Shown one piece after another: positions 1 to 64,000 of a DNA stretch of 64,000 nucleotides. Position numbers and translations under genes: made by a program. Under the pieces are notes generated by a model, which saw only the letters and a program-made list of their open reading frames with translations, was not told where the DNA came from and ran no database searches. Position 1 is the stretch's first letter. Each line of letters starts with the position of its first letter. This stretch comes from Mitsuokella jalaludinii DSM 13811 (GTDB lineage Bacteria > Bacillota > Negativicutes > Selenomonadales > Selenomonadaceae), in contig NZ_JNKR01000001.1 of the NCBI RefSeq assembly GCF_000702905.1, positions 124,001 to 188,000 on the forward strand, given 5' to 3'.

Positions 1-211
1 CTGAACTGCCGTAGTTGAACACGACCTTGACATCTGGGTGCTCTTCCTCGTACGCCTTGCCGATCTCATTCATGACATCGGTCAGGCTTGCCGCTGCAGA
101 GACGTGGAGTTCCACGGGTTCCTTGGCAGATGTGGTCGATTGGCTTTGGCCTCCGCAGCCGCTCGCGAGTGCGAGCAGGCAGACTGCCATCAGTGTGAGT
201 AGTTTTTTCAT
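1..211 (-). CDS. modA: Molybdate/tungstate ABC transporter substrate-binding lipoprotein ModA (partial, 3' end outside window)
   Basis: Only the first 70 codons lie in the window. The product starts with a lipoprotein signal (MKKLL, hydrophobic core, then LASGC giving a lipobox cysteine near residue 19) and continues into the ModA N-terminal signature: VSAAASLTDVMNEIG, then HPDVKVVFNYGSS. ModA binds oxyanions (molybdate, often tungstate) outside the membrane and passes them to ModBC. The ATG at 209-211 follows AAAAGGAGC. The preceding leader resembles a Moco/Tuco riboswitch, which fits a molybdenum or tungsten uptake role. modB and modC would be expected further along the minus strand, outside the window. 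Whether it prefers molybdate or tungstate cannot be told from this fragment. Confidence 0.9.
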   Translation of the reverse strand, partial: MKKLLTLMAVCLLALASGCGGQSQSTTSAKEPVELHVSAAASLTDVMNEIGKAYEEEHPDVKVVFNYGSS

Positions 212-224
212 GGTGCATAGCTCC

Positions 225-338
225 TTTTCAAAAACGGAAGGCAGTGCCATTTCCAGCACTGCCCTGTGGGTTTGACCCAGGCTCAGCCTCATAGATGAAA
301 GACATCATCCTTAGAGTGCTTTCGCTCGGAGTTTCGAC
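225..338 (-). promoter_or_regulatory. Moco/Tuco-type riboswitch leader upstream of modA
   Basis: On the minus strand the leader contains GCCTGGGTCAA, then CAGGGC, a GGAAATG loop and GCACTGCCTTCCG, the conserved blocks of the Moco RNA family (E. coli moaA leader has CCTGGGTCAA, CAGGGC, GGAAGAAATG, GCCTCCCG). GGCAGTGC and GCACTGCC pair as a perfect 8-bp stem (241-248 with 257-264). The segment between the CCTGGGTC and CAGGGC blocks is only about five bases, so the P3 arm is essentially missing, as in the variant proposed to sense tungsten cofactor. The P1 pairing was not resolved by eye. Confidence 0.62.
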
Positions 339-344
339 TTATCC

Positions 345-373
345 ATTATAGCGGAAAATGAAGCTCTCTGCCA
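345..373 (-). promoter_or_regulatory. Putative sigma-A promoter for modA
   Basis: A perfect TATAAT lies at 345-350 on the minus strand, immediately 5' of the riboswitch. The -35 position holds only a weak match (TGGCAG). Confidence 0.5.
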
Positions 374-391
374 TGAGAAATATCACGCCTC

Positions 392-1387
392 TCACTTCGC
401 TTCGAGCGCATTCCAGGCATCGTTGGCGCGCTCGAGGTAGAGGGACTGGATGGCCGCATTCTCGCCGATGCCGTGGATGTAGGCGTCGACCTTGTAGCCG
501 GCGGCTTCGAGGATCGACTTGTGCGAGTCGGGCTCAGCGCCTGCCATGTCGTTGTTGGCGTGATCGCCGGCGACCATCATCATCGGCATCAGTGTGACGT
601 GCTTGATGCCGTTCTGCTTGAGCTTCGGCATGACCGTCTCGAGCGAAGGCCAGCCCTCGACCGTGTAGACGAAGACATTCTTGTAGCCGAGCTCGTCAAT
701 CTTGGCCTGGATGACGGAGTAATAGGCATTCGAGACTTGCGGCGTGCCGTGCGCCATGATCAGGATGGCATCGTGCTTGCCCTGCTTCGGAAACTGCGTC
801 GCGAGCGCCTTGATGGTCTGCGTCACATCATCGGCCTGGCCCTCCTGGCCCTGCCAGTACATCAGCGACGTGCCGAGCGTCATCTTCTTGAACTGGTCCT
901 TGTAGTTGTGGTAGACGCCGAGGTCGTAGTTGTACTCCATGCCCGGGATGACGTCGAGTGAGACGAGTGCCACGCGGCTGTATCCCTCTGCCTTGAGGGC
1001 ATCAAGTGCCTCCTCCGGCGTCGGGAACTTGATACCCTCGTTCTTCGCCACGCGGTCGATGATGATGTGCGAGGTGTAGGCCGTCACGACCTTGACACCC
1101 GGATGCGCCGCCTCGATGGCCTTGACCGTCGCATCAATCGTCTTGGCGCGCGTATCCTTATACGTCGTGCCAAATGTCATGACGACAATGGCATCTTTAT
1201 CGGCCATATCCTTGAGTGCCGGATTCTCATACTTGAGCACGCCGATCTCCGATGCCTGTTTCAGGGCCATCGTCGCATGCTTCACCTCCGGATTGAGCTG
1301 GTACGCCGCCTCTGTCGCAGTCTGGTTCCAGCCGAGAGCAGCCGTGCACACCAGGCCGGCTGCCAGCATCTTCTGCCAATGTTTCAT
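392..1387 (-). CDS. cbiK: Exported sirohydrochlorin cobaltochelatase (CbiK family)
   Basis: The 331-residue product is a class II chelatase that inserts cobalt into sirohydrochlorin in the anaerobic cobalamin pathway. Visible family motifs are MTFGTT (70-74), MAHGT with the candidate metal ligand H213, VEGWPS around E244, and MPMMMVAGDHANND with H276. Residues 1-28 form a Sec signal peptide (Lys, hydrophobic core, TEA cleavage region), so the enzyme is predicted to act outside the cytoplasm, like the Desulfovibrio CbiKP subgroup. The ATG follows AAAGGAGGAAACACA. A cobalamin riboswitch precedes it, which supports a cobalt/B12 role. A periplasmic chelatase might instead serve metal or haem handling, so the physiological substrate remains inferred. 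No other cbi gene is adjacent. Confidence 0.9.
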   Translation of the reverse strand: MKHWQKMLAAGLVCTAALGWNQTATEAAYQLNPEVKHATMALKQASEIGVLKYENPALKDMADKDAIVVMTFGTTYKDTRAKTIDATVKAIEAAHPGVKVVTAYTSHIIIDRVAKNEGIKFPTPEEALDALKAEGYSRVALVSLDVIPGMEYNYDLGVYHNYKDQFKKMTLGTSLMYWQGQEGQADDVTQTIKALATQFPKQGKHDAILIMAHGTPQVSNAYYSVIQAKIDELGYKNVFVYTVEGWPSLETVMPKLKQNGIKHVTLMPMMMVAGDHANNDMAGAEPDSHKSILEAAGYKVDAYIHGIGENAAIQSLYLERANDAWNALEAK

Positions 1388-1420
1388 TGTGTTTCCTCCT
1401 TTGACTAAGTCTACTCAAAC

Positions 1421-1458
1421 AAAAAAGGCTCTCCTCGCACGCACGCGAAAAAAGCCTT
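1421..1458 (-). terminator. Riboswitch expression-platform terminator before cbiK
   Basis: AAGGCT and AGCCTT pair around a GC-rich loop, followed by six T on the minus strand. It lies between the cobalamin aptamer and the cbiK ribosome binding site, where an attenuator is expected. Confidence 0.6.
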
Positions 1459-1539
1459 CCTATCGTAAAAAACCGTGCCACAAAGACACAGCTTTGCTGA
1501 TAGCAATCGCCTTCCCATCGCTCGCAGGTCGTAACGGTG

Positions 1540-1712
1540 ATTTTCGGACAGGCAGTTCTTCTGGCTCGGTTCATCGCTCCTCTGCGCCTTCCCAGATGTT
1601 CATCCAGTGACATATCTATGCAGATTCGCTCCCCTTACAGCGGCGGGACCGCGCCGGCTTTGACCGGCTTCTCTTTTCAGCGCCTTGTGGCGTCACCTGT
1701 TCCCTCTTTATG
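1540..1712 (-). promoter_or_regulatory. Cobalamin (AdoCbl-class) riboswitch aptamer upstream of cbiK
   Basis: On the minus strand the blocks come in the standard order: AGAGGGAACAGGTGACGCC, CGCGGTCCCGCCGCTGTAA, GGGGAGCG, GTCACTGG, TGGGAAGGCGC, then GAACCGAGCCAGAAG and AACTGCCTG. These match the conserved core of cobalamin riboswitches, including GGTCCCGCC-CTGT and the B12 box (GAGCCAG-A--CTGCC). It sits directly downstream of sigH, so the transcript start is near or inside the end of that gene. High B12 is expected to lower cbiK expression through the terminator at 1421-1458. Confidence 0.93.
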
Positions 1713-1732
1713 GAATTGTCATGATGGCGAAG

Positions 1733-2479
1733 TCAGGGCGCGACGTCCTTGCCGCCGTCAGCAGAGCGCAGGCGGCGGTTGATGGACGAGAGTCCCTTGT
1801 AGATCGTGTTGATGTCAATCTCATCGCTGCGCGTCTCCATGTACTTCTCAAGCTTGCGCTTGACGCGCTGCAGCGCATTGTCAATGGACTTGACGTGGCG
1901 GCCGAGATCTTCGGCAATCTCCTGGTAGGACTTGCCGTCGAGATAGCTCATGAGCACCTTCCACTCCAGGTCGGAGAGGATCTCCTCCATCTTCTTCTCG
2001 ATGTCGACGAATTCCTCCTGGCTGATGACAAGCTCTTCTGGGTCGGATACCTTGGCCCCTGAGATGATGTCGAGGAGCGTCCGATCCGAATCCTCGTCGT
2101 AGATTGGCTTGTTGAGCGAGACATACGAATTGAGCGGGATGTGTTTCTGACGGGTCGCCGTCTTGATTGCTGTGATGATCTGACGCGTCACGCAGAGCTC
2201 CGCAAAAGCGCGGAACGACGAGAGCTTGTCGTCGCGGAAGTCGCGGATGGCCTTGTAGAAGCCGATCATGCCCTCCTGGACGATGTCCTCGCGGTCGGCA
2301 CCGATGAGGAAGTACGAACGCGCCTTTGCCCGAACGAAATTCCGGTACTTGTTGATCAGATAATCCAGTGCGACCTTATTGTTGTGTTCCTTGATATCCA
2401 GGAGGATCTCTTCGTCCGTCAGATTCTCGTATCTGCGGTACATGTCCTCCATGATATCCGTGTCTGCTGCTTCTTCCAT
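1733..2479 (-). CDS. sigH: RNA polymerase sigma factor SigH (sigma-30 type)
   Basis: The 248-residue sigma-70 family protein has region 2 (YRNFVRAKARSYFLIGADREDIVQEG, with the DIVQEGMIGFYKAI core), region 2.4 (RAFAELCVTRQIITAIKTA) and region 4 helix-turn-helix (LDGKSYQEIAEDLGRHVKSIDNALQR). This pattern and the position next to rlmB identify SigH, which in Firmicutes directs stationary-phase, competence and early sporulation genes. About 25 residues after region 4 (SDEIDINTIYKGL and onward) have no match to the usual 218-residue B. subtilis protein. The gene has its own promoter (TTGAGC-N17-TATAAT, 2540-2568) and ends where the cobalamin riboswitch begins. Confidence 0.93.
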   Translation of the reverse strand: MEEAADTDIMEDMYRRYENLTDEEILLDIKEHNNKVALDYLINKYRNFVRAKARSYFLIGADREDIVQEGMIGFYKAIRDFRDDKLSSFRAFAELCVTRQIITAIKTATRQKHIPLNSYVSLNKPIYDEDSDRTLLDIISGAKVSDPEELVISQEEFVDIEKKMEEILSDLEWKVLMSYLDGKSYQEIAEDLGRHVKSIDNALQRVKRKLEKYMETRSDEIDINTIYKGLSSINRRLRSADGGKDVAP

Positions 2480-2539
2480 CGCACTTTTCTCCTTTTACTG
2501 TGACAAACACGTAGCCCTTATATAGCCCTTATAGATGAG

Positions 2540-2568
2540 ATTATACGCCCTTTCGCCCAAAAGCTCAA
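2540..2568 (-). promoter_or_regulatory. Sigma-A promoter for sigH
   Basis: TTGAGC (2563-2568) and TATAAT (2540-2545) are separated by 17 bp on the minus strand in the rlmB-sigH gap. An AAGGGCTATAT/AAGGGCTA near-repeat follows in the leader. Confidence 0.7.
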
Positions 2569-2572
2569 GGCG

Positions 2573-3442
2573 TCAGCCCTTCTTCTGGAGGCGCTGGCGC
2601 ATGGATTCGTACATGAGGATGGAGCCAGCCACCGACGCATTGAGCGAATTGATGCGGCCGACCATCGGCATGCTGACGATGAAGTCGCACGCTTCCTTGG
2701 TCAACCGGCTCATACCACGGCCCTCGCTGCCGACGACGAGCACGAGCGGGCCCGTGAGGTCCGCCTCATAGTACGCCTTCTCACCGTCCATGTCGGCACC
2801 GGCTACCCAGAAGCCTTTCTCCTTGAGCTTCTTGAGCGTCTGTGCGATGTTGCCGATGCGCGCGACCGGCACGTACTCGACGGCGCCGGCCGACGTCTTG
2901 GCGACGGTCGCATTGAGGGAGACGCTGCGGCGCTTCGGGATCAGGATGCCGTGCACGCCAGTCGCATCCGCCGTGCGCAAGAGCGCGCCGAGGTTGTGCG
3001 GGTCCTCGAGCTCATCGAGAAGGACGAGGAACGGGGCCTCGCCCTTCTCCTCGGCCGCCTTCAGGATGTCGTCGAGCTCGGCATAGGGTACGGGCGCGAC
3101 GTAGGCGAGCACGCCCTGATGGCGGTGACCGCCCGCGAGCGATTCGATCTTCGCGCGCTCCACGTACTGCACGACGATGCCGCGCTCCTTGGCAAGCGCT
3201 GCGATCTCCGCGACAGAGCCCTCGCGGTCGCCGCTCGCAATCCAGAGTTTGTTGATGCCGCGCCCCGACTTCAGCGCCTCGGTCACGGCGTTGCGGCCGA
3301 CGAGCACATCGTCCGGCAGCTCACGCGGCTCTTCGCGGCGCTTCGGTTCAGCCTCCATCTGCGGCCTCTTGCGGCGCGGGGTCTCCCTCTCGAATTTCCT
3401 GCTGCGCCGCTCCTGCGGGCGCGCCTTTTTCTTCTGTTCCAT
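2573..3442 (-). CDS. rlmB: 23S rRNA (guanosine-2'-O)-methyltransferase RlmB
   Basis: The 289-residue protein is a SpoU/TrmH-type knotted methyltransferase that 2'-O-methylates G2251 of 23S rRNA. A Lys/Arg-rich unstructured N-terminus (about 40 residues) is followed by the substrate-binding domain (VLVGRNAVTEALKSGR) and the SPOUT domain with motif 1 (LDELEDPHNLGALLRTAD), motif 2 (LVVGSEGRGMSRL) and motif 3 (IPM-like VSMPMVGRINSLNASVA). It starts at 3442 just downstream of thyX, within the sigH-rlmB-thyX-mrnC-cysS group typical of Firmicutes, and is probably co-transcribed with thyX. Confidence 0.95.
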   Translation of the reverse strand: MEQKKKARPQERRSRKFERETPRRKRPQMEAEPKRREEPRELPDDVLVGRNAVTEALKSGRGINKLWIASGDREGSVAEIAALAKERGIVVQYVERAKIESLAGGHRHQGVLAYVAPVPYAELDDILKAAEEKGEAPFLVLLDELEDPHNLGALLRTADATGVHGILIPKRRSVSLNATVAKTSAGAVEYVPVARIGNIAQTLKKLKEKGFWVAGADMDGEKAYYEADLTGPLVLVVGSEGRGMSRLTKEACDFIVSMPMVGRINSLNASVAGSILMYESMRQRLQKKG

Positions 3443-3443
3443 C

Positions 3444-4136
3444 TCAATCCTTTTCTCTGAGCTTGATCATCTCAGCAAACTTGCCGCAGGTCATCTCTCC
3501 CTCCGGGCAGCGGCCCGTGTTGACGCAGCTCGCGCCAGCATTGAAGAAGAGCGTCGGAGCGACCTTCTTGACTTCGGCGAGCATCTTGTAGGCCATCTCG
3601 CGGATCTCCCACTGCGCGCGATTGCAGCAGCGCAGGTTGAAAAAATGCATCAGGGAGCGCGCGTTCATCGTCACGAGGATCTTCGTCTCCGTCGCATTGG
3701 CGAGGACGTAGCGCGCGTCTTCCTTCGGCACGCCCATCTCCGTGAGCTCGTCGTAAACACTGCGGATCTCTTCCATCAGTGCCTCGTACTTTGCCTTGGC
3801 CTCTGGCTTCTCGGCAATGGTCGGCGGCGTGATGTACTGGAAGCCGTGCGCGGCGACGTAGCGCTGCGACTGCTGGTCATACGAGGCGATGCGGTGGCGC
3901 ACGAGCTGATGCGTCAGGACGCGCGAGACACCCTCGATGCCGAAAGTGAAGGAAGCGTGCTCAAGCGTCGAGCCATGACCGATCTTGACCATCTTGCGGA
4001 CCATCTCGCGTACCTTCTCCTCGCTCAGGCGCTCTGCTAGCTCCTCCGCACCGGATGCCGAGTAGCAGAGGCGTGCGGCCATGGCCACGACGCGCTCCGG
4101 CTCCGGCGTGTAGTCGAGTAATTTGACTTTGATCAT
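3444..4136 (-). CDS. thyX: FAD-dependent thymidylate synthase ThyX
   Basis: The 230-residue product carries the ThyX signature [14 protein letters not shown] (RHR-X7-S) that binds FAD and dUMP, preceded by [12 protein letters not shown], and C-terminal [16 protein letters not shown]. It makes dTMP from dUMP with methylenetetrahydrofolate and NAD(P)H. The start ATG overlaps the mrnC stop codon in an ATGA arrangement, so the two are translationally coupled. No thyA is present in the window. Confidence 0.96.
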
Positions 4137-4642
4137 TGTTTCTCCGTTCCCTCCGTCGTTTTCCCGTGGATCTCCTCCATCATAGCCTTGCTGATGACAG
4201 CGAAGGCCGCCTCGCAGAGCTCCTGCAGGCGCTCGAACTTCTCAGACAGATAGAGCGTCCCGAGGAGCGCCTCAAAGCCGGTGCTCGAGTGGTACTCGGC
4301 CACGCTCGAGCTGCGCGGCGCATGGCTCTTGGCGTTGCGGCCACGGCGATAGATGGCCTTCTCCTCGTCGGTCAGCATGGACTCGATGCCGAGGTACGCC
4401 TTGTGCTGCCAGACCGCCGAGACGATCTGGGCGCTGAAGGCGTGCAGCGCGTGCACCCTGGCCTGCTCGTACGAGAGCAGGCGCGTGCGCACGAAGAGGT
4501 GGAAAAAGGCATCGCCGACGTAGGCGAGCACGAGCGGGTTCATCTGACGGACATCCGTACCGTCATAGCGCGTCTTGATGCCGCCCTGCTCATCCGGCGT
4601 GAACATCATGTCGACGAGCAGCTTGAACTGCGAGAATTTCAT
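4133..4642 (-). CDS. mrnC: Mini-ribonuclease 3 (MrnC)
   Basis: The product is an RNase III catalytic domain without a dsRNA-binding domain (about 169 residues). It has [22 protein letters not shown] (the YVGDA box), [13 protein letters not shown] and the second acidic motif [10 protein letters not shown]. Mini-III matures 23S rRNA precursors in Firmicutes. The start is taken at the ATG at 4642 behind GGAAG. A GTG four codons upstream (4654) is the alternative. The gene overlaps the 3' end of cysS by a few bases and the thyX start by 4 bp, consistent with one operon. Confidence 0.93.
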
Positions 4643-6069
4643 GCTTTCTTCCACCGTACGCCGTTCGGCGTGTCCTCGAGCACGACGTCGGCATCCTTGA
4701 GCGCATCGCGGATCTTGTCGGCGACAGCCCAGTTCTTCTCCTTGCGTGCATCCTGGCGCAGCGTGATGATGATCTCCATGAGCTTGTCCGTCAGGCCGTC
4801 ATCCTCAGCCTTTTCCTGCTGCTCGAAGATGCCGATGATTTCCGCCATCTCGGCGTAGATAGCCGCGACCGTCTTGAAGCCCGCCGCGTCGAAGGCCTTC
4901 GTGCCGTTCGTGACTTCCTGATAGTAGATGTTGATTTCCTTCGAGAGCGCAAACATCTGGCTGATGGCAAGGGCCGTGTTAAAGTCATCGTCCATCGCCT
5001 CGTAGAATTCCTTGCGCAGCGCTTCGGCCTTAGATGCAAGCTCTGCTGCTGTATCAGCCGTGCCCTGCTTCGCGCAAAGCTCGTCGACGTAAGCCTTCGT
5101 ATTCTGCAGGCGTGCAAGGCTCGTCTGCGCTTCCTTGAGGCGCTCGTCCGAGAAGTCGAGCGGGCTGCGGTAATGCGTCTGCAGGATGAAGAAGCGGATG
5201 ACTTCGCCCGGGTATTCCTTGAGGATGTCCTTGACCGTGAAGAAGTTGTTCTTCGACTTCGACATCTTCTCGTTGTGGATCGTGATGAAGCCGTTGTGCA
5301 GCCAGTACTGCGCGAAGCTGTGGTCATCGCCGATGCAGGCCTGCGACTGCGCGATCTCATTCTCGTGATGCGGGAAGATCAGGTCGCTGCCGCCGCCGTG
5401 GAAATCGAACTTCTCGCCGAGATACTTCAAAGACATCGTCGAGCACTCGATATGCCAGCCCGGGCGTCCCTTGCCCCACGGGCTGTCCCAGGACGGCTCG
5501 CCCGGCTTCGCGGCCTTCCAGAGCGCGAAGTCCATCGGATGGTGCTTGGCCGTGTTGACCTCGATGCGCGCGCCGGCCTGCATGTCGTCGAGACTGCGGC
5601 CGCTGAGCTTGCCGTAATGCGAGAACTTCTCGACGCTGTAGTAGACATCGCCGTTGTCGACCACATAGGCGTAGCCCTTCGCGATGAGCTTCTCGACCAT
5701 CGCGATGATCTCCGGCATCGTCTCACTGACGCGCGGGTAGACATCGGCATGGCGGACGTTCAGCGCATCCATCGCCTCGAAATAGGCCTTGATGTAGCGG
5801 TCGGAGATGTCCTTCCACGTCACGCCTTCCTTGTTGGCCGCATTGATGATCTTGTCGTCGACATCCGTGAAGTTCTGGATGTAGTGGACCTTGTAGCCCT
5901 TCTTGGCAAAGTAGCGGCGGATGACGTCCCAGGTCACGAAGGGGCGTGCATTGCCGATGTGCGGGTGGTTGTACGGCGTGACGCCGCAGCAGTAGATGCT
6001 GACCTCGCCCTTCTTGAGCGGCTTGAACTCCTCCTTGCGGCGGGTCATCGTATTGTAGACTTTAAGCAT
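4639..6069 (-). CDS. cysS: Cysteinyl-tRNA synthetase
   Basis: A class I aminoacyl-tRNA synthetase of 476 residues. The HIGH motif appears as PHIGN in [18 protein letters not shown], the KMSKS loop as [10 protein letters not shown], and zinc ligands are in [15 protein letters not shown] and HHENEIAQS. The start is placed at the ATG at 6069 ([13 protein letters not shown]) because GGAGGATAAAGAAC precedes it; a longer frame upstream would overlap cysE without a ribosome binding site. The start overlaps the cysE stop codon by 8 bp. Both are governed by the cysteine T-box upstream of cysE, so charging and synthesis of cysteine are controlled together. Confidence 0.97.
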
Positions 6070-6814
6070 GTTCTTTATCCTCCAATCTCTTCTCGAGTTC
6101 ATTGACTTTCTTTTCCAATGCCTGGATCTGGCGCATCATGCACTCGCGCATCTCCTCGTCCGGGTCCGGCAGCATGTCGTGGTCGAGGTCGACGTCGAGC
6201 TCGTCCTCGATATCCGTGAGGCTATCGTCCGACTCGACGAGCCGCGTCGCGCGCAGGGCTTGACGGAGCTCTTCCGCCGTATGGACGCGCTTGCCGCCCA
6301 TGACGACGATGCGCCCTGGGATGCCGACGACCGTCGCATACGGCGGGACCGGCTTCAAGACGACGGAGCCCGCACCGATCTTCGCGTGGTCGCCGACCGT
6401 GAAGGAACCGAGCACCTTCGCGCCCGACGCCACGACGACGTTGTTGCCGATGGTCGGATGGCGCTTGCCCTTCTCCTTGCCCGTGCCGCCGAGCGTCACG
6501 CCCTGGTAGAGCGTGACGTTGTTGCCGATCTCCGCCGTCTCGCCGATGACGATGCCCGTGCCGTGGTCGATGAACAGGCCCTCACCAATCGTCGCACCCG
6601 GATGGATCTCGATGCCCGTCAGGAAGCGGGCAAAATTCGAGATCATGCGCGGGATGAGCACCCAGCCGCGCTTGTAGAGCGCATGCGAGATGCGATGGAA
6701 CCAGATTGCATGAAGGCCGGAATAACAGAAGAGCACTTCAATCACGCTGCGCGCAGCGGGGTCGCGCTCAAAGACGACGCGGATATCCTTGCGAAGCCGC
6801 GAAAAAAAACTCAT
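6062..6814 (-). CDS. cysE: Serine O-acetyltransferase
   Basis: The 250-residue product makes O-acetylserine from serine and acetyl-CoA, the first step of cysteine synthesis. It has the left-handed beta-helix hexapeptide repeats ([58 protein letters not shown]) with the catalytic H in IDHGTG. After the hexapeptide domain comes an acidic segment ([21 protein letters not shown]) and a short coiled coil ([19 protein letters not shown]), an extension not needed for catalysis. It lies downstream of a T-box leader and overlaps cysS. Confidence 0.96.
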
Positions 6815-6835
6815 AGTCCATCCTCCCTGTCCTAT

Positions 6836-6872
6836 ACAAAAGGCCCCGCATCTCCTCAGAGACGCGGGGCCG
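6836..6872 (-). terminator. T-box attenuator terminator before cysE
   Basis: GGCCCCGCGTC and GATGCGGGGCC pair on the minus strand and are followed by TTTTG. The 5' arm overlaps the end of the antiterminator, as expected for T-box control. Confidence 0.85.
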
Positions 6873-7068
6873 TGGTTCCACTCTGGTTAAGGGCCATGCC
6901 CTTCACTCATGAAGATAACGCCTTCCTGCGTCAGGGCCTACTCCATTCTGCCCTGCAGCTCCCGGGTGCATTTCTGGCGGATATCCATAGCCCCTTCACA
7001 CCACCCGGAGCCTCTCTTGATGGCTGGTCCAACCGTACTTCTCCCGTTCCACGCCTTTTCATATACGG
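6873..7068 (-). promoter_or_regulatory. T-box leader (cysteine specifier UGC) for cysE-cysS
   Basis: The minus strand reads a full T-box leader: GGGAGAAGTACG (AG-bulge region), CATCAAGAGAGGC, a specifier loop GAAATGCACC whose codon TGC (6968-6970) is cysteine, and the T-box sequence AGAGTGGAACCACG at about 6869-6882, followed by a terminator. Uncharged tRNA-Cys should favour read-through into cysE and cysS. The leader begins right after the ispF stop codon, so its promoter must lie within ispF or further upstream. Confidence 0.93.
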
Positions 7069-7079
7069 GATTCATTCTA

Positions 7080-7556
7080 TCACAGCTTCTCGATTCCTGC
7101 AACCGCATAGGCGGAGATTCCCTGCTCTGCTCCTGTGAAGCCGAGCTTCTCCTCTGTCGTCGCCTTGACATTGACATCGTCAAGCGAGACGCCGAGCACC
7201 TGCGCGATGTTCTCGTTCATCTTGGGGATGAAGTCCTTCATCTTCGGCTTCTGGGCGACGATCGTCGCATCGACATTGCCGATGCGGTAGCCCTTCGCCT
7301 CCAGCAGGTGGCGGACTTCCGCGAGGAGCTTCATGCTGTCGGCGCCCTCATAGCGCGGGTCGGTATCCGGGAAATGGCGGCCGATGTCGCCGAGCGCCGC
7401 CGCGCCGAGCAGGGCGTCAGAGATGGCGTGCAGCAGTACATCGGCATCCGAATGGCCGAGCAGCCCGAGCGCATGCGGGATTTCCACCCCGCCGATGATG
7501 AGCTTGCGCCCTTCGACGAGGCGGTGCACATCGTAACCCATGCCAAAACGCGTCAT
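7080..7556 (-). CDS. ispF: 2-C-methyl-D-erythritol 2,4-cyclodiphosphate synthase
   Basis: The 158-residue enzyme of the MEP isoprenoid pathway cyclises CDP-ME 2-phosphate. Motifs are [13 protein letters not shown] (zinc ligands D and H), [27 protein letters not shown], the HFPDTDP segment and the C-terminal [19 protein letters not shown]. The ATG at 7556 follows GGATTGATTGT within the last codons of ispD, so ispD and ispF are coupled. Length matches the family (about 156-160 residues). Confidence 0.96.
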
Positions 7557-7560
7557 ACAA

Positions 7561-8334
7561 TCAATCCTTTCTCTTCTCGCTCTTCGCACTCTTGATGAAG
7601 TCGCAGACTTCCGAAGCGGCCCGCCGCACGGTCCCCGTGAAGCTGCCCGACTGGCGCAGGAATGCCTCCGCCACGACGAGGTCTTCAGGTGTCGTGACTT
7701 TGATGTTCTGGTAGGAATCCATGACGACATGGACCCTGGCGCCATAGCGTTCCACGAGGCTCGCATCGTCCGTGCCGAGGAAGCCATCGGACTCTGCTTT
7801 CTCGTTAGCGGCCATGAGCAGGCTCCTGGAGAAGCCCTGCGGCGTCTGCACGGCCCAGAGCGTCGAGCGGTCGGGGGTCGCCGTGACGACACCGTCCTCG
7901 ACGACCTTGACCGTGTTCTTCTCCGGCACAGCTGCGACGGCCGCGCCGTGCTCGCGAGCCGCCTCGATGACAGCCTCGATCGTCGCGTGCGAGACGAGCG
8001 GGCGCGCTGCATCGTGGACGAGGATGACATCACTCGCTTCCGAGGATGCCTTCAGTCCGTTCCAGACAGAATACTGGCGCTCGCTGCCGCCCGCGACGAC
8101 CTTGACCGACTTGGCAGCCTCACGAAAGAGCCCGAGGCCCTGCAGGGCGCGGCGCAGCGGCTCGACTTCCTCCGCGCCCGTCACGACGATGATCTCCTGC
8201 ACCTCCGGCACTGCGGCAAAGACCCGCAGCGTGTGGAACAGGATGGGCTTTCCCATGAGGCGCAGGAATACCTTGTTGACGCCCGCCTGCATGCGCTTGC
8301 CGCGCCCTGCTGCGGGCAGGATGACACTGACCAT
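7561..8334 (-). CDS. ispD: 2-C-methyl-D-erythritol 4-phosphate cytidylyltransferase
   Basis: The 257-residue nucleotidyltransferase transfers CMP to MEP. The N-terminus [21 protein letters not shown] is the CTP-binding loop, VHDAARPLV is the central motif and [11 protein letters not shown] the substrate site. The C-terminus extends about 25 residues beyond the usual end ([18 protein letters not shown]). The ATG is preceded by GAGAGGAGAGGTAGAGC. It sits between yacL and ispF in the conserved Firmicutes order. Confidence 0.96.
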
Positions 8335-8364
8335 GCTCTACCTCTCCTCTCGCAGCGACCAGCA

Positions 8365-9528
8365 TCAATGCGCTGGTTTCGCGAAGATCATGCGGCCAGC
8401 CGCCGTCTGCAGAGCAGACGTGACTTCCACCGTGATGGATTCATTCATGTGACGGTTGCCGTTCTCGACGACGATCATCGTGCCGTCATCGAGATAGGCG
8501 ACGCCCTGGCCGGGCTCCTTGCCCGACTTGACAATCGTCACGCGCATCGTCTCACCAGGGATGACGACTGGCTTGACGGCATTCGAGAGCTCATTGATGT
8601 TGAGCACCTCCACACCGCGCAGCTGCGCGACCTTGTTGAGGTTGTAGTCGTTCGTGATGATCTTGCCGCCGACCTGCTGGCCGAGGCGCACGAGCTTCGA
8701 GTCGACCTCCGAGATATCGTCGAAGTCAACATTCGTGATCTCGACCTTGACCTTCGTGCTCTGGCGGATGCGCTGCAGAATGTCGAGCCCGCGGCGGCCG
8801 CGCGTGCGCTTGAGCGCATCGGCCGAGTCGGCGATGTGCTGGAGCTCTTCGAGGACAAAGACCGGGATGAGCAGCGTGCCCTCGATGAAGCCCGTGTCGC
8901 AGATATCGGCGATGCGGCCATCGATAATGACACTCGTATCGAGCAGCTTGTAGGCGTGCGCATCGGCTGTAGGAGCGGCCTTTGCCGACTCCTCTGGCGC
9001 TGCGCCAGGAGCCGCGCGCATCTCCCTCATCTTCGCGAGGTCCTTCATGAAGCGCGGCACGAAGTCAAAGAGCCCCGTGAGTTCCCGGCGCTTCTTGATC
9101 GTGATCGTGATGCCGAGATACCCGAAGACAATGCTGAAGATGACCGGGATGTAATCTCCGACAACAGGGATCTTCGCAAATGAATAGCCGAGAAGATTGG
9201 CGAGTATGAGTCCGATAGCAAGGCCGACGGCGCCTGCGATGACGTCGTGGATCGGCATTTTGCCGAGCTGCAGCTCCACCCATGCAGAAAACCGCTTGAG
9301 GCAGCGGATGAAGTACGGGGAAGCCAAAAAACCAATGATGCCGCCGAGAATTGCGCCGAAGAGGATGCAGAGCAGACTTCCCATGGTGATGCGCACAACG
9401 CCCATCTCCATCTTGAGGATCTCCGTGCCGACGTACATCGTCAACACAGGGCTCGCAAGGTCCAGCAGTGCGCCTCCGGCAATCGCTAAGAACAGTGTGA
9501 TAAAGAAACGCAAGACACGATCTAGCAT
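8365..9528 (-). CDS. yacL: YacL-type membrane protein with PIN and TRAM domains
   Basis: The 387-residue protein has four predicted membrane helices in residues 1-150 (RFFITLFLAIAGGALL, ITMGSLLCILFGAILGG, VIAGAVGLAIGLILANLLG, IPVIFSIVFGYLGIT), then a cytoplasmic PIN nuclease-like domain beginning KLLDTSVIIDGRIAD with acidic residues (DTS, E in VLEELQHIADS, ITNDYNL) and a C-terminal TRAM domain (GQGVAYLDDGTMIVVENG). YacL homologues sit in this gene cluster across Firmicutes. The RNA substrate is unknown. It has its own strong promoter and AAGGAGGTGAATGT precedes the ATG. Confidence 0.92.
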   Translation of the reverse strand: MLDRVLRFFITLFLAIAGGALLDLASPVLTMYVGTEILKMEMGVVRITMGSLLCILFGAILGGIIGFLASPYFIRCLKRFSAWVELQLGKMPIHDVIAGAVGLAIGLILANLLGYSFAKIPVVGDYIPVIFSIVFGYLGITITIKKRRELTGLFDFVPRFMKDLAKMREMRAAPGAAPEESAKAAPTADAHAYKLLDTSVIIDGRIADICDTGFIEGTLLIPVFVLEELQHIADSADALKRTRGRRGLDILQRIRQSTKVKVEITNVDFDDISEVDSKLVRLGQQVGGKIITNDYNLNKVAQLRGVEVLNINELSNAVKPVVIPGETMRVTIVKSGKEPGQGVAYLDDGTMIVVENGNRHMNESITVEVTSALQTAAGRMIFAKPAH

Positions 9529-9578
9529 ACATTCACCTCCTTGAACAGAAAAACAAAAAGAAAAGTCCGAACAGAATC

Positions 9579-9608
9579 AGTATACTCTACTCTGCTTGGA
9601 CTTGTCAA
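9579..9608 (-). promoter_or_regulatory. Sigma-A promoter for yacL operon
   Basis: A perfect -35 TTGACA (9603-9608) and -10 TATACT (9579-9584) are separated by 18 bp on the minus strand between carD and yacL. Confidence 0.75.
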
Positions 9609-9625
9609 AACTCAGGTTCGCATGT

Positions 9626-10120
9626 TCAATGTGCAAACGCATTTTCAGAAAGGACAGAAGTGAGCCAGTTCTCGATCTCCTTCGGCGTCTTATTGCAGGC
9701 GTAGACGAGCTCGCTCACGAGGATCTGCTTCGCGAGATCGAGCAAGCGGCGCTCTCCCGATGAGATATGGCGGCGGCGGTCCTGCAGGATGAGATTGCGC
9801 GCCACAGCGGCCACATCGCAGATATCGCCGCTCTTCATGCGCTCCAGATTGGCATGGAAGCGCTTATTCCAGCTGCCCTTCGGCTTCTCCGGCTCCTTCT
9901 CGAGCACTTCGCGCACCTCATCGACCTTCTGCTGCGGGATGATGTCCCGCAAGCCGATATTTTCGGCATTGTCCGTCGGGATCATGACCTTCATGTTGCC
10001 CAACGGCATCTCGAGGACATAGTAGGACTTGCCCTCTCCGAGGACTTCACAATTCTCGATGCCGGATATCACACCAGCACCATGCATCGGATAGACGACC
10101 TTATCTCCTATCTGTAACAA
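9626..10120 (-). CDS. CarD-family transcription regulator
   Basis: The protein of about 164 residues has the CarD/TRCF RNA-polymerase interaction domain (QIGDKVVYPMHGAGVISGIE, YYVLEMPLGNMKVMIPTDNAENIGLR) and a helical C-terminus (SWNKRFHANLERMKSGDICDVAAVARNL, ISSGERRLLDLAKQILVSEL). CarD proteins bind the RNAP beta subunit and stabilise open complexes. The start is taken as TTG at 10120 because AGGAGG lies 7 bases upstream of it; an ATG 7 codons further upstream lies before that site. The gene precedes yacL as in many Clostridia and Negativicutes. Confidence 0.9.
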   Translation of the reverse strand: MLQIGDKVVYPMHGAGVISGIENCEVLGEGKSYYVLEMPLGNMKVMIPTDNAENIGLRDIIPQQKVDEVREVLEKEPEKPKGSWNKRFHANLERMKSGDICDVAAVARNLILQDRRRHISSGERRLLDLAKQILVSELVYACNKTPKEIENWLTSVLSENAFAH

Positions 10121-10162
10121 GAGCACCCCTCCTCTACACACGAGCCAACCACCAGCTAAGTC

Positions 10163-10191
10163 AACACATCTACGTTCTCATTGTACCACAA
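10163..10191 (-). promoter_or_regulatory. Putative carD promoter
   Basis: On the minus strand TACAAT lies 17 bp downstream of TTTACT in the 150-bp region upstream of carD. The match is moderate. Confidence 0.45.
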
Positions 10192-10254
10192 ATAATCCAA
10201 AAAGTAAAATTTTTATTTTATCACAACAGCTTCGCATCGTCAATAAGCATATGC

Positions 10255-10286
10255 AAAAAAATCAGGCCCCATGATGGGACCTGACA
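10255..10286 (-). terminator. Terminator downstream of LPP20-like gene
   Basis: TCAGGTCCC and GGGGCCTGA form a hairpin with an ATCAT loop, followed by seven T on the minus strand. Confidence 0.85.
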
Positions 10287-10299
10287 GATGACGCTTGAC

Positions 10300-11250
10300 T
10301 CAGCGGACAAAGACGACATTCGTGCGGTCGAGGAAGCCCGAAGCGCCGTTCTCGATGAGGACGCGGTTGGCATCAGCGACCGAGAGGATCGGGTTGCCGT
10401 TGTGGTTGTCAAGGCCGACTGCCTTGACAACGAGCGGGTTCGAACCGGCGCGGGACGCCTTGCTGAGATCCGTCGTGTAGCTGGCCATGCCGTTCGCGAT
10501 GACCGTAGCCGAGTCGAGGTTCTTGTAGCCGTAAATCGGCTCACCGTTGGCGTTCTTGATGACCGGGGACATGACCGGCTTGAGGCCGAGGCCGCGGCAG
10601 TCCACGATCAGGCCTGTGTAGCCGCCAATGGCCTGGCCAGCCGGAGCCGCTGCAGCGGAAGAGCCCTGATGCGACGGCGTCGTGACGGACGGGATCGTCG
10701 TTGCAGGCGTCTGCGTCGTACCCGGTGTCACCTGGACGTTGACCTGTACGGAAGACGGCGTGCTGGCCGGCACGGATGCATCGGGAGCCGGGAAGCTCGT
10801 CGGCACCGTGTTCGTCGGCAGGACGGCCGTCGCGAGGGAGTTCGAAGCGCCAAAGACAGACATCTCCATCGTGACCGTGTAGCCGCCGCCATCGACGGCC
10901 TGCTCCGAGACAATGCGCGCACCCTGGATGAGGGCTGTGACCTTCGTCTTCGTGACATCGCTCGTCACCATCATGTTCTCGACCGTCGTCTCCGAATCAA
11001 CGTTGACGCCCTTGACCATCTCAGCGAGCTGGCGGTAGGCATCGACGACAGCAGCGCGGCGTGCGAGCATGCGCGCCTGGATGGCATTGACGGCATACGT
11101 CGGAGCTACGCCCATGCCCTGTACCGTGATCTTGCTGTCACCGCTCCAGTCCATCCCCGTGCCCGCCGCAAAGGCGCTGGCAGCCGAGACGACCATGAGC
11201 GTCATGGCCATCACGCAGGCCATGAGCATCTTGGAAATCTGTCTTCTCAT
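10300..11250 (-). CDS. Secreted LPP20-like protein
   Basis: The 316-residue product has a Sec signal peptide (MRRQISKMLM, hydrophobic core, ASAFAA at 24-29) with no lipobox. Residues 40-135 (GMGVAPTYAVNAIQARMLARRAAVVDAYRQLAEMVKGV and onward) look like the LPP20 fold found in outer-membrane-associated proteins of diderms. A Pro/Thr/Ser-rich linker (about 145-205) leads to a C-terminal domain starting YTGLIVDCRGLGLKPVMSP and ending SVADANRVLIENG. A cell-envelope location is inferred. Function is unknown. It is monocistronic with a strong terminator. AGGAGGAAGTAAGG precedes the ATG. Confidence 0.75.
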   Translation of the reverse strand: MRRQISKMLMACVMAMTLMVVSAASAFAAGTGMDWSGDSKITVQGMGVAPTYAVNAIQARMLARRAAVVDAYRQLAEMVKGVNVDSETTVENMMVTSDVTKTKVTALIQGARIVSEQAVDGGGYTVTMEMSVFGASNSLATAVLPTNTVPTSFPAPDASVPASTPSSVQVNVQVTPGTTQTPATTIPSVTTPSHQGSSAAAAPAGQAIGGYTGLIVDCRGLGLKPVMSPVIKNANGEPIYGYKNLDSATVIANGMASYTTDLSKASRAGSNPLVVKAVGLDNHNGNPILSVADANRVLIENGASGFLDRTNVVFVR

Positions 11251-11389
11251 CCTTACTTCCTCCTCTTGGGGCTCTCTTTTGCAATCTACACTGTGAGCTT
11301 ACACCTGCAATCTTAAGATTTCCCAAAAAACAGTTAAAAATATTATGCTCTATCAACTATTTTCACCGCAGGACCAGATCGTGCCGCCG

Positions 11390-12352
11390 TCACTCCGATT
11401 TCGTCGCGCGCATGAAGAGCTGCATGAGCTGTTCTTTTGGGTCCTTGTGGTCGTGAATGATCGCGTAGACTGTCGCGCAGATCGGCAATTCGACGTGGAA
11501 CTCACGCGAGAGGTCCATGAGCGCCTCCACTGTGTAGACGCCCTCTGCCAGCTTCGCGAAGGGCTTGCCCGTGATGAGGTCCTCGCCAAAGCGGCGGTTA
11601 TTGCTGTGTGGCGAGAAGAGCGTCGCCTCGTAGTCGCCGAGATGCGAAAGGCCGTAGACTGTCATGCGGTCACCGCCCATCGCCTCGATGAGGCGCGAGA
11701 GCTCGTGCGTGCCGCGTGCCATCAGGGCACCCTTGAGGCTGCTGTAGCCGAAGCCGTCGAGCATGCCAGCGGCCAGGCCGATGACATTCTTCGAGGCCGC
11801 GCCGATCTCCGTGCCCAGAAGGTCCTCTCCATAGTAGAAGCGGATCAAAGGGCTCGAGAACGCATCGACGAGCTCGCGCGTGAGCTTCATCTCGCGCGCC
11901 GCGATGACCATGCAGTTCGGGATGCCGCGCACGAAATCCTGCACGTGTCCCGGGCCGACCCAGACTGCCACGCGCATCGACGAGCCGAGCTCCTCGTAGA
12001 AGACCGTCGTCAAGCGCTTGCCCGTGCCGATCTCGAGCCCTTTCATGCAGAGCACGAAGCGCTTGCCAGAGAGGTCGATGCCAAGTGCCACGAGATCCCT
12101 GCAAAAGGAGCGCAGCTGCTGGGAGCTTATAGAGATGACGAGGATGTCTGCTGAAGCGACTGCCCCCGCAAGGTCATCTGTCAGCTGCACCGAATCGGGC
12201 AGCGTCAGGTATTCATTCTTGCGCTGTTCCACCAGGGCAGCGAGATGACGGGAGCCCTTGCGCCCCCAGAGCGTCACCGCATGGCCGATGTGATCGGCAT
12301 ACCAGGCATGGAAGGAGCCCCAGCGGCCACAGCCGAGTACGGAAATATTCAT
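11390..12352 (-). CDS. gpsA: NAD(P)-dependent glycerol-3-phosphate dehydrogenase
   Basis: The 320-residue product makes sn-glycerol 3-phosphate from dihydroxyacetone phosphate for phospholipid synthesis. The N-terminal Rossmann motif is VLGCGRWGSF, followed by CMKGLEIGTGKRL, VWVGPGHVQDFVRGIPN, LLGTEIGAASKNVIGLAAGM (catalytic Lys region) and YGLSHLGDYEATLFSPHSNNRRFGEDL. The family more often has GxGxWG followed by A and SGPS in place of GPGH here, so it belongs to a somewhat divergent subgroup. The ATG overlaps the tcdA stop (ATGA). Confidence 0.88.
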   Translation of the reverse strand: MNISVLGCGRWGSFHAWYADHIGHAVTLWGRKGSRHLAALVEQRKNEYLTLPDSVQLTDDLAGAVASADILVISISSQQLRSFCRDLVALGIDLSGKRFVLCMKGLEIGTGKRLTTVFYEELGSSMRVAVWVGPGHVQDFVRGIPNCMVIAAREMKLTRELVDAFSSPLIRFYYGEDLLGTEIGAASKNVIGLAAGMLDGFGYSSLKGALMARGTHELSRLIEAMGGDRMTVYGLSHLGDYEATLFSPHSNNRRFGEDLITGKPFAKLAEGVYTVEALMDLSREFHVELPICATVYAIIHDHKDPKEQLMQLFMRATKSE

Positions 12353-13080
12353 GCCGAAACCTCCACTTTCGCCCCCGTGAGGTCGCGCACGACTTCGCCG
12401 GCGATGATGAGGCCGACAACAGACGGCACGAACGAGATGCTGCCCGGCGGGCAGATGCAGTTCTTGCCGCAGCCGCTCTGGCGGACACGCAGGGGCTTTT
12501 CCTTGGAATAGACGACCTTGAGCTTCTTGACGCGGTTCTCCTTGAGCTTCTTGCGCATGACGCGCGCCAAGGGATCCACGCTCGTCTTGTAGATGTCCGT
12601 GACCTCGAATTTCGTCGGGTCCAGCTTGTTGCCGGCGCCCATGCTGCAGATGATCGGGATGTGGCGGTCGCGGCACTGCAGGACGAGGTCGATCTTGCCC
12701 GTCACCGTGTCGATGGCATCGACAACGTAGTCGTAAGGCATCGTGAAGAAGCGCTCGGCCTGCTCGGGCAGGTAGAAGTCCTCAATCGTATCGACAACAG
12801 CCTTCGGGTTGATGTCGAGGATGCGCTCCTTCATCGTCTCCGTCTTCTTCTTGCCGACCGTCTTCGACGTCGCATGGATCTGGCGGTTGATGTTCGTCAG
12901 GCAGATGAGGTCATTGTCGATGAGCACGAGATGGCCGACGCCGGCTCGCGCGAGCCCCTCTGCCACAAACGAGCCGACGCCGCCGACGCCAAAGATGGCC
13001 ACTGTGCTGTTTGCCAGCTTCTCCATGCCGACCTCGCCGAGCAGTAACTCCGTGCGGGAAAAGCGACCTAATTTACTCAA
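12349..13080 (-). CDS. tcdA: tRNA threonylcarbamoyladenosine dehydratase (TcdA/YgdL)
   Basis: The 243-residue ThiF/E1-like protein cyclises N6-threonylcarbamoyladenosine at position 37 of tRNAs. It has the ATP-binding GVGGVGSFVAEGLARAGVG, the LIDNDLICLTNINRQIHA segment typical of the family, DAIDTVTGKIDLVL, ICSMGAGNKLDP and the RVMRKKLK-GV-like region. The start is TTG at 13080 with AAAGGAAC nine bases upstream. It is cotranscribed and translationally coupled with gpsA. Confidence 0.93.
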   Translation of the reverse strand: MSKLGRFSRTELLLGEVGMEKLANSTVAIFGVGGVGSFVAEGLARAGVGHLVLIDNDLICLTNINRQIHATSKTVGKKKTETMKERILDINPKAVVDTIEDFYLPEQAERFFTMPYDYVVDAIDTVTGKIDLVLQCRDRHIPIICSMGAGNKLDPTKFEVTDIYKTSVDPLARVMRKKLKENRVKKLKVVYSKEKPLRVRQSGCGKNCICPPGSISFVPSVVGLIIAGEVVRDLTGAKVEVSA

Positions 13081-13122
13081 GATATCTGTTCCTTTCTATT
13101 TATTTCTTATTTCTGGTAGTTC

Positions 13123-14301
13123 TCATTTCTGATCTTTATCGTCAGGCGTCAGGCGGAATGCCGGGAAGGCAAAGGCGCCATTTGACGCGGGCTTCGCGGG
13201 CTCCGACTGCTGCCGCATGAAACTCGGCGGCTCCAGCGTGAATGAGTCGCGCTTCGGCGCGGCCTGCTGTACAGGCTGCTGCGCACTCGCCTTGGCGGGC
13301 TTCTCCTCTGCCTGCGCGGTGTTCTTGACCATGACGCCGTCCGTGAAGTCCGTCGCGATGATCGTGGCGCGCACATCGCCGCCGAGGGAATTGTCGATGA
13401 CCGTGCCGAGGATGATGTTGACCTCGGGGTCCGTATGCTCGTAGATGTAGCGCGTCGCCTCATCGACATCGTAGAGGCTCAGCGTCTTGTCGCCCGTCAA
13501 GTTCAGGATGATGCCGCGCGCGCCGTCGAGGCTCTTGCTGATCAGCGGGCTGTCAACGGCCTGCTTGACGGCCTCTACCGCGCTGCGCGAGCTGCGCCCG
13601 ATGCCGAGCAGGGCATCGCTCGACGCACTCTGGCGGAAGATCGTCGTGACATCCGCGAAGTCGACGTTGATGACGCCCGTCGTCAGGATCAGCTCTGCCA
13701 CGCAGTTGATGGCCTGCTGCAGGATGCCATCGGCGCAGGAGAACGCCTTGACGAGCGTCATGTGGCGGTTCTCCGGCAGTTTCATGAGGTTGTCATTGGC
13801 CACGAGGATCAGCGCGTCCATCTGGGCCTGCATCTTCGCGAGGCCCTCATTGGCCAGGCGCTTCTTGCGGCTGCCCTCGAAGCTGAACGGCAGCGTGACG
13901 ACGCCGACCGAGAGCGTCCCGAGGTCGTGCGCGATCTTGGCGACGACAGGCGCCGCCCCTGTGCCAGTACCACCGCCGAGGCCGGCCGTGACAAAGACGA
14001 GATCTGCGCCGTTCATCGCTTCGCGGATCTTATCCTTTGCGTCGAGGGCCGCCTTCTCGCCGAGCGCGATGTTGCCGCCCGTGCCGCGTCCCTTCGTCAG
14101 GTCCTCGCCAATCTGCAGCGTCTCGACGCCTTCTTCTGCCACGCGCGCGAGCTGCTTGGCATCGGTATTGATGGCGACCAGATCGATGTCGAGTTCTTTA
14201 TGATGGCCCATGCGCATCAGGACGCTGTTGCCGCCACCGCCAACACCGAATACCTTGATCTTCACTTTCGGCTTTATGATTAACGTTTCTTCTGCTGCCA
14301 T
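13123..14301 (-). CDS. ftsZ: Cell division protein FtsZ (outside a dcw cluster)
   Basis: The 392-residue tubulin-like GTPase has FGVGGGGNS (19-25), LVAINTDAKQL, the tubulin signature GGGTGTGAAPVV (109-120), LPFSFEGSRKKRLANEG and the T7 loop NVDFADVTTIF with N212, D214 and D217. All polymerisation and GTPase residues visible are kept. Residues 335-375 form a Gln/Pro/Ala-rich linker and the end (FAFPAFRLTP) is only a loose version of the usual C-terminal IPAFLR peptide. It is not beside ftsA or mur genes, so it may be a relocated main FtsZ or a paralogue. AGGAG precedes the ATG. Confidence 0.9.
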   Translation of the reverse strand: MAAEETLIIKPKVKIKVFGVGGGGNSVLMRMGHHKELDIDLVAINTDAKQLARVAEEGVETLQIGEDLTKGRGTGGNIALGEKAALDAKDKIREAMNGADLVFVTAGLGGGTGTGAAPVVAKIAHDLGTLSVGVVTLPFSFEGSRKKRLANEGLAKMQAQMDALILVANDNLMKLPENRHMTLVKAFSCADGILQQAINCVAELILTTGVINVDFADVTTIFRQSASSDALLGIGRSSRSAVEAVKQAVDSPLISKSLDGARGIILNLTGDKTLSLYDVDEATRYIYEHTDPEVNIILGTVIDNSLGGDVRATIIATDFTDGVMVKNTAQAEEKPAKASAQQPVQQAAPKRDSFTLEPPSFMRQQSEPAKPASNGAFAFPAFRLTPDDKDQK

Positions 14302-14398
14302 GCGCTCCTACTCCTCTCACATCAAAAATCTCTGAGAATTATTTCGCCATCTCAAAAACAATTTCCTGCCCCCGATGAAAATATAGGGCATTTCACCG

Positions 14399-14431
14399 AA
14401 AAGAGCAGGGCCGTCACACGCGGCTCTGCTC
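14399..14431 (-). terminator. Terminator of the small peptide transcript
   Basis: GAGCAGAGCC and GGCCCTGCTC pair (loop about 9 nt) and are followed by TTTT on the minus strand, about 25 bp after the small ORF stop codon. Confidence 0.75.
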
Positions 14432-14454
14432 CCTTGCTTTTTCTCTATAGCGGA

Positions 14455-14514
14455 TCAATGGAAGAGGAGTACGGCCAGGCAGGCCAGGACGATCTTCAGG
14501 CTATCGAGTTTCAA
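14455..14514 (-). CDS. Candidate 19-residue hydrophobic peptide
   Basis: On the minus strand a TTG codon 8 bases after AAGGAAG opens a 20-codon frame ending in TGA, encoding MKLDSLKIVLACLAVLLFH: a charged head then about 13 hydrophobic residues, enough to enter or span a membrane. An in-frame GTG three codons upstream is an alternative start. It sits inside its own unit, with a near-consensus promoter (14599-14627) and a terminator (14399-14431). Size and character recall Ibs/type I toxin or membrane-modulator peptides, but the sequence does not match a family I recognise. The transcript could instead be an sRNA in which the frame is incidental. Confidence 0.5.
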   Translation of the reverse strand: MKLDSLKIVLACLAVLLFH

Positions 14515-14598
14515 ATATAACACTTCCTTATCTTAAATCGTGACACTTCATGACAATAATGATTCCGAGCAGATATGCATCTTCTGCTGATGAATACG

Positions 14599-14627
14599 AT
14601 TATACAATGAAGCACCTTGTTTTTCAA
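14599..14627 (-). promoter_or_regulatory. Strong sigma-A promoter of the small peptide/sRNA unit
   Basis: TTGAAA (14622-14627), 17-bp spacer, TATAAT (14599-14604) on the minus strand. The -35 hexamer overlaps the eamA stop codon. Predicted transcription starts near 14592 and gives a transcript of about 190 nt up to the terminator. Confidence 0.75.
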
Positions 14628-15514
14628 GATGCACGGTGACGATCTTCCAGCAACGGACGCACCTGCGTCACGATCATTCCCGCGAGCATCAGGGCGCAGC
14701 CGAGAATCTGGACGGCCGTCATGCGCTCCCCGAGCAGCAGCCAGCTCGAGAGCACGCCGAAGACAGCCTCGAAACTCATGATGATGGCCGCCTGCCCCGG
14801 CTCCGCGTACTTCTGCCCCAAGATCTGCAGCGTAAAGGCCACGCCCGCCGACATGACGCCGCCGTAGAAGATGGCAAACCAGGCGTTGAGGACAGGCTGC
14901 ACGGCCACTGTCTCAAAGCCAAGTGCCGCGATGAGGCTGCCCGCTGCGCAGACGCCGACCTGTGTGAGCGAGAGCTCGATGGGATCGACGAGGCTCGCGA
15001 AGCGGTCGATGAAGAGGATGTGGCCCGTCCAGAACAGCGCGCTGATGAAGACGAGGCCATCGCCGAAGCTCAGCGAGACGGCTCCGTGTATCGAGAGAAA
15101 GTAGAGGCCAAGCAAAGCCATCGCCGCGCCGACCCAGTTCTCCGGATGGATGCGCTTTCCGAGCAGCACCGCGCCGAGCGGCACGAAGATGATGTAGAGC
15201 GCCGTGATGAAGGCCGTCTTGCCGGCCGTCGTGTAGAGCATGGCCACCTGCTGCAGCGAGGTGGCGACCATCATGATGCAGCCGGCGCCGAGACCGGCCT
15301 TCCAGCCCGGTCGGTACGTGCCGGCGCGCTTTGCGCCCTCGCGCGAACCGCGCCAGGCATACCAGAGCCCCGCGAGGAACAATAGACCTAAGATGTAGCG
15401 TGCTGCGGCATAGGTGAACGGACCGAGCCCGTCCATGCCGACCATCTGCGCAACAAACGTCGTGCCCCAGATGAACGCAGCCAGCAGGAGCATGAGATTC
15501 CCGCGTAAATGCAT
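14624..15514 (-). CDS. EamA/DMT-family transporter
   Basis: The 296-residue protein has ten predicted membrane helices in two EamA repeats (first from AAFIWGTTFVAQMVG, second from SFGDGLVFISALFWTGHILFIDR to FEAVFGVLSSWLLLGERMTAVQILGCALMLAGM). The GERM-like signature near the end of the second repeat is typical of RhaT/YdcZ-like drug/metabolite exporters. The substrate cannot be deduced. GGAGGATTTATTC precedes the ATG. The gene is preceded by the terminator of the GntP permease, so it has its own transcript. Confidence 0.88.
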   Translation of the reverse strand: MHLRGNLMLLLAAFIWGTTFVAQMVGMDGLGPFTYAAARYILGLLFLAGLWYAWRGSREGAKRAGTYRPGWKAGLGAGCIMMVATSLQQVAMLYTTAGKTAFITALYIIFVPLGAVLLGKRIHPENWVGAAMALLGLYFLSIHGAVSLSFGDGLVFISALFWTGHILFIDRFASLVDPIELSLTQVGVCAAGSLIAALGFETVAVQPVLNAWFAIFYGGVMSAGVAFTLQILGQKYAEPGQAAIIMSFEAVFGVLSSWLLLGERMTAVQILGCALMLAGMIVTQVRPLLEDRHRAS

Positions 15515-15564
15515 GAATAAATCCTCCTATCAATCGTGCAGTCGTGCTATCGCCAAAAAGACGA

Positions 15565-15594
15565 GAAAAAACAGGCACGCGTATGCATGCCTGT
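15565..15594 (-). terminator. Terminator of the GntP-type permease gene
   Basis: CAGGCATGC and GCGTGCCTG pair around ATAC, then TTTTTT on the minus strand. Confidence 0.85.
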
Positions 15595-15619
15595 CTCTAT
15601 TGTATGATGTTTTCCCGCC

Positions 15620-17044
15620 TCAGGCAAGTCCCGTTACCATGTAGAACAGGATGCAGAGGAATGGGACGAAGAACTTGAGTCCCATGATGACCGCGATATC
15701 GAAGTACGAATCGTGATGCGTGAGGCCGCAGATTGCGAGCAGCGTGACGAGCGCGCCGCAGTGCGGGACCGGATCGATGCCGACCGAGGCGATGGCGACG
15801 ATGCGGTGCAGGACCTCGAGTGGGATGCCAGCGGCCTGTGCCATGGCTGCCCACTGGTCACCGAGCATCGAGAGCGCGATCGTCAGGCCGCCCGAAGCGG
15901 AGCCCGTGATGCCAGCCATGATGTTCGTCGTGATGACGGCCGAGAGCAGCGGGCCGAACGAGTCCGCGATGCCGATGAGCGCCTGCGTGACAGGGACAAA
16001 GCCCGGCAGGCTCGTGATGACGCAGCCGAAGGCGTAGCCCGATGCGACATTGAGGACAGCTGTCGCCGACGAGATGGCCGCGTAGTTGATCGGTGCCAGG
16101 AAGCCGTCCATGACGATGAAGCGCTTGCGGCCGATGAAGGCTGCCGCAATGCTGCTGATGATGAGCGCGACCGTGATGGACCAGATGGCCGATACCTTGC
16201 CGACATTCGCCGCCAGCAGGCTGAGCTTGAGCGGCAGGAAGGCCGAGAGCGCCTCAGGATCCCAATGGAAGCCCCATTCCCATTTGAACGGGTTCGAGAG
16301 GATGATATTGATCACGATGACCATGACGAGCGGCAGCAGAGCCCAGTACCACGGGATGTGGATCTTCGGGCTCGGCTTGTGGTGCGGGCCGCCTTCGAAG
16401 TGGCGGCCATACCCCTCGCCGCGCGCCTTGAGGATTTTCGCACGGCGCGTCACCCAGCCCCAGCCGATCAGCAGGAACAGGAACGAGGCGAAGAGGCCAA
16501 TGATTGGCGCCGACCACGTACTCGTCGAGAAGTACGAGGACGGGATGATGTTCTGGATCTGCGGGGTGCCTGGCAGGGCGACCATCGCGAAGGAGAAGAT
16601 GCCGACCCAGAGCGTTGCTGGCAGCAGGCGCTTTGGGATGTCTGCCTTGCGGAAGACAACCGCACCAAATGGATACATGACGAAGGCGACGACAAAGACG
16701 GAAAGACCGCCGTATGTCAGTGCGCCGCAGCCCAGGAGGACTGCGAGAACAGCGCGCTTCTCGCCGAGCACATCGACGATTTTCGCCGCAACTGAGGAAG
16801 CCAGGCCGCCCTTCTCCATCAGGCGCGCAAAGACTGCACCGAACAGGAAGATCGGGTAGTATGACTTCGTGTACTCAGCCATGCGTGTCATGTAGAGCTC
16901 ACTGTACGTCGGCAGGACGCCGAAAATACTCGCAAGCGCTGCAACACCTGCAAAAATTGGTGCGATCAGGATGATCGACCAGCCGCGGTAAGCAAAATAC
17001 ATGAGACCGATAAGGGCCACCGCAATACAGATTCCTTCTAACAC
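15620..17044 (-). CDS. GntP-family permease
   Basis: The 474-residue protein has about twelve hydrophobic segments and GntP-family features: LLGCGALTYGGLSVFVVAFVMYPF, VALPGTPQIQNIIPSSYF, and GITGSASGGLTIALSML near the C-terminus. Family members are proton symporters for gluconate, related hydroxy acids or 3-hydroxybutyrate; the substrate here is unknown. The start is GTG at 17044, since no better placed ATG exists; a purine-rich AAAGGGGACG lies about 14 bases upstream, which is longer than usual. The leader contains two hairpins. It is divergent from the GltD-like gene. Confidence 0.85.
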   Translation of the reverse strand: MLEGICIAVALIGLMYFAYRGWSIILIAPIFAGVAALASIFGVLPTYSELYMTRMAEYTKSYYPIFLFGAVFARLMEKGGLASSVAAKIVDVLGEKRAVLAVLLGCGALTYGGLSVFVVAFVMYPFGAVVFRKADIPKRLLPATLWVGIFSFAMVALPGTPQIQNIIPSSYFSTSTWSAPIIGLFASFLFLLIGWGWVTRRAKILKARGEGYGRHFEGGPHHKPSPKIHIPWYWALLPLVMVIVINIILSNPFKWEWGFHWDPEALSAFLPLKLSLLAANVGKVSAIWSITVALIISSIAAAFIGRKRFIVMDGFLAPINYAAISSATAVLNVASGYAFGCVITSLPGFVPVTQALIGIADSFGPLLSAVITTNIMAGITGSASGGLTIALSMLGDQWAAMAQAAGIPLEVLHRIVAIASVGIDPVPHCGALVTLLAICGLTHHDSYFDIAVIMGLKFFVPFLCILFYMVTGLA

Positions 17045-17067
17045 AGACGGATCGTCCCCTTTCTTTC

Positions 17068-17133
17068 ATGTTTTGCACCCCCCCGGTGCAAAACATGGAG
17101 AAAGACAGCCGGTCGGCTATTCCGGCTGCCTTT
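17068..17133 (-). promoter_or_regulatory. Two-hairpin leader of the GntP permease gene
   Basis: On the minus strand GGCAGCCGG and CCGGCTGTC form a first hairpin, followed by a perfect 13-bp inverted repeat CATGTTTTGCACC / GGTGCAAAACATG with a G5 loop (17068-17098). Both lie between the likely promoter region and the GTG start. The 17045-17377 interval otherwise holds only the promoter of the divergent gene. I do not recognise a known riboswitch. Confidence 0.4.
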
Positions 17134-17283
17134 CATTTGTCTTACCCTGCGCCATGCATGATGGGAAGATATTCCTTGCATGATGCGCATTACCTCGTCT
17201 ATCATAGCATTCCCCTTATTTATTGTCAACTGGTTAACTGTTAATATTTAATAATGACGTAATATTGAGAATATAACTGAAAC

Positions 17284-17312
17284 TTGTCTCTCCGAAAAGT
17301 TTCGGTTACAAT
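17284..17312 (+). promoter_or_regulatory. Sigma-A promoter of the GltD-like gene
   Basis: TTGTCT (17284-17289) and TACAAT (17307-17312) are separated by 17 bp. A GAAAC/GTTTC hairpin lies in the spacer. Confidence 0.6.
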
Positions 17313-17377
17313 AAAGGAAATACACAGTCACTCCCCGAAAATGGGAACGGTACAACAAAAGGAATAGGTGATAGTGC

Positions 17378-18637
17378 ATGGCCATCCATGTCATCAATGA
17401 GGCACGCCGCTGCCTCCAGTGCAAGAAGCCGCTCTGCCGCCTCAAAGGCTGCCCGGCTCAGACGAATATCCCCGAGATGATCCGGCTCTTCCTCGACGGA
17501 CAGATCAATGAAGCAGGCGAGATGCTCTTCATCAACAACCCGATGAGCATCGTCTGCTCCCTCGTCTGCGACCACGAGAAGCAGTGCGAAGGCAACTGCA
17601 TCCAGGGGCGCAAGGGTGCTCCGGTGCAGATCTCGAGCATCGAACATTACATCTCCGACATCTACCTCGACAAGGTCATCATGGAACACGAGCCGCCCAA
17701 GGGACAGAATGTCGCCATCATCGGCGCGGGCCCGGCCGGCATCACGGTCAGCGTCAAGCTCGCCCAGCTCGGCTACGATGTGACAATCTTCGAGCGCAAG
17801 AGCAAGCTCGGCGGCATGATGCGCTACGGCATCCCGTCCTTCCGCCTGCCGCTCGACATCCTCAACCGCTACCAGAAGAAGCTCGTCGAGCTCGGCATCC
17901 ACATCCGCCCGAACACGACGATCGGCAGCATCCTGACGCTCGATACCCTGTTCAAAGACGGCTACGATGCTGTCTTCATCGGCTCCGGCGTCTGGCGTCC
18001 GCGTGGCCTCGGCGTGCGCGGCGAGAGCCTCGGCAACTGCCACTACGCCGTCGACTACCTGCAGAACCCGGATGTCTACCAGCTCGGCGACCGCGTCGCC
18101 GTCATCGGCTCGGGCAATTCCGCGATGGATGCCGCCCGCACAGCCATCCGCAAGGGCAGCCGCTTCGTCACCGTCTACGCGCGCCGCAATGAAGTCCGCG
18201 CGAGCATCCGCGAGTACGAGTACGCACAGGCAGACGGCGTCGAGTTTGATCTCTGCAAGGGCGTCGCCGCCATCACGAAGGACGGCCCGATGCTCTACGA
18301 GCGCCACTTCGATGCAGACGGCAACCTGCTCAGCGAAGATGAGCCGCAGCTCTACCCCGCCGACAGCACGATCATTGCCGTCAGCCAGGCCCCGAAGGAC
18401 AAGATCGTCCGTACGACGACGGGCCTCGAGGTCGACAACCGCGGCCTCGTCGAAGTCGACGAGAACGGCGCTACGACACGCGAGGGCGTCTTCTCCGGCG
18501 GCGACGTCGTCCTCGGCCCGGCCAACGTCGTCGAAGTCGTCAAGGATGCCAAGCACGTCGCCAAGGCCATGGACGCCTACCTCACGCGCAAGCGCGAAGC
18601 AGCCAAAGAAAAGGACACCGCCAGCCAGGACAACTGA
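17378..18637 (+). CDS. GltD-like FAD/NAD(P) oxidoreductase (orphan glutamate synthase small-subunit family)
   Basis: The 419-residue flavoprotein has N-terminal Cys motifs for Fe-S clusters (C12, C15, C20, C25 in RCLQCKKPLCRLKGCP, and VCSLVCDHEKQCEGNC), an FAD-binding GAGPAGITVSVKLAQLGYDVTIFE, a GGMMRYGIPSFRLP motif, the NAD(P)-binding VIGSGNSAMDAARTAIRKG and a C-terminal VFSGGDVVLGPANVVEVVKD. This is the electron-transfer subunit type shared by GltB/GltD, NfnB and PreT enzymes. No gltB or partner gene is adjacent, so its electron partner is unknown. An AGGTGATAGTGC element precedes the ATG and a large hairpin ends the gene. Confidence 0.88.
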   Translation: MAIHVINEARRCLQCKKPLCRLKGCPAQTNIPEMIRLFLDGQINEAGEMLFINNPMSIVCSLVCDHEKQCEGNCIQGRKGAPVQISSIEHYISDIYLDKVIMEHEPPKGQNVAIIGAGPAGITVSVKLAQLGYDVTIFERKSKLGGMMRYGIPSFRLPLDILNRYQKKLVELGIHIRPNTTIGSILTLDTLFKDGYDAVFIGSGVWRPRGLGVRGESLGNCHYAVDYLQNPDVYQLGDRVAVIGSGNSAMDAARTAIRKGSRFVTVYARRNEVRASIREYEYAQADGVEFDLCKGVAAITKDGPMLYERHFDADGNLLSEDEPQLYPADSTIIAVSQAPKDKIVRTTTGLEVDNRGLVEVDENGATTREGVFSGGDVVLGPANVVEVVKDAKHVAKAMDAYLTRKREAAKEKDTASQDN

Positions 18638-18639
18638 AC

Positions 18640-18684
18640 GGGCAACAAAAAAACTTCCCATCCCGGGAAGTTTTTTTGTTGCCC
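18640..18684. terminator. Bidirectional terminator
   Basis: A 20-bp nearly perfect palindrome (GGGCAACAAAAAAACTTCCC and its complement) with a short loop gives a T7 tract on either strand, serving the plus-strand oxidoreductase gene and the minus-strand EAL gene. Confidence 0.85.
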
Positions 18685-18695
18685 GCTCGCTTCGC

Positions 18696-20747
18696 TCAAA
18701 GGGAGTCGGCATCGCGCGTGAGGTCCACGATCTCCGCCATGTGGATGTGGAAGCCCGGCAGGCCGGCCAGGGTCTTGGCGCGGACGCGCAGGCGCCTGCC
18801 GTCCAGCAGGAACGTCTCCGACACCTTGCAGGGACGGTTGCGCGTCACGCGGTCGGCATAGGCGCGCAACCTCTCCTTCCGCGCGTCATCGAGCGAATGG
18901 ATGATCCAGTTGACGGCGCGCCGCCCCGAGATGCCCACGCCCTTCATGACCTTCCGATAAGCGTCGTTCTCGTAGGCCATGTACAGATTCCGGCCATCGT
19001 CGAGGAACAGGGCCACCGGCGAAGCCATGATGACATTGAAGAGGCCTGCCTTCTCATAGATGCGCGCTTCCTCGCGCGTCTCTGCGCGCAGATGACGCTC
19101 CTGGCAATGCACGAGCAGCTCGTCATACGGCATCGGGCGCCCGTAATGATAGCCCTGTATCTTCTCGCAGCCGATGCTGCGAAGGAACCTCACCTGCTCC
19201 CTCGTCTCGACACCCTCTGCCAATGTGTGGATGCCGATGGCCTTGGCCATCATGACAACCGATGTGATAATCTTGCGACTCGTGTCATTGAAGGCGCGCA
19301 GGAACTCCATGTCGATCTTGAGCTCATCGAAATGGTAATCCTTGAGCACATTCAGGGAAGAGTAGCCGCTGCCAAAATCATCGAGCCAAACTGAATAGCC
19401 ATTGCCGCGGAAGCGGTCAATCATCTTCAAGATCTTGTCGCTGTCCTGCACCATGGCCGTCTCCGTGATCTCGATGCGCAGGTAATCGCGCGGCAGCTCA
19501 TTCTCCCGGACGACCGCCTCGATCTCTGAAAGGACATCCATGAGCTGGAAATCCATGCGCGACACATTGAACGAGATCGGCACGATGGGCCGATGTGCAT
19601 CGATCTGCCTGCGGAGCTGGCGCCCACATTCCCGTATGACATAGCGGTCGAGCTTGTCGATGAGGCGCTCCTCCTCGAGCACCGGGATGAACTGATCGGG
19701 GCGCAGGAATCCGTAAACCGGGTCACGCCAGCGCGCCAAGGCCTCCATGCCTGCGAGTTTCCCCGTCAACGTGCGCACGACTGGCTGGTAGTAGATCTCG
19801 ATGTAGCCGTTCTCGACGGCCTCGTCGATGTGGGAGATGACATAGGAGCGAATCTCCAATTCCTGCCGGAGATGCTCTGAGAAGATGCAGTAGGCGCGGC
19901 TGCGCTCCTTCTTGATGGAATCACAGGCCGCCTTCGCCTGCTCGCAGGCCATGCTGACCGGCACGCGCTCCTGTGGCGAGAAGTAGCGTATGCCCGCGTG
20001 CAGGTACGTGTTCTCCCCCTCGAGCAGGCCATTGACTTCCTGCACGGCCTCCTCAATGCGGCTCTGCGCATCGCCTGCCGGCACCAAGGCCATGAAGATA
20101 TCCGACGACATGCGGGCCAGTGGCGCATCGGGAAAGGTGTGCCGCAGGACCGCCGCGATCTTGCACAGGAAATCATCGCCGCCCTCCGCACCGTACGTCC
20201 ATTGTACTGCTTGAAGTTCGTCAGATTGAAGTACGCCAGCGCGTCCCTGCCGTAGACGCCTTCAGCGCGGTCAGCTTCCTCGCGCTCCGACACCTTGGAA
20301 AAAAAAGAGGTGCCTGCCCATGAGATTCGTCAGGGCATCGCGCTCCACCGCGAGAAAGCGCGCGTAGACATCGACGAGCAAGAGCGACCAGAGCCATACG
20401 CCGCGGTGGCAGACACGGCGTATCGAACCCTCGACCGAGCGGAACCGGCCCGTCTTCGTGCAGATGCAGAAGGAAAGATACGAGTAACTGACCGGCAGGC
20501 CCCCCTGCAGAGCACTGCCGTGTTGCATCGCCTTCTCCACCATCATGGCAATGGACTCGTAATGCTCTGGCAAGACCATGCCGCGGAACGATGCCCCCGT
20601 CAGCTCAAAGAACTCCCTCTGTGACTGACAGTCATACAGATCTTGCATCGCTTCATTGGCACAAAAAATGCTTTCATCCGCCCGGAACAGAGCCACAGCC
20701 CCCGGCATGAGATTGAGCACCTCATCCGATACATTCGTTGATTCCAT
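18696..20747 (-). pseudogene. PAS-GGDEF-EAL-PAS c-di-GMP protein interrupted by two compensating frameshifts
   Basis: The N-terminal frame (20747 to about 20300) encodes a PAS-like domain and the GGDEF entry motif DALTNLMGRHLFF. After a T8 tract (20293-20300 region) the coding continues one frame away (SEREEADRAEGVYGRDALAYFNLTNFKQYNG). Around 20205 it returns to the original frame as YGAEGGDDFLCKIAAVLRH. In the first frame a stop occurs at 20271. The GGDEF site is degenerate (RMSSDIF). The EAL domain is complete: EALARW, FNVS, EITET, LDDFGSGYSSL, LKIDMEF, AEGVETREQ, GYHYGRPMP. A C-terminal PAS-like domain follows. If intact the protein would be a c-di-GMP phosphodiesterase. Two single-base indels could be real or sequencing errors. 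Confidence 0.8.
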
Positions 20748-20883
20748 GCCCTATTGAGCACCTCTTTTCCAAATAGTGTATACAAATGGCATCCAAATGT
20801 AACATTTTTCGCAGAAACTACCTCATATGCTACCATATTGTCACAGAGAAGACAATAACCGTGCTAAAAATGATTTTATTCAT

Positions 20884-20930
20884 AAAAACAAGGTCTAGGA
20901 AATATTGACAAGAATAATATTTCCTAGACC
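20884..20930 (-). terminator. Terminator after the truncated deacetylase
   Basis: A perfect 15-bp inverted repeat (GGTCTAGGAAATATT and its complement, 9-nt loop) is followed by TTGTTTTT on the minus strand. Confidence 0.75.
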
Positions 20931-20948
20931 TGATATAGATATCAACTA

Positions 20949-21542
20949 TTAAAAATCAATCCGCTTCTCACGCATATCCTTCGGTGTCACCATGCGTTGG
21001 TCGTAGCCATCTATAAGATAATCTCCGAGCAGCCCGACCTTGAACTTCTTCGGGTCGCCTTCCGGACGTTGATCATTCTTCGTCAGCAGCAAATCAAGTG
21101 CATACGGCGTGCGCGTGGCCGTTCCACTCATATGCATAATCATGATGGCGCCGCGGCGCACATCGCCGTTGCGCTTGTGGACGATGTGGTCCATGATGCC
21201 CTCAAGTGACTCCATGGAAACAGAGCCATAGTCCTCGGCACTGCCTGAGCCGCTGACCAAGTAAGTGAACCCCTCGTCTAATGCAACGGCACAGCCCGGA
21301 CGGCTGACTGCCAATTCTGGCGGACGTAGGAGCCGCGTAAGGCCATAGCGGCTGCCCCCCTCAATCTTCATATCACCGATGGTATTGAACAATTTCTCAT
21401 ACGAGGATCGGACGTTCTGGCGATACGTTGCATCGTCTTCCACAATATAGCTTCTTCCCTTCTCATCCACGCGCAGCATTGGCACATGATGGTCGGTATG
21501 GCTGCCCACCTCATTGCCGTCTGCCACAATGGCACGAAAAAG
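20949..21542 (-). pseudogene. 5'-truncated polysaccharide deacetylase
   Basis: The readable part (192 residues from an internal ATG at 21527) contains the second NodB metal motif in GNEVGSHTDHHVPML, RPPELAVSRPG and the C-terminal IMIMHMSGTATRTPYALDLLL. Coding similarity extends a few codons further upstream (RAIVADGNEV) but a TGA lies in frame before it, and the first motif (TFDDG) expected about 60 residues earlier is absent. Without that aspartate the enzyme would be inactive. Upstream sequence to 21757 is AT-rich with no recognisable N-terminus, so the gene is decayed. Confidence 0.7.
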
Positions 21543-21719
21543 TCAACCGATACACATTCCTCAACCCTCTCTCATGATACACGTTCAGATGCAATAGCTA
21601 CCTTTACAGATGATACTGTCAACTTTAAGCACATTTTGTTTTAATTTATTATACTACACGTTTTTGTAATTATCTACATCTCTTGATGAATGATTCGTCT
21701 TTTCTATTTTATTTCTTCC

Positions 21720-21746
21720 AAAAAAAATAGGCCCGCTAAAGGAGCC
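21720..21746 (-). terminator. Terminator of the flavodoxin gene
   Basis: GGCTCC pairs with GGGCC across a short loop, followed by TATTTTTTTT on the minus strand. Confidence 0.65.
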
Positions 21747-21757
21747 AAATTATGCGA

Positions 21758-22339
21758 TTAATCTTTATCTGTCTTTTTTTGCCGCAAAGCCGCCAGCTTG
21801 GCTGCCTTCTTTGCCAGGAACCGCTCGCGCATGGCCATCTTGTGCTTCATGCGATCGACAAGATCCTTAGCGTCGGCAATGTCCTGTGCATCGGGATGCG
21901 TGGAGGCGAGTTTCCAACGCTCCATGCTCTGGGGACCGCCGTGCGGGTCGTCTGGACCTGCGTTCTTGCGCTTGGCGAGCATCGCAGGGTTGATCTTGCC
22001 GCGGCAGCCGAACGTGCCGAGGATCGTGCAGCCGGGGCCGAGATTGTATCCAGCACGCGCGAAGCTCGTGATGGCGTGCTCGCTCGTCGGTGACGTGCCA
22101 TGCGTCTGGAAGAACACGACCTGTGCATCGCGGACCTTTGGCAGATACTTGAGCATCAGCGGGTCCGGCTGCCCGAGGCGGAGCCAGTAGCCGAGTGCCA
22201 CCACCTCATAGCTCGAGAGGTCCTCCGGCGCATCCTGCACGCAAAAGACATCGGCGTCTCCTGCCTGCTCTGCGATTGCCTCTGCGATCGTTCTCGTATT
22301 GCCCGTAACTGACGAATAAATAACGGCCCATTTTCCCAT
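21758..22339 (-). CDS. Flavodoxin family protein
   Basis: The product of about 193 residues has the FMN phosphate loop YSSVTGNTRTIAEAIAE, the loop residues ALGYWLRLGQPDP and FFQTHGTSPTSEHA, and ILGTFGCRGKINPAML, typical of the short flavodoxin-like family found as single-domain proteins in anaerobes. The C-terminal 40 residues are basic (HKMAMRERFLAKKAAKLAALRQKK). The start is the ATG at 22339 behind AGGAGGATACGAAC; an upstream ATG in the same frame has no better site. The redox partner is unknown. It is divergent from thiT. Confidence 0.85.
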   Translation of the reverse strand: MGKWAVIYSSVTGNTRTIAEAIAEQAGDADVFCVQDAPEDLSSYEVVALGYWLRLGQPDPLMLKYLPKVRDAQVVFFQTHGTSPTSEHAITSFARAGYNLGPGCTILGTFGCRGKINPAMLAKRKNAGPDDPHGGPQSMERWKLASTHPDAQDIADAKDLVDRMKHKMAMRERFLAKKAAKLAALRQKKTDKD

Positions 22340-22383
22340 GTTCGTATCCTCCTCTTTCACTCTCTGTATCGTAGCACAACGCC

Positions 22384-22412
22384 TTGTATTTCACAGTAAC
22401 CTTTGTTACAAT
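22384..22412 (+). promoter_or_regulatory. Sigma-A promoter of thiT-fsr operon
   Basis: TTGTAT (22384-22389), 17 bp, TACAAT (22407-22412). The leader to thiT is only about 45 nt and shows no TPP aptamer. Confidence 0.65.
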
Positions 22413-22461
22413 GAGAGTCGTTGTAAATCGTCTCACATTAATATTAGAAAGAAGTGTTATC

Positions 22462-23070
22462 ATGACTGAACTTCTCGCCTCGCCGACAGCAGGCTTTGCC
22501 ATGCTCGGCACGCTCGTGCTGATCCTCGGCGGGCTCTACACGCGCCACATCCGCCTGACAACGCGCACGATCATCGACATCGCGCTGATGCTCGCACTGA
22601 CCATCGTACTCCATCAGATTCGCATCTTCCACATGCCGCAGGGCGGCAGTGTCACGCTCGGTGCCATGGTCCCGCTGCTCCTGCTCTCGTACCGCTATGG
22701 GCCCGGCATCGGCGCGCTCGCCGGCTTCCTCTACGGCCTCATCAACATCATCCAGGACCCCTTCATCGTCCATCCAGTGCAGGTGCTCTTCGACTACCCG
22801 CTGCCGTACATGGCGATGGGCCTCGCAGGCCTCTGGAGCGGCCATCTCTATCGCGGTACGGCGCTCGCGTTTCTCGCGCGCTTCCTCTGCCATGTGGTGT
22901 CCGGCGTCGTCTTCTTCGCCTCGTACGCACCGGAGGGGATGAACCCGCTCGCCTACTCGCTCGTCTTCAACGCGACGTATCTCATCCCGGAGTTCGTGAT
23001 CTGCTGCATCATCCTGCGCCTGCTGCCCATCAGACGCCTGCTCGCGGCCATGGGCGGGCAGTCCCGTTAA
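22462..23070 (+). CDS. thiT: ECF-type S component, ThiT-like (thiamine)
   Basis: The 202-residue membrane protein has six hydrophobic segments and the ThiT pattern: IIDIALMLALTIVLHQIRIFHMPQGGSVTLGAMVPLLLLSYRYGPGIGALAGFLYGLINIIQDPFIVHPVQ, then LDYPLPYMAMGLAGL-like FDYPLPYMAMG. ThiT captures thiamine for the shared ECF module. The start is the ATG at 22462 (MTELLAS); an in-frame upstream ATG would begin within the promoter. The ECF A/T subunits are not in the window. The next gene (an Fsr-like exporter) begins 12 bp downstream, so they form an operon. Confidence 0.8.
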   Translation: MTELLASPTAGFAMLGTLVLILGGLYTRHIRLTTRTIIDIALMLALTIVLHQIRIFHMPQGGSVTLGAMVPLLLLSYRYGPGIGALAGFLYGLINIIQDPFIVHPVQVLFDYPLPYMAMGLAGLWSGHLYRGTALAFLARFLCHVVSGVVFFASYAPEGMNPLAYSLVFNATYLIPEFVICCIILRLLPIRRLLAAMGGQSR

Positions 23071-23082
23071 GGAGGTATCTGT

Positions 23083-24234
23083 ATGAAAAAAGACGGCACC
23101 TGGCTACTGAGCACAGGCCACTTCCTCAATGATTTCTACTGCAATTTCCTGCCGATCCTGCTGCCGATCATCATGCCGCAACTCGGCATCTCGCTGACGG
23201 TCAGCGGCCTTCTTGTCATGGTCCTGTCCATCACGAGCAACATGATGCAGCCCGTCTTCGGCTACGTCATGGACCGCCACAACCTCAGCCGCATCCTCAT
23301 ACCGGTCATCCCGTTCGGCGCCATCTGCATCTGCTCGATTGGCCTGATCTCGACGAAGGCGATGCTCTTCACCATCATTGCCCTCACGGGGCTCTCCGTC
23401 TCGGCCTTCCACCCGCTCGGCTCGACGCTCGTCGCCAAGACGGCGCCGTCGGAACGCCAGGGCCGCTCGATGTCGTACTACATCGCGGGCGGCAACCTCG
23501 GCTACGCGCTCGCGCCGATCATCGTCATCGCCTTCCTCGACCGCTTCTCGATGGCAGAGCTTCCGTGGCTCATGGTGCCCGCCTTCCTCTTCGCCTTCGT
23601 CTGCCTCAAGAGCGGCCTGACGCGCTTCTCGACAGTCGCGGAGCAAGCCAAGGGCAAGGTCTTCCACCTGCGCGAAGTTTTCCACAATGCTGCCATCCTG
23701 CGCCTCAACGTCGCAATGGGCCTGCGCTGCTGCACGCATGTCTCGATGTCGACGCTCCTGCCCCTGCTGCTCGTCAGCCACGGCTACTCGGGCATCCTGT
23801 CAGGCACGCTCCTGACGTTCTTCCTCGTCGGCTGCACGGTTGGCGGGCTCGTCGGCGGCTACCTCGGCGACCGCATCGCCCACAAGCGCATCATCATCAT
23901 CGCACTGACCCTCGCAATCTTCCCGACGGTCTACTTCTACCTGCATCCTGGCACGGAGCCGCTGTCACTCATCGCACTCTTCCTCACAGGGGCCCTGCTG
24001 CTCGCGCCGCAGCCGAGTTCTCTCGTCTGGGCACAGCGCGCCATGCCCGGCAGTGAGGGCATGGCTTCGGGCATGATGCTCGGCTTCTCGTTCGGCCTCG
24101 GCAGCCTCGGCACGGCCATCACCGCCGCCCTCGGCGACCAGATTGGCCTGACGCCGGCGCTGCTCGTCTCCTCGCTGACACTGCCGCTCGCCGCCATCTG
24201 CACGGTCTTTGCGCCGTTCCCTCAGAAAAAATGA
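23083..24234 (+). CDS. MFS transporter, fosmidomycin-resistance (Fsr) type
   Basis: The 383-residue twelve-helix MFS protein begins STGHFLNDFYCNFLPILLPI and has AFHPLGSTLVAKTAPSERQGRSMSYYIAGGNLGYALAP, which are marks of the Fsr-like subgroup. Such proteins export antibiotics or small metabolites; the substrate here is unknown. GGAGGTATCTGT precedes the ATG and it follows thiT by 12 bp. Co-transcription with a vitamin S component suggests a role linked to the same metabolite is possible but not shown. Confidence 0.85.
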   Translation: MKKDGTWLLSTGHFLNDFYCNFLPILLPIIMPQLGISLTVSGLLVMVLSITSNMMQPVFGYVMDRHNLSRILIPVIPFGAICICSIGLISTKAMLFTIIALTGLSVSAFHPLGSTLVAKTAPSERQGRSMSYYIAGGNLGYALAPIIVIAFLDRFSMAELPWLMVPAFLFAFVCLKSGLTRFSTVAEQAKGKVFHLREVFHNAAILRLNVAMGLRCCTHVSMSTLLPLLLVSHGYSGILSGTLLTFFLVGCTVGGLVGGYLGDRIAHKRIIIIALTLAIFPTVYFYLHPGTEPLSLIALFLTGALLLAPQPSSLVWAQRAMPGSEGMASGMMLGFSFGLGSLGTAITAALGDQIGLTPALLVSSLTLPLAAICTVFAPFPQKK

Positions 24235-24246
24235 TCTTGTGTATAG

Positions 24247-24288
24247 AAACGCCATGGATTGCCGCACACAGCAGTCCATGGCGTTTTT
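24247..24288 (+). terminator. Terminator between fsr-like gene and holA
   Basis: AACGCCATGGA and TCCATGGCGTT pair around 16 nt and are followed by TTTT. The hairpin also reaches the end of holA on the other strand. Confidence 0.8.
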
Positions 24289-25310
24289 CATCTCCTGCAG
24301 AGCGTGATGACAGCCTCTTCGAGCATCTCATTGCCGGCCTGTCCCGTCTTGAGCAGATAGTCGGCATCGATGAGCCGCAGCATCGCGCACTTCAAGGTAT
24401 CCTCCTTGAAGGCAGCGGCCGCCCGCCCGAGTTTCTCGGCGATGAAGGGATTGAGCTCCAGTGGCTTGGCGAGCGCCTTGCCGCGCACGCCCCTCTTCAT
24501 GAGCACCTTCGCCTGCCAGAGCTGGCGCACGTGGCGCGTCAGCAGGGCCAGCAGCACGGTGAAGTACGTGCCGTCTGCCAATTGACGGTGCAGCAGCATC
24601 AGGGCCTTCTTGCTGTCGCGCGCGCTGATGGCATCCATGAGCGCAAAGACCGAGACTTCCGGCAGGCCCGAGAAGACTTCGACGAGCTCCGCCTTCGTGA
24701 TGCGCCGCCCCTCGCTGAAGAGCGCGAGCTTGTCGAACTCCTTATCGAGGTACGAGAGCGAGATCTGCTGCATCATGCTGACAGCTCCAGCAAAGTAGGC
24801 GTAAGCATCGCGGTCCATCTCCTTGTGGATGGCGCGCAGCTTGTCCTGCAGCCAGTCCTGGATGTTCCAGGCGCGCAAGGGCTCCGCCTCGAGCACAAGG
24901 CCATTTTTTGACAATGCCTTGTAGAGCTTTCGCCGCTTGTCCGCCTTGTAGGGCGCGACGAAGATCAAGTAGCTGTAGGGCGGCATGTTGCCGAGCTGAT
25001 GGCAGAGCGCCTCGAGCTCCTTGGTATCAGCAGGCGCCTTGTTCTCCCGGAAGAGATTCGTCCCCGAAAGGGCGATGACATTCTTGTCGGCAAAGAATGG
25101 CGCCGCTTCGATGCTCGCGAGCAGGTCTGCGAGCGCCATGTCGCCATTGACCTTCTGCAGCGCATCCTCCATGCCGACGCCGTCCGGGAAGAGCCTCCCG
25201 AGCAGGGCCCCCTTCGCCTTATCGATGTAGTACGGCTCCTCGCCGCTCAGCAGGAATACATGCGGCAGCTCCCCCTTGCGGATGGCCGCCATGAACTCGC
25301 CGAATTTCAC
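24288..25310 (-). CDS. holA: DNA polymerase III delta subunit
   Basis: The protein of about 340 residues loads the beta clamp. It has the family pattern VFLLSGEEPYYIDKAKGAL near the N-terminus, ALQKVNGDMALADLLASIEAAPFFADKNVIAL, LIFVAPYKADKRRKLYKAL and a C-terminal helical domain (ALMLLHRQLADGTYFTVLLALLTRHVRQL). The start is put at GTG 25310, eight bases after AAAGGGG; a TTG two codons upstream is adjacent to that site. In many Firmicutes holA follows comEC directly; here gdhA and a helicase lie between. Confidence 0.93.
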   Translation of the reverse strand: MKFGEFMAAIRKGELPHVFLLSGEEPYYIDKAKGALLGRLFPDGVGMEDALQKVNGDMALADLLASIEAAPFFADKNVIALSGTNLFRENKAPADTKELEALCHQLGNMPPYSYLIFVAPYKADKRRKLYKALSKNGLVLEAEPLRAWNIQDWLQDKLRAIHKEMDRDAYAYFAGAVSMMQQISLSYLDKEFDKLALFSEGRRITKAELVEVFSGLPEVSVFALMDAISARDSKKALMLLHRQLADGTYFTVLLALLTRHVRQLWQAKVLMKRGVRGKALAKPLELNPFIAEKLGRAAAAFKEDTLKCAMLRLIDADYLLKTGQAGNEMLEEAVITLCRR

Positions 25311-25357
25311 CAGCAACGCCCCTTTCCAAAGTCTTTCTTCCTGATAGCATTATAGCA

Positions 25358-25398
25358 TAAAAGAACGCCGCTCCACCAAAAGATGAAGCGGCGCTTTT
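25358..25398 (-). terminator. Terminator of gdhA
   Basis: GCGCCGCTTCA and GGAGCGGCGTT pair on the minus strand, followed by CTTTTA. Confidence 0.75.
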
Positions 25399-25427
25399 GT
25401 GCCCGTCCGTATCGGGAAAGCTCTCGG

Positions 25428-26777
25428 TCAGACAAGCCCCTGAGCCAGCATGACATCGGCGACGCGCACGAAGGCTGTGATATTCGCACCGGCGACAAGG
25501 TCGTCGGGGTCTGCGTATTTCTCGGCATTCTTGCGAGCGCTCTCGTAGATGTTCTTCATGATAGCCTTGAGGCGGCCATCGACTTCCTCGAACGTCCACT
25601 GCAGGCGCTCCGAGTTCTGCGCCATCTCGAGGGCTGAGACAGCGACACCGCCGGCATTTGCAGCCTTGGCTGGCGCGAAGAGGACCTTTTGCTGCTGGAA
25701 GTAGGCGATGGCGTCGAGCGAGGACGGCATGTTCGCGCCCTCGCCGACAGCTGTAACACCGTTGGCGACGAGCGCCTTGGCGCTCGCGAGGTCGATCTCG
25801 CCCTGCGTCGCGCACGGCAGCGCGATGTCGCACTTGACCGTCCAGACACCGCGGCAGCCCTCGTGGTACTCAGCCTGCGGATGCTTCTCGACGTACTCCT
25901 TGATGCGGCCGCGGCGCACCTGCTTGATCTCCTTGACAGCGGCGAGGTCGATGCCTTCCGGGTCGTAGATGTAGCCGTTCGAGTCGGAGCAAGTGACGAC
26001 CTTCGCGCCGTACTCCTGCGCCTTCTCGATGGCATACGTCGCGACATTGCCCGAGCCAGAGACGACAATCGTCTTGCCTGCAAGGTCAATGCCCTTGGCA
26101 TCGAGCATATTCTTGACGAAGTACAGCAGGCCGTAGCCCGTCGCTTCCGTGCGCGCAAGAGAACCCCAGTAATCGACGCGCTTGCCCGTCAGCACGCCGG
26201 CGTCGTAGCTGTCGCGGATGCGCTTGTACTGGCCGAAGAGATAGCCGATCTCGCGGCCGCCGACGCCGATGTCCCCGGCCGGCACGTCGACATTCGGGCC
26301 AATGTGGCGGCAGAGCTCCGTCATGAAACTCTGGCAGAAGTGCATGACCTCATTGTCGCTGCGCCCGTGCGGGTCAAAGTCCGAGCCACCCTTGGCGCCG
26401 CCGATTGGCAGTCCCGTCAGGGCATTCTTGTAGACCTGCTCGAAGGCCAGGAACTTCAGGACATCGAGCGTGACGCTCGGATGGAAGCGCAGGCCGCCCT
26501 TGTAGGGGCCCATCGCGCTCGACATCTGGACGCGGTAGCCGCGGTTGACCTGGACCTCGCCCTTGTCGTCCTGCCAGACCACGCGGAAGGAGACGGTGCG
26601 CTCTGGCTCGACCATGCGCTCCAGGATCTTGTTCTCCCTGTACTCCGGATGCACTTCCAGGACTGGGACAATGCTCGAGAATACCTCGGATACCGTGTCG
26701 TGGAACATCTTCTGCTCTGGATCCTTCTGCTCGATGCTCGCGAGCACATCCTCAACATACTGTTTCATATCAGCCAA
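25428..26777 (-). CDS. gdhA: NADP-type glutamate dehydrogenase
   Basis: The hexameric enzyme of about 449 residues aminates 2-oxoglutarate. Visible motifs are GPYKGGLRFHPSV, the catalytic-Lys region LTGLPIGGAKGGSDFDP, DVPAGDIGVGGREIGYLFG, SGSGNVATYAIEKA and ANAGGVAVSALEMAQN. It closely follows the E. coli GdhA pattern. The start is taken as TTG at 26777, six bases after AAGGAAGGG; ATG at 26768 (MKQYVED) is an alternative. A palindrome ATACTATAC/GTATATAGTAT lies near the promoter at 26857-26885. Confidence 0.95.
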   Translation of the reverse strand: MADMKQYVEDVLASIEQKDPEQKMFHDTVSEVFSSIVPVLEVHPEYRENKILERMVEPERTVSFRVVWQDDKGEVQVNRGYRVQMSSAMGPYKGGLRFHPSVTLDVLKFLAFEQVYKNALTGLPIGGAKGGSDFDPHGRSDNEVMHFCQSFMTELCRHIGPNVDVPAGDIGVGGREIGYLFGQYKRIRDSYDAGVLTGKRVDYWGSLARTEATGYGLLYFVKNMLDAKGIDLAGKTIVVSGSGNVATYAIEKAQEYGAKVVTCSDSNGYIYDPEGIDLAAVKEIKQVRRGRIKEYVEKHPQAEYHEGCRGVWTVKCDIALPCATQGEIDLASAKALVANGVTAVGEGANMPSSLDAIAYFQQQKVLFAPAKAANAGGVAVSALEMAQNSERLQWTFEEVDGRLKAIMKNIYESARKNAEKYADPDDLVAGANITAFVRVADVMLAQGLV

Positions 26778-26856
26778 AACTAACCCTTCCTTTCCAAATC
26801 GAAAATCCCCATTCAGGCTTACAACGTTACAGTCATAGCCATCTAAAAAAATTATA

Positions 26857-26885
26857 CTATACGAGCGCGGCAATGTATATAGTAT
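26857..26885 (-). promoter_or_regulatory. gdhA promoter region with palindrome
   Basis: TATAAT lies 17 bp after TATACA on the minus strand. The flanking inverted repeat (ATACTATA ... TATAGTAT) could be an operator or simply AT-rich promoter sequence. Confidence 0.45.
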
Positions 26886-26912
26886 TTCAAAAAGAAGTAT
26901 AATTCCAACATC

Positions 26913-29501
26913 TCACTCATTCTGCACGAACTCGCGCGGCAGGTCGAGCAGGAAACGGCTCATGTGCGTGTAGTGGCCGTATTGCGTCTGGCACCAGGAC
27001 AGGAAGAGCTGGCGCTTCGGACGCGTGATGGCGACGTAGAAGAGGCGCGCTTCCTCATCGAGGCTGTCGTTCTTCTCTGCCTGGAGTCCCGGGAACGTCC
27101 CCTCCTGCAGGCCCGCGACGAAGACGTAGTCGAACTCCGCGCCCTTTGCCTGATGCACGGTGACGATGGGGATCTGCTGCCGCTTCGTCATGGCGTCGAG
27201 GTTCGTGTTGGAGAGTGTCACGTAGTTGAGGAAGCGCATCAAGGCGTCGAATGGGCGCGCCTCGCTGTCGTCCATCGCGCGCGCCTGCCGGAAGAGGTCG
27301 CGAAGGTTCTCGATACGCTGCGCCTCCCCGCGCCTGCGGTAGTAATCATCGATGCCGATGTCCACGACGATCTTGGCGAGCAGCTGCCAGGGGCGCATCC
27401 TCACGGCCTCGCGCCGGATGGAGCTGATGTGTCCCGCGAGCTCGTTGAATACATCCTGCCACTTCTCCATGAATTCCTTGCGCTCTCTGGCATGCGGGCG
27501 TATATCCTTCTCGATGGCGTAGACGAGGATCTCGGCCGTCGCGCAGACATCGTCCATTGCATCGTGTGTAGAGCGGTGCGAGACATGACAGAATTCGCCG
27601 AGGTACTCGAGCTTGTGGTTCGGCAGGTTCGGGTAGAAGCGGCGAAAGATGTCGAGCGTGTCGTAGTAACGCCGGTACGCGAGTGGCGGCAGGCCGAGCC
27701 GCGCGAGCTCGCTGCCGAGGATGCTGAGGTCATACGTGACGTTGTGGCCGACGATGACGCTGCCCGCGGCAAAGGCGCAGAACTCGCGCAGGACTTCCTC
27801 CGGCTCCTGGCCTTCCTGCTGCAGTAATGCGTCGCTGATCTTGTGCACCTTGTAGCTGTCTCCAACAGAGCGGCGTGCCTTCAAGAGGCGCTTGAACTCA
27901 GCCTTTGCCTTCCCGTCCCGGCCGAGACGCAGGCCGGCAATCTGGATGATCTCATCGCGCGTCGGGTCGACACCCGTCGCCTCGACGTCGAAGACGACGA
28001 TATCCTCCGCCTCGAACGCCTCTACAAGCACTGCGAACGGGTCGCCCGTGCGCCGCGCATCCTCGTCGAGGTAATCCGTGATGCGGATGCCAGCCCGGCG
28101 ATACGACTCGTGCGAGATCTTGCGTATTGTGCCCGGGCCGATGCCCCTGCCGAAGCGGTTGAGAATGCGCACGAAGCTCGCCGCATCGTGCGGGTTGACG
28201 ACGAGCCGCAGGAAGGCCAGCGCGTCCTTGACCTCCTGCCGCCGGAAGAACTTGAGCTCATCGAGTAGCATGAAGGGCAGGCGCTCGCCCTCCGCCAGAT
28301 GGCAACCAAGGTTGCGGAAGTAGAGCGACAGGTCTTTATTGTAGCGGTTGCTGCGCGTCAGGATGCAGACGCGCCCGTAATCCTCCACCGGCAGCTGTTG
28401 GATCTTGTAGTAGATCCACTGTGCTTCCTCCGCGAAGCTCATCGCGCCCTTCAGCACGATGGGCAGGCCGTGCTCAGCGCTGACCGCATGGATGCCCTCG
28501 GGGTAGAGCGCCGAGACGCGCTCGGGGAAGCGGTTCTTCAGCCACGCGAAGGACGCGCTCAAGAGGACCTGCGTCGAGCGGTAGTTCTCCGTCAGCACGA
28601 TGCGGCGCGGATGCCAGTCGCGCTGATAGGCGCGCAGGACGACCTCGGGATGCGAGCCGCGCCACTCGTAGATGGTCTGGAAGTAATCGCCGCAGAGCAG
28701 CAGGCGGCTGCTGCCGAAGATGCGCGAGAGGATGCGGTACTCGAGCTCGCTCGTGTCCTGCACCTCGTCGATGTTGATGTAGAGGAAGCGGCGCGCCCAC
28801 TTGATGGCGATATCCGCCTGAGCAAAGAGCGCTTCGGCCTGCACGATGAGATCCGTGAAGTCGAGGCCGTGCACATCGTGGAGGCGCGCATCGTAACGCG
28901 CCGCGATTGTCGGGCCCCAGGCCTGCCACGCTTCGAAGAGCTGGCGGTAGAACTGGTAGTGCTCTGTGACGGCAAGCTTCCGGACAGCAGCGGGGTCTTC
29001 TGCCAATAATCTCTGCAGGGCAGCCTTGTAGTCGGCCTCAGCATCATCCGTCTGGAGGCCGTACGCCGTCCGCGCTTCCTTCAAGAGAGCAATCAAGGAT
29101 TGGACGGAGCGCACGGGCCAATCCTCGGACAGGAGATCTCGGATGATGGCGAGGCAGTCCGCCTCATCGAAGATCGTGAAGTCCGCGAAGATATCCGAGT
29201 GGCGCTTGGCCTCCGTCTTGATGACGTCGTAGCAGAAGCCATGGAACGTCCGGACGAGCACGCGCCGCCCGGCCTCGCCGGCGCGCAGGACGATGCGCTC
29301 CTTCATCTCACGGCACGCCTTGTTCGTGAAAGTCAGGCAGAGAATCTCCTCCGGCTCGGCCCGCTCTGCCGCCAGTATGTTGGCGATGCGGCAGGCCAGC
29401 GTATTCGTCTTGCCCGTACCAGCGGGCGCGAGCAAGAGGATGTTGTCCGACAGGTTCTCCACCGCCTCGCGCTGCGCCGGATTCAGTTCTGCAAATTCCA
29501 T
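26913..29501 (-). CDS. UvrD/Rep-type helicase with an embedded DEDDh 3'-5' exonuclease domain
   Basis: The 862-residue protein has SF1A helicase motifs: Walker A APAGTGKT (K31), motif Ia LTFTNKACREMKER, motif II NIDEVQDTSE (244-252), motif III LLLCGDYFQTIYEWRG, motif IV LTENYRST, and near the end motif V TVHQAKGAEFDYVFVAG and motif VI EEARLFYVAITRPKR. Between residues about 500 and 662 lies a DnaQ-like exonuclease: VVFDVEATG (D505, E507), IVGHNVTYD (D591) and STHDAMDD (H646, D651), so the DEDDh set is complete. GAGGTGATCGT precedes the ATG, 27 bp after comEC. A role in repair or processing of incoming DNA is inferred from the comEA-comEC operon. Confidence 0.92.
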   Translation of the reverse strand: MEFAELNPAQREAVENLSDNILLLAPAGTGKTNTLACRIANILAAERAEPEEILCLTFTNKACREMKERIVLRAGEAGRRVLVRTFHGFCYDVIKTEAKRHSDIFADFTIFDEADCLAIIRDLLSEDWPVRSVQSLIALLKEARTAYGLQTDDAEADYKAALQRLLAEDPAAVRKLAVTEHYQFYRQLFEAWQAWGPTIAARYDARLHDVHGLDFTDLIVQAEALFAQADIAIKWARRFLYINIDEVQDTSELEYRILSRIFGSSRLLLCGDYFQTIYEWRGSHPEVVLRAYQRDWHPRRIVLTENYRSTQVLLSASFAWLKNRFPERVSALYPEGIHAVSAEHGLPIVLKGAMSFAEEAQWIYYKIQQLPVEDYGRVCILTRSNRYNKDLSLYFRNLGCHLAEGERLPFMLLDELKFFRRQEVKDALAFLRLVVNPHDAASFVRILNRFGRGIGPGTIRKISHESYRRAGIRITDYLDEDARRTGDPFAVLVEAFEAEDIVVFDVEATGVDPTRDEIIQIAGLRLGRDGKAKAEFKRLLKARRSVGDSYKVHKISDALLQQEGQEPEEVLREFCAFAAGSVIVGHNVTYDLSILGSELARLGLPPLAYRRYYDTLDIFRRFYPNLPNHKLEYLGEFCHVSHRSTHDAMDDVCATAEILVYAIEKDIRPHARERKEFMEKWQDVFNELAGHISSIRREAVRMRPWQLLAKIVVDIGIDDYYRRRGEAQRIENLRDLFRQARAMDDSEARPFDALMRFLNYVTLSNTNLDAMTKRQQIPIVTVHQAKGAEFDYVFVAGLQEGTFPGLQAEKNDSLDEEARLFYVAITRPKRQLFLSWCQTQYGHYTHMSRFLLDLPREFVQNE

Positions 29502-29528
29502 ACGATCACCTCAAGATCTGCCAATACG

Positions 29529-31949
29529 TCACGACTGCTTGACATGCGTCCTCACCCACATCTTCTCTCCGTCCGTCTCAAAGACGATGGCCCCTGCCTG
29601 GTCCGTGCGCAGGATCTCGATGCCCTGCTGCTCATAGCGGCGCAGGACCTCTTCCTTCGGGTGGCCAAAGGAATTCTCGAAGCCCACACAGAAGACACCG
29701 TAGCGCGGCTTGACAGTCTGAAGGAATGCCAGCGAGCTCGATGTCGCGGAGCCGTGGTGGCCGGCCTTGAGGACCGCTGCCCGCACGTCTTTGCCCGTCT
29801 CCAATAGCTTTGCCTCCTGTTCCTTGACGAGGTCGCCCGTGAAGAGGAACTGCGCCCTGCCGTAGGAAACGCGGTAGACGTTTGAGACTTCATTGCCCGT
29901 GCCGCCGCCCTCCGGCGCAGGCGGGGCAAACAGCACCTCCACCTTGACGCCGTCTATGGTCAAAGCATCGCCCTCCTGCGCCCGGCTGAACTTCTGCAGC
30001 AAAGGGTCGGCATCGCCTATCCCCATGCTGCGCGCATAGGCGGCCGTGCCCTCGTCCGCCGTGTATACATGGCCGACCGGCATCTTCTGCAGGATGGCAC
30101 CGCAGCCTTGTGCGTGGTCCTCGTGCGCGTGCGTCAGGAAGACAGCCTCGACCTCCCGGATGCCGTGATGCAGGAGATACGGCACATCGACGCGCGCGCC
30201 GATATCGAAGCTGCCATTGCGCGTGCCGCCCGTATCAATGAGCAGAGCCCGCCCCCTCGGCGTCACGACGAGCGCCGCATCGCCCTGTCCCACATCGAGG
30301 AAGTGGACCGCGAGGCGCTCCGGCGTGACTGCACGGTAGACTGCGACAGCAGCCGCCAACGCGAGAAACAGCGCGAACGCCGGCCGTCGCCAGGGCACAA
30401 GGCGGGTCCGCAGCCATTCCCGCTGCTCTTCTGTCAGCAGCAGAGTGCCCAACGCGAAGTAGTAGAGCACGACAGCAGGCCAGCCCATCGCCGAGAGGTA
30501 GAAGATGCCGCCTGGGAGACTCGCGAGTACGTGTGCGAGCTCCGCCGCCAATCCCAGCAGCAAACTCGTCAAAGCGAAGACGATATGGCCGAGAAGCGGC
30601 AGCAGGAAGGCCACGAGCCCCGCAAAGAGCCCGAGGATGATGATGAGCTCCAGGATGGGCACGACGAGCAGATTAGCGAGCAGTGCCGAAAGCGACACCT
30701 GCCCGAAGTACCAGGCGAGCACAGGAAGCGTCGCGAGCTGCGCTGAAAGGGTGATGGCGAGGCCCATCGCTAGGACATCTGGCATGCCCCTCGCGCGCAG
30801 CCATGCCCGGAAAACAGGCGCGAGGAACAAGAGCCCGGCCGTCGCCAGATATGACAGCTCGAAGCTGATGTGGAAGAGCAGCAGCGGGTTCCAGAGCAGC
30901 ATGAAAATGCCCGTCAGCAGCAGGACACAGCGCGATTCGCGCTCGCGCCCGAGCGCCAGGGCCAGGAAGGCCAGTCCGCCCATGATGGCCGAGCGGATGA
31001 CAGGCGGCACGCAGCCCGCCAGGATGCTGTAGAGGGCGATGCAGGAGAGCACGAGCGCAGCAGAGACGGTGCGCGGCAGGCGCAGCGCCGCGGCCAGCCA
31101 GGCCATGACAGCCGCAATGAGGCTGATGTGCGAGCCCGACACCGAGAGGATGTGCACGATGCCCGTCGCCTGGAAGTCCGCGACGAGGTCCTCAGAGAGC
31201 CCTTGATAGCCGCCGAACAGCATGGCAAAGACGGCCGCGGCATCTTCCTTCGGCATGGCGCGCTCCATGCCCGTCCTGTAATGTTCGCGGATCCCGGCAA
31301 TGAAGCGCCGGAATGCATGGCCTTCGCGTGCCTCGGTCTTCGCGCCGCCCTTGCCCGCCACGACGCTCGCCGTGATGCCGTCGGAGCGCAAGAGGAGAGC
31401 TGTGTCAAGCTGGCCGGGATTCTGGTAGCCGCGCGGCAGGCGCACCCTGCCCGAGGCCGTCACAGCATCGCCGATGCGAGCGACCTTATCCGGCATGACG
31501 GACGCCCTCGCGTAGAGATAGCACTTCCCTGCGGCCTTCTGCCAGTCGCCGCCCGGGCGCCTGACCTGCTCCACCGCCACGAGATAGCGGACCTTGTAGA
31601 TGCGGCTGCCATCCGGCAGCACCGCCTGCGTCCAGCGCGGCTCATCGTCGATCGTGCCGCTGACCTTGACCTCTGCGCCCGCCCCCGCGAAATACGAGAT
31701 GTCCGCCGGCGGCAGAAAGAGCGCCGCCTGCAGCCGGACGATGCCGAGTGCGAAGAAGAGCAGCAGCACCATGATGGCGCAGAGACGGTTCCCGCGCCAT
31801 AGCAGGAGCAAAGATGCAAGCAGCAAGGCAGCCAGAGCAGCCCCTCCCCAGCGGATGGAGAACGACTGTGCAAGCGACAGCTCAATGCCAAGTGCCAGCA
31901 CGAGCAGCACAGCGGCGAGGAAGAGTACGGGATACTGTCCTGTCTTCAT
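29529..31949 (-). CDS. comEC: DNA-uptake channel ComEC
   Basis: The 806-residue membrane protein has an N-terminal OB-type region after two helices, the ComEC competence domain (ILSVSGSHISLIAAVMAWL, GCVPPVIRSAIMGGLAFLALALGRE) with many helices, and a C-terminal metallo-beta-lactamase-like domain (VHFLDVGQGDAALVVTPRG, HAHEDHAQGCGAI, LKAGHHGSATSSS). ComEC carries transforming DNA across the inner membrane and the C-terminal domain may degrade one strand. It follows comEA by 15 bp. The product is full length, so natural competence is plausible. Confidence 0.95.
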   Translation of the reverse strand: MKTGQYPVLFLAAVLLVLALGIELSLAQSFSIRWGGAALAALLLASLLLLWRGNRLCAIMVLLLFFALGIVRLQAALFLPPADISYFAGAGAEVKVSGTIDDEPRWTQAVLPDGSRIYKVRYLVAVEQVRRPGGDWQKAAGKCYLYARASVMPDKVARIGDAVTASGRVRLPRGYQNPGQLDTALLLRSDGITASVVAGKGGAKTEAREGHAFRRFIAGIREHYRTGMERAMPKEDAAAVFAMLFGGYQGLSEDLVADFQATGIVHILSVSGSHISLIAAVMAWLAAALRLPRTVSAALVLSCIALYSILAGCVPPVIRSAIMGGLAFLALALGRERESRCVLLLTGIFMLLWNPLLLFHISFELSYLATAGLLFLAPVFRAWLRARGMPDVLAMGLAITLSAQLATLPVLAWYFGQVSLSALLANLLVVPILELIIILGLFAGLVAFLLPLLGHIVFALTSLLLGLAAELAHVLASLPGGIFYLSAMGWPAVVLYYFALGTLLLTEEQREWLRTRLVPWRRPAFALFLALAAAVAVYRAVTPERLAVHFLDVGQGDAALVVTPRGRALLIDTGGTRNGSFDIGARVDVPYLLHHGIREVEAVFLTHAHEDHAQGCGAILQKMPVGHVYTADEGTAAYARSMGIGDADPLLQKFSRAQEGDALTIDGVKVEVLFAPPAPEGGGTGNEVSNVYRVSYGRAQFLFTGDLVKEQEAKLLETGKDVRAAVLKAGHHGSATSSSLAFLQTVKPRYGVFCVGFENSFGHPKEEVLRRYEQQGIEILRTDQAGAIVFETDGEKMWVRTHVKQS

Positions 31950-31964
31950 GATACCCTCCCGATA

Positions 31965-32552
31965 TTAAAGGCAGATCTTGTCCTTCATCTTCTCGAATTT
32001 CGCCTCACCGATGCCCTTGACTTTCTTGATGTCCTCGATTGCGGTGAAAGCTCCCTCCGTCTCGCGGTACTCGATGATGCGCTTGGCCATGGCGGGGCCG
32101 ATGCCAGGCAGCGCATCGAGCTCCTCCGCGCTGGCCGTGTTGATATTGATGGGGCCGTCCGCCTTCGTCTTGACTGCAGAGGAGGCCTTGCCGGTATTTG
32201 CCGGCAAAGCAGAGCTCCCCGCCTGCTTCTCCGGCACGCGGACCTGCTGTCCGTCCTTGAGCACCTGCGCCATGTTGACCTTCTCGCCGTCAGCTGTCGG
32301 CAGCAGTCCGCCGCAGGCCTTGACCGCATCCGCCATGCGCGCGCCCTCCCTGACGGTCACGACGCCGGGCTTGTTGATGGCCCCCGTCACATACACCGTG
32401 ATCTCCGCGCGGTCTTCCTGACTGACAGCCTGCGAGGCTGCATCGAGCTGGATGCTCTCCTTCTCCTGCATGTAGCAGCCATAGTAGGTGCCCCCGGCCA
32501 CTGCCAGGACGATCAGCAGCAGGATCAGCATCGATTTCCGGTACATCGGCAA
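31965..32552 (-). CDS. comEA: Competence DNA-binding protein ComEA
   Basis: About 195 residues: one N-terminal membrane helix (MLILLLIVLAVAGGTYYG), a SLBB domain (VTGAINKPGVVTVREGARMADAVKACGG), and a C-terminal helix-hairpin-helix domain (ININTASAEELDALPGIGPAMAKRIIEYRE, IKKVKGIGEAKFEKMKDKI). ComEA binds dsDNA at the surface and hands it to ComEC. The start is TTG at 32552, eight bases after GGAGG; ATG at 32546 is an alternative. It heads the comEA-comEC-helicase operon. Confidence 0.94.
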   Translation of the reverse strand: MPMYRKSMLILLLIVLAVAGGTYYGCYMQEKESIQLDAASQAVSQEDRAEITVYVTGAINKPGVVTVREGARMADAVKACGGLLPTADGEKVNMAQVLKDGQQVRVPEKQAGSSALPANTGKASSAVKTKADGPININTASAEELDALPGIGPAMAKRIIEYRETEGAFTAIEDIKKVKGIGEAKFEKMKDKICL

Positions 32553-32626
32553 GATAATCGCCTCCTTTGACTCTGGCAATTGGATTGCAGACGAGTGTAT
32601 CCCTGTTAAGAACATTCGCCCTCAAC

Positions 32627-32656
32627 GAAAAAAACTCCTGCCTCAGCAGGAGTTTT
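32627..32656 (-). terminator. Terminator of the 119-residue unknown gene
   Basis: AAACTCCTGC and GCAGGAGTTT pair around TGAG, followed by TTTT on the minus strand. It may also serve the opposite direction. Confidence 0.8.
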
Positions 32657-32698
32657 CGGAATCAAAATGATGGCAAAGGATGGCGGCCGCGCCATGAC

Positions 32699-33058
32699 TC
32701 AGGCAATGGCAGCGCGCACGCGGAAGTAATCTTCGAGGTAGCTCGTCCAGCCGATGTCGTAGATCGTCTCTTCCCCGATCTCGTTCTGATAGAGTGCGAG
32801 GACGATCATCATGAGTGAATCGGCCACATAGCAGTCATCGGCCATGCCCATCTCCTCGTAGTTCTCGTAAATCGGAACGACGATGCGCGTCAGGCGCTCT
32901 TTCGACATGCTCGCAATGATATCGTACATCGCCTCACAGTATTCCATTGTGTCTTTTCGATACGCCATCGGATTCCGTTTTACAGAATCTTCAATATTGC
33001 GAATCTGACTCAGTGCAATCAACTTTATTCTCATTACAAGCATATCTTTCATATACAT
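32699..33058 (-). CDS. Uncharacterised 119-residue protein
   Basis: I do not recognise this protein. It is soluble, rich in Met, Tyr and acidic residues (YRKDTMEYCEAMYDIIASMSKERLTR, ENYEEMGMADDCYVADSLMMIVLALYQ) and predicted to be mostly helical. It has a strong promoter (TTGCAA-N17-TATAAT), GGAGGAATGACGT before the ATG, and its own terminator, so the signals for a real single-gene unit are good. It lies between comEA and brnQ without an evident link to either. Confidence 0.7.
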   Translation of the reverse strand: MYMKDMLVMRIKLIALSQIRNIEDSVKRNPMAYRKDTMEYCEAMYDIIASMSKERLTRIVVPIYENYEEMGMADDCYVADSLMMIVLALYQNEIGEETIYDIGWTSYLEDYFRVRAAIA

Positions 33059-33083
33059 ACGTCATTCCTCCATCCGTGGATTT

Positions 33084-33112
33084 ATTATAGCGCAGGTTTA
33101 CATGTATTGCAA
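33084..33112 (-). promoter_or_regulatory. Sigma-A promoter of the 119-residue protein gene
   Basis: TTGCAA (33107-33112), 17 bp, TATAAT (33084-33089) on the minus strand. Several GTATAC-type palindromic patches occur just upstream (33117-33185). Confidence 0.7.
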
Positions 33113-33256
33113 ATTGTATGCATGTATACTTTAGATATGTTTCTTTAATAGCGTGATTATTTTATATCTGTATACATGATACAGGATATTGCTGTGTACA
33201 TTTTTGGGGAAATCAGAGTGGATAGAGGCAGAAAAAACAAATTTGTCCATGCAGAA

Positions 33257-33285
33257 TTGACATTTCTGAGAAAAGCACTTAGAAT
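33257..33285 (+). promoter_or_regulatory. Sigma-A promoter of brnQ
   Basis: Perfect TTGACA (33257-33262), 17 bp, TAGAAT (33280-33285). No leader structure was seen between it and the gene. Confidence 0.75.
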
Positions 33286-33348
33286 GGATGAGTCATGCCC
33301 ATGACAAACACATATACGCATCCCATCAATACGAAAGGAGTCTTTCCT

Positions 33349-34677
33349 ATGTTCAAGCACGGCCTGCAGATTGGGCTCTTGCTCTTCGGCATGTTCTTCG
33401 GCGCTGGCAATCTGATTTTCCCGCCATCGCTCGGCTTCATGTCAGGCGGCATGTTCGCACCTGCAATCCTCGGCTTCCTGCTCTCTGGCATCGGCATGCC
33501 GGTCATCGCGCTGATCATCGGCACGTTCAACCCCGGCGGCTTCCGCGCCGAGATGAACCGCAAGATCTCACCGCTGTTCTCATTGCTGCTACTCTCCCTC
33601 ATCTATCTCTCGATTGGCCCGCTCATGGCCATCCCGCGCACGGCGGCCACATCGTTCTCCATCGGCGTCCTGCCGATCACGGGTGACGGCGCCCTGCCGC
33701 TCGCCATCTTCACCATCCTCTACTTCGCCTTCGCCTGGTGGCTGGCCATCACGCCGACGAAGCTGCTCGCACGCCTCGGCAAGGTCCTGACGCCGATGTT
33801 CGCCGTGCTCATCGTCGTCCTGATGATCACAGGCCTCTTTGCCTACACCTCGACGAGCCTCCCCGCACCTCTCGGCAAGTACAGCGCCTCGGCCTTCGGC
33901 ACAGGTTTCATCGAGGGATACAACACGATGGACACGCTCGCCTCGTTCGCCTTCTGCATCCTCGCGCTCAACGAGATGCGCCGCATCCACTTCCGCTCCG
34001 AACGCGAGCACTACACGAGTGTATGGATGGCCGGCCTCGCCGTCGCCGTCCTCATGGGTTCGCTCTACCTCGGGCTGGCGCTGCTCGGCAATCACTTCCC
34101 AATCCCGCCAGAAGTCTACGGCGACTCGCACATCAACCTCGGCGCCTACGTGCTCTCCCAGTCTTCGCTCCAGCTCTTCGGACCGGCTGGCATGTACTTC
34201 CTCGCCGTCATGGTCACGCTGACCTGCTTCACGACGACAGTCGGCCTCATTGCCGCCGTCTCGACGTTCTTCTATGAGGAGTTCCCCGTCATGTCGTACC
34301 AGCGATACGCGACGCTCGTCAGCCTCGTCAGCCTGCTGCTCGCCAATCTCGGACTCAACCAGATCATCAAAGTCTCACTGCCCATCCTGCTCTTCATCTA
34401 CCCGATCGCTATCACGATCGTCCTGATGACGATCCTCAACAAATTCGCCGCGCTCTCCCGCTTTGGCATGCGCCTGACGGTCGCTGTGGCCGCCCTGATC
34501 TCAGCCCTTGACATCCTGCACCAATTCGCAGGGATTGACTGGGCCGGTGCTATCATAAAGAGCCTGCCGCTCCACGAGAGCAGCCTCGCCTGGCTCCTGC
34601 CCGTCCTTGCTGCCCTCATCCTCTCCCTCTTCCTGCCCGGCAAGATCCGCGGCGAGACAGAGCTGGAACTCCACTGA
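33349..34677 (+). CDS. brnQ: Branched-chain amino acid transporter BrnQ
   Basis: The 442-residue, about twelve-helix sodium-coupled permease for Leu/Ile/Val has LLFGMFFGAGNLIFPPSLGFMSGGMF at the N-terminus and IGPLMAIPRTAATSFSIGVLP, a near-exact BrnQ signature. The start is the ATG at 33349 (MFKHGLQ) behind GAAAGGAG; the longer frame from 33295 begins at the transcription start and lacks a site. It converges with serA at a shared terminator. Confidence 0.95.
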   Translation: MFKHGLQIGLLLFGMFFGAGNLIFPPSLGFMSGGMFAPAILGFLLSGIGMPVIALIIGTFNPGGFRAEMNRKISPLFSLLLLSLIYLSIGPLMAIPRTAATSFSIGVLPITGDGALPLAIFTILYFAFAWWLAITPTKLLARLGKVLTPMFAVLIVVLMITGLFAYTSTSLPAPLGKYSASAFGTGFIEGYNTMDTLASFAFCILALNEMRRIHFRSEREHYTSVWMAGLAVAVLMGSLYLGLALLGNHFPIPPEVYGDSHINLGAYVLSQSSLQLFGPAGMYFLAVMVTLTCFTTTVGLIAAVSTFFYEEFPVMSYQRYATLVSLVSLLLANLGLNQIIKVSLPILLFIYPIAITIVLMTILNKFAALSRFGMRLTVAVAALISALDILHQFAGIDWAGAIIKSLPLHESSLAWLLPVLAALILSLFLPGKIRGETELELH

Positions 34678-34711
34678 GATAACGTAGAGACAAGAATCAT
34701 CACGAAATAAA

Positions 34712-34741
34712 AAAGCCTGTTGCAGATGCAACAGGCTTTCC
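34712..34741. terminator. Bidirectional terminator between brnQ and serA
   Basis: AAAGCCTGTTGC and GCAACAGGCTTT pair around AGAT, with T tracts on both strands (stronger on the minus strand). Confidence 0.85.
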
Positions 34742-34768
34742 TTGTCTTCCTATATATAGGGCGCAGGC

Positions 34769-36355
34769 TCAGATCTCATAGAAGTTGACGAGCTTGGCAT
34801 CGAAGATGCCGTCGAGCGCCTTGACCGTCTCTAAGAGAGCGGCCGGGATGTCATTGTCGACCGTCAGGACCATGAGGTTCTTGCCCTCTTCTTCCGTCGT
34901 GCCGACCTGCATGGCCGAGATGTTGACGCCATTGCCGCCGAGCAGCGTGCCAACCGTGCCGATGACGCCCGGGCGATTGATGTGCGGGCAGATCAGGATG
35001 CGCGCATGCGGATCGACATCGACGCGGAAGTCATTGATGCGGACGATGCGGCCCTGCGTGCCGAACAGCGTGCCCTGTACGGAGAGCTTCTGGCCGCCGG
35101 CGACGACGTCGACCGTGATGAGGTTGGCGAAGTCCTCAGATGCGCGGTCCTTGCGTTCCGACACCTTGATGCCGCGCTCTTTGGCGAGGCCCGGTGCATT
35201 GACGTAGTTGACCTCGTTCTCCATGACAGGATTGAGAAGGCCCTTGATGACGGCCGTCGTCAGGAGGCCCGTGTTGACCTCCGTGATCTCGCCGTTGTAG
35301 GTGACTTCAACCGACTCGATCGGACCGTCGGCGAGGCCGACGACCGTGCCGCCGAGGCGCTCGGCCAGCGTGAGGTACGGCGCGATAACGCGCATGACCT
35401 GCGGGGAGACAGGCGCCATGTTGACGGCCGTCGCGACGGGTTCACCGTGCAGCGCCGCGATGATGCCCTTGGCGACATCGACCGATACACCGATCTGCGC
35501 CTCGACCGTCGAAGCGCCGAGATGCGGCGTCAGCACGATGTTCGGTGCCTCGAGCAAAGGATTGCCCTTCTCGGCAGGCGGCTCGCTCGTGTAGACATCG
35601 ATGGCAGCTGCTGCGACAATGCCCTGCTTGAGCGCCTCGGCGAGGTCTGCCTCGTCGATGATGCCGCCGCGCGCGCAGTTGACGAGGCGGACACCCGGCT
35701 TCATCTTCTTCATCTGCTCCATCGCGATCATGCCCTTCGTGTCCTTCGTCAGCGGCATGTGTACCGTGATGAAATCGGAGTTCTCGATGACCTCATCGAA
35801 CGTCGCAATCTTGACTCCGAGCGCCTTCGCGCGCTCTTCATTAATATACGGATCGTAGGCGAGCACGTTCATGTCGAAAGCCATCGCGCGCTTGGCCACG
35901 CCCGAGCCGATGCGGCCCATGCCGATGACACCGAGCGTCTTGCCGCGCAGCTCGACGCCGACGTACTTCTTGCGGTTCCACTCGCCCTTGTGCATCGTCT
36001 CATTCGCAATCGGGATGTTGCGCGACATCGCGAGCATCATGGCCATCGTGTGCTCCGTTGCCGCGATCGTGTTGCCACCCGGGGAGTTGATGACGATGAT
36101 GCCCTTGGCCGTCGCAGCCGGGATATCGATGTTGTCGACGCCAACACCGGCGCGGCCGATGATCTTGAGCTTCTCGGCGCGCGCGATGACCTCTGCCGTG
36201 ACCTTCGAGGCCGAGCGCACGATCAGCGCATCAAAGTCCGGGATAATCTCGAGCAGTTCCTCTGCCGGAAGCTTATCCTTGACGACAACCTCGAAGTCCT
36301 TCTGCAAGAGCTCAATGCCTTTCGGCGAAATACCATCTGCTGCTAATACCTTCAT
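34769..36355 (-). CDS. serA: D-3-phosphoglycerate dehydrogenase
   Basis: The 528-residue enzyme opens serine synthesis by oxidising 3-phosphoglycerate. It has the catalytic and NAD domain (IIGRAGVGVDNIDIPAATAKGIIVINSP, GMGRIGSGVAKRAMAFDMNVLAYDP, NCARGGIIDEADLAEAL, LTPHLGASTVEAQ), an allosteric substrate-binding segment and a C-terminal ACT domain (RPGVIGTVGTLLGGNGVNISAMQVG). The start is the ATG at 36355 after AAGGAGAGAAGAATC; the same frame is open further upstream only because it crosses the T-box leader. Divergent from serC; together they supply serine. Confidence 0.96.
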   Translation of the reverse strand: MKVLAADGISPKGIELLQKDFEVVVKDKLPAEELLEIIPDFDALIVRSASKVTAEVIARAEKLKIIGRAGVGVDNIDIPAATAKGIIVINSPGGNTIAATEHTMAMMLAMSRNIPIANETMHKGEWNRKKYVGVELRGKTLGVIGMGRIGSGVAKRAMAFDMNVLAYDPYINEERAKALGVKIATFDEVIENSDFITVHMPLTKDTKGMIAMEQMKKMKPGVRLVNCARGGIIDEADLAEALKQGIVAAAAIDVYTSEPPAEKGNPLLEAPNIVLTPHLGASTVEAQIGVSVDVAKGIIAALHGEPVATAVNMAPVSPQVMRVIAPYLTLAERLGGTVVGLADGPIESVEVTYNGEITEVNTGLLTTAVIKGLLNPVMENEVNYVNAPGLAKERGIKVSERKDRASEDFANLITVDVVAGGQKLSVQGTLFGTQGRIVRINDFRVDVDPHARILICPHINRPGVIGTVGTLLGGNGVNISAMQVGTTEEEGKNLMVLTVDNDIPAALLETVKALDGIFDAKLVNFYEI

Positions 36356-36367
36356 GATTCTTCTCTC

Positions 36368-36610
36368 CTTGTCCATCAACAAAAAAAGCGCCCGTCCCGA
36401 TTTGGGACGAAACGCTCGATTCCGTGGTGCCACCCAAGTGAGGCAAAGCCTCTCTCTCGATGCTGTAACGGGCATGCCCGTCTGACTTTCATCAGCTGCT
36501 CCGGGGCGGAACCTCGATGTTCCCTGCTGGCTCGCACCTGCCGCCAGCTCTCTATAAGGGTCTTCATCTCGGCTTCCCCATCTTCGCCTTTTCGTATTGT
36601 GCATTTTTCG
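36368..36610 (-). promoter_or_regulatory. T-box leader (serine specifier UCG) for serA
   Basis: The minus strand shows AGAGAGCTGGCGGCAG, a specifier loop GGAACATCGAGG with codon TCG (36515-36517), serine, the T-box core GGGTGGCACCACGGAA (about 36425-36440), and a terminator GCGTTTCGTCCC / GGGACGGGCGC followed by TTTTTTT (36378-36410). Uncharged tRNA-Ser should promote serA transcription. It parallels the Cys T-box at 6873-7068. Confidence 0.92.
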
Positions 36611-36686
36611 TGCATAAGTGTATTATAGGCCATCCATTTTCAGCCGTCAAGTGTCTGCTCCGAAAAAACAGTTTTTATTTTTCTGC

Positions 36687-36715
36687 TTGCTTTTCTGTTT
36701 TTTTCGCGCTAGAAT
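36687..36715 (+). promoter_or_regulatory. Promoter of serC
   Basis: TTGCTT (36687-36692), 17 bp, TAGAAT (36710-36715). The 128-nt leader that follows contains hairpin TTGTCCA/TGGACAA and a CGCCG/CGGCG pairing. Confidence 0.6.
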
Positions 36716-36849
36716 ATAAAAAACGCCGCTTGTCCACAATGAATGGACAATATGAGGAATCCGGCGCTTCAAAAGCTGGAAAGCAGCGAATCATCCGCCA
36801 GGGATATCAAGGAATACCAAGATTCTATACGTTTTGGGAGGTTTTTTTC

Positions 36850-37941
36850 ATGGAAGCAGGTCGCGTCTACAATTTCAATCCGGGTCCGGCAACGCTGCCG
36901 CTCGAGGTACTCAAGGAAGCACAGGCAGAGTTCCTGAACTTCAACAACAGCGGGATGTCCATCCTGGAGATCAGCCACCGCGCACCGCAGTACGCCGCTG
37001 TCCACGAGAAGGCAAAGCAGGACATCAAGGAGCTCATGGGGCTCGGCGATGACTACGAAGTGCTCTTCTGCCAGGGCGGCGCCAGCCAGCAGTTCGCGAT
37101 GATCCCGCTGAACTTCGCAACGAAAGAGCATCCAGGCAGCTATGTGCTCTCCGGCAGCTTCGCCGAAAAAGCCTACAAAGAGGCCGAGCATCTCGGAGTC
37201 GGCGAAATCGTCGCCTCGAGCAAGGAGACGGGCTACCACCATGTGCCGCAGCAGTCTGAGCTCAAGATCGACCGGAACGCTGCCTACGTCCATGTCTGCT
37301 ACAACAACACGATCTACGGCACAGAGTACCACTACATCCCGGAGACGAACGGCGTGCCGCTCTTCGCCGACATGTCCTCCGACATGCTCTCGCGCCCGAT
37401 TGACTTCCACAAGTTCGACTTCATCTACGCCGGTGTCCAGAAGAACCTCGGCCCGGCCGGTGTCGTACTCGTCGTCGCCAAGAAGAGCCTGCTCGAAAAC
37501 AGCCCTGAGTCCCTGCCGACGATGTTCCGTTACAGCACGTTCTACAAGAAGGATTCGCTCTACAACACGCCCCCAGCCTTCTGCATCTACATGGTCGGCA
37601 AGGTCGCTGCCTGGATTAAATCGCAGGGCGGCCTCGAGGAAATGGCACGCCGCAACGAGCGCAAGGCCAAGGTCGTCTACGACGCCATCGATAGCTCCAA
37701 CGGCTTCTACCGCGGTCATGCTGACAAGGATAGCCGTTCCTTCATGAACGTCACCTTCCGCCTGCCGAGTGAGGAACTCGAGAAGAAGTTCATCGCTGAG
37801 GCGCTCACGCATCAGCTCAGCGGTGTCAAGGGTCACCGCAGCGTCGGCGGCATGCGCGCTTCGATCTACAACGCGATGCCGTACGAAGGCGCTGTTGCCC
37901 TTGCGGATTTCATGGAGAAATTCCGCAAAGAGAACGCCTGA
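36850..37941 (+). CDS. serC: Phosphoserine aminotransferase
   Basis: The 363-residue PLP enzyme converts 3-phosphohydroxypyruvate to phosphoserine. Motifs: YNFNPGPATLP, MSILEISHR, FCQGGASQQFAMIPLN, the PLP-lysine region FIYAGVQKNLGPAGV, and GHRSVGGMRASIYNAMP near the C-terminus. The start is ATG at 36850 with GGGAGG seven bases upstream. It is divergent from serA. A terminator follows at 37960-37988. Confidence 0.96.
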   Translation: MEAGRVYNFNPGPATLPLEVLKEAQAEFLNFNNSGMSILEISHRAPQYAAVHEKAKQDIKELMGLGDDYEVLFCQGGASQQFAMIPLNFATKEHPGSYVLSGSFAEKAYKEAEHLGVGEIVASSKETGYHHVPQQSELKIDRNAAYVHVCYNNTIYGTEYHYIPETNGVPLFADMSSDMLSRPIDFHKFDFIYAGVQKNLGPAGVVLVVAKKSLLENSPESLPTMFRYSTFYKKDSLYNTPPAFCIYMVGKVAAWIKSQGGLEEMARRNERKAKVVYDAIDSSNGFYRGHADKDSRSFMNVTFRLPSEELEKKFIAEALTHQLSGVKGHRSVGGMRASIYNAMPYEGAVALADFMEKFRKENA

Positions 37942-37959
37942 TTGCATTGCCTGAAAGAG

Positions 37960-37992
37960 CTCCCCTTGCCTGCGGCAGGGGGAGTTTTGTGT
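37960..37992 (+). terminator. Terminator of serC
   Basis: CTCCCCTTGCC and GGCAGGGGGAG pair around TGC, followed by TTTTGT. Confidence 0.8.
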
Positions 37993-38025
37993 TGTTGACA
38001 AATATTGACGAAAGGAACGAATCTG

Positions 38026-38784
38026 ATGCACCCCCGTCATATGAAACTCCTCGATCTCATCTGCCAGAACGGGCGCCTGGCTGTTACGGAACTCTCCGCA
38101 AAGCTCGGTGTATCCGAGGTCACGATACGCAAGGACCTCAACATGCTCGCCCATCAGGGCCTCCTGAAGCGCGAGCACGGCTTTGCCTGCATGGTGGCGA
38201 GCGACGACATCGGCCATCATCTCTCCTTCCACTACGAGAACAAGCGCCGCATCGCCGAGCGGGCAGCGCGCTGCGTCCAGCCCGGCGAGACGGTCATGAT
38301 CGAGTCAGGCAGCTGTTGCACGCTGCTCGCCGAGGAACTCTGTGCGCGCGACTGCCACATCACCATCATCACGAATTCCGCCTTCATCGCGAGCTTCGTG
38401 CACAAGATGCGCTCGGCCCGCATCATTCTGCTCGGCGGCAGCTACCAGAATGAAGCGCAGGTCATGGTCGGCCCGCTCGTCGGCCTCTGCGCCCGCAACT
38501 TCAAGGTGGACAAGTTCTTCCTCGGCATCGACGGCATGGACGAGCGCGGCGTCAAGAGCAGCGACCACCTGCGCATCGAAGCGGCGCAGGCCATGGCCGC
38601 CCAGGCCCGCGGCATCATCGTGCTGACGGAGTCTGTGAAATTCCACCGCGATGCATCCGAGCTGATTTTCCCCTACGAGAACATCCGCGCCATCTACACC
38701 GACGCAGATGTCGCGGACAGCGACATCGAGCGCTGCCAGACGCTCGGCCCCGAGATCGTCACGGCCGCAAAGCGCCGCTCTTGA
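38026..38784 (+). CDS. DeoR-family transcriptional regulator (first copy)
   Basis: The 252-residue protein has an N-terminal helix-turn-helix (LDLICQNGRLAVTELSAKLGVSEVTIRKDLNMLAHQGLLKREHG) and a DeoR C-terminal sugar-phosphate sensing domain (ENKRRIAERAARCVQPGETVMIESGSCCTLLAEEL, TNSAFIASFVHKM, FLGIDGMDERGVKSSD). The start is ATG at 38026 after AAAGGAAC. It is separated from serC by a terminator and converges with the DUF4127 gene, so its target is unknown; the effector is likely a sugar phosphate. Confidence 0.9.
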   Translation: MHPRHMKLLDLICQNGRLAVTELSAKLGVSEVTIRKDLNMLAHQGLLKREHGFACMVASDDIGHHLSFHYENKRRIAERAARCVQPGETVMIESGSCCTLLAEELCARDCHITIITNSAFIASFVHKMRSARIILLGGSYQNEAQVMVGPLVGLCARNFKVDKFFLGIDGMDERGVKSSDHLRIEAAQAMAAQARGIIVLTESVKFHRDASELIFPYENIRAIYTDADVADSDIERCQTLGPEIVTAAKRRS

Positions 38785-38792
38785 GTGGCACA

Positions 38793-38834
38793 AAAAAGAC
38801 CTGCTGGAAGCAAAGCTCCCGGCAGGTCTTTCTT
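38793..38834. terminator. Bidirectional terminator between DeoR and DUF4127 genes
   Basis: AAGACCTGC(TGG) and (CC)GGCAGGTCTT pair around a loop of about 15 nt, with A/T tracts on both sides. Confidence 0.75.
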
Positions 38835-38861
38835 TTATCTCATAGCTCCGCGTCGCATCTC

Positions 38862-40502
38862 TCACTTCTTGGGGAAGTAGGAGATGTCGACCGGCTCATC
38901 CGCCGTGTGGATGATGTCGGACTCGAACATGCGGTTCCATGGGAAACGCACTTCGATGTAGGCGAGCGAGTCGATCGGCGGCAGATTTTCCTCGACGAAG
39001 CGCGTGAGCATGCGCTCGGAGCGCGTCGCCACGGCCCCCATCTTCGAGTCGAGGCTGCCGTAGACGCCGTCGCCGCGCAGCCAGGTCAGCTGACGGGCAA
39101 TCGTATTGCGCACGTTGGCCTGATAGGCCCAATCGTCGAGGTAGCGCGTGAGCAACAGGTCATCGACGGCCTCATCCTTCATGTGCTCGGCCATCATGCC
39201 CTCGCCGATGACGAAGCCCGTGCTGTTCGTCGGCGTGTTCCAGCCCGCATAGGCGCGCAGCTTGAAGAGCAGGCCGCGGTCGCGCAGCTCGTCCATCAGA
39301 GCATTGTCAGAGCCGTTCGCGTAGGCGATATCGGCAATAGCGACAGGGTAGCCCTTGCCAACGTAGTCGCTGACGATATCGGCGAAGTACTTCGTGCCCT
39401 CGCGCGGCGTGCCGTCATTGGCGCGGTCATTGGCCTCGTACGTCTTGCCGTTCGGATTCGTGTTGACCGTCAGCACGAGGTCAGCCTTCTCAGGAGACTT
39501 GACCTGCATGCCGCCAGCAGCCGTGATGGCCGCCGCGATTGAATCGCCGATCTTCTCATCGGAGTACGACGGGACCGTGAACTCGCCCTTGCCCCAGTTG
39601 TAGCGGACGTAGACGAACGGCACATCGCGGCGCATGTCATTGACGGCACGCGTGAGCAACAGCATGCCGATCTCATCGATGCCCGCCATGGCCTGGAAGC
39701 GCGTCTTGCCGAGGTCCTGGCCCGCTGCGGCGAGGTGGCGGCTCTCGAGGTGCGTCTGCGAATACGGCGCATTGTCGTCGCGACCCAGCACGAAGTAGTT
39801 GAAGGCATTCTTGCGCGTCAGGTCGATCATCTTCTCGTTGGCCGCAAAGTTCTTCTCGCGGCGACCCATCCAGTCCGCGAGCGATGCCTTTGGAATCAGG
39901 CGCTGCAGGAAGTCGTACTCCTTCTTCTCGCGGCGCGTCAGGCCCTCCATCTCCTCCTTGTCCTTGAGGACGGTGTAGCGGAAGATATCCGCGCCGTAAT
40001 TGCGGTAATAGCCCGGCTCCTCATGGCCGGATGCCTCGCCAGAGCGCGGCGTGCGCATGATCGAACCGAAGACGTAGAGTTCCATCTTCGGGTGCTCCTT
40101 GCGGAACGACTGGAAGCGGTCGGCGCGCTCGAGTACCTCTTTCTTGCTGTACTCGTGCTTGCGCGAGCCGACGAGGCTGCCGTAGAGCATCGAGTCCGAC
40201 GAGATGACGGCAGCATCGGCATCCTGCGCGTTCTGCTTGAGCCAATCCCAGAGCTCATCGGGGTGACCGAGATCCGTGCGGCTGCCGAGCATGTTGTCGG
40301 GCGGCACGACGACTTCATAGCCGAGCTTGCTGATGACTTCCGCCGTCTGCTTGTCCGAGATTGGGCGGTTGTCGTGCGGGATGTAGAGGATCTTCTCTAC
40401 TTTCTGTTCATTCTTGTGGTGCGCCGCGGCCTCTGGCATGCCAGTGAGCGTCACGGCAAGTGTACAGAACACTGCTGCGAGTGCTACAATCTGCTTTCTC
40501 AA
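38862..40502 (-). CDS. Exported DUF4127 family protein
   Basis: The 546-residue protein has a Sec signal peptide (MRKQIVALAAVFCTLAVTL, AAAHH) and the DUF4127 pattern: ILYIPHDNRPISDKQTAEVI, VISSDSMLYGSLVGSRKH, FGSIMRTPRS, NFVLGRDDNAPYSQTHLE, GIDEIGMLLLTRAVND. The function of this family is unknown. Conserved Asp, Asn and His residues in the N-terminal third suggest hydrolase-like chemistry, but that is inference. The start is TTG at 40502 after GGGGAGCGATTC. It lies 34 bp downstream of an uncharacterised gene in the same operon. Confidence 0.85.
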   Translation of the reverse strand: MRKQIVALAAVFCTLAVTLTGMPEAAAHHKNEQKVEKILYIPHDNRPISDKQTAEVISKLGYEVVVPPDNMLGSRTDLGHPDELWDWLKQNAQDADAAVISSDSMLYGSLVGSRKHEYSKKEVLERADRFQSFRKEHPKMELYVFGSIMRTPRSGEASGHEEPGYYRNYGADIFRYTVLKDKEEMEGLTRREKKEYDFLQRLIPKASLADWMGRREKNFAANEKMIDLTRKNAFNYFVLGRDDNAPYSQTHLESRHLAAAGQDLGKTRFQAMAGIDEIGMLLLTRAVNDMRRDVPFVYVRYNWGKGEFTVPSYSDEKIGDSIAAAITAAGGMQVKSPEKADLVLTVNTNPNGKTYEANDRANDGTPREGTKYFADIVSDYVGKGYPVAIADIAYANGSDNALMDELRDRGLLFKLRAYAGWNTPTNSTGFVIGEGMMAEHMKDEAVDDLLLTRYLDDWAYQANVRNTIARQLTWLRGDGVYGSLDSKMGAVATRSERMLTRFVEENLPPIDSLAYIEVRFPWNRMFESDIIHTADEPVDISYFPKK

Positions 40503-40536
40503 AGAATCGCTCCCCTCTTATCTCATTCCATCTTTT

Positions 40537-41223
40537 TTATTCCAGCTGGTCGGCCAGCACGGCCACCAGCGCCTTCTTGACATCGTCGGGGACATTGAGC
40601 TTCGTGTCGAACTCGATGCCGCCGTCTTTCGGCTTGGCGCCCTCGATTTCCAGCATGTCCATGAGCTTGTGGCCCTGGTACTCTGTCTTGCCGAAGTCCG
40701 ACTCGGCGAGCACCTTGCTGTAGTCAACGGTGACCGTATTGTGGCGGATGGATATCGGCAGGTCATCGGAAAGCTCCACATGGCCCACCATGCGTTCTGC
40801 CATGGCAAGCGAGACGCGTGAGAAAATCCACGACATCAAGCCGTGCTCCGGGATGTTGCGGCTGCGCACGCGGTACTTCATGTACGACTTGTCGCCCTCG
40901 TGGATGAACTCCTGGATCTCGCCCGACAGCTCGACGGGACCGACTCTCTTCGTCTCCGCCCGGATGTCGAGGCGTCCGTTCGCATGCGACTTGATTGTCA
41001 CGCCTGTGACGGAGCCGCCCTCCGGGATCTTCTTGGCAATGGCTTCATTGATGACCGAATCCGGCACGAAGAGCTTGCCCTGGCTGATCTCGAGCAGGGA
41101 TTCTTTCGACCAGGTCTGCTGCAGAACCTTGATGGCTGGGCCATAATCCTTGACGGATTCCCGTACTTTCGACCAATCGACGTTCTGGATCTTCTCCATC
41201 CAGTTCGCTGGTATATCGATCAT
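40537..41223 (-). CDS. Uncharacterised protein in operon with DUF4127
   Basis: About 228 residues, no signal peptide and no clear membrane helix. After an N-terminal helical part (MIDIPANWMEKIQNVDWSKVRES), the central part (LFVPDSVINEAIAKKIPEG, GVTIKSHANGRLDIRAETKRVGPVELSGEI) resembles a beta-strand lipid-binding fold such as DUF2993/LmeA-like proteins in pattern only. The ATG at 41223 has GAGGTG seven bases upstream. Proximity suggests it works with the DUF4127 protein, probably at the envelope, but this is speculative. Confidence 0.75.
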   Translation of the reverse strand: MIDIPANWMEKIQNVDWSKVRESVKDYGPAIKVLQQTWSKESLLEISQGKLFVPDSVINEAIAKKIPEGGSVTGVTIKSHANGRLDIRAETKRVGPVELSGEIQEFIHEGDKSYMKYRVRSRNIPEHGLMSWIFSRVSLAMAERMVGHVELSDDLPISIRHNTVTVDYSKVLAESDFGKTEYQGHKLMDMLEIEGAKPKDGGIEFDTKLNVPDDVKKALVAVLADQLE

Positions 41224-41302
41224 GAAAAACACCTCTATTCCTGCAGATATCCAGATTGCTGAAAAACAATACGATACTAGGATACCACAAAAAGATGAAA
41301 AA

Positions 41303-41343
41303 CAAAAATGACAGCTCCATCTTTTTCAAGATAGAGCTGTCAT
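41303..41343 (-). terminator. Terminator of the glycogen operon
   Basis: ATGACAGCTC and GAGCTGTCAT pair around 15 nt, followed by TTTTTGTTTTT on the minus strand. Confidence 0.8.
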
Positions 41344-41380
41344 TCATCTCATTCCCACAGTGAAGTGGCCAGTCGCTCGA

Positions 41381-44300
41381 TCAGGCGCGGCCCGTGCGAA
41401 CGGCGAGCGCATGGAGCTTCGCCGCATCGACTTTCTCGAGGTCGCCCGGGCGCATGCACCACTTCCAGTTGCCGTCCGAAGTGCCCGGTGTGTTCATGCG
41501 GGCACTGCCGTCGAGCTGCAGGAGGTCCTGCATCGGGATGACGGCGAGGCGCGCATTCGACGCATAGGCAAAGCCGATGAGATGGCGTGCAATCTCCTCC
41601 GGCTTGCGCACATCGGCGCGCACGAGATCGGCAATGGCCTTGCGCAGCGACGGTGAGATCTCGTCCTTGAGCCAGCCGACGATCGTGTTGTTGTCGTGCG
41701 TGCCCGTATAGACGATGCTGTTCTCCGGCACAACGGTGCTCAAGCGGTGCTGGTGGTTGAGATAGAGCGTGAACTCGAGCACCTTCATGCCCGGGAAGCC
41801 GCAGTCATCGCGGAGCTTCTCGACCTCCGGCGTGATGATGCCGAGGTCCTCTGCCACGATGGGCAGGCTGCCGAGCGCGCGGCGCACCTCGTCGAAGAAC
41901 GGCTTGCCAGGTCCCGGCAGCCAGCGCCCCTGGATGGCGTTCTTCGCCTTGCCGTCGACTTCCCAGTACGACTCAAAGCCGCGGAAGTGATCGATGCGCA
42001 CGATGTCCACCATCGAGTAGAGCTTGTGGAAGCGCTTCTTCCACCACGTGTAATTCTCCGCCTTCATGGCCTGCCAGTCATACTGCGGGTTGCCCCAGAG
42101 CTGCCCCGTCGCGCTGAAGTAATCGGGCGGTACACCGGCGACCGTATGGGCCGTGCCGTCCGGATTGAGGTCGAAGAGCTGCTGGTTGGCCCAGACATCG
42201 GCGCTGTCCTGCGCGAGGAAGATCGGCATATCGCCCATGATGCGGATGCCCTTCTCCTTTGCGTAATCGTGCAGGTGCTGCCACTGGCGGTGGAAGATGT
42301 ACTGCATGAACTTCTGCAGCGCGATGTCTTCCTCCAGGCGGCTCTTCAGCGATGCGATTGCCGCCGGCTCCCGTTTCTTGACGTTCTCCGGCCAGTCCAT
42401 CCAGCCCTTGTTGTCGTATTCCTTCTTGGCTGCCTCAAAAAGCGCGTAATCATCGAGCCAGTCTGCCTCCTCGCGACAGAAGGCTTCGTAGTCCGGCTGT
42501 GCTGCTGCATCGCGCAGGAAAGCTGCATGTGCCTTGCGCAGGCACTTGTTCTTGAAGACGCGCGCCTGCTCGAAGTCGGCCGACGAATCGAAGTCAGCAT
42601 AGGTGACCTTGGCCTCCTGCTTGCTGAGCCAGCCCCTCTCGATGAGCGCATCGATATCGATGAGCAGCGGGTTGCCCGCAAAGGCTGAAGGCGACTGGTA
42701 CGGCGAATAGCTGTAACCGACCGGGCCGAGCGGAAGGATCTGCCAGACGTGCTGGCCCGCCTTAGCGAGGAAGTCGACGAAGCGGTAAGCTTCTTTGCCG
42801 AAATCGCCGACGCCGTACTTTGACGGCAGCGACGTCGGATGCAGCAGGACACCGGCCTCATGCTTGTAGTGGTGCTCTGGCGGTATGTTCTGCAACAGGA
42901 AACCCTTGAGCGGCAGGATATCGACGGTCAGCTGGCCGTTCTCGACTGTGAAGCGCGTCTCCGGATGGAAGGCATCGGCGAAGACGCCGTCCGCAAAGTC
43001 GCCGACCTGCAACGTGACCGTCTTCGTCTCCTTGAGACTCCTGTTGAAGAGCGAGATGAAACACTCGTCCTTCGCTGGCTCGCCAAAGACATCGCGGCCG
43101 CCGCGCACGAGGCGCGCGAAGGCCATGACATCGTCCTCCGCATAGAGCGGCAACAGCTCGCCCGTCTGCAGGGCCGTGTGCTCGTTGCGCACGCGGATCA
43201 TGCGCTCATAGCGGCTCCTGACGTACGTGTCGCCATTCGCCCAGTTGTAGGGGCGGCGGTTGTACGGGTCCTTGAAGCCCTGCATCGCGATCTCATCGCC
43301 GTAGTAGATGCACGGTACGCCCGGATATGTCATCTGCCAGAGCGCCGCCATGAAGAGGCGCGCCATGCCGAGGTTGTACTGGTCGTCCGACAGGTGCGCG
43401 CGCGACTGCTCGATGGCCGGCATGCCGTCGTAGAACGGCTCCTCACCGAGCACCGTGACGGCGCGTTCCACATCGTGGCTGCCGATGAGGTTCATCATCG
43501 CATAGAAGTTCTCGCGCGGGTAATTCTCGCGCAGGCTCTCGAAGCGGCGCAGGCTCATCTTCGCGTCTGTGCGGCCGAGCAGGAAGTCAAAGAGGATCTG
43601 GCGGAACGGGTAGTTCATCGCCGAATCCATCTCCTGCCCGCAGAGGTATTCGCGCGGCACGCCGTAGGCGACTTTGTGCGACGCATCCTCCCAGACCTCG
43701 CCGATCATGACGGCATCGGGATCTGTCTTCTTGAGCTCTGCAAAGAACGACTGCGAGAAGGCCGCCGGCAGCTCGTCGATGACATCGAGGCGCCAGCCAG
43801 CAATGCCTTCCTTCATCCAGTGGTGCAGCACGCTGTCCTTGTCGTAGATGATGAAGTCCATGTAGGAAGGCGTCGTCTCCTTGACGTCAGGCAGCGTGGA
43901 GAAATTCCACCAGCTCTCGTATTCGTAAGGGAAATTGCGGAAGTTATACCACTCAAAATAAGGGGAATCCGGTGACTGGAAGGCGCCTATCGTGTCGTAC
44001 TGGCCCTCGCGGTTGAAGTAGCGGCTGTTGCTGCCCGTGTGGCTGAAGACGCCATCGATGATGATGCGGATGTCCTTGTCCTTTGCCACATCGACGAGAT
44101 GGCGGAAGTCTTCATTCGAGCCGAGGATTGGGTCGATCTTGTGGTAGTCGCCCGTGTCGTAGTGATGGTTGCTCTCCGACTCGAATACCGGGTTCAGGTA
44201 GATGACCGAGATGCCAAGGCCCTTGAGGTAGTCGAGTTTCTTCTCGATGCCCTTGAGATTGCCGCCGAAGAAGTCGTAGGCGACGATCTCCTTCGTGTCC

Positions 44301-44836
44301 GGATCCTTGTAGTAGCACGGATCATCCTGCCAGCTGGCATGGAAGACCGCACCCCTCTTCTCGATGATGGCATTGCCGTCGCGCGAGAAGCGGTCCGGGA
44401 AGATCTGGTACATGACAGCGTGCTTGAACCAGTCCGGCGTCTTGGCCCCCTTGTTGAATACCGTGATCTGGAACGATGGCGGCACATGGTCGTAGAGCGT
44501 GCCCATGCCGCCGAGTTGTTCTGGATTGTTGCCGTAGTACCAGGTACCGTCCTCCATCGAGATGATGAAGTAATACCAGACGAGGCCTCCCTTTTCTGGC
44601 AGCGGCAGCCAACCGCTGTAGAAATGCTCCTCCTGAAACGGGTCGTCCTGCGTCTCCAAGGGAATCAGATGCTCCCCTGTCTGGTCCTGCCAGCAGCGCA
44701 GGATGACCTGCCGGATGCCCTCCTTCGTGCGCAGGCGCAGCCCCATCCTGACCTTTGATCCCGCTTCAGCCGCCCCGACGGGCGATCGGTAGTTGATATC
44801 CTGAGAATCATGCCAGACTTGATCCTGTGTCAGCAT
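41381..44836 (-). CDS. Bifunctional GH13 glycosidase/debranching-type and GH77 4-alpha-glucanotransferase fusion
   Basis: The 1151-residue protein has an N-terminal beta domain (1-120), a GH13 catalytic domain with YQIFPDRFSRDG (143-154), GWRLDVID (nucleophile D351), MIGEVWED (acid E380) and NLIGSHD (D455), and from about 659 a full MalQ domain (GVLLHPTSLPSKYGVGDFG, DIVRIDHFRGFESYW, PIVAEDLG, YTGTHDNNT). The GH13 part recalls neopullulanase/maltogenic enzymes; it may debranch or trim maltodextrins released by GlgP, and the GH77 part rearranges them. It is the last gene of the glg operon. GGAGGAGTTTTC precedes the ATG. Confidence 0.9.
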   Translation of the reverse strand: MLTQDQVWHDSQDINYRSPVGAAEAGSKVRMGLRLRTKEGIRQVILRCWQDQTGEHLIPLETQDDPFQEEHFYSGWLPLPEKGGLVWYYFIISMEDGTWYYGNNPEQLGGMGTLYDHVPPSFQITVFNKGAKTPDWFKHAVMYQIFPDRFSRDGNAIIEKRGAVFHASWQDDPCYYKDPDTKEIVAYDFFGGNLKGIEKKLDYLKGLGISVIYLNPVFESESNHHYDTGDYHKIDPILGSNEDFRHLVDVAKDKDIRIIIDGVFSHTGSNSRYFNREGQYDTIGAFQSPDSPYFEWYNFRNFPYEYESWWNFSTLPDVKETTPSYMDFIIYDKDSVLHHWMKEGIAGWRLDVIDELPAAFSQSFFAELKKTDPDAVMIGEVWEDASHKVAYGVPREYLCGQEMDSAMNYPFRQILFDFLLGRTDAKMSLRRFESLRENYPRENFYAMMNLIGSHDVERAVTVLGEEPFYDGMPAIEQSRAHLSDDQYNLGMARLFMAALWQMTYPGVPCIYYGDEIAMQGFKDPYNRRPYNWANGDTYVRSRYERMIRVRNEHTALQTGELLPLYAEDDVMAFARLVRGGRDVFGEPAKDECFISLFNRSLKETKTVTLQVGDFADGVFADAFHPETRFTVENGQLTVDILPLKGFLLQNIPPEHHYKHEAGVLLHPTSLPSKYGVGDFGKEAYRFVDFLAKAGQHVWQILPLGPVGYSYSPYQSPSAFAGNPLLIDIDALIERGWLSKQEAKVTYADFDSSADFEQARVFKNKCLRKAHAAFLRDAAAQPDYEAFCREEADWLDDYALFEAAKKEYDNKGWMDWPENVKKREPAAIASLKSRLEEDIALQKFMQYIFHRQWQHLHDYAKEKGIRIMGDMPIFLAQDSADVWANQQLFDLNPDGTAHTVAGVPPDYFSATGQLWGNPQYDWQAMKAENYTWWKKRFHKLYSMVDIVRIDHFRGFESYWEVDGKAKNAIQGRWLPGPGKPFFDEVRRALGSLPIVAEDLGIITPEVEKLRDDCGFPGMKVLEFTLYLNHQHRLSTVVPENSIVYTGTHDNNTIVGWLKDEISPSLRKAIADLVRADVRKPEEIARHLIGFAYASNARLAVIPMQDLLQLDGSARMNTPGTSDGNWKWCMRPGDLEKVDAAKLHALAVRTGRA

Positions 44837-44918
44837 GAAAACTCCTCCTTCCCAACAAGAAAGGCGGCATCATCTGCCGCCCTCCTTCTCACTTACTTGC
44901 TCTATTTTCTATTTTCTC

Positions 44919-46361
44919 TCATGCTTCCGAGCCAGTCAGCTTCTCATAGAGTGCCTTGTATTCGCGAGCCGATTCCTTCCAGCTGTAATCCGAATTCATG
45001 GCATTCTCCACGATCTGCTTCCACTCCTCATAGTTCTCGTAGGCGCTCAGGGCGCGCTTGAGGGCATACATCATCTCATGCGCATTGTAGTCGGCGAAGC
45101 GGAAGCCATTGCCCTGCTTCGTGTACTTGTCGTACGGGATGATCGTATCCTTGAGACCGCCCGTCTCGCGCACGACCGGCACAGAGCCGTAGCGCAGCGC
45201 GATGAGCTGGCCGATGCCGCACGGTTCGTAATTCGACGGCATCAGGAAGATATCCGAGGCCGCGTAAATGCGCTGTGCGAGCTGGTTCGAGAAGTAGATA
45301 TTGGCCGAAACCTTCGTCGGGAAGCGCCAAGCCAGGCCCTTGAACCAATCCTCATACGCCTTGTCGCCCGTGCCCAGCAGGACGAACTGGATATCCTCAT
45401 GCTGCAGGATCTCGTCCATCATGCGCACGACGAGGTCGAGGCCCTTCGCAGCGACGAGACGCGTGACCATGGCGACCATCGGCGTGCGGCGGCTGATTGG
45501 CAGCCCGAGGTCCTTCTGCAAGAGGACCTTGTTGTCGGCCTTGCGGTCGAGCGTCGTGACATCGTAGCCCTCGTAGAGGTTCTTGTCCTTGCTCGGGTTG
45601 TAGACATCATAGTCAATGCCGTTGACAATGCCGAAGAGCGTGTCTTGGCGGCTGCGCAGCAGGCCGTCGAGATGCTCGCCGAAGTACTCGTACTGGATCT
45701 CCTTGGCGTACGTCTTGCTGACCGTCGAGATGTAGTCGGCGTAAATCAGGCCACCCTTCATGAAGTTGACGGCATCGTAGAACTCGAGGTCGCCGTTGTT
45801 GAAGTACTTCCAGTCAAGGCCGAGTACATCGCTCATGACGTTCTTCGGGAAGACGCCCTGATACTTGAGATTGTGGATCGTGTAGAGCGTGCGGATGTTC
45901 TCGTAACGCTCATCGCCCTGGTGCTCGATCTTCAGCAGAACATTGACGAGGCCAGAGTGCCAGTCATTCGTATGGATGACATCCGGCCAAAAGTCCATGG
46001 CGGGCAGCAGGTTCAGGACGGCGCGGCAGAAGAACGAGAAGCGCTCTGCATCATCGTCATAGCCGTAGAAGCCCTCGCGCTTGAAGTACTCTTCGTTGTC
46101 GACAAAGTAGTACGTAACGCCGTCGTGCTCGAGCTTGTCGAGGCCAACGAACTTGGAACGCCAGGCGACAGGGATCTCCCCGTCGTAGACATGCTCCATC
46201 GCATCGCGGAACTTCTCCGGGATCTTGCCGAATTTCGGCATGATGACGCGGACATCGACGCCCTCGGCCTTGAGAGCCTTCGGCAGCGAGCCAGCCACAT
46301 CGGCAAGGCCGCCCGTCTTGGCAAAAGGCACAGCCTCAGAAGCAACATATAGAACTTTCAT
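44919..46361 (-). CDS. glgA: Glycogen synthase (ADP-glucose)
   Basis: The 480-residue GT5 enzyme has the N-terminal ADP-glucose motif KTGGLADVAGSLPKAL, HTNDWHSGLVNVLL, YTIHNLKYQG and the C-terminal LMPSNYEPCGIGQLIALRYGSVPVVRETGGLKDT (GT-B acceptor and nucleotide site). It extends alpha-1,4-glucan chains. The start is ATG at 46361 with GGGGGATTCTGGA upstream; a frame extension into the leader is not supported. It lies between glgB and the GH13/GH77 fusion in the operon. Confidence 0.97.
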   Translation of the reverse strand: MKVLYVASEAVPFAKTGGLADVAGSLPKALKAEGVDVRVIMPKFGKIPEKFRDAMEHVYDGEIPVAWRSKFVGLDKLEHDGVTYYFVDNEEYFKREGFYGYDDDAERFSFFCRAVLNLLPAMDFWPDVIHTNDWHSGLVNVLLKIEHQGDERYENIRTLYTIHNLKYQGVFPKNVMSDVLGLDWKYFNNGDLEFYDAVNFMKGGLIYADYISTVSKTYAKEIQYEYFGEHLDGLLRSRQDTLFGIVNGIDYDVYNPSKDKNLYEGYDVTTLDRKADNKVLLQKDLGLPISRRTPMVAMVTRLVAAKGLDLVVRMMDEILQHEDIQFVLLGTGDKAYEDWFKGLAWRFPTKVSANIYFSNQLAQRIYAASDIFLMPSNYEPCGIGQLIALRYGSVPVVRETGGLKDTIIPYDKYTKQGNGFRFADYNAHEMMYALKRALSAYENYEEWKQIVENAMNSDYSWKESAREYKALYEKLTGSEA

Positions 46362-46417
46362 TCCAGAATCCCCCTCATAGTGTACATTGCAATATCGATA
46401 ACAGGAACTGAACAAGA

Positions 46418-48724
46418 TCAGGATTCACCGGCTGCGGCTTTTGCCGTCTTGCTGGCGGTCTTCTTGGCCGTTGTCTTGCGTGTCGTCTTCCTTGCCGTCG
46501 TCTTGGCGGCCGTAGAGCGACGGCGTCGCGCCTTCTTCGGCGCAGCCTCGCCCTCTGCTGCGGCCTTGGCGGCCTTTTCGGCCTCTCTCTTGGCCTTGGC
46601 GGCAGCCTTCTCTTCCTCCGTCATGCGAGGACGGCCGCGGCGCTTCGGCTTGTCCGCAGGAGCCCCTTCCGAAGGCTCTACTTTCTTCGCAGCCGTACGT
46701 CTCTTCACCGTCTTCTTCGGCATTGCTTCGGCGGCTTCTGCCTTGTCGGCAGAACTTTTCTCTTCATGGCCTCTGACCTCGAGCTCCGCCGGAGCCTCGT
46801 CAAAAGAATTCCGGCCAGATGCCACTTGTCCCTTGTGGCGCAGGTAGATGGTCGCCATCGGCGGGATGGTCAAGAGGATGGACTGATCGCGGTCATGCCA
46901 CTTGACATCCTCCGTCTTGATCTCGCCCTCATTCTTGACACCGCTGCCGCCGAAGGCCTCATCATCCGAGTTGAACACCTCGATGTAACTGCCCTTCTCC
47001 GGCACGCCGATGCGGTAATCGTGGCGGACCTCCGGCGTGAAGTTGCAGACGGCGACGATGTAGTCGGACGGGTCCTCCGCCTTGCGGATGAAGGAGACGA
47101 CGCTGTTCTCGTTGTCGTTGCAATCGATCCACTGGAAGCCATTCCAGTCGAAGTCGACCTGCCAGAGCGCCTTGTGGTCGCAGTAGAACTTGTTGAGCGC
47201 GCGGCTGTACTCGAGCATCTTCTTGTGCATCGGATACTGCTGCGGCAGATGCCAGTCGAGGCTGTCATCGTAATTCCACTCGATGAACTGGCCGAACTCG
47301 CCGCCCATGAACAGCAGCTTCTTGCCTGGATGTGCGATCCAGTACGCGAAGAACGTGCGCAGGCCGGCAAACTTCTGCCAGTAATCGCCAGGCATCTTGC
47401 TGATCAGCGAACACTTGCCGTGCACGACCTCATCGTGCGAGAGCGGCAGCACGAAGTTCTCGCTGAACGCATACATGAAGGAAAACGTGACCTTGTCGTG
47501 GTTCCACTTGCGGTAGATCGGGTCGAGCGACATGTACTTGAGCATGTCGTTCATCCAGCCCATGTTCCACTTGTAGTTGAAGCCCATGCCACCCATGTAG
47601 ACAGGCTTCGAGATCAGCGGCCAGGCCGTCGATTCCTCGGCAATCATCAAGGCCTGCGGATGGTACTTGAAGATGCTCTCATTGAGTTTCTTGAGGAAGT
47701 CCATGGCCTCGAGGTTGCCCGTGTCGCCGTACTTGTTCGGCGTCCACTCGCCGTCCTTGCGGCCATAGTTGAGGTAGAGCATATTCGCGACTGCATCGAT
47801 GCGCAGACCGTCGATGTGGAACTCCTCGAACCAGAACATCGCGTTCGAGATCAGGAAGCTCTGGACCTCCGTGCGGCCGTAGTCGAAGTTTGTCGTGCCC
47901 CACTCCCAGTTCTCGGCAAGCTGCTCGTTGTCGGACTCGTAGAGCGTCTGGCCATCGAAGTGGCGCAAGCCCTGCTCATCCTTGCAGAAATGGCCCGGGA
48001 CCCAGTCCATGATGACGGCGATGCCGTTCTCATGCGCCTTGTCCACAAGATAGCGGAAGTCGTCCGGTGTGCCGAAGCGACTCGTCACGGCGTAATAACC
48101 CGTGATCTGGTAGCCCCACGAGCCATCGAAGGGATGCTCGCAGAGCGGCATGAACTCGATGTGCGTGTAGTTCATCTTCTTGACGTAGTCGATGAGCTGA
48201 TCCGCGAGGTCGCGATAGGACAGGTACTCTCCATCCTTCGTGCGGCGCCAGGAGCCTGCATGCACTTCATACGTCAGCATCGGGCGCTCATAGGATGATT
48301 CCTTTTTCTTCTGCTCGAACCAGTCGCCGTCCTTCCACTCGTACTTCGAGAGGTCGTAGACGCGCGATGCCGTGTTCGGCTTTTTCTCCGCATAGAAGCC
48401 GTACGGGTCGGCCTTCATGATGCGCGGCCCTCCCCACTGCGGCTCGATCGCATACTTGTAGATGGCGCCTTCCTCGATACCTGGGACGAATACCTCCCAG
48501 ATCTCGCCGTCGCGGCCGCGCGTCATCGGATTGACGCGCGTATCCCACTCATTGAAGTCACCGACGACGCTGATGGACTTCGCATGCGGTGCCCAGACAG
48601 CAAAGCGCACGCCCTTCTTGCCGTCGCTCTCGACAAAATGAGCGCCGAGCATCTCATATGCATGATAATTCGTCCCCTGATGGAAGAGATAGAGGTCGAA
48701 CTCGCTTAATTCTGATGTTTTCAC
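46418..48724 (-). CDS. glgB: 1,4-alpha-glucan branching enzyme with a long basic C-terminal tail
   Basis: The 768-residue GH13 enzyme adds alpha-1,6 branches. Residues 1-632 match GlgB: FAVWAPHAKSISVVGDFNEW (CBM48), MPLCEHPFDGSWGYQITGYYAVTSRFGTPDDF, GLRIDAVANMLY (nucleophile D), MIAEEST (acid E), LPLSHDEVVHGK (HD). About 136 extra residues follow: an acidic linker, then a Lys/Ala/Thr/Arg-rich region with PKKTVKRR, the AT-hook-like KRRGRPRM at about 694-701, KAKREAEKAAKAAA and TARKTTRKTTAKK. Such histone-H1-like tails are not part of GlgB. The start is GTG at 48724 with GAGGGGGATTATT upstream. Confidence 0.95.
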   Translation of the reverse strand: MKTSELSEFDLYLFHQGTNYHAYEMLGAHFVESDGKKGVRFAVWAPHAKSISVVGDFNEWDTRVNPMTRGRDGEIWEVFVPGIEEGAIYKYAIEPQWGGPRIMKADPYGFYAEKKPNTASRVYDLSKYEWKDGDWFEQKKKESSYERPMLTYEVHAGSWRRTKDGEYLSYRDLADQLIDYVKKMNYTHIEFMPLCEHPFDGSWGYQITGYYAVTSRFGTPDDFRYLVDKAHENGIAVIMDWVPGHFCKDEQGLRHFDGQTLYESDNEQLAENWEWGTTNFDYGRTEVQSFLISNAMFWFEEFHIDGLRIDAVANMLYLNYGRKDGEWTPNKYGDTGNLEAMDFLKKLNESIFKYHPQALMIAEESTAWPLISKPVYMGGMGFNYKWNMGWMNDMLKYMSLDPIYRKWNHDKVTFSFMYAFSENFVLPLSHDEVVHGKCSLISKMPGDYWQKFAGLRTFFAYWIAHPGKKLLFMGGEFGQFIEWNYDDSLDWHLPQQYPMHKKMLEYSRALNKFYCDHKALWQVDFDWNGFQWIDCNDNENSVVSFIRKAEDPSDYIVAVCNFTPEVRHDYRIGVPEKGSYIEVFNSDDEAFGGSGVKNEGEIKTEDVKWHDRDQSILLTIPPMATIYLRHKGQVASGRNSFDEAPAELEVRGHEEKSSADKAEAAEAMPKKTVKRRTAAKKVEPSEGAPADKPKRRGRPRMTEEEKAAAKAKREAEKAAKAAAEGEAAPKKARRRRSTAAKTTARKTTRKTTAKKTASKTAKAAAGES

Positions 48725-48787
48725 AATAATCCCCCTCTGTGTATCCCCTTGGAATCGGGCAGGGGCATAGCCCCTGCGATTCACAGC

Positions 48788-51256
48788 TTACGGGATCATG
48801 ACCGGCTTGACCTGCCAGATTTCATTTGCGTACTCATCGATTGTGCGGTCGGACGAGAAGACGCCCGAGTTCGCGATGTTGATGGCCGAGGACTTCAGCC
48901 ACTGGAAGCGCTTCTGGTAGCGCTTCATGATCTCGACATGCGCGTCAGCATAGGCATTGAAATCCTTGAGGATGAAGAACTCATCGTTTGCGCGGATCAG
49001 GTAGTCCGACAGTGACTGGAAATTGCCGTACGTGCCGTCCGTCAGCTGGTTGACGACGAGGCGCACGTTCTCATTCGTATTGTACTCATCCCAGGCAGAA
49101 TACGTGCCCGTCGCATAGTAGTTGAGAACTTCCTCTGCCTTGAGGCCGAAGATCACACAGTTCGCGTCGCCACCGACCGCTTCGCGGATCTCGACGTTCG
49201 CGCCGTCGAGCGTGCCGAGCGTGATGGCGCCGTTCATCATGAACTTCATGTTGCCCGTGCCCGAAGCTTCCTTCGAAGCCGTGGAGATCTGCTCACTGAC
49301 ATCGGCCGCCGGATAGACGATCTCGCCGATGGAGACGCCGAAGTTCTCGATGAATACGACCTTGATCTTGCCCTTGATGCTCGCATCGTTGTTGACCTTG
49401 TCCGCGACGGCATTGATCAGGCGGATCGTCTCCTTCGCGATGTAGTAGCCCGGTGCAGCCTTGCCGCCGAAGAAGTACGTCGTCGGCAGCATGTCGAAGT
49501 CCGGATCCGTCTTGAGCTTGTGGTACTGGTACATGATGTGCAGGATGTTCATGAGCTGGCGCTTGTATGAATGGATGCGCTTGACCTGGATGTCGAAGAT
49601 GCTGTCCGGATCGACATCGATGCCATTGTGCTCTTTGACGTACTTCGCGAGTCCTTCCTTGCGCAGGTGCTTGATGGCGCCGAGCTTCTCGAGGAACGGC
49701 TTATCCTCGACGTAGTCGTTGAGCAGGTCGAGCTGCTCCGGATGACGATGCCAGCGGCGGCTGCCGATGGTCGCATCGATGAGGTCCGAGAGCTCCGGGT
49801 TTGCGCCCATGAGCCAGCGGCGGTGCGTGATGCCGTTCGTCTTGTTGTTGAACATGCGCGGGTTGTACTCGTAGAAGTCGTGCAGTGTCGTGGACTTGAG
49901 GATGTCCGTGTGGATCTTCGCGACACCGTTGACGCTGTGCGAGCCGACAATCGACAGACGGGCCATGTGGACCATGCCGTCCTGGATGATGGAGAGCTCG
50001 TGGACTTTCTGCTCGTTGTTCGGATAGCGGTCGCGCACATCGATGAGCCAGCGGCGGTTGATCTCGTCGATGATCATGTAGATTCGCGGCAACAGCGGCT
50101 TGAACATGTCGATTGGCCACTTCTCAAGTGCCTCCGGCATGATCGTGTGGTTCGTGTAGGCAATCGTGTTCTTCGTGATAGCCCATGCCTCATTCCACTC
50201 GAGGCCCTCCTCATCAACGAGGATGCGCATGAGCTCGGCGACGCAGAGTGCCGGATGCGTGTCGTTGATGTGGATGGCGATCTTCTGGGCGAAGTCATGG
50301 ATGTCCATGCCGACCTTCTTGTAGTGACGGACGATGCTCTGGACACCAGCCGAGACGAAGAAGTACTCCTGTATAAGGCGCAGGCGACGGCCATCGTAGG
50401 TGCTGTCATCCGGATAGAGGTAGCGCGTGATGCTCTCGACGAAGTTGCGGTACTCGTTCTTCTGGCGCATCTGTTCCTGCGTCAGGCGGCCGTAGTCGGA
50501 GAAGTCGCGGTTGACCTCTGCATTCCAGAGGCGAAGTGTGTTGACCGTGTTGTTGTGATAACCGACGATCGGCACGTCGTAAGGCACAGCCATGACCGTC
50601 ATCGGATTCTCGTAGACGAGCTTGAGTCTGCCGTCCGGCATCTTCTTCATGTAGGCATTGCCGTTGAACTTGACATCGATGGCCTTATCCGGCTTGCGGT
50701 ACTCCCAGGCAAAGCCGTTCTTGAGCCAGTTGTCCGGGATCTCGACCTGGTTGCCCTCGATGATCTTCTGCTCGAACAGGCCGTACTGGTAGCGGATGCT
50801 GCAGCCGTGGCCCGGCAGGCGGTGTGCTGCCATCGAGTCGATAAAGCAGGCGGCAAGGCGGCCGAGGCCGCCGTTGCCGAGGCCTGCGTCTGGCTCTTCA
50901 TCGAACGTCTTGACGAGGCTGAGATCGAAGTCCTCCAGGACTTCCTTGACGGCCTCTTCGATGCCGAGATTGATGAGATTCGACTTGAGCAGGCGGCCGA
51001 GCAGGAATTCGATGGAGAAATAGTAGATCTGCTTCTCCTGGCGCTCTGCATACGTCTTGTTTGTCTTGATCCAGTTGTCGGAGATGAACTGCTTTGCGGT
51101 AGCAGCCACCGTCTGGTAAACCTCATTCTCCGTGAGGTCCTTGATCTCACGGCCATACATCAGATGTGCCGTGCTGACAAAACGAAGTTTCAGATTCTCC
51201 TTGAGCTTGTCAAACTCGCGGCTCTTCTGTTTCTGTTCCTTTGTTTCTCGTGCCAA
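48788..51256 (-). CDS. glgP: Glycogen phosphorylase
   Basis: The 822-residue GT35 enzyme releases glucose-1-phosphate from glycogen. It has GNGGLGRLAACFIDSMA, the substrate and PLP-site region EASGTGNMKFMMNGAITLGTLDGANVEI (PLP lysine in GNMKFMMNG), and VKRIHSYKRQLMNILH. The start is taken as TTG at 51256, since AAGGGGAG lies eight bases upstream; GTG at 51265 is possible. Between glgD and glgB in the operon, it covers glycogen breakdown, so synthesis and breakdown genes are co-transcribed. Confidence 0.97.
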   Translation of the reverse strand: MARETKEQKQKSREFDKLKENLKLRFVSTAHLMYGREIKDLTENEVYQTVAATAKQFISDNWIKTNKTYAERQEKQIYYFSIEFLLGRLLKSNLINLGIEEAVKEVLEDFDLSLVKTFDEEPDAGLGNGGLGRLAACFIDSMAAHRLPGHGCSIRYQYGLFEQKIIEGNQVEIPDNWLKNGFAWEYRKPDKAIDVKFNGNAYMKKMPDGRLKLVYENPMTVMAVPYDVPIVGYHNNTVNTLRLWNAEVNRDFSDYGRLTQEQMRQKNEYRNFVESITRYLYPDDSTYDGRRLRLIQEYFFVSAGVQSIVRHYKKVGMDIHDFAQKIAIHINDTHPALCVAELMRILVDEEGLEWNEAWAITKNTIAYTNHTIMPEALEKWPIDMFKPLLPRIYMIIDEINRRWLIDVRDRYPNNEQKVHELSIIQDGMVHMARLSIVGSHSVNGVAKIHTDILKSTTLHDFYEYNPRMFNNKTNGITHRRWLMGANPELSDLIDATIGSRRWHRHPEQLDLLNDYVEDKPFLEKLGAIKHLRKEGLAKYVKEHNGIDVDPDSIFDIQVKRIHSYKRQLMNILHIMYQYHKLKTDPDFDMLPTTYFFGGKAAPGYYIAKETIRLINAVADKVNNDASIKGKIKVVFIENFGVSIGEIVYPAADVSEQISTASKEASGTGNMKFMMNGAITLGTLDGANVEIREAVGGDANCVIFGLKAEEVLNYYATGTYSAWDEYNTNENVRLVVNQLTDGTYGNFQSLSDYLIRANDEFFILKDFNAYADAHVEIMKRYQKRFQWLKSSAINIANSGVFSSDRTIDEYANEIWQVKPVMIP

Positions 51257-51371
51257 AAAAAACACTCCCCTTGGCTTTGACTTACTTGATTTATAAAAGA
51301 AAAGCCGTCGTAAATGAGGTGCCAGCCCATACCTGCCAGCGCATTTCTATTTACAACGGCTTGTCTCAATC

Positions 51372-52478
51372 TTAGATCACCACATTTTTCGCAACGATCA
51401 GCGGATAGTTCTGAGCTCCCTTGAGCCACTTCTCCTTCGTGATCACTACGTTCTTATCACAGATGACATTTTCGAGCAGGGAATTCTCCTGCACGTCGCA
51501 CTTCTGCATGATAATAGAATTCTTGACCTTGACACCCTTCTCGATGGTGACGCCGCGGAACAGGATGCTGTTCTCGACTTCACCGCGGATGATGCAGCCA
51601 TTGGCAATCAGCGAATTCTTGACGACGGCAGTGTCCTTGTACTGCACAGGGACTTCATCCTTGACCTTCGTGTAAATGGAATTCTCGCCCATGAAGAGCT
51701 CTTCCCATACAGAAGGATTGAGGATGTCCATGTTTGCCTTGTAGTACGAAGCCGTCGAATCAACATGTGCGACATAGCCATCATGCTCATAAGCATAGAT
51801 GCTGTACTCGTCCGAACGGCGGATGATGCCGTCGAGCAGCAGGTCCTGGCCGCCATGCTCGTAGCTGTAGCGGATCATCTCGATGAAGATGCGCTTCTCC
51901 ATGAGGAAGACATTCATCGAGACTTTCGAGCCATCGTAGATGGCCGGCTTCTCGGCGATGTCCTCGACGAGCCCGTTCTCAGCCGTCTCGATGACAGTGC
52001 TGCGGCCCGCAGCTTCGTGCGAGGCCGTGTAGTAGACCATCGTGATGTCAGCATTCGTGTTCTGGTGGAAGCGCAGAAGCTCGTTGAAGTTGATGTTGTA
52101 GACGAAGCTGCCGCCTGCCAGCAGGACGTATTTCTGCGAGCTGTGCTCGAAGAAGTCGAGATTGTAGTAGAAGTTGCGAAGGTCACCGCGGCGGCGCGAT
52201 TCCTCGTCATGCGGAGCCGGCAGGTAGAAGAGGCCGTCATGGCGGCGGGCCAGATCCCAATCCTTACCGGAACGCAGATGATCGAGGACGGAACGCGGTT
52301 TGTCCGGCAGCATAACGCCGACATTCTGGACGCCCGAGTTCACCATGCTCGACAGTGCAAAATCGATGAGGCGATAGCGGCCGGCAAACGGCAGCGATTC
52401 GACGACGCGACGGTCGGTCAGCTCTCGGATGAGGCTATTGTCCTCCTGAAGATTGATGATCCCCATTACTGTTTTCAA
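51372..52478 (-). CDS. glgD: Glucose-1-phosphate adenylyltransferase subunit GlgD
   Basis: The 368-residue protein is related to GlgC but lacks the strict GGxGxRL loop: the N-terminus reads MGIINLQEDNSLIRELTDRR, as in Firmicutes GlgD. The middle has AGRYRLIDFALSSMVNSGVQNVGVMLP and a C-terminal left-handed beta-helix with hexapeptide-like repeats (NGCIIRGEVENSILFRGVTIEKGVKVKNSIIMQ). It forms a heteromer with GlgC and modulates it. The start is TTG at 52478 after GGAGTGAATCAAA. It lies directly downstream of glgC. Confidence 0.95.
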   Translation of the reverse strand: MKTVMGIINLQEDNSLIRELTDRRVVESLPFAGRYRLIDFALSSMVNSGVQNVGVMLPDKPRSVLDHLRSGKDWDLARRHDGLFYLPAPHDEESRRRGDLRNFYYNLDFFEHSSQKYVLLAGGSFVYNINFNELLRFHQNTNADITMVYYTASHEAAGRSTVIETAENGLVEDIAEKPAIYDGSKVSMNVFLMEKRIFIEMIRYSYEHGGQDLLLDGIIRRSDEYSIYAYEHDGYVAHVDSTASYYKANMDILNPSVWEELFMGENSIYTKVKDEVPVQYKDTAVVKNSLIANGCIIRGEVENSILFRGVTIEKGVKVKNSIIMQKCDVQENSLLENVICDKNVVITKEKWLKGAQNYPLIVAKNVVI

Positions 52479-52540
52479 TTTGATTCACTCCGATCTTCTG
52501 GTCTGTGTTCTGTTGTATCTATGAGGTTGAGCTGACAATC

Positions 52541-53698
52541 TTAGCCGGCCTGCTTGCTGCCTGCCGCTGTTGCGACAATCGTCTCGCCATCTGCGACGAC
52601 CGTGATGGCACCCTTCTCACCCGTCACCTTTGCTCCTTCGCCGATCTCGCAATTCTGTGCGAGGATCGCATAGTCGACGACAGCATTCTCACGCACGACT
52701 GTCGACGGCATGATGACCGAATTGCGCACCTTTGCGCCCTTGCCGATGCGGACGCCTGGGAAGATGACCGAGTTCTCGACATCGCCGAGGATCATCGAGC
52801 CCTCGCTGACCATCGAGTTCTTGACCGTGGCATCAGGGCCTACATAATGCGGCGGCATCGAGGGATTCGAGGAATAGATCTTCCAATCGCCATTGAGCTC
52901 GAACGGCGGCTAATCCTGCAAGAGGTCCATGTTTGCCTGCCAGAGGCTCTCAATCGTTCCGACATCTTTCCAATAGCCATCGAAAGCGTACGAGTAGAGA
53001 CGTGCTTTATCGGCAAGCATCTTCGGGATGATGTTCTTGCCGAAGTCATGGCTCGACGTCTCATCCTTCGCATCCTCTTCGAGGTACTTCTTGAGGAAGT
53101 CCTTGTTGAAGATGTAGATGCCCATCGAAGCGAGGTTGCTCTTCGGCTTAGCCGGCTTCTCCTCGAATTCCTCGATGCGGCCCGTCTTGTCCGTGTTCAT
53201 GATGCCGAAGCGCGGGGCCTCATCCCACGGGACTTCGATGACACCGATTGTGGCCTCAGCCTTATTGGCCTTGTGGGCATCGAGCATCCAGGAATAATCC
53301 ATCGTGTAGATGTGGTCGCCCGAGAGGATCAGGACGTACTCCGGGTCCGCCAAGTCGATGAAGTTCAGGTTCTGGTAGATGGCATCTGCCGTGCCGCGAT
53401 ACCAGTCCGCACCTTTCTCGCGTGCATACGGCGGCAGAATGAAGACACCGCCCTCTTTCTTATCGAGATCCCAGGCACTGCCGGAAGCCAGGTAATTGTG
53501 AAGCTCGAGCGGACGGTACTGCGTCAGTACACCGACCTTGTCGATGCCGGAATTGGCGCAGTTACTGAGTGGAAAGTCAATGATGCGGTACTTCCCGCCA
53601 AACGGGACGGCCGGCTTTGCGATCTTCTTCGTCAAAGCGCCAAGGCGGCTTCCCTGTCCGCCAGCCAGTATCATTGCTAAGCATTCTGTCTTTCTCAT
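52541..53698 (-). pseudogene. glgC: Glucose-1-phosphate adenylyltransferase GlgC with in-frame amber stop
   Basis: Codons 1-262 encode the catalytic domain: [81 protein letters not shown], and end [11 protein letters not shown] (stop at 52910-52912). The same frame continues past the stop as PPFELNGDWKIYSSNPSMPPHYVGPD followed by the beta-helix domain and ends at 52541, with no other damage. The 386-codon span equals a normal GlgC. One substitution (for example GAG or AAG to TAG) explains it. Without the C-terminal domain the enzyme would probably be inactive, so glycogen synthesis may be lost unless the stop is read through or is an error. Confidence 0.85.
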
Positions 53699-53799
53699 AC
53701 AAAATCCCCCTTGGATATACTCAGCAAGAACAGCCTCCCCTTACATCAATACGCCGCTCTTGCCGATCGTGCACTGTCAAAAAAAGATGGTGCTCTGTC

Positions 53800-53827
53800 A
53801 GTATACCTCTTTTATCAATGATTGCAA
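53800..53827 (-). promoter_or_regulatory. Promoter of the glycogen operon
   Basis: TTGCAA (53822-53827), 16 bp, TATACT (53800-53805) on the minus strand. TTTATCAATGA occurs twice around it (53811-53821 and near 53838). The rest of the 53699-54071 interval is AT-rich and holds no gene that I can support. Confidence 0.55.
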
Positions 53828-54071
53828 TACCATTTTATTTATCAATGAATTACGTAATATTTATGAAACTAATCGCAGTCACCTTGCTTTCTGTGAAAAA
53901 CCATGAGAAAACCGCAAGTTTTCCGTTAATTCGAGAAAATCCAAGGGAACAGTTGCGCCTGCCGCCCCCTGATTTCCCGATCCATCCAGAAAACTTCTTT
54001 GTATATTATGTAGGTTCTATGAAAACGAAAAAAATCCTTCATGTAAATCGCAATTTTTCGCACTTTTTTAG

Positions 54072-54115
54072 AAAAAAAATAAAAAGACCGTACCAGCCAA
54101 AATGGCCAGCAGGTC
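54072..54115 (-). terminator. Terminator of the amidase gene
   Basis: GACCTGCTGGCC and GGCTGGTACGGTC pair around ATTTT and are followed by TTTTTATTTTTTTT on the minus strand. Confidence 0.8.
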
Positions 54116-54147
54116 CTGTCTGCATTTTCCCATCCCGCATGCATCGG

Positions 54148-54744
54148 TCAGTAGAGTGCCGCTGCTCCGCGAATGATATCGGGCAGCATGTCGTAGAGAT
54201 TCTGACCGGGGCAGGCCGTCGCATTGAAGTCACGATGGCCGAAAATCGTCGAGCGCGATGGAGCAAAGCCGTAATTGCGGCAGAGCGCAGCGAGCAGCCG
54301 CTTCGCGGAGGCCACCTGCGCATCTTCCGGCATGTAATCTTCAAAATTCCCGACGATGTTGACCCCGACTGTGTGTTCGTTCTCCCCGTAGCAGTGCGCA
54401 CCGACCGTGTCCATCGGCCGCCCCTGCTCGATGGAGCCGTCCTTGCGGATGAGGAAGTGATAGCCGATACCCGCCCAGCCGTTGGCCAGATGCCATTGAT
54501 GAACCGTCTCAGCCGACACGTCGGCATTCGTGTTGCCAATATGGTGCACGATGATTGCGTCCGTCACACGCCGATTCGTCAGGGATCGAAAAGAAAGATG
54601 CGTCTGGCGGATGGCGACGCCCGGCAGTACGTTGCCGCCATCCTGCCAAGCTGCTTCTGCAACCTGTTTGGCGATGACTTCCGGTGCTAGAGCTAGTCCC
54701 ATCCCCATGATCATCATATTCCGAATAAAATCCCTGCGCTTCAT
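54148..54744 (-). CDS. Tat-exported N-acetylmuramoyl-L-alanine amidase (PGRP/AmpD fold)
   Basis: The 198-residue protein starts MKRRDFIRN, a twin-arginine motif (R-R-D-F-I), then a hydrophobic stretch (MMIMGMGLALAPEVIA), so export by the Tat system is predicted. The amidase_2/PGRP domain has the zinc ligands in IIVHHIGNT, and IFGHRDFNATACPGQNLYDML with the second His and Cys. GWAGIGYHFLIRKDGSIEQGRP is the substrate groove. It cleaves peptidoglycan stem peptides. It is monocistronic. Tat targeting suggests folding or metal loading before export. Confidence 0.88.
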   Translation of the reverse strand: MKRRDFIRNMMIMGMGLALAPEVIAKQVAEAAWQDGGNVLPGVAIRQTHLSFRSLTNRRVTDAIIVHHIGNTNADVSAETVHQWHLANGWAGIGYHFLIRKDGSIEQGRPMDTVGAHCYGENEHTVGVNIVGNFEDYMPEDAQVASAKRLLAALCRNYGFAPSRSTIFGHRDFNATACPGQNLYDMLPDIIRGAAALY

Positions 54745-54881
54745 CGACTGTCATGCCCCCTGTAATTTTATTATTTTACTACGGCCATCTGAAAATCAGT
54801 AGAAAGCATTGATGCTGGCCCTGCGCACTCTCAACTCCACCTGCAACAAACAATATCACACATGTATTTTGCTTTGTTTTA

Positions 54882-54910
54882 TTGTATTATGCCCAAAAAC
54901 AACGTATAAT
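54882..54910 (+). promoter_or_regulatory. Promoter of the second DeoR regulator
   Basis: TTGTAT (54882-54887), 17 bp, TATAAT (54905-54910). Confidence 0.7.
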
Positions 54911-54973
54911 AAAGAATAAAGAACAAATAAACCGACATTTGTCCAAATGAGTCCACTCAAAAGGGGGAATTTC

Positions 54974-55729
54974 ATGTTAGGATTAGAACGAAGACAGCGG
55001 ATCATGGAGAAAATCCGCCTGGATCGGAAAGTATACGTCTCTGACCTCGCGCAGACCTTCAAGGTGACAGAAGAGACCATACGACGCGACCTTGAGAAAC
55101 TCGAGGGGCAGGATCTCCTGCGGCGCAGCTACGGCGGCGCCGTCATCACGGAGAGCACGAGCGAAGACCTCTCCTACAAGCATCGCAGTGCCATCAACAG
55201 CGAGAGCAAGCTCGCCATCGCCGAGAAGGCCGCCCGCCTGATCCAGGACGGCGACACCATCATGATGGATTCCAGCACGACGTGCCAGGCCCTGTTGCAG
55301 CGCCTCAAGGGCCAGAAGGACGTCACCGTCATCACCAATTCCATCCGCCTCATGAACGACTTCATGGGCAGCGGCTTCAAGATGATCTGCACGGGCGGCA
55401 CGATGCGCGAGAGCTCCTGCGCCCTGACTGGCACGATTGCAAGCCAGACGCTCGAGAAATACTACGTCGACTTCACCTTCATCAGCTGCAAAGGCATCGA
55501 CCGCGAGAAAGGCATCATGGAGTCAAACGACAGCGAGGGGCGCATCAAGAGCGTCATGATACGCCAAGCCCGCAAAGCTGTGCTGCTCATCGACCACTCC
55601 AAGTTCGACAGGACCGCCTTTGTCAAATGCGACGACTTCTCCCACATCGACACCCTCGTGACGGACGAAAAACCATCCAGCGAATGGCAGTCGTATCTCG
55701 CCGACAACCACATCAACCTGATTTTCTGA
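54974..55729 (+). CDS. DeoR-family transcriptional regulator (second copy)
   Basis: The 251-residue protein begins LGLERRQRIMEKIRLDRKVYVSDLAQTFKVTEETIRRDLEKLEGQDLLRRSYGGAV, a typical DeoR helix-turn-helix, followed by the sensor domain (SKLAIAEKAARLIQDGDTIMMDSSTTCQAL, VTVITNSIRLMND, FTFISCKGIDREKGIMESNDSEGRIK). The start is ATG at 54974 after AAGGGGGAATTTC. It is a single gene flanked by a strong promoter and a terminator, with no metabolic genes beside it, so its target is distant. It is distinct in sequence from the first DeoR copy. Confidence 0.92.
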   Translation: MLGLERRQRIMEKIRLDRKVYVSDLAQTFKVTEETIRRDLEKLEGQDLLRRSYGGAVITESTSEDLSYKHRSAINSESKLAIAEKAARLIQDGDTIMMDSSTTCQALLQRLKGQKDVTVITNSIRLMNDFMGSGFKMICTGGTMRESSCALTGTIASQTLEKYYVDFTFISCKGIDREKGIMESNDSEGRIKSVMIRQARKAVLLIDHSKFDRTAFVKCDDFSHIDTLVTDEKPSSEWQSYLADNHINLIF

Positions 55730-55754
55730 ACATCATCATATCACACGAATGCAT

Positions 55755-55804
55755 GAAAAACGAGCAACCCTGCTCCTCCAGAATGAAGGAACAGAATTGC
55801 TCGT
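55755..55804. terminator. Terminator between DeoR and SbmA-like ABC genes
   Basis: ACGAGCAA and TTGCTCGT pair around 29 nt with an internal GGAGCAGGG/… hairpin, followed by TTTTTC on the minus strand. Confidence 0.6.
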
Positions 55805-55814
55805 TCTCTCTATA

Positions 55815-57524
55815 TCAGGCTGTGACAGGACGGCACTGCCAGCTGCCGTTGCCTGCCAGATGGAGCTCTTCCTCATGCTGGGCAAAGAGCGTGGAGCGGT
55901 GGCCGACGCTGATGATGCCGGTATGTGGCAGTTCCTTGCGCATGAGCTCGTACATTTCCTGCTCGCGCGGCTCGTCGAGTGCCGACGTCGCTTCGTCGAG
56001 GAAGACCCAGTCGGGCTTGACGAGGAGGACGCGGGCAAAGGCGAGGCGCTGCTGCTCGCCGAGCGAGAGGATGCGGCTCCAGTCGTCGATATCATCGAGG
56101 CGCGGGATAAAGTCCGCCAGGCCGACCTTGCGCAGGACTTCCTTGAGGTTCTCCTCAGGGCCCGAGGCACTCAGCGGGTAGTAAAGGGCACGGCGCAGGC
56201 TGCCGAGGGGCAGATATGGGCGCTGCGGCAGGAAGAGGATGCGGCTCTTTTCCGGAATCTCAATCCTGCCTTGGCCATACGGCCAGATACCAGCGAGCGT
56301 GCGCAGAAGCGTGCTCTTGCCGCAGCCGGAGGCGCCCGTGATCAAGAGGCGCTCCCCTTCCTTGATGGTCAGGTTGCAGTCAGCAAGCAGCACGCGGCCA
56401 TCCGGCAGCTTGACGTCAAAGTCGCGCACGACGAGCGCATCCCCGGAAGCCGTCTCACGCTTCACCTCATCCTCGATGTCCGAAGCGCCTTCCATGTGGC
56501 GCGTGAAGCCCGAAAGACGGCGGATGACTGCAGCGAGCTGTGCGATCGTATCGTAGACCGAAACGAAGTACGAGAGCGCATCCTGCACGCGGCCGAAGGC
56601 CGAGGACGTCTGCATGAGGCCGCCGAGCGTCATGACACCGGCGAAGTACTGCGGCGCCGCCATGACGAGTGGCACGATGATGGCCAGCTGGCCGTAGCCG
56701 TTGACATAGAAGTTCAGGAGCTTCGTCCGACGCATGAGCTGCCAGTAATTCTTGATGACCTTCGCGAAGCGCTCCGCGAAGCCGACGGATTCCGGCTGCT
56801 CGCCGCGGTAGAAGGCAATGCTCTCGCTGTTCTCGCGCACGCGCATCATATTGAAACGGAAATCTGCCTCATAGCGCTGCTGGTCAAAGTTGAGCCCGAT
56901 GAGCTTGCGGCCGACGAAGTGGACGCCGATCGTGCCGAGCACCGAGTAGAGCAGCGAGAACCAGAACATATAGCCGTAGATGACGAACTCGTGGCCTCCG
57001 ATTGGCACGGTGAAGGCGCCTGAGAGATTCCAGAGCACGACGCCGAAAGCGCCGAGCGTCGTGATCTGCTTGAGCATGCCGATGAGCAATTGCAGCGTCA
57101 GCGAGACAAACTGGTTGATGTCCTCGCTGATTCGCTGGTCCGGGTTATCCGTATCGCTGCGCAGGACCTGCAGGCGGTAGTAGACCTGGCCCTTCATCCA
57201 GTCGTCGAGGTAACGGTTCGTCATCCAGGTCCTCCACTTGATCTGGAGCATCTGGCGCAGATAGATTGCGTAGACCGCGAGGATGATGTAGAGGAAGGCA
57301 AGCCCCGTGAACTCCCCGATGAGCGGCCAGAAAGATTCCGCCTGATACTGCTGCAGTGCGTTATAAAAGACATTATACCAACTATTGAGGCGGACGAGCA
57401 GATAGACCGACGCGAAATTCAGGCCAATGACGAAGGCCAGGAGCCCCCTCGCTTTCCACTTCTCCTCTGAATTCCAGTATCCGCGGAAGAGATGCCAGAA
57501 ATTCTTCCAAAACTTTTGCTTCAA
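55815..57524 (-). CDS. SbmA/BacA-type ABC transporter (fused permease and ATPase)
   Basis: The 569-residue half-transporter has an N-terminal SbmA_BacA-like membrane domain (FWHLFRGYWNSEEKWKARGLLAFVIGLN, NRYLDDWMKGQVYYRLQ, DNPDQRISEDI motif) and a C-terminal ATPase with Walker A ITGASGCGKST, signature SLGEQQR and Walker B WVFLDEATSALDE. Homologues (YddA, BacA) transport vitamin B12, peptides or very-long-chain lipids across the envelope. The start is TTG at 57524 after AAGGATGTGATAAT. It is likely monocistronic. The substrate is not deducible. Confidence 0.9.
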   Translation of the reverse strand: MKQKFWKNFWHLFRGYWNSEEKWKARGLLAFVIGLNFASVYLLVRLNSWYNVFYNALQQYQAESFWPLIGEFTGLAFLYIILAVYAIYLRQMLQIKWRTWMTNRYLDDWMKGQVYYRLQVLRSDTDNPDQRISEDINQFVSLTLQLLIGMLKQITTLGAFGVVLWNLSGAFTVPIGGHEFVIYGYMFWFSLLYSVLGTIGVHFVGRKLIGLNFDQQRYEADFRFNMMRVRENSESIAFYRGEQPESVGFAERFAKVIKNYWQLMRRTKLLNFYVNGYGQLAIIVPLVMAAPQYFAGVMTLGGLMQTSSAFGRVQDALSYFVSVYDTIAQLAAVIRRLSGFTRHMEGASDIEDEVKRETASGDALVVRDFDVKLPDGRVLLADCNLTIKEGERLLITGASGCGKSTLLRTLAGIWPYGQGRIEIPEKSRILFLPQRPYLPLGSLRRALYYPLSASGPEENLKEVLRKVGLADFIPRLDDIDDWSRILSLGEQQRLAFARVLLVKPDWVFLDEATSALDEPREQEMYELMRKELPHTGIISVGHRSTLFAQHEEELHLAGNGSWQCRPVTA

Positions 57525-57666
57525 ATTATCACATCCTTAACGAATCTCAGTATAACGCGTTCCCTGCTTCCCTGCAAGGCCGCGCCATTGTCTTTCCGGC
57601 AAGCATTTGCTAGAATAGCATTATGTGCAGTATAAGACAAAAATCTGAATTTCCGGAGGTGGGAAC

Positions 57667-58362
57667 ATGCTCATCTACATAGGCGCGGCCATCGCAGTCG
57701 TGCTGCTCGCACTGCTCTACCACTACATCCCCAGCCGCAAGATCTTCTTCGCCTTCTTCTTCGTGCTCTGCGCGGCCAGTGCCATCGTCTTCTTCGCTTG
57801 GCCTTCGCCGCACCGCAATGGCGATGCCGTCATCAGTCAGGAGATGCGCGAGGAGCGCCAACAGCAGCAGCAGATCTTCGCCGGATGGTACAAGGATTAT
57901 CAGAAGGACATCGAGGACCTCGACCGCAACTGGCAGCGCTACCACAAGATCCTTGCGGACTTCAAGGCAGACATCATCAGCATCCAGACGGCCTACCTGC
58001 GCCTCTCGCAGCTCGAGAAGGACAGCCAAGCGCTCGATACGCGCATCGCGAGCCGAACGCCGCCGCTCGCCCTCAATGATACCTGCTACGACCAATCCAT
58101 CGAACTCGTGCGCAAGGCACACGCCTATGCCGAAGCCCAGCACCGCGCCATTGCGCTGACGCGTGCAGCCGCCGACCCGGCCAACCTGCGGACCGATGAC
58201 CAGGAAGAACAGAGCCGCATGCTGCAGGCCGTCATGATCCGCGAATCGCCGCCCGCCCTCTTCATCGCCGACGAGATCGCGGCCATCCGCAACTACCTCG
58301 CTCTGCCTGAAGAAAACGTCGCGGCAGATATCGCAGAAGACGCCGCAGCAGAACCACAGTGA
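57667..58362 (+). CDS. Uncharacterised membrane-anchored coiled-coil protein
   Basis: 231 residues, no recognised family. Two membrane helices (IYIGAAIAVVLLALLYHYI and KIFFAFFFVLCAASAIVFFAW) are followed by a helical, Gln/Glu-rich region likely to form a coiled coil (EMREERQQQQQIFAGWYKDYQKDIEDLDRN, TAYLRLSQLEKDSQ) and an Ala-rich acidic end. CCGGAGGTGGGAAC precedes the ATG. It is a single gene with a strong terminator at 58388-58429. Confidence 0.7.
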   Translation: MLIYIGAAIAVVLLALLYHYIPSRKIFFAFFFVLCAASAIVFFAWPSPHRNGDAVISQEMREERQQQQQIFAGWYKDYQKDIEDLDRNWQRYHKILADFKADIISIQTAYLRLSQLEKDSQALDTRIASRTPPLALNDTCYDQSIELVRKAHAYAEAQHRAIALTRAAADPANLRTDDQEEQSRMLQAVMIRESPPALFIADEIAAIRNYLALPEENVAADIAEDAAAEPQ

Positions 58363-58387
58363 ACCCTTGCACGGTTGGTGCAGACAG

Positions 58388-58429
58388 AGAAGCCCCCGGC
58401 TCACGAAAGACGTGAGCCGGGGGCTTCTT
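58388..58429. terminator. Strong hairpin terminator
   Basis: AGAAGCCCCCGGCTCAC and GTGAGCCGGGGGCTTCT form a perfect 17-bp stem. Confidence 0.85.
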
Positions 58430-58464
58430 GCAGGAATCAACAAAAACAATCAAGAGCGTGCGCT

Positions 58465-58630
58465 TCAGAACCCATTCTGTGCAGCGACTTCGCGGAACCA
58501 GCGGCCGGACTTCTTGATGGTCTTCATCTCATCTGCCGTCGCATCCCAGAGCACGCCGTCGCGCGCCAGGACCTCGACGAACTTCTCGGGGAAGACACCC
58601 TTGACAGCGGGGTCGAGGAAGGACTTATAA
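58465..58630 (-). pseudogene. Remnant of a GH1 phospho-beta-glucosidase gene
   Basis: The minus strand encodes YKSFLDPAVKGVFPEKFVEVL, ARDGVLWDATADEMKTIKK and SGRWFREVAAQNGF then a stop. The first part matches the interior of GH1 enzymes (FFDPLLLGEYPEDLVE type, DLELIK) and the second the extreme C-terminus (KKSFYWYKKVIATNG type). The N-terminal half and roughly 200 residues between the two parts are missing, so this is a deleted relic. It lies just downstream of the gntR terminator. Confidence 0.55.
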
Positions 58631-58660
58631 ATAAAAAGAGCAGCCCTCTCGGCTGCTCTC
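58631..58660 (-). terminator. Terminator of gntR
   Basis: AGAGCAGCC and GGCTGCTCT pair around GAGAG, followed by TTTTT on the minus strand. Confidence 0.8.
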
Positions 58661-58681
58661 TTCTGCTTGTTCAGGCTGCGT

Positions 58682-59395
58682 TCAGCGAATGCTGACGACC
58701 CGGAATACCTGTTTGTCTCCGCGATGGTGTGCCTTGGAGTACTCAAAGGCACGTCCATCGTCGAGGAATGCAATCTGCTCGACCTCCAATATCGGCATCG
58801 TTCCATGATCGATACGAAGCAGTTCCTCTTCCTCAGGCGTTGGCAGAAGGGCGCGGATGAAGCGGTGTGCTGACTGGATCTTGAAATGAAGCTGCTCCTC
58901 GATATAGCGGTAAATCGAGTGTTCGAGCACCTCGCGCTTGATGCCTGGGATCAGCTCGATGGGCATATTCGTGTACTCGATGACGACGGGATCCCCGTCC
59001 ACCTGGCGCAGGCGCACGATATCGTAGACGAAGTCATCCGTCGTGATGTTGAGCTTCTCCGCGACCTCTGCCGTCGGATGGATGATGTCAAAGCGCACGA
59101 CCTTCGTCGCAATTTCATGCCCTTCGAAGACCTTCGAGAAACCTGAGAACTGGTTGGCCATGCTGATATCGTGGACATCCTCACTCGCAAGGCTCTTGAC
59201 AAAGGTGCCCGATCCGCGCCGCTTGACAACAAGGCCATCCTTGACGAGCTGGTCAACAGCCTTCTTGATCGTAATGCGGCTGACGCCGTACTGCTCACAC
59301 ATCTCACGCTCCAACGCAAGCTGTTCCCCTGCCTTATAGACACCCTCCTGAATCTGATTGCGCAACTCATTTGCTATTTCCTGGTATTTTACCAT
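58682..59395 (-). CDS. GntR-family (HutC/UTRA) sugar regulator
   Basis: The 237-residue repressor has an N-terminal winged helix (ANELRNQIQEGVYKAGEQLALEREMCEQYGVSRITIKKAVDQLVKDGLVVKRRGSGTFV) and a UTRA ligand domain (ATKVVRFDIIHPTAEVAEKLNI, VVIEYTNMPIELIPGI, LRIDHGTMPILEVEQIAFLDDGRAFEYSKAHHRGDKQVFRV). This type binds sugar phosphates. The start is ATG at 59395 (MVKYQEI); upstream AGAGG is ten bases away. It lies downstream of manA and the ROK kinase and resembles GmuR/BglR regulators by context. Confidence 0.9.
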   Translation of the reverse strand: MVKYQEIANELRNQIQEGVYKAGEQLALEREMCEQYGVSRITIKKAVDQLVKDGLVVKRRGSGTFVKSLASEDVHDISMANQFSGFSKVFEGHEIATKVVRFDIIHPTAEVAEKLNITTDDFVYDIVRLRQVDGDPVVIEYTNMPIELIPGIKREVLEHSIYRYIEEQLHFKIQSAHRFIRALLPTPEEEELLRIDHGTMPILEVEQIAFLDDGRAFEYSKAHHRGDKQVFRVVSIR

Positions 59396-59475
59396 AACAC
59401 ACATTCCTCTACAATAAATCATATCTTTTATTTTTTATTATATAACATATTTATTATTTTATCAAGAAAAAGATA

Positions 59476-59508
59476 TAAAACAGCGGCCCCTCAAAATGAG
59501 GAGCCGCT
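59476..59508 (-). terminator. Terminator of the ROK kinase gene
   Basis: AGCGGCTCCTC and GAGGGGCCGCT pair around ATTTT, followed by GTTTTA on the minus strand. Confidence 0.75.
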
Positions 59509-59531
59509 ATGGGACATCCACCCCCCTAAGG

Positions 59532-60410
59532 TCATTTCGTCTGCAGGAAGTGGCGCACCGCGCCGATGAGATTCGCATCGTTGCCAAACTCAGCCGTGCG
59601 GACGTCGGGGCGGATTCTGGCGACCTTAACGCGTTCCAAGATCGCATCGATTGCTTCCTGGATGGCAGGAACGAAGTCCTCACGGGCACTGATGCCGCCG
59701 CCGATGACGAAGCATTCCGGGTCGTACGAGTACTGGATGTTGTAGATGGCGCGTGCCAGAGACTCTATCATCTGCTTGACGGCCTTTGCCGCCTCCGCAT
59801 CACCCTCTCCGGCCAGTGCAAAGACCTTGCGCCCATCGAGGCTGTGGTCTGGAAGACCTTTCAGTCGCTCGCAGAGACGCGCGATATTCTCTGTCGAGCC
59901 AGCGGTGCTGAGGATTGTGGCACCATCGTCGCCGACCATGTAGCCGAATTCACCGCCGTGGAGATGCGCGCCGTGGTGAACGCGGCCATCCTTGACGATG
60001 GCGCCGCCGACGCCACTGCCGATGACGAAAAACGCGACATCCTTGCAGTCCTTGGCGATGCCAATCCAAGTCTCGCCGAGCGCCGCGCAGTTCGCATCGT
60101 TCTCCATCGCGACGGGCAATCCGAGCACATCTGCCATCGCTGACTTGATGTCAAAGTCATGGATGTACGGGATAGCGCTCGAACCACCGATGACGCCACG
60201 GGCATCGTCCACTGCACCGGGCATGGAGAAGGCTGCGCCGCTGAAAGCATGCCCCTTTTTGAGTTTCGCCTTCGTCTGCCTGAGCCCCTCGTAGAATCCC
60301 TCGAGGTCAGATGGCGTCTTGAACGAGCCCTTATCCTCAACCGTTCCATCTTCCTGCACGACAGCGTACTTCACGCTGCTGCCACCGACGTCAAAAGCTA
60401 GAATTGCCAT
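59532..60410 (-). CDS. ROK family sugar kinase (BglK-like)
   Basis: The 292-residue kinase has the ATP motif AFDVGGSSVKYAVV, SMPGAVDDARGVIGG, ENDANCAALGETWIG, VIGSGVGGAIVKDG and GGGISAREDF. The zinc motif (CxCGxxGC) is absent: GGEFGYMVGDDGATIL takes its place, as in beta-glucoside kinases, and the ending GAVRHFLQ also resembles BglK. It phosphorylates a hexose or disaccharide. The ATG at 60410 follows AGAGG. Gene order manA-ROK-gntR and GH1 remnant recalls B. subtilis gmuFERD. Confidence 0.85.
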   Translation of the reverse strand: MAILAFDVGGSSVKYAVVQEDGTVEDKGSFKTPSDLEGFYEGLRQTKAKLKKGHAFSGAAFSMPGAVDDARGVIGGSSAIPYIHDFDIKSAMADVLGLPVAMENDANCAALGETWIGIAKDCKDVAFFVIGSGVGGAIVKDGRVHHGAHLHGGEFGYMVGDDGATILSTAGSTENIARLCERLKGLPDHSLDGRKVFALAGEGDAEAAKAVKQMIESLARAIYNIQYSYDPECFVIGGGISAREDFVPAIQEAIDAILERVKVARIRPDVRTAEFGNDANLIGAVRHFLQTK

Positions 60411-60575
60411 ACTCAACATCCTCTCAATAAACATTTTTTCTATTTCATCGTATTTATTATTATAATAAAGCATCTAACTAATGTCAACTATAAAATATAT
60501 CTTTTGTATTTATAACAAATTATATAAAAGACACCTTTTCACTGCGGAAAAAGTGTCCCAAAAGCAAATCCTATT

Positions 60576-61538
60576 TTATATCTTGCTGAGGACCAGGCGT
60601 GCCTTGCCCATCAGCGTGTAGGCACCGAGGCCAGCAGGCAGGAAAGAAGTCTCCCCCTTCTTGAAGGTCAGCTCCACATCACCGGCCTGCAGCTGCACGC
60701 TGCCGTCGAGCACCGTGAAGCTCTGGAACGAATCCTCGCCAGCCGTCAGATGGCTCGTGCCGTCAATCTCGAGCTCATAGACGGTGAAGTACTCGCACGA
60801 TGCGAGCAGACGGGCCTGGGTATCCACAAAGATATCGATGGGTGCATCGAGACGCGGGCACTCCTTGACGGGCTCGAGGTTCGTGACGTCGATGGCCTTC
60901 TTGACGTGGAGCTCACGCGGCTTGCCGTCCTTGCCGAGGCGGCCATAGTCATAGACGCGGTACGTCGTGTTGGAATTCTGCTGGATCTCGCAGATGATGA
61001 TGCCCTTGCCGATGGCGTGCAGTGTGCCCGAGGCGATGAAAAAGACATCCCCCTTGTGAACGGGTACCTGGTTGCAGACCTCGAGCAGCGTGTTATCGGC
61101 GATGCGCTTCTCGAATTCCTCCTTCGAGATGGCGTGCTTGAAGCCATAGATCAGCGTGGCGCCCGGCTCGCAGTCGACGATGTACCACATCTCCGTCTTG
61201 CCGTACTCGCCTTCGACACGCATGGCGTAATCGTTGTCCGGATGGACCTGCACCGAGAGGTTGTCCTTCGCATCGATGAGCTTGATGAGCAGCGGGAAGT
61301 ACGGGAACTTCTTCGCGTGCTCGCCGAGGACAGCGGGGCCCGCCTCATCGAGATACGACTTGAGCGTGCGGCCCGCCTCCGGACCATTCTCGATGATGCT
61401 CATGCCATCCTTGTGGCAGGCGAGTTCCCACGACTCCGAGACCTTCTCGAGGTCCGTCTTCTTGCCGTAATCCGTCTTGAGCTTCGTGCCGCCCCAGATG
61501 TAATCCTTGAGCGGTGCCTGTAATTTCATTGGATACAA
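60576..61538 (-). CDS. manA: Class I mannose-6-phosphate isomerase
   Basis: The cupin enzyme of about 320 residues interconverts mannose-6-phosphate and fructose-6-phosphate. It has QAPLKDYIWGGTKLKTDYGK, LIKLIDAKDNLSVQVHPDNDYA (zinc ligands), GKTEMWYIVDCEPGA, GDVFFIASGTLHAIGKGIIICEIQQNSNTTYRVYDYGR (second zinc His and catalytic site). The start is placed at TTG 61538, nine bases after AGGGGGG; ATG at 61529 (MKLQAPL) is nearly as good. It heads the sugar locus with the ROK kinase. Confidence 0.94.
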   Translation of the reverse strand: MYPMKLQAPLKDYIWGGTKLKTDYGKKTDLEKVSESWELACHKDGMSIIENGPEAGRTLKSYLDEAGPAVLGEHAKKFPYFPLLIKLIDAKDNLSVQVHPDNDYAMRVEGEYGKTEMWYIVDCEPGATLIYGFKHAISKEEFEKRIADNTLLEVCNQVPVHKGDVFFIASGTLHAIGKGIIICEIQQNSNTTYRVYDYGRLGKDGKPRELHVKKAIDVTNLEPVKECPRLDAPIDIFVDTQARLLASCEYFTVYELEIDGTSHLTAGEDSFQSFTVLDGSVQLQAGDVELTFKKGETSFLPAGLGAYTLMGKARLVLSKI

Positions 61539-61697
61539 ATCATCAACCCCCCTATGATGTCGAGCAAACAAGCCATTCTTCATGACTCCGATGCAACTAT
61601 GCCTCTATTATACGGAATTGCAATTGCCACGTCAATAAAAGATTATGTCTTTTTATATATTAAAAAATATCCTATTCATGCGCGTACCTTTTGCACG

Positions 61698-61745
61698 CAA
61701 AGAAGACTCCGCTCAACTCCAAGCGGAGTCAGGCGAAGTCTTCTT
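61698..61745 (-). terminator. Terminator of rng
   Basis: GACTCCGCT and AGCGGAGTC pair, extended by outer AAGAAGACT/AGTCTTCTT on the minus strand. Confidence 0.8.
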
Positions 61746-61754
61746 TATCTCACT

Positions 61755-63197
61755 TCAGCTCTGCTGCAAGATGGTGTAGTTCTCTGGATGCATGCCGGGC
61801 TTGACGGTGACTTTGATGTCGGTGCCGAACTCGGCGGCGAGGTTCATCATGAGCTGGTTTGCCTGGAGCTCTTCGGCGACGGTCTCGTGGACTTCGATCT
61901 CGTAGCCCTCGCGCGCGTGGGATTTGCGCTCCATGCGGCGGATGTCGCGGCTGATGCGGATGGCGACGGTCTCGGGCGACTCGATGCGGCCGCGGCCGTG
62001 GCAGATGGGACACTCGCTGTAGACGATGCTGTCGATGTTCTGGCGCGTCTTCTTGCGCGTGATCTCGACGAGCCCGAGGCTCGTGATATCGACAATATTC
62101 GTCTTCGTGCGGTCATGCTTGACCTGCCCGCGCATGTAGGCGAGCAGCTCTTCTTTCTGCGACTCTTTCTCCATGTCGATGAAGTCGACGATGATGATGC
62201 CTCCGATGTCGCGCAGGCGAATCTGCTTGAGGATCTCGGCAGCGGCCTCGAGGTTTGTCTGGTAGACAGTGTCGCCGAGATTCGTCTTGCCGACGTACTT
62301 GCCCGTGTTGACGTCAATGACGGTCAGAGCTTCTGTCTTATCGATGACGAGGAAGCCGCCCGATTTGAGCTCGACCTCGCGGGCACCGAGCTTATCGATC
62401 TCCTCCTCGATGTGGTACGCCTTGAATATCGGCGTCTTCGCCTCGTAATAGCGGATGCGGCCGACGAGCTCCGGCGAGATAGCCTCGACGAGGCTGCAGA
62501 CGCGCTGGTAGGCCTCTTTGTCGTCGATGACGAGCTCATCGACATCTGCGCTGAAGCGGTCGCGCACAAGGCGTATGAGGAGGTCAGCGTCGCGGTAGAG
62601 GAGCGCGGAGCCCTTCGACTTGAGCCTGTAGCGCGCGAGGATGGACTCCCAGAGCCGCACGAGGTAGCGCACGTCAGCGGCGAGGTTCTCCTCGCTCTGG
62701 CCCGCGGCGACCGTGCGGATGATGAGCCCCATGCCCTTGGGGCAGATGCGCTCAGCGATCGCGTGCAGGCGCGCACGCTCCGCCTCGTCCTCAATGCGCC
62801 GCGACATGCCGATGTAGGCGGCTGTCGGCATCAGGACGACGTTGCGCCCCGGCAAGGAGATGTGCATCGTCGCGCGCGGCCCCTTCGTGCCGATGGCGTC
62901 CTTGACAATCTGGATGGGCAGGCTCTGCCCGATGTGGATGCGCGCGTTCTGCGGCATGGACTCGATTGTCTCGTGTGGCAGGCCGTCGCCGATGTACAGG
63001 AAGGCGTTCTTCCCGGTGCCGATGTCGACAAAGGCGGCCTGCATGCCCGGCAGGACGTTCTGCACGCGCCCCTTGTAGATGTTGCCGACGAGATGCGAAT
63101 GCGAGGAACGCTCCATCTCCACCGCCTGCAGCTCGCCGTCCTCGAGGATGGCCATGCAAGTCTCCTCTGGCACCATATTCACGATGATGGATCTCAT
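61755..63197 (-). CDS. rng: Ribonuclease G/E family endoribonuclease
   Basis: 480 residues with an N-terminal S1 domain (HLVGNIYKGRVQNVLPGMQAAFVDIGTGKNAFLYIGD), an interspersed RNase H-like region, and the DNase I-like catalytic core with IDVNTGKYVG and GGIIIVDFIDME. The zinc-link motif CPICHGRGRI (CPxCxGxG) and C-terminal MNLAAEFG follow. It cuts single-stranded AU-rich RNA in rRNA/mRNA processing. GAGTGAGGTGACGTT precedes the ATG. It follows the TIGR03936-type gene, a standard pairing in Firmicutes and Negativicutes. Confidence 0.95.
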   Translation of the reverse strand: MRSIIVNMVPEETCMAILEDGELQAVEMERSSHSHLVGNIYKGRVQNVLPGMQAAFVDIGTGKNAFLYIGDGLPHETIESMPQNARIHIGQSLPIQIVKDAIGTKGPRATMHISLPGRNVVLMPTAAYIGMSRRIEDEAERARLHAIAERICPKGMGLIIRTVAAGQSEENLAADVRYLVRLWESILARYRLKSKGSALLYRDADLLIRLVRDRFSADVDELVIDDKEAYQRVCSLVEAISPELVGRIRYYEAKTPIFKAYHIEEEIDKLGAREVELKSGGFLVIDKTEALTVIDVNTGKYVGKTNLGDTVYQTNLEAAAEILKQIRLRDIGGIIIVDFIDMEKESQKEELLAYMRGQVKHDRTKTNIVDITSLGLVEITRKKTRQNIDSIVYSECPICHGRGRIESPETVAIRISRDIRRMERKSHAREGYEIEVHETVAEELQANQLMMNLAAEFGTDIKVTVKPGMHPENYTILQQS

Positions 63198-63253
63198 AAC
63201 GTCACCTCACTCCAATCCTTGATGTTTCGATTCCCAGATGTGAATGCCTGTGC

Positions 63254-64000
63254 TCAGGCAAGGTCAATGAGCTTCTTGCCGTGGCCGAAAATGCCCTGGC
63301 GCTCAATGCGGGCCGCAGCCGGATTTACGGCGAGCTCGAAGTCCTTGGCGATCAGCGAGAGGACTTCGAGCGGCTTGACGCTGCCCGACTGCGTGATGAC
63401 GATGTCCATCGTCATCTGCAGCTCGCCGTCTGCCACGGCAAAGGCGACCGGCTCCTTCATGTACTGCTTCGTCTCGATGTCGCGCGTCTTTTTCGGCGTC
63501 ACGCGATGCCAGACGGCCTCCGCCGCCTTATTGTAGGCATCGATGCTCGCCCTTGCCTGCGCCTCTGTGCCAGCAAACGGCACGCGCAAGATGTAGATGG
63601 CCTCGTCGGCCTCCGACATCAGGGCCTTGTGCTTGCCGCGGATCTCGCGAAGCTTCAAGAGCTTGGCGCCCGGCGGCAGTTCCTTCTGCAGGCGGTCAAA
63701 GATCTCGGGCTGACACAAGGGCTTCGTGAGCTCAAAGTCCATGTACTCCGAAGCGCTCGTGACACCGAGCGAGAGCGCCGAGGCGAAGGCCACCTTCATG
63801 TGCGGGTTGAAGCCCTCAGAATAGGCCATCGGCAGCTTGGCGCGGTCAAATGCGCGCAGGAAGAGGTTCGCATAGTCGAGATGCGAGACGTAACGGAGCT
63901 CCTCTCCCTTCGTGATCTCGGCGCGCCATGCGTAGAGCGTGCGCGGGCGGCCGGGGCCCTTCGGGTCATGCGCGGGAACCTGCTTGCTCTCCTGTTTCGC
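63254..64000 (-). CDS. TIGR03936/DUF2344 radical-SAM-associated protein (partial, 5' end outside window)
   Basis: The visible 248 residues begin with a linker (KQESKQVPAHDPKGPGRPR), then the TIGR03936 domain: EITKGEELRYVSHLDYANLFLRAF, AYSEGFNPHMKVAFASALSLGVTS, EYMDFEL, LPPGAKLLKLREI, and C-terminal GKKLIDLA. The family occurs beside or fused to B12-binding radical SAM proteins (TIGR03960) next to rng. The open frame continues past the window end, so the radical SAM part may be fused upstream. Exact function is unknown; links to ribosome/tRNA modification are proposed for the pair. Confidence 0.85.
   Translation of the reverse strand, partial: AKQESKQVPAHDPKGPGRPRTLYAWRAEITKGEELRYVSHLDYANLFLRAFDRAKLPMAYSEGFNPHMKVAFASALSLGVTSASEYMDFELTKPLCQPEIFDRLQKELPPGAKLLKLREIRGKHKALMSEADEAIYILRVPFAGTEAQARASIDAYNKAAEAVWHRVTPKKTRDIETKQYMKEPVAFAVADGELQMTMDIVITQSGSVKPLEVLSLIAKDFELAVNPAAARIERQGIFGHGKKLIDLA

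Follow-up and report, generated by a model that had tools for sequence, protein, structure and literature searches.

Among bacterial proteins that bind DNA, AT-hooks and basic tails resembling histone H1 are familiar, and branching enzymes are likewise well known; bacterial glycogen enzymes are usually seen as free cytosolic enzymes on the granule. In mycobacteria HupB, an HU protein, carries an H1-like PAKK/KAAK C-terminal tail that is needed for its association with the nucleoid (PMC5676037), and in actinobacterial topoisomerase I (TopA) C-terminal lysine repeats give processivity (PMC7398561). The substrate of TopA is DNA, so that its tail aids catalysis directly. The AT-hook, found in HMGA and in bacterial WhiB7, is defined by a GRP core with K/R flanks, often including proline (PMC11354804).

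Here we analyze a 1,4-alpha-glucan branching enzyme, GlgB, encoded within a window of 64,000 nucleotides (the whole stretch under study) from Mitsuokella jalaludinii DSM 13811. It shares with HupB a long Lys/Ala-rich, H1-like C-terminal extension, with TopA the order of a catalytic part followed by a basic C-terminal tail (lysine repeats in the case of TopA), and with HMGA and WhiB7 a GRP core that has basic and proline flanks and lies in a disordered basic region. HupB, however, is a DNA-binding protein whose binding is proven, whereas GlgB is a glycogen enzyme for which we infer binding to nucleic acid; the substrate of TopA is DNA and that of GlgB a neutral glucan; and the known AT-hook proteins belong to chromatin and transcription, unlike this metabolic enzyme with its single hook and a helix behind it. 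In its whole core and domain order the protein resembles the ordinary GlgBs of Cyanothece/Crocosphaera (5gqu), E. coli (1m7x) and Rhodothermus (6joy). What sets it apart from ordinary bacterial enzymes is the basic tail, as nothing comparable is present on any of 28 GlgBs sampled from groups other than Clostridia and Negativicutes, in a cross-phylum collection that is uneven because it was seeded by similarity to the host protein. No paper on a GlgB with an AT-hook, a lysine-rich C-terminal extension or a disordered tail was found in the open-access literature, and the combination of an H1-like/AT-hook tail with a branching enzyme is undescribed in the literature so searched. Our tentative reading, plausible though somewhat short of probable, is that the tail serves as a selected, disordered polycationic tether of glycogen-synthesis enzymes, most likely to nucleic acid.

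Gene and Protein Architecture

The glgB frame runs uninterrupted on the minus strand to a TGA at 46418-46420, either from a GTG at 48784, which would give 788 residues, or from the likelier GTG at 48724, which is preceded by AGAGGGGG (Table 1). The product is a full-length match to the NCBIfam models PRK05402, PRK12313 and TIGR01515 (955.6, 954.3 and 905.4 bits), all three far above the curated cut-off and spanning residues 23-653. In the numbering of the 788-aa frame the NCBIfam models end at residues 649-653 and Pfam Alpha-amylase_C at 650, and in that of the 768-aa form the family matches stop at the equivalent of residue 633. A complete branching enzyme of about 632 residues had been read ahead of the tail, and the profile matches bear this out; the range given for the tail, 46421-46828, is correct to within one codon. 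The GH13 catalytic motifs GLRIDAVAN, IAEEST and SHDE are intact, their catalytic Asp, Glu and Asp are invariant in the GlgB alignment, and in a structure comparison the predicted model of the core matches the fold of branching enzymes of solved structure.

Table 1. Coordinates in the window of glgB, of the parts of its product and of the adjoining genes
Feature	Position	Strand	Basis or remark
glgB, 1,4-alpha-glucan branching enzyme	46418..48724	minus	768 aa from likely GTG start
Complete GlgB core: CBM48, GH13 catalytic domain, Alpha-amylase_C	46826..48724	minus	Pfam/NCBIfam
GlgB C-terminal tail, 135 aa	46421..46825	minus	sequence; predicted disordered
Acidic linker, ~38 residues (VASGRNSFDEAPAELEVRGHEEKSSADKAEAAEAMPKK)	46712..46825	minus	alignment
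AT-hook KPKRRGRPRM, closing a basic stretch	46622..46651	minus	direct sequence
Predicted lone helix behind AT-hook (TEEEKAAAKAKREAEKAAKAA)	46556..46618	minus	AlphaFold2 703-723, pLDDT 72-76
Terminal K/R/T/A-rich repeat region (PKKARRRRSTAAKTTARKTTRKTTAKKTASKTAKAAAGES)	46421..46540	minus	sequence
glgA, next cluster gene, tail-less in host	44919..46361	minus	ORF calls
glgP, glycogen phosphorylase, upstream of glgB, tail-less	48788..51265	minus	sequence

The tail (A 25%, K 17%, R 11%) has a net charge of +18 and a pI of 10.4, as compared with a pI of 5.2 for the acidic core, and consists of three parts: the acidic linker, the AT-hook with its short helix, and a K/T/A/R repeat region that includes an imperfect 27-base repeat at 46445-46505. 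The motifs KRRGRPRM, AAKAKREAEKAAKAA, TTRKTTAKK and PKKTVKRR that had been picked out by eye are all present. In accordance with the published definition (PMC11354804), the GRP core of the hook is flanked by K/R and P. AlphaFold2 predicts nearly everything beyond residue 636 to be disordered except for the helix; for most of the tail pLDDT does not reach 50. The description of the tail as H1-like with an AT-hook thus stands, a canonical hook core being found inside a disordered basic tail.

Searches of the tail against H1 and AT-hook profiles, which had been suggested as a check, gave no family match in Pfam, NCBIfam or PHROGs, and the sole match among PDB sequences is a chance one (E=1.7). 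The lack of a Pfam AT-hook match up to E=10 is weakly informative, because so short a profile is rarely significant. No histone or H1-like family was matched in the same three collections, nor was a globular winged-helix domain or an HC1/HC2-type match found. The tail is basic, rich in K, A, P and T and predicted to be disordered, which amounts to likeness to H1 and not to membership; judged from its sequence, it is not a histone, and only its composition resembles the H1 C-terminus. It may nevertheless function like a histone tail.

Distribution among Bacteria

Our survey of the host's family covered 115 genomes with 116 GlgB C-termini in all, a basic tail being defined as one of at least 30 residues with a net charge of at least +5. 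Such tails occur on 70 of the 116 proteins, in 19 of 29 genera, with extremes of 208 residues in length and +39 in charge, and are missing from ~40% of the GlgBs, including those of whole genera. Comparison of GlgB from relatives had been proposed as a check, and both congeners have the tail. The start of the linker (x-GQ-x-GAG-x-F) and a [VL]xx[KR]G motif recur in alignments of about ten genera, which speaks for common descent there, and the module of AT-hook and helix is found again in other genera. RGR-type AT-hooks are present in 17 genomes from 5 genera of the family, most tailed genera being without one. On a tree of the neighboring 145-residue domain the tail state changes 12 times, as against 36 when shuffled, a count that does not distinguish gain from loss and is made on a tree with many unresolved forks.

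Beyond the family, 23 of 32 Clostridia/Oscillospirales GlgBs collected by core similarity have a basic tail, as do 15 of the best 30 matches in an order-level draw from Oscillospirales. Several bacterial groups of gut, rumen and mouth thus commonly have basic GlgB tails, and the supposition that the tail is peculiar to the enzyme at hand has to be given up. A Ruminococcus GlgB (L076) ends in a tail of many AAPKAEVKEEVK repeats that is acidic overall, so that repeat-grown tails are not always basic.

Origin and Selection

Both congeners have homologous in-frame GlgB tails, of 133 and 162 aa (139 here by the same count). A frameshift artifact as the origin of the tail is ruled out, as the frame is continuous and common to both. 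Relative to the closest congener dN/dS is 0.167 for the tail and 0.02 for the core, and the synonymous excess in the tail is pronounced (syn/nonsyn p=7e-10); relative to the more distant congener the segment of AT-hook and helix is best conserved, with pN/pS of 0.24 vs 0.47-0.52 elsewhere. The GlgB tail is genuine and under purifying selection at the protein level. In 464 kb of stretches from the host genome (386 ORF calls), which served as genomic background, it is the sole basic C-terminus of the Lys/Ala/Thr type and hence no mere product of chance, other segments of high charge being mostly spurious Arg-rich ORFs in the wrong frame or strand. A protein at L268:11237-12461 of the same genome, which we take to resemble the PSP1/YaaT family, has a long Arg/Ser/Asn-rich C-terminal tail.

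The sequence-only reading had assigned to the tail the same codon style as its neighbors and had entertained a recent fusion of GlgB with a histone-like gene. The codon style is in fact different: CGC accounts for 24 of 24 Arg codons in the core and for 6 of 15 in the tail (p=2.4e-5), while the GC3 values of core and tail are 0.847 and 0.667. Together with the H1-like composition and the AT-hook this might be taken as the mark of a fusion, but GC3 drops in 62 of the 65 long GlgB tails of the family and therefore marks the type of tail, not a recent import. Moreover, the host genome holds no histone-like donor gene, yielding two weak matches (E=0.04 and 0.5, one with internal stops); the tail has no family match; and linker and tail are common to many genera, both congeners included. 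We consider a recent fusion with the gene of a histone-like or nucleoid protein hardly credible. The fast turnover of tail sequence and length, along with the relaxed codon bias, suggests that selection is perhaps solely for charge and disorder.

Split AT-Hooks and Tails on GlgA

In four genomes of genus g12 (loci L125, L126, L127 and L181 of G013, G101, G135 and G139) the GlgB stop codon lies directly 3' of a run of seven or nine A. Next, at the glgB-glgA junction, comes an AT-hook module such as KRKRGRPRLTEEQKAASRAKREAGKTRKFSVGEEPNRRS in the +1 frame, which is open from the poly-A run. Runs of A7 or longer occur at 0.12 per kb of the g12 loci, these very runs included. In the two pairs tested the split ORFs are under purifying selection, with pN/pS of 0.14 (p=5e-5) and 0.22 (p=3e-7). 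A similar arrangement has been described for tssM of Citrobacter rodentium, where transcriptional slippage occurs at poly-A (PMC4256274); there, as in g12, a poly-A run just before the stop is followed by the remainder of the protein in another frame. Unlike in tssM, the g12 runs comprise merely 7 or 9 A, and slippage in g12 is a model. By this analogy, slippage at the poly-A run, or a restart at an overlapping ATG that is seen in two of the four genomes, would be a possible route to expression of the split ORF, which could be a case of programmed slippage or, possibly, a free AT-hook microprotein. A residual chance is left that the split is a homopolymer error of metagenome assemblies.

Host glgB clusters with glgC, glgD, glgP and glgA. 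In a sister family, Succiniclasticum-like and including a genome whose GlgA tail is a near match to a named Succiniclasticum contig, it is GlgA of the glg cluster (L235-L242) that is most extended: 8 of 10 GlgAs have basic tails of 65-219 aa, three of which terminate in the AT-hook KKRGRKPG(S/T)KN, while the GlgB tails in these clusters are shorter and GlgP is tail-less. Histone-like tails on GlgB and, in the sister family, on GlgA point to an unrecognized spatial organization of carbon storage, and their carriers are abundant gut, rumen and oral bacteria.

A simpler explanation would be a low-complexity tail under weak constraint, grown from repeats and tolerated on account of its disorder and solubility; it would lack a specific ligand and have at most the role of an entropic bristle for solubility. 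Its length of anywhere from 0 to 208 aa inside one family, its repeat structure, the whole genera without it and the relaxed codon bias noted above are all consistent with such an origin. We nevertheless think it unlikely in view of the low dN/dS of the tail, the purifying selection on the split AT-hook ORFs, and the retention of a strong net positive charge across 150-200 aa in genera g9, g16 and g21; in addition, tails of this kind are rare elsewhere in the genome, and comparable ones are found on the GlgA of the sister family.

Candidate Ligands of the Tail

A canonical AT-hook in a disordered basic tail of H1 type is most naturally read as a tether to a polyanion. The tail would act electrostatically and keep the enzymes of glycogen synthesis attached to an anionic scaffold. 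Nucleic acid is the likeliest such scaffold, with the AT-hook directed to nucleoid DNA and the H1-like repeats to DNA or RNA; the catalytic core of GlgB itself would be left unchanged. Our preference for nucleic acid is based on the AT-hook module, which is better conserved than the other parts and persists where it has been split off, and on HupB and TopA, for which similar tails have this function. Since most tailed genera have no RGR-type hook, AT-rich DNA is not the common ligand by way of that motif, and charge is the common denominator.

It is this generality of charge over AT-hook that also favors a linker for a metabolon or condensate, in which the basic tail would bind proteins of acidic character (the core of GlgB, or else GlgA, GlgP or GlgC/D) and concentrate the enzymes on the granule, nucleic acid being incidental. 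Since the core is acidic, the tail of pI 10.4 could attach to GlgB or to proteins that work with it, and tails are carried by GlgB or GlgA, the synthesis enzymes of one cluster, but not by GlgP. As the target of the tail, the acidic core or a partner protein that is acidic competes seriously with nucleic acid. A pure charge linker would need no AT-hook, however, and the module is kept in five genera, even when split; nor does AlphaFold2, from an alignment 22 deep, predict any docking of the conserved linker or the tail on the core (pLDDT ~30). On balance we hold the linker to be somewhat unlikely.

Lys-rich disordered tails are able to bind polyphosphate, and the host genome has PPK1, so that docking of GlgB on polyphosphate, the tether that had also been put forward from the sequence, might be considered. 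Yet 35 of the 70 tailed genomes lack PPK1 as well as PPK2, which disfavors a general role of this kind, and the tails in the PPK-less genomes are the more basic ones (median +28 vs +17). An association of PPK with the tail is absent on the tree, where independent pairs are few. A polyphosphate tether is in our estimate very improbable.

The nucleic-acid tether may be extended to the proposition that in Negativicutes and Oscillospirales histone-like tails on GlgB or GlgA anchor the synthesis of glycogen to the nucleoid or to RNA, with the g12 hook made optional by poly-A slippage so that one gene would yield both tailed and tail-less enzyme. In this broad form we regard it as quite improbable.

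Additional Observations

FtsA-like proteins with an N-terminal AT-hook module, RRRGRPRKTEAEKKASAAKRTRAKK, are encoded at L128 and L129 (genomes G026 and G117). In the host cluster codon 262 of glgC (52480-53698, minus strand) is followed by an in-frame TAG, beyond which the remainder of GlgC continues intact without a change of frame. At this site a sense codon is present in four relatives. The isolate may produce a truncated GlgC, or the TAG may be a sequencing error. Adjoining glgA, at 41381-44836 on the minus strand, is an ORF of 1151 aa that resembles a fusion of a GH13 amylase-type enzyme with a MalQ-type 4-alpha-glucanotransferase.
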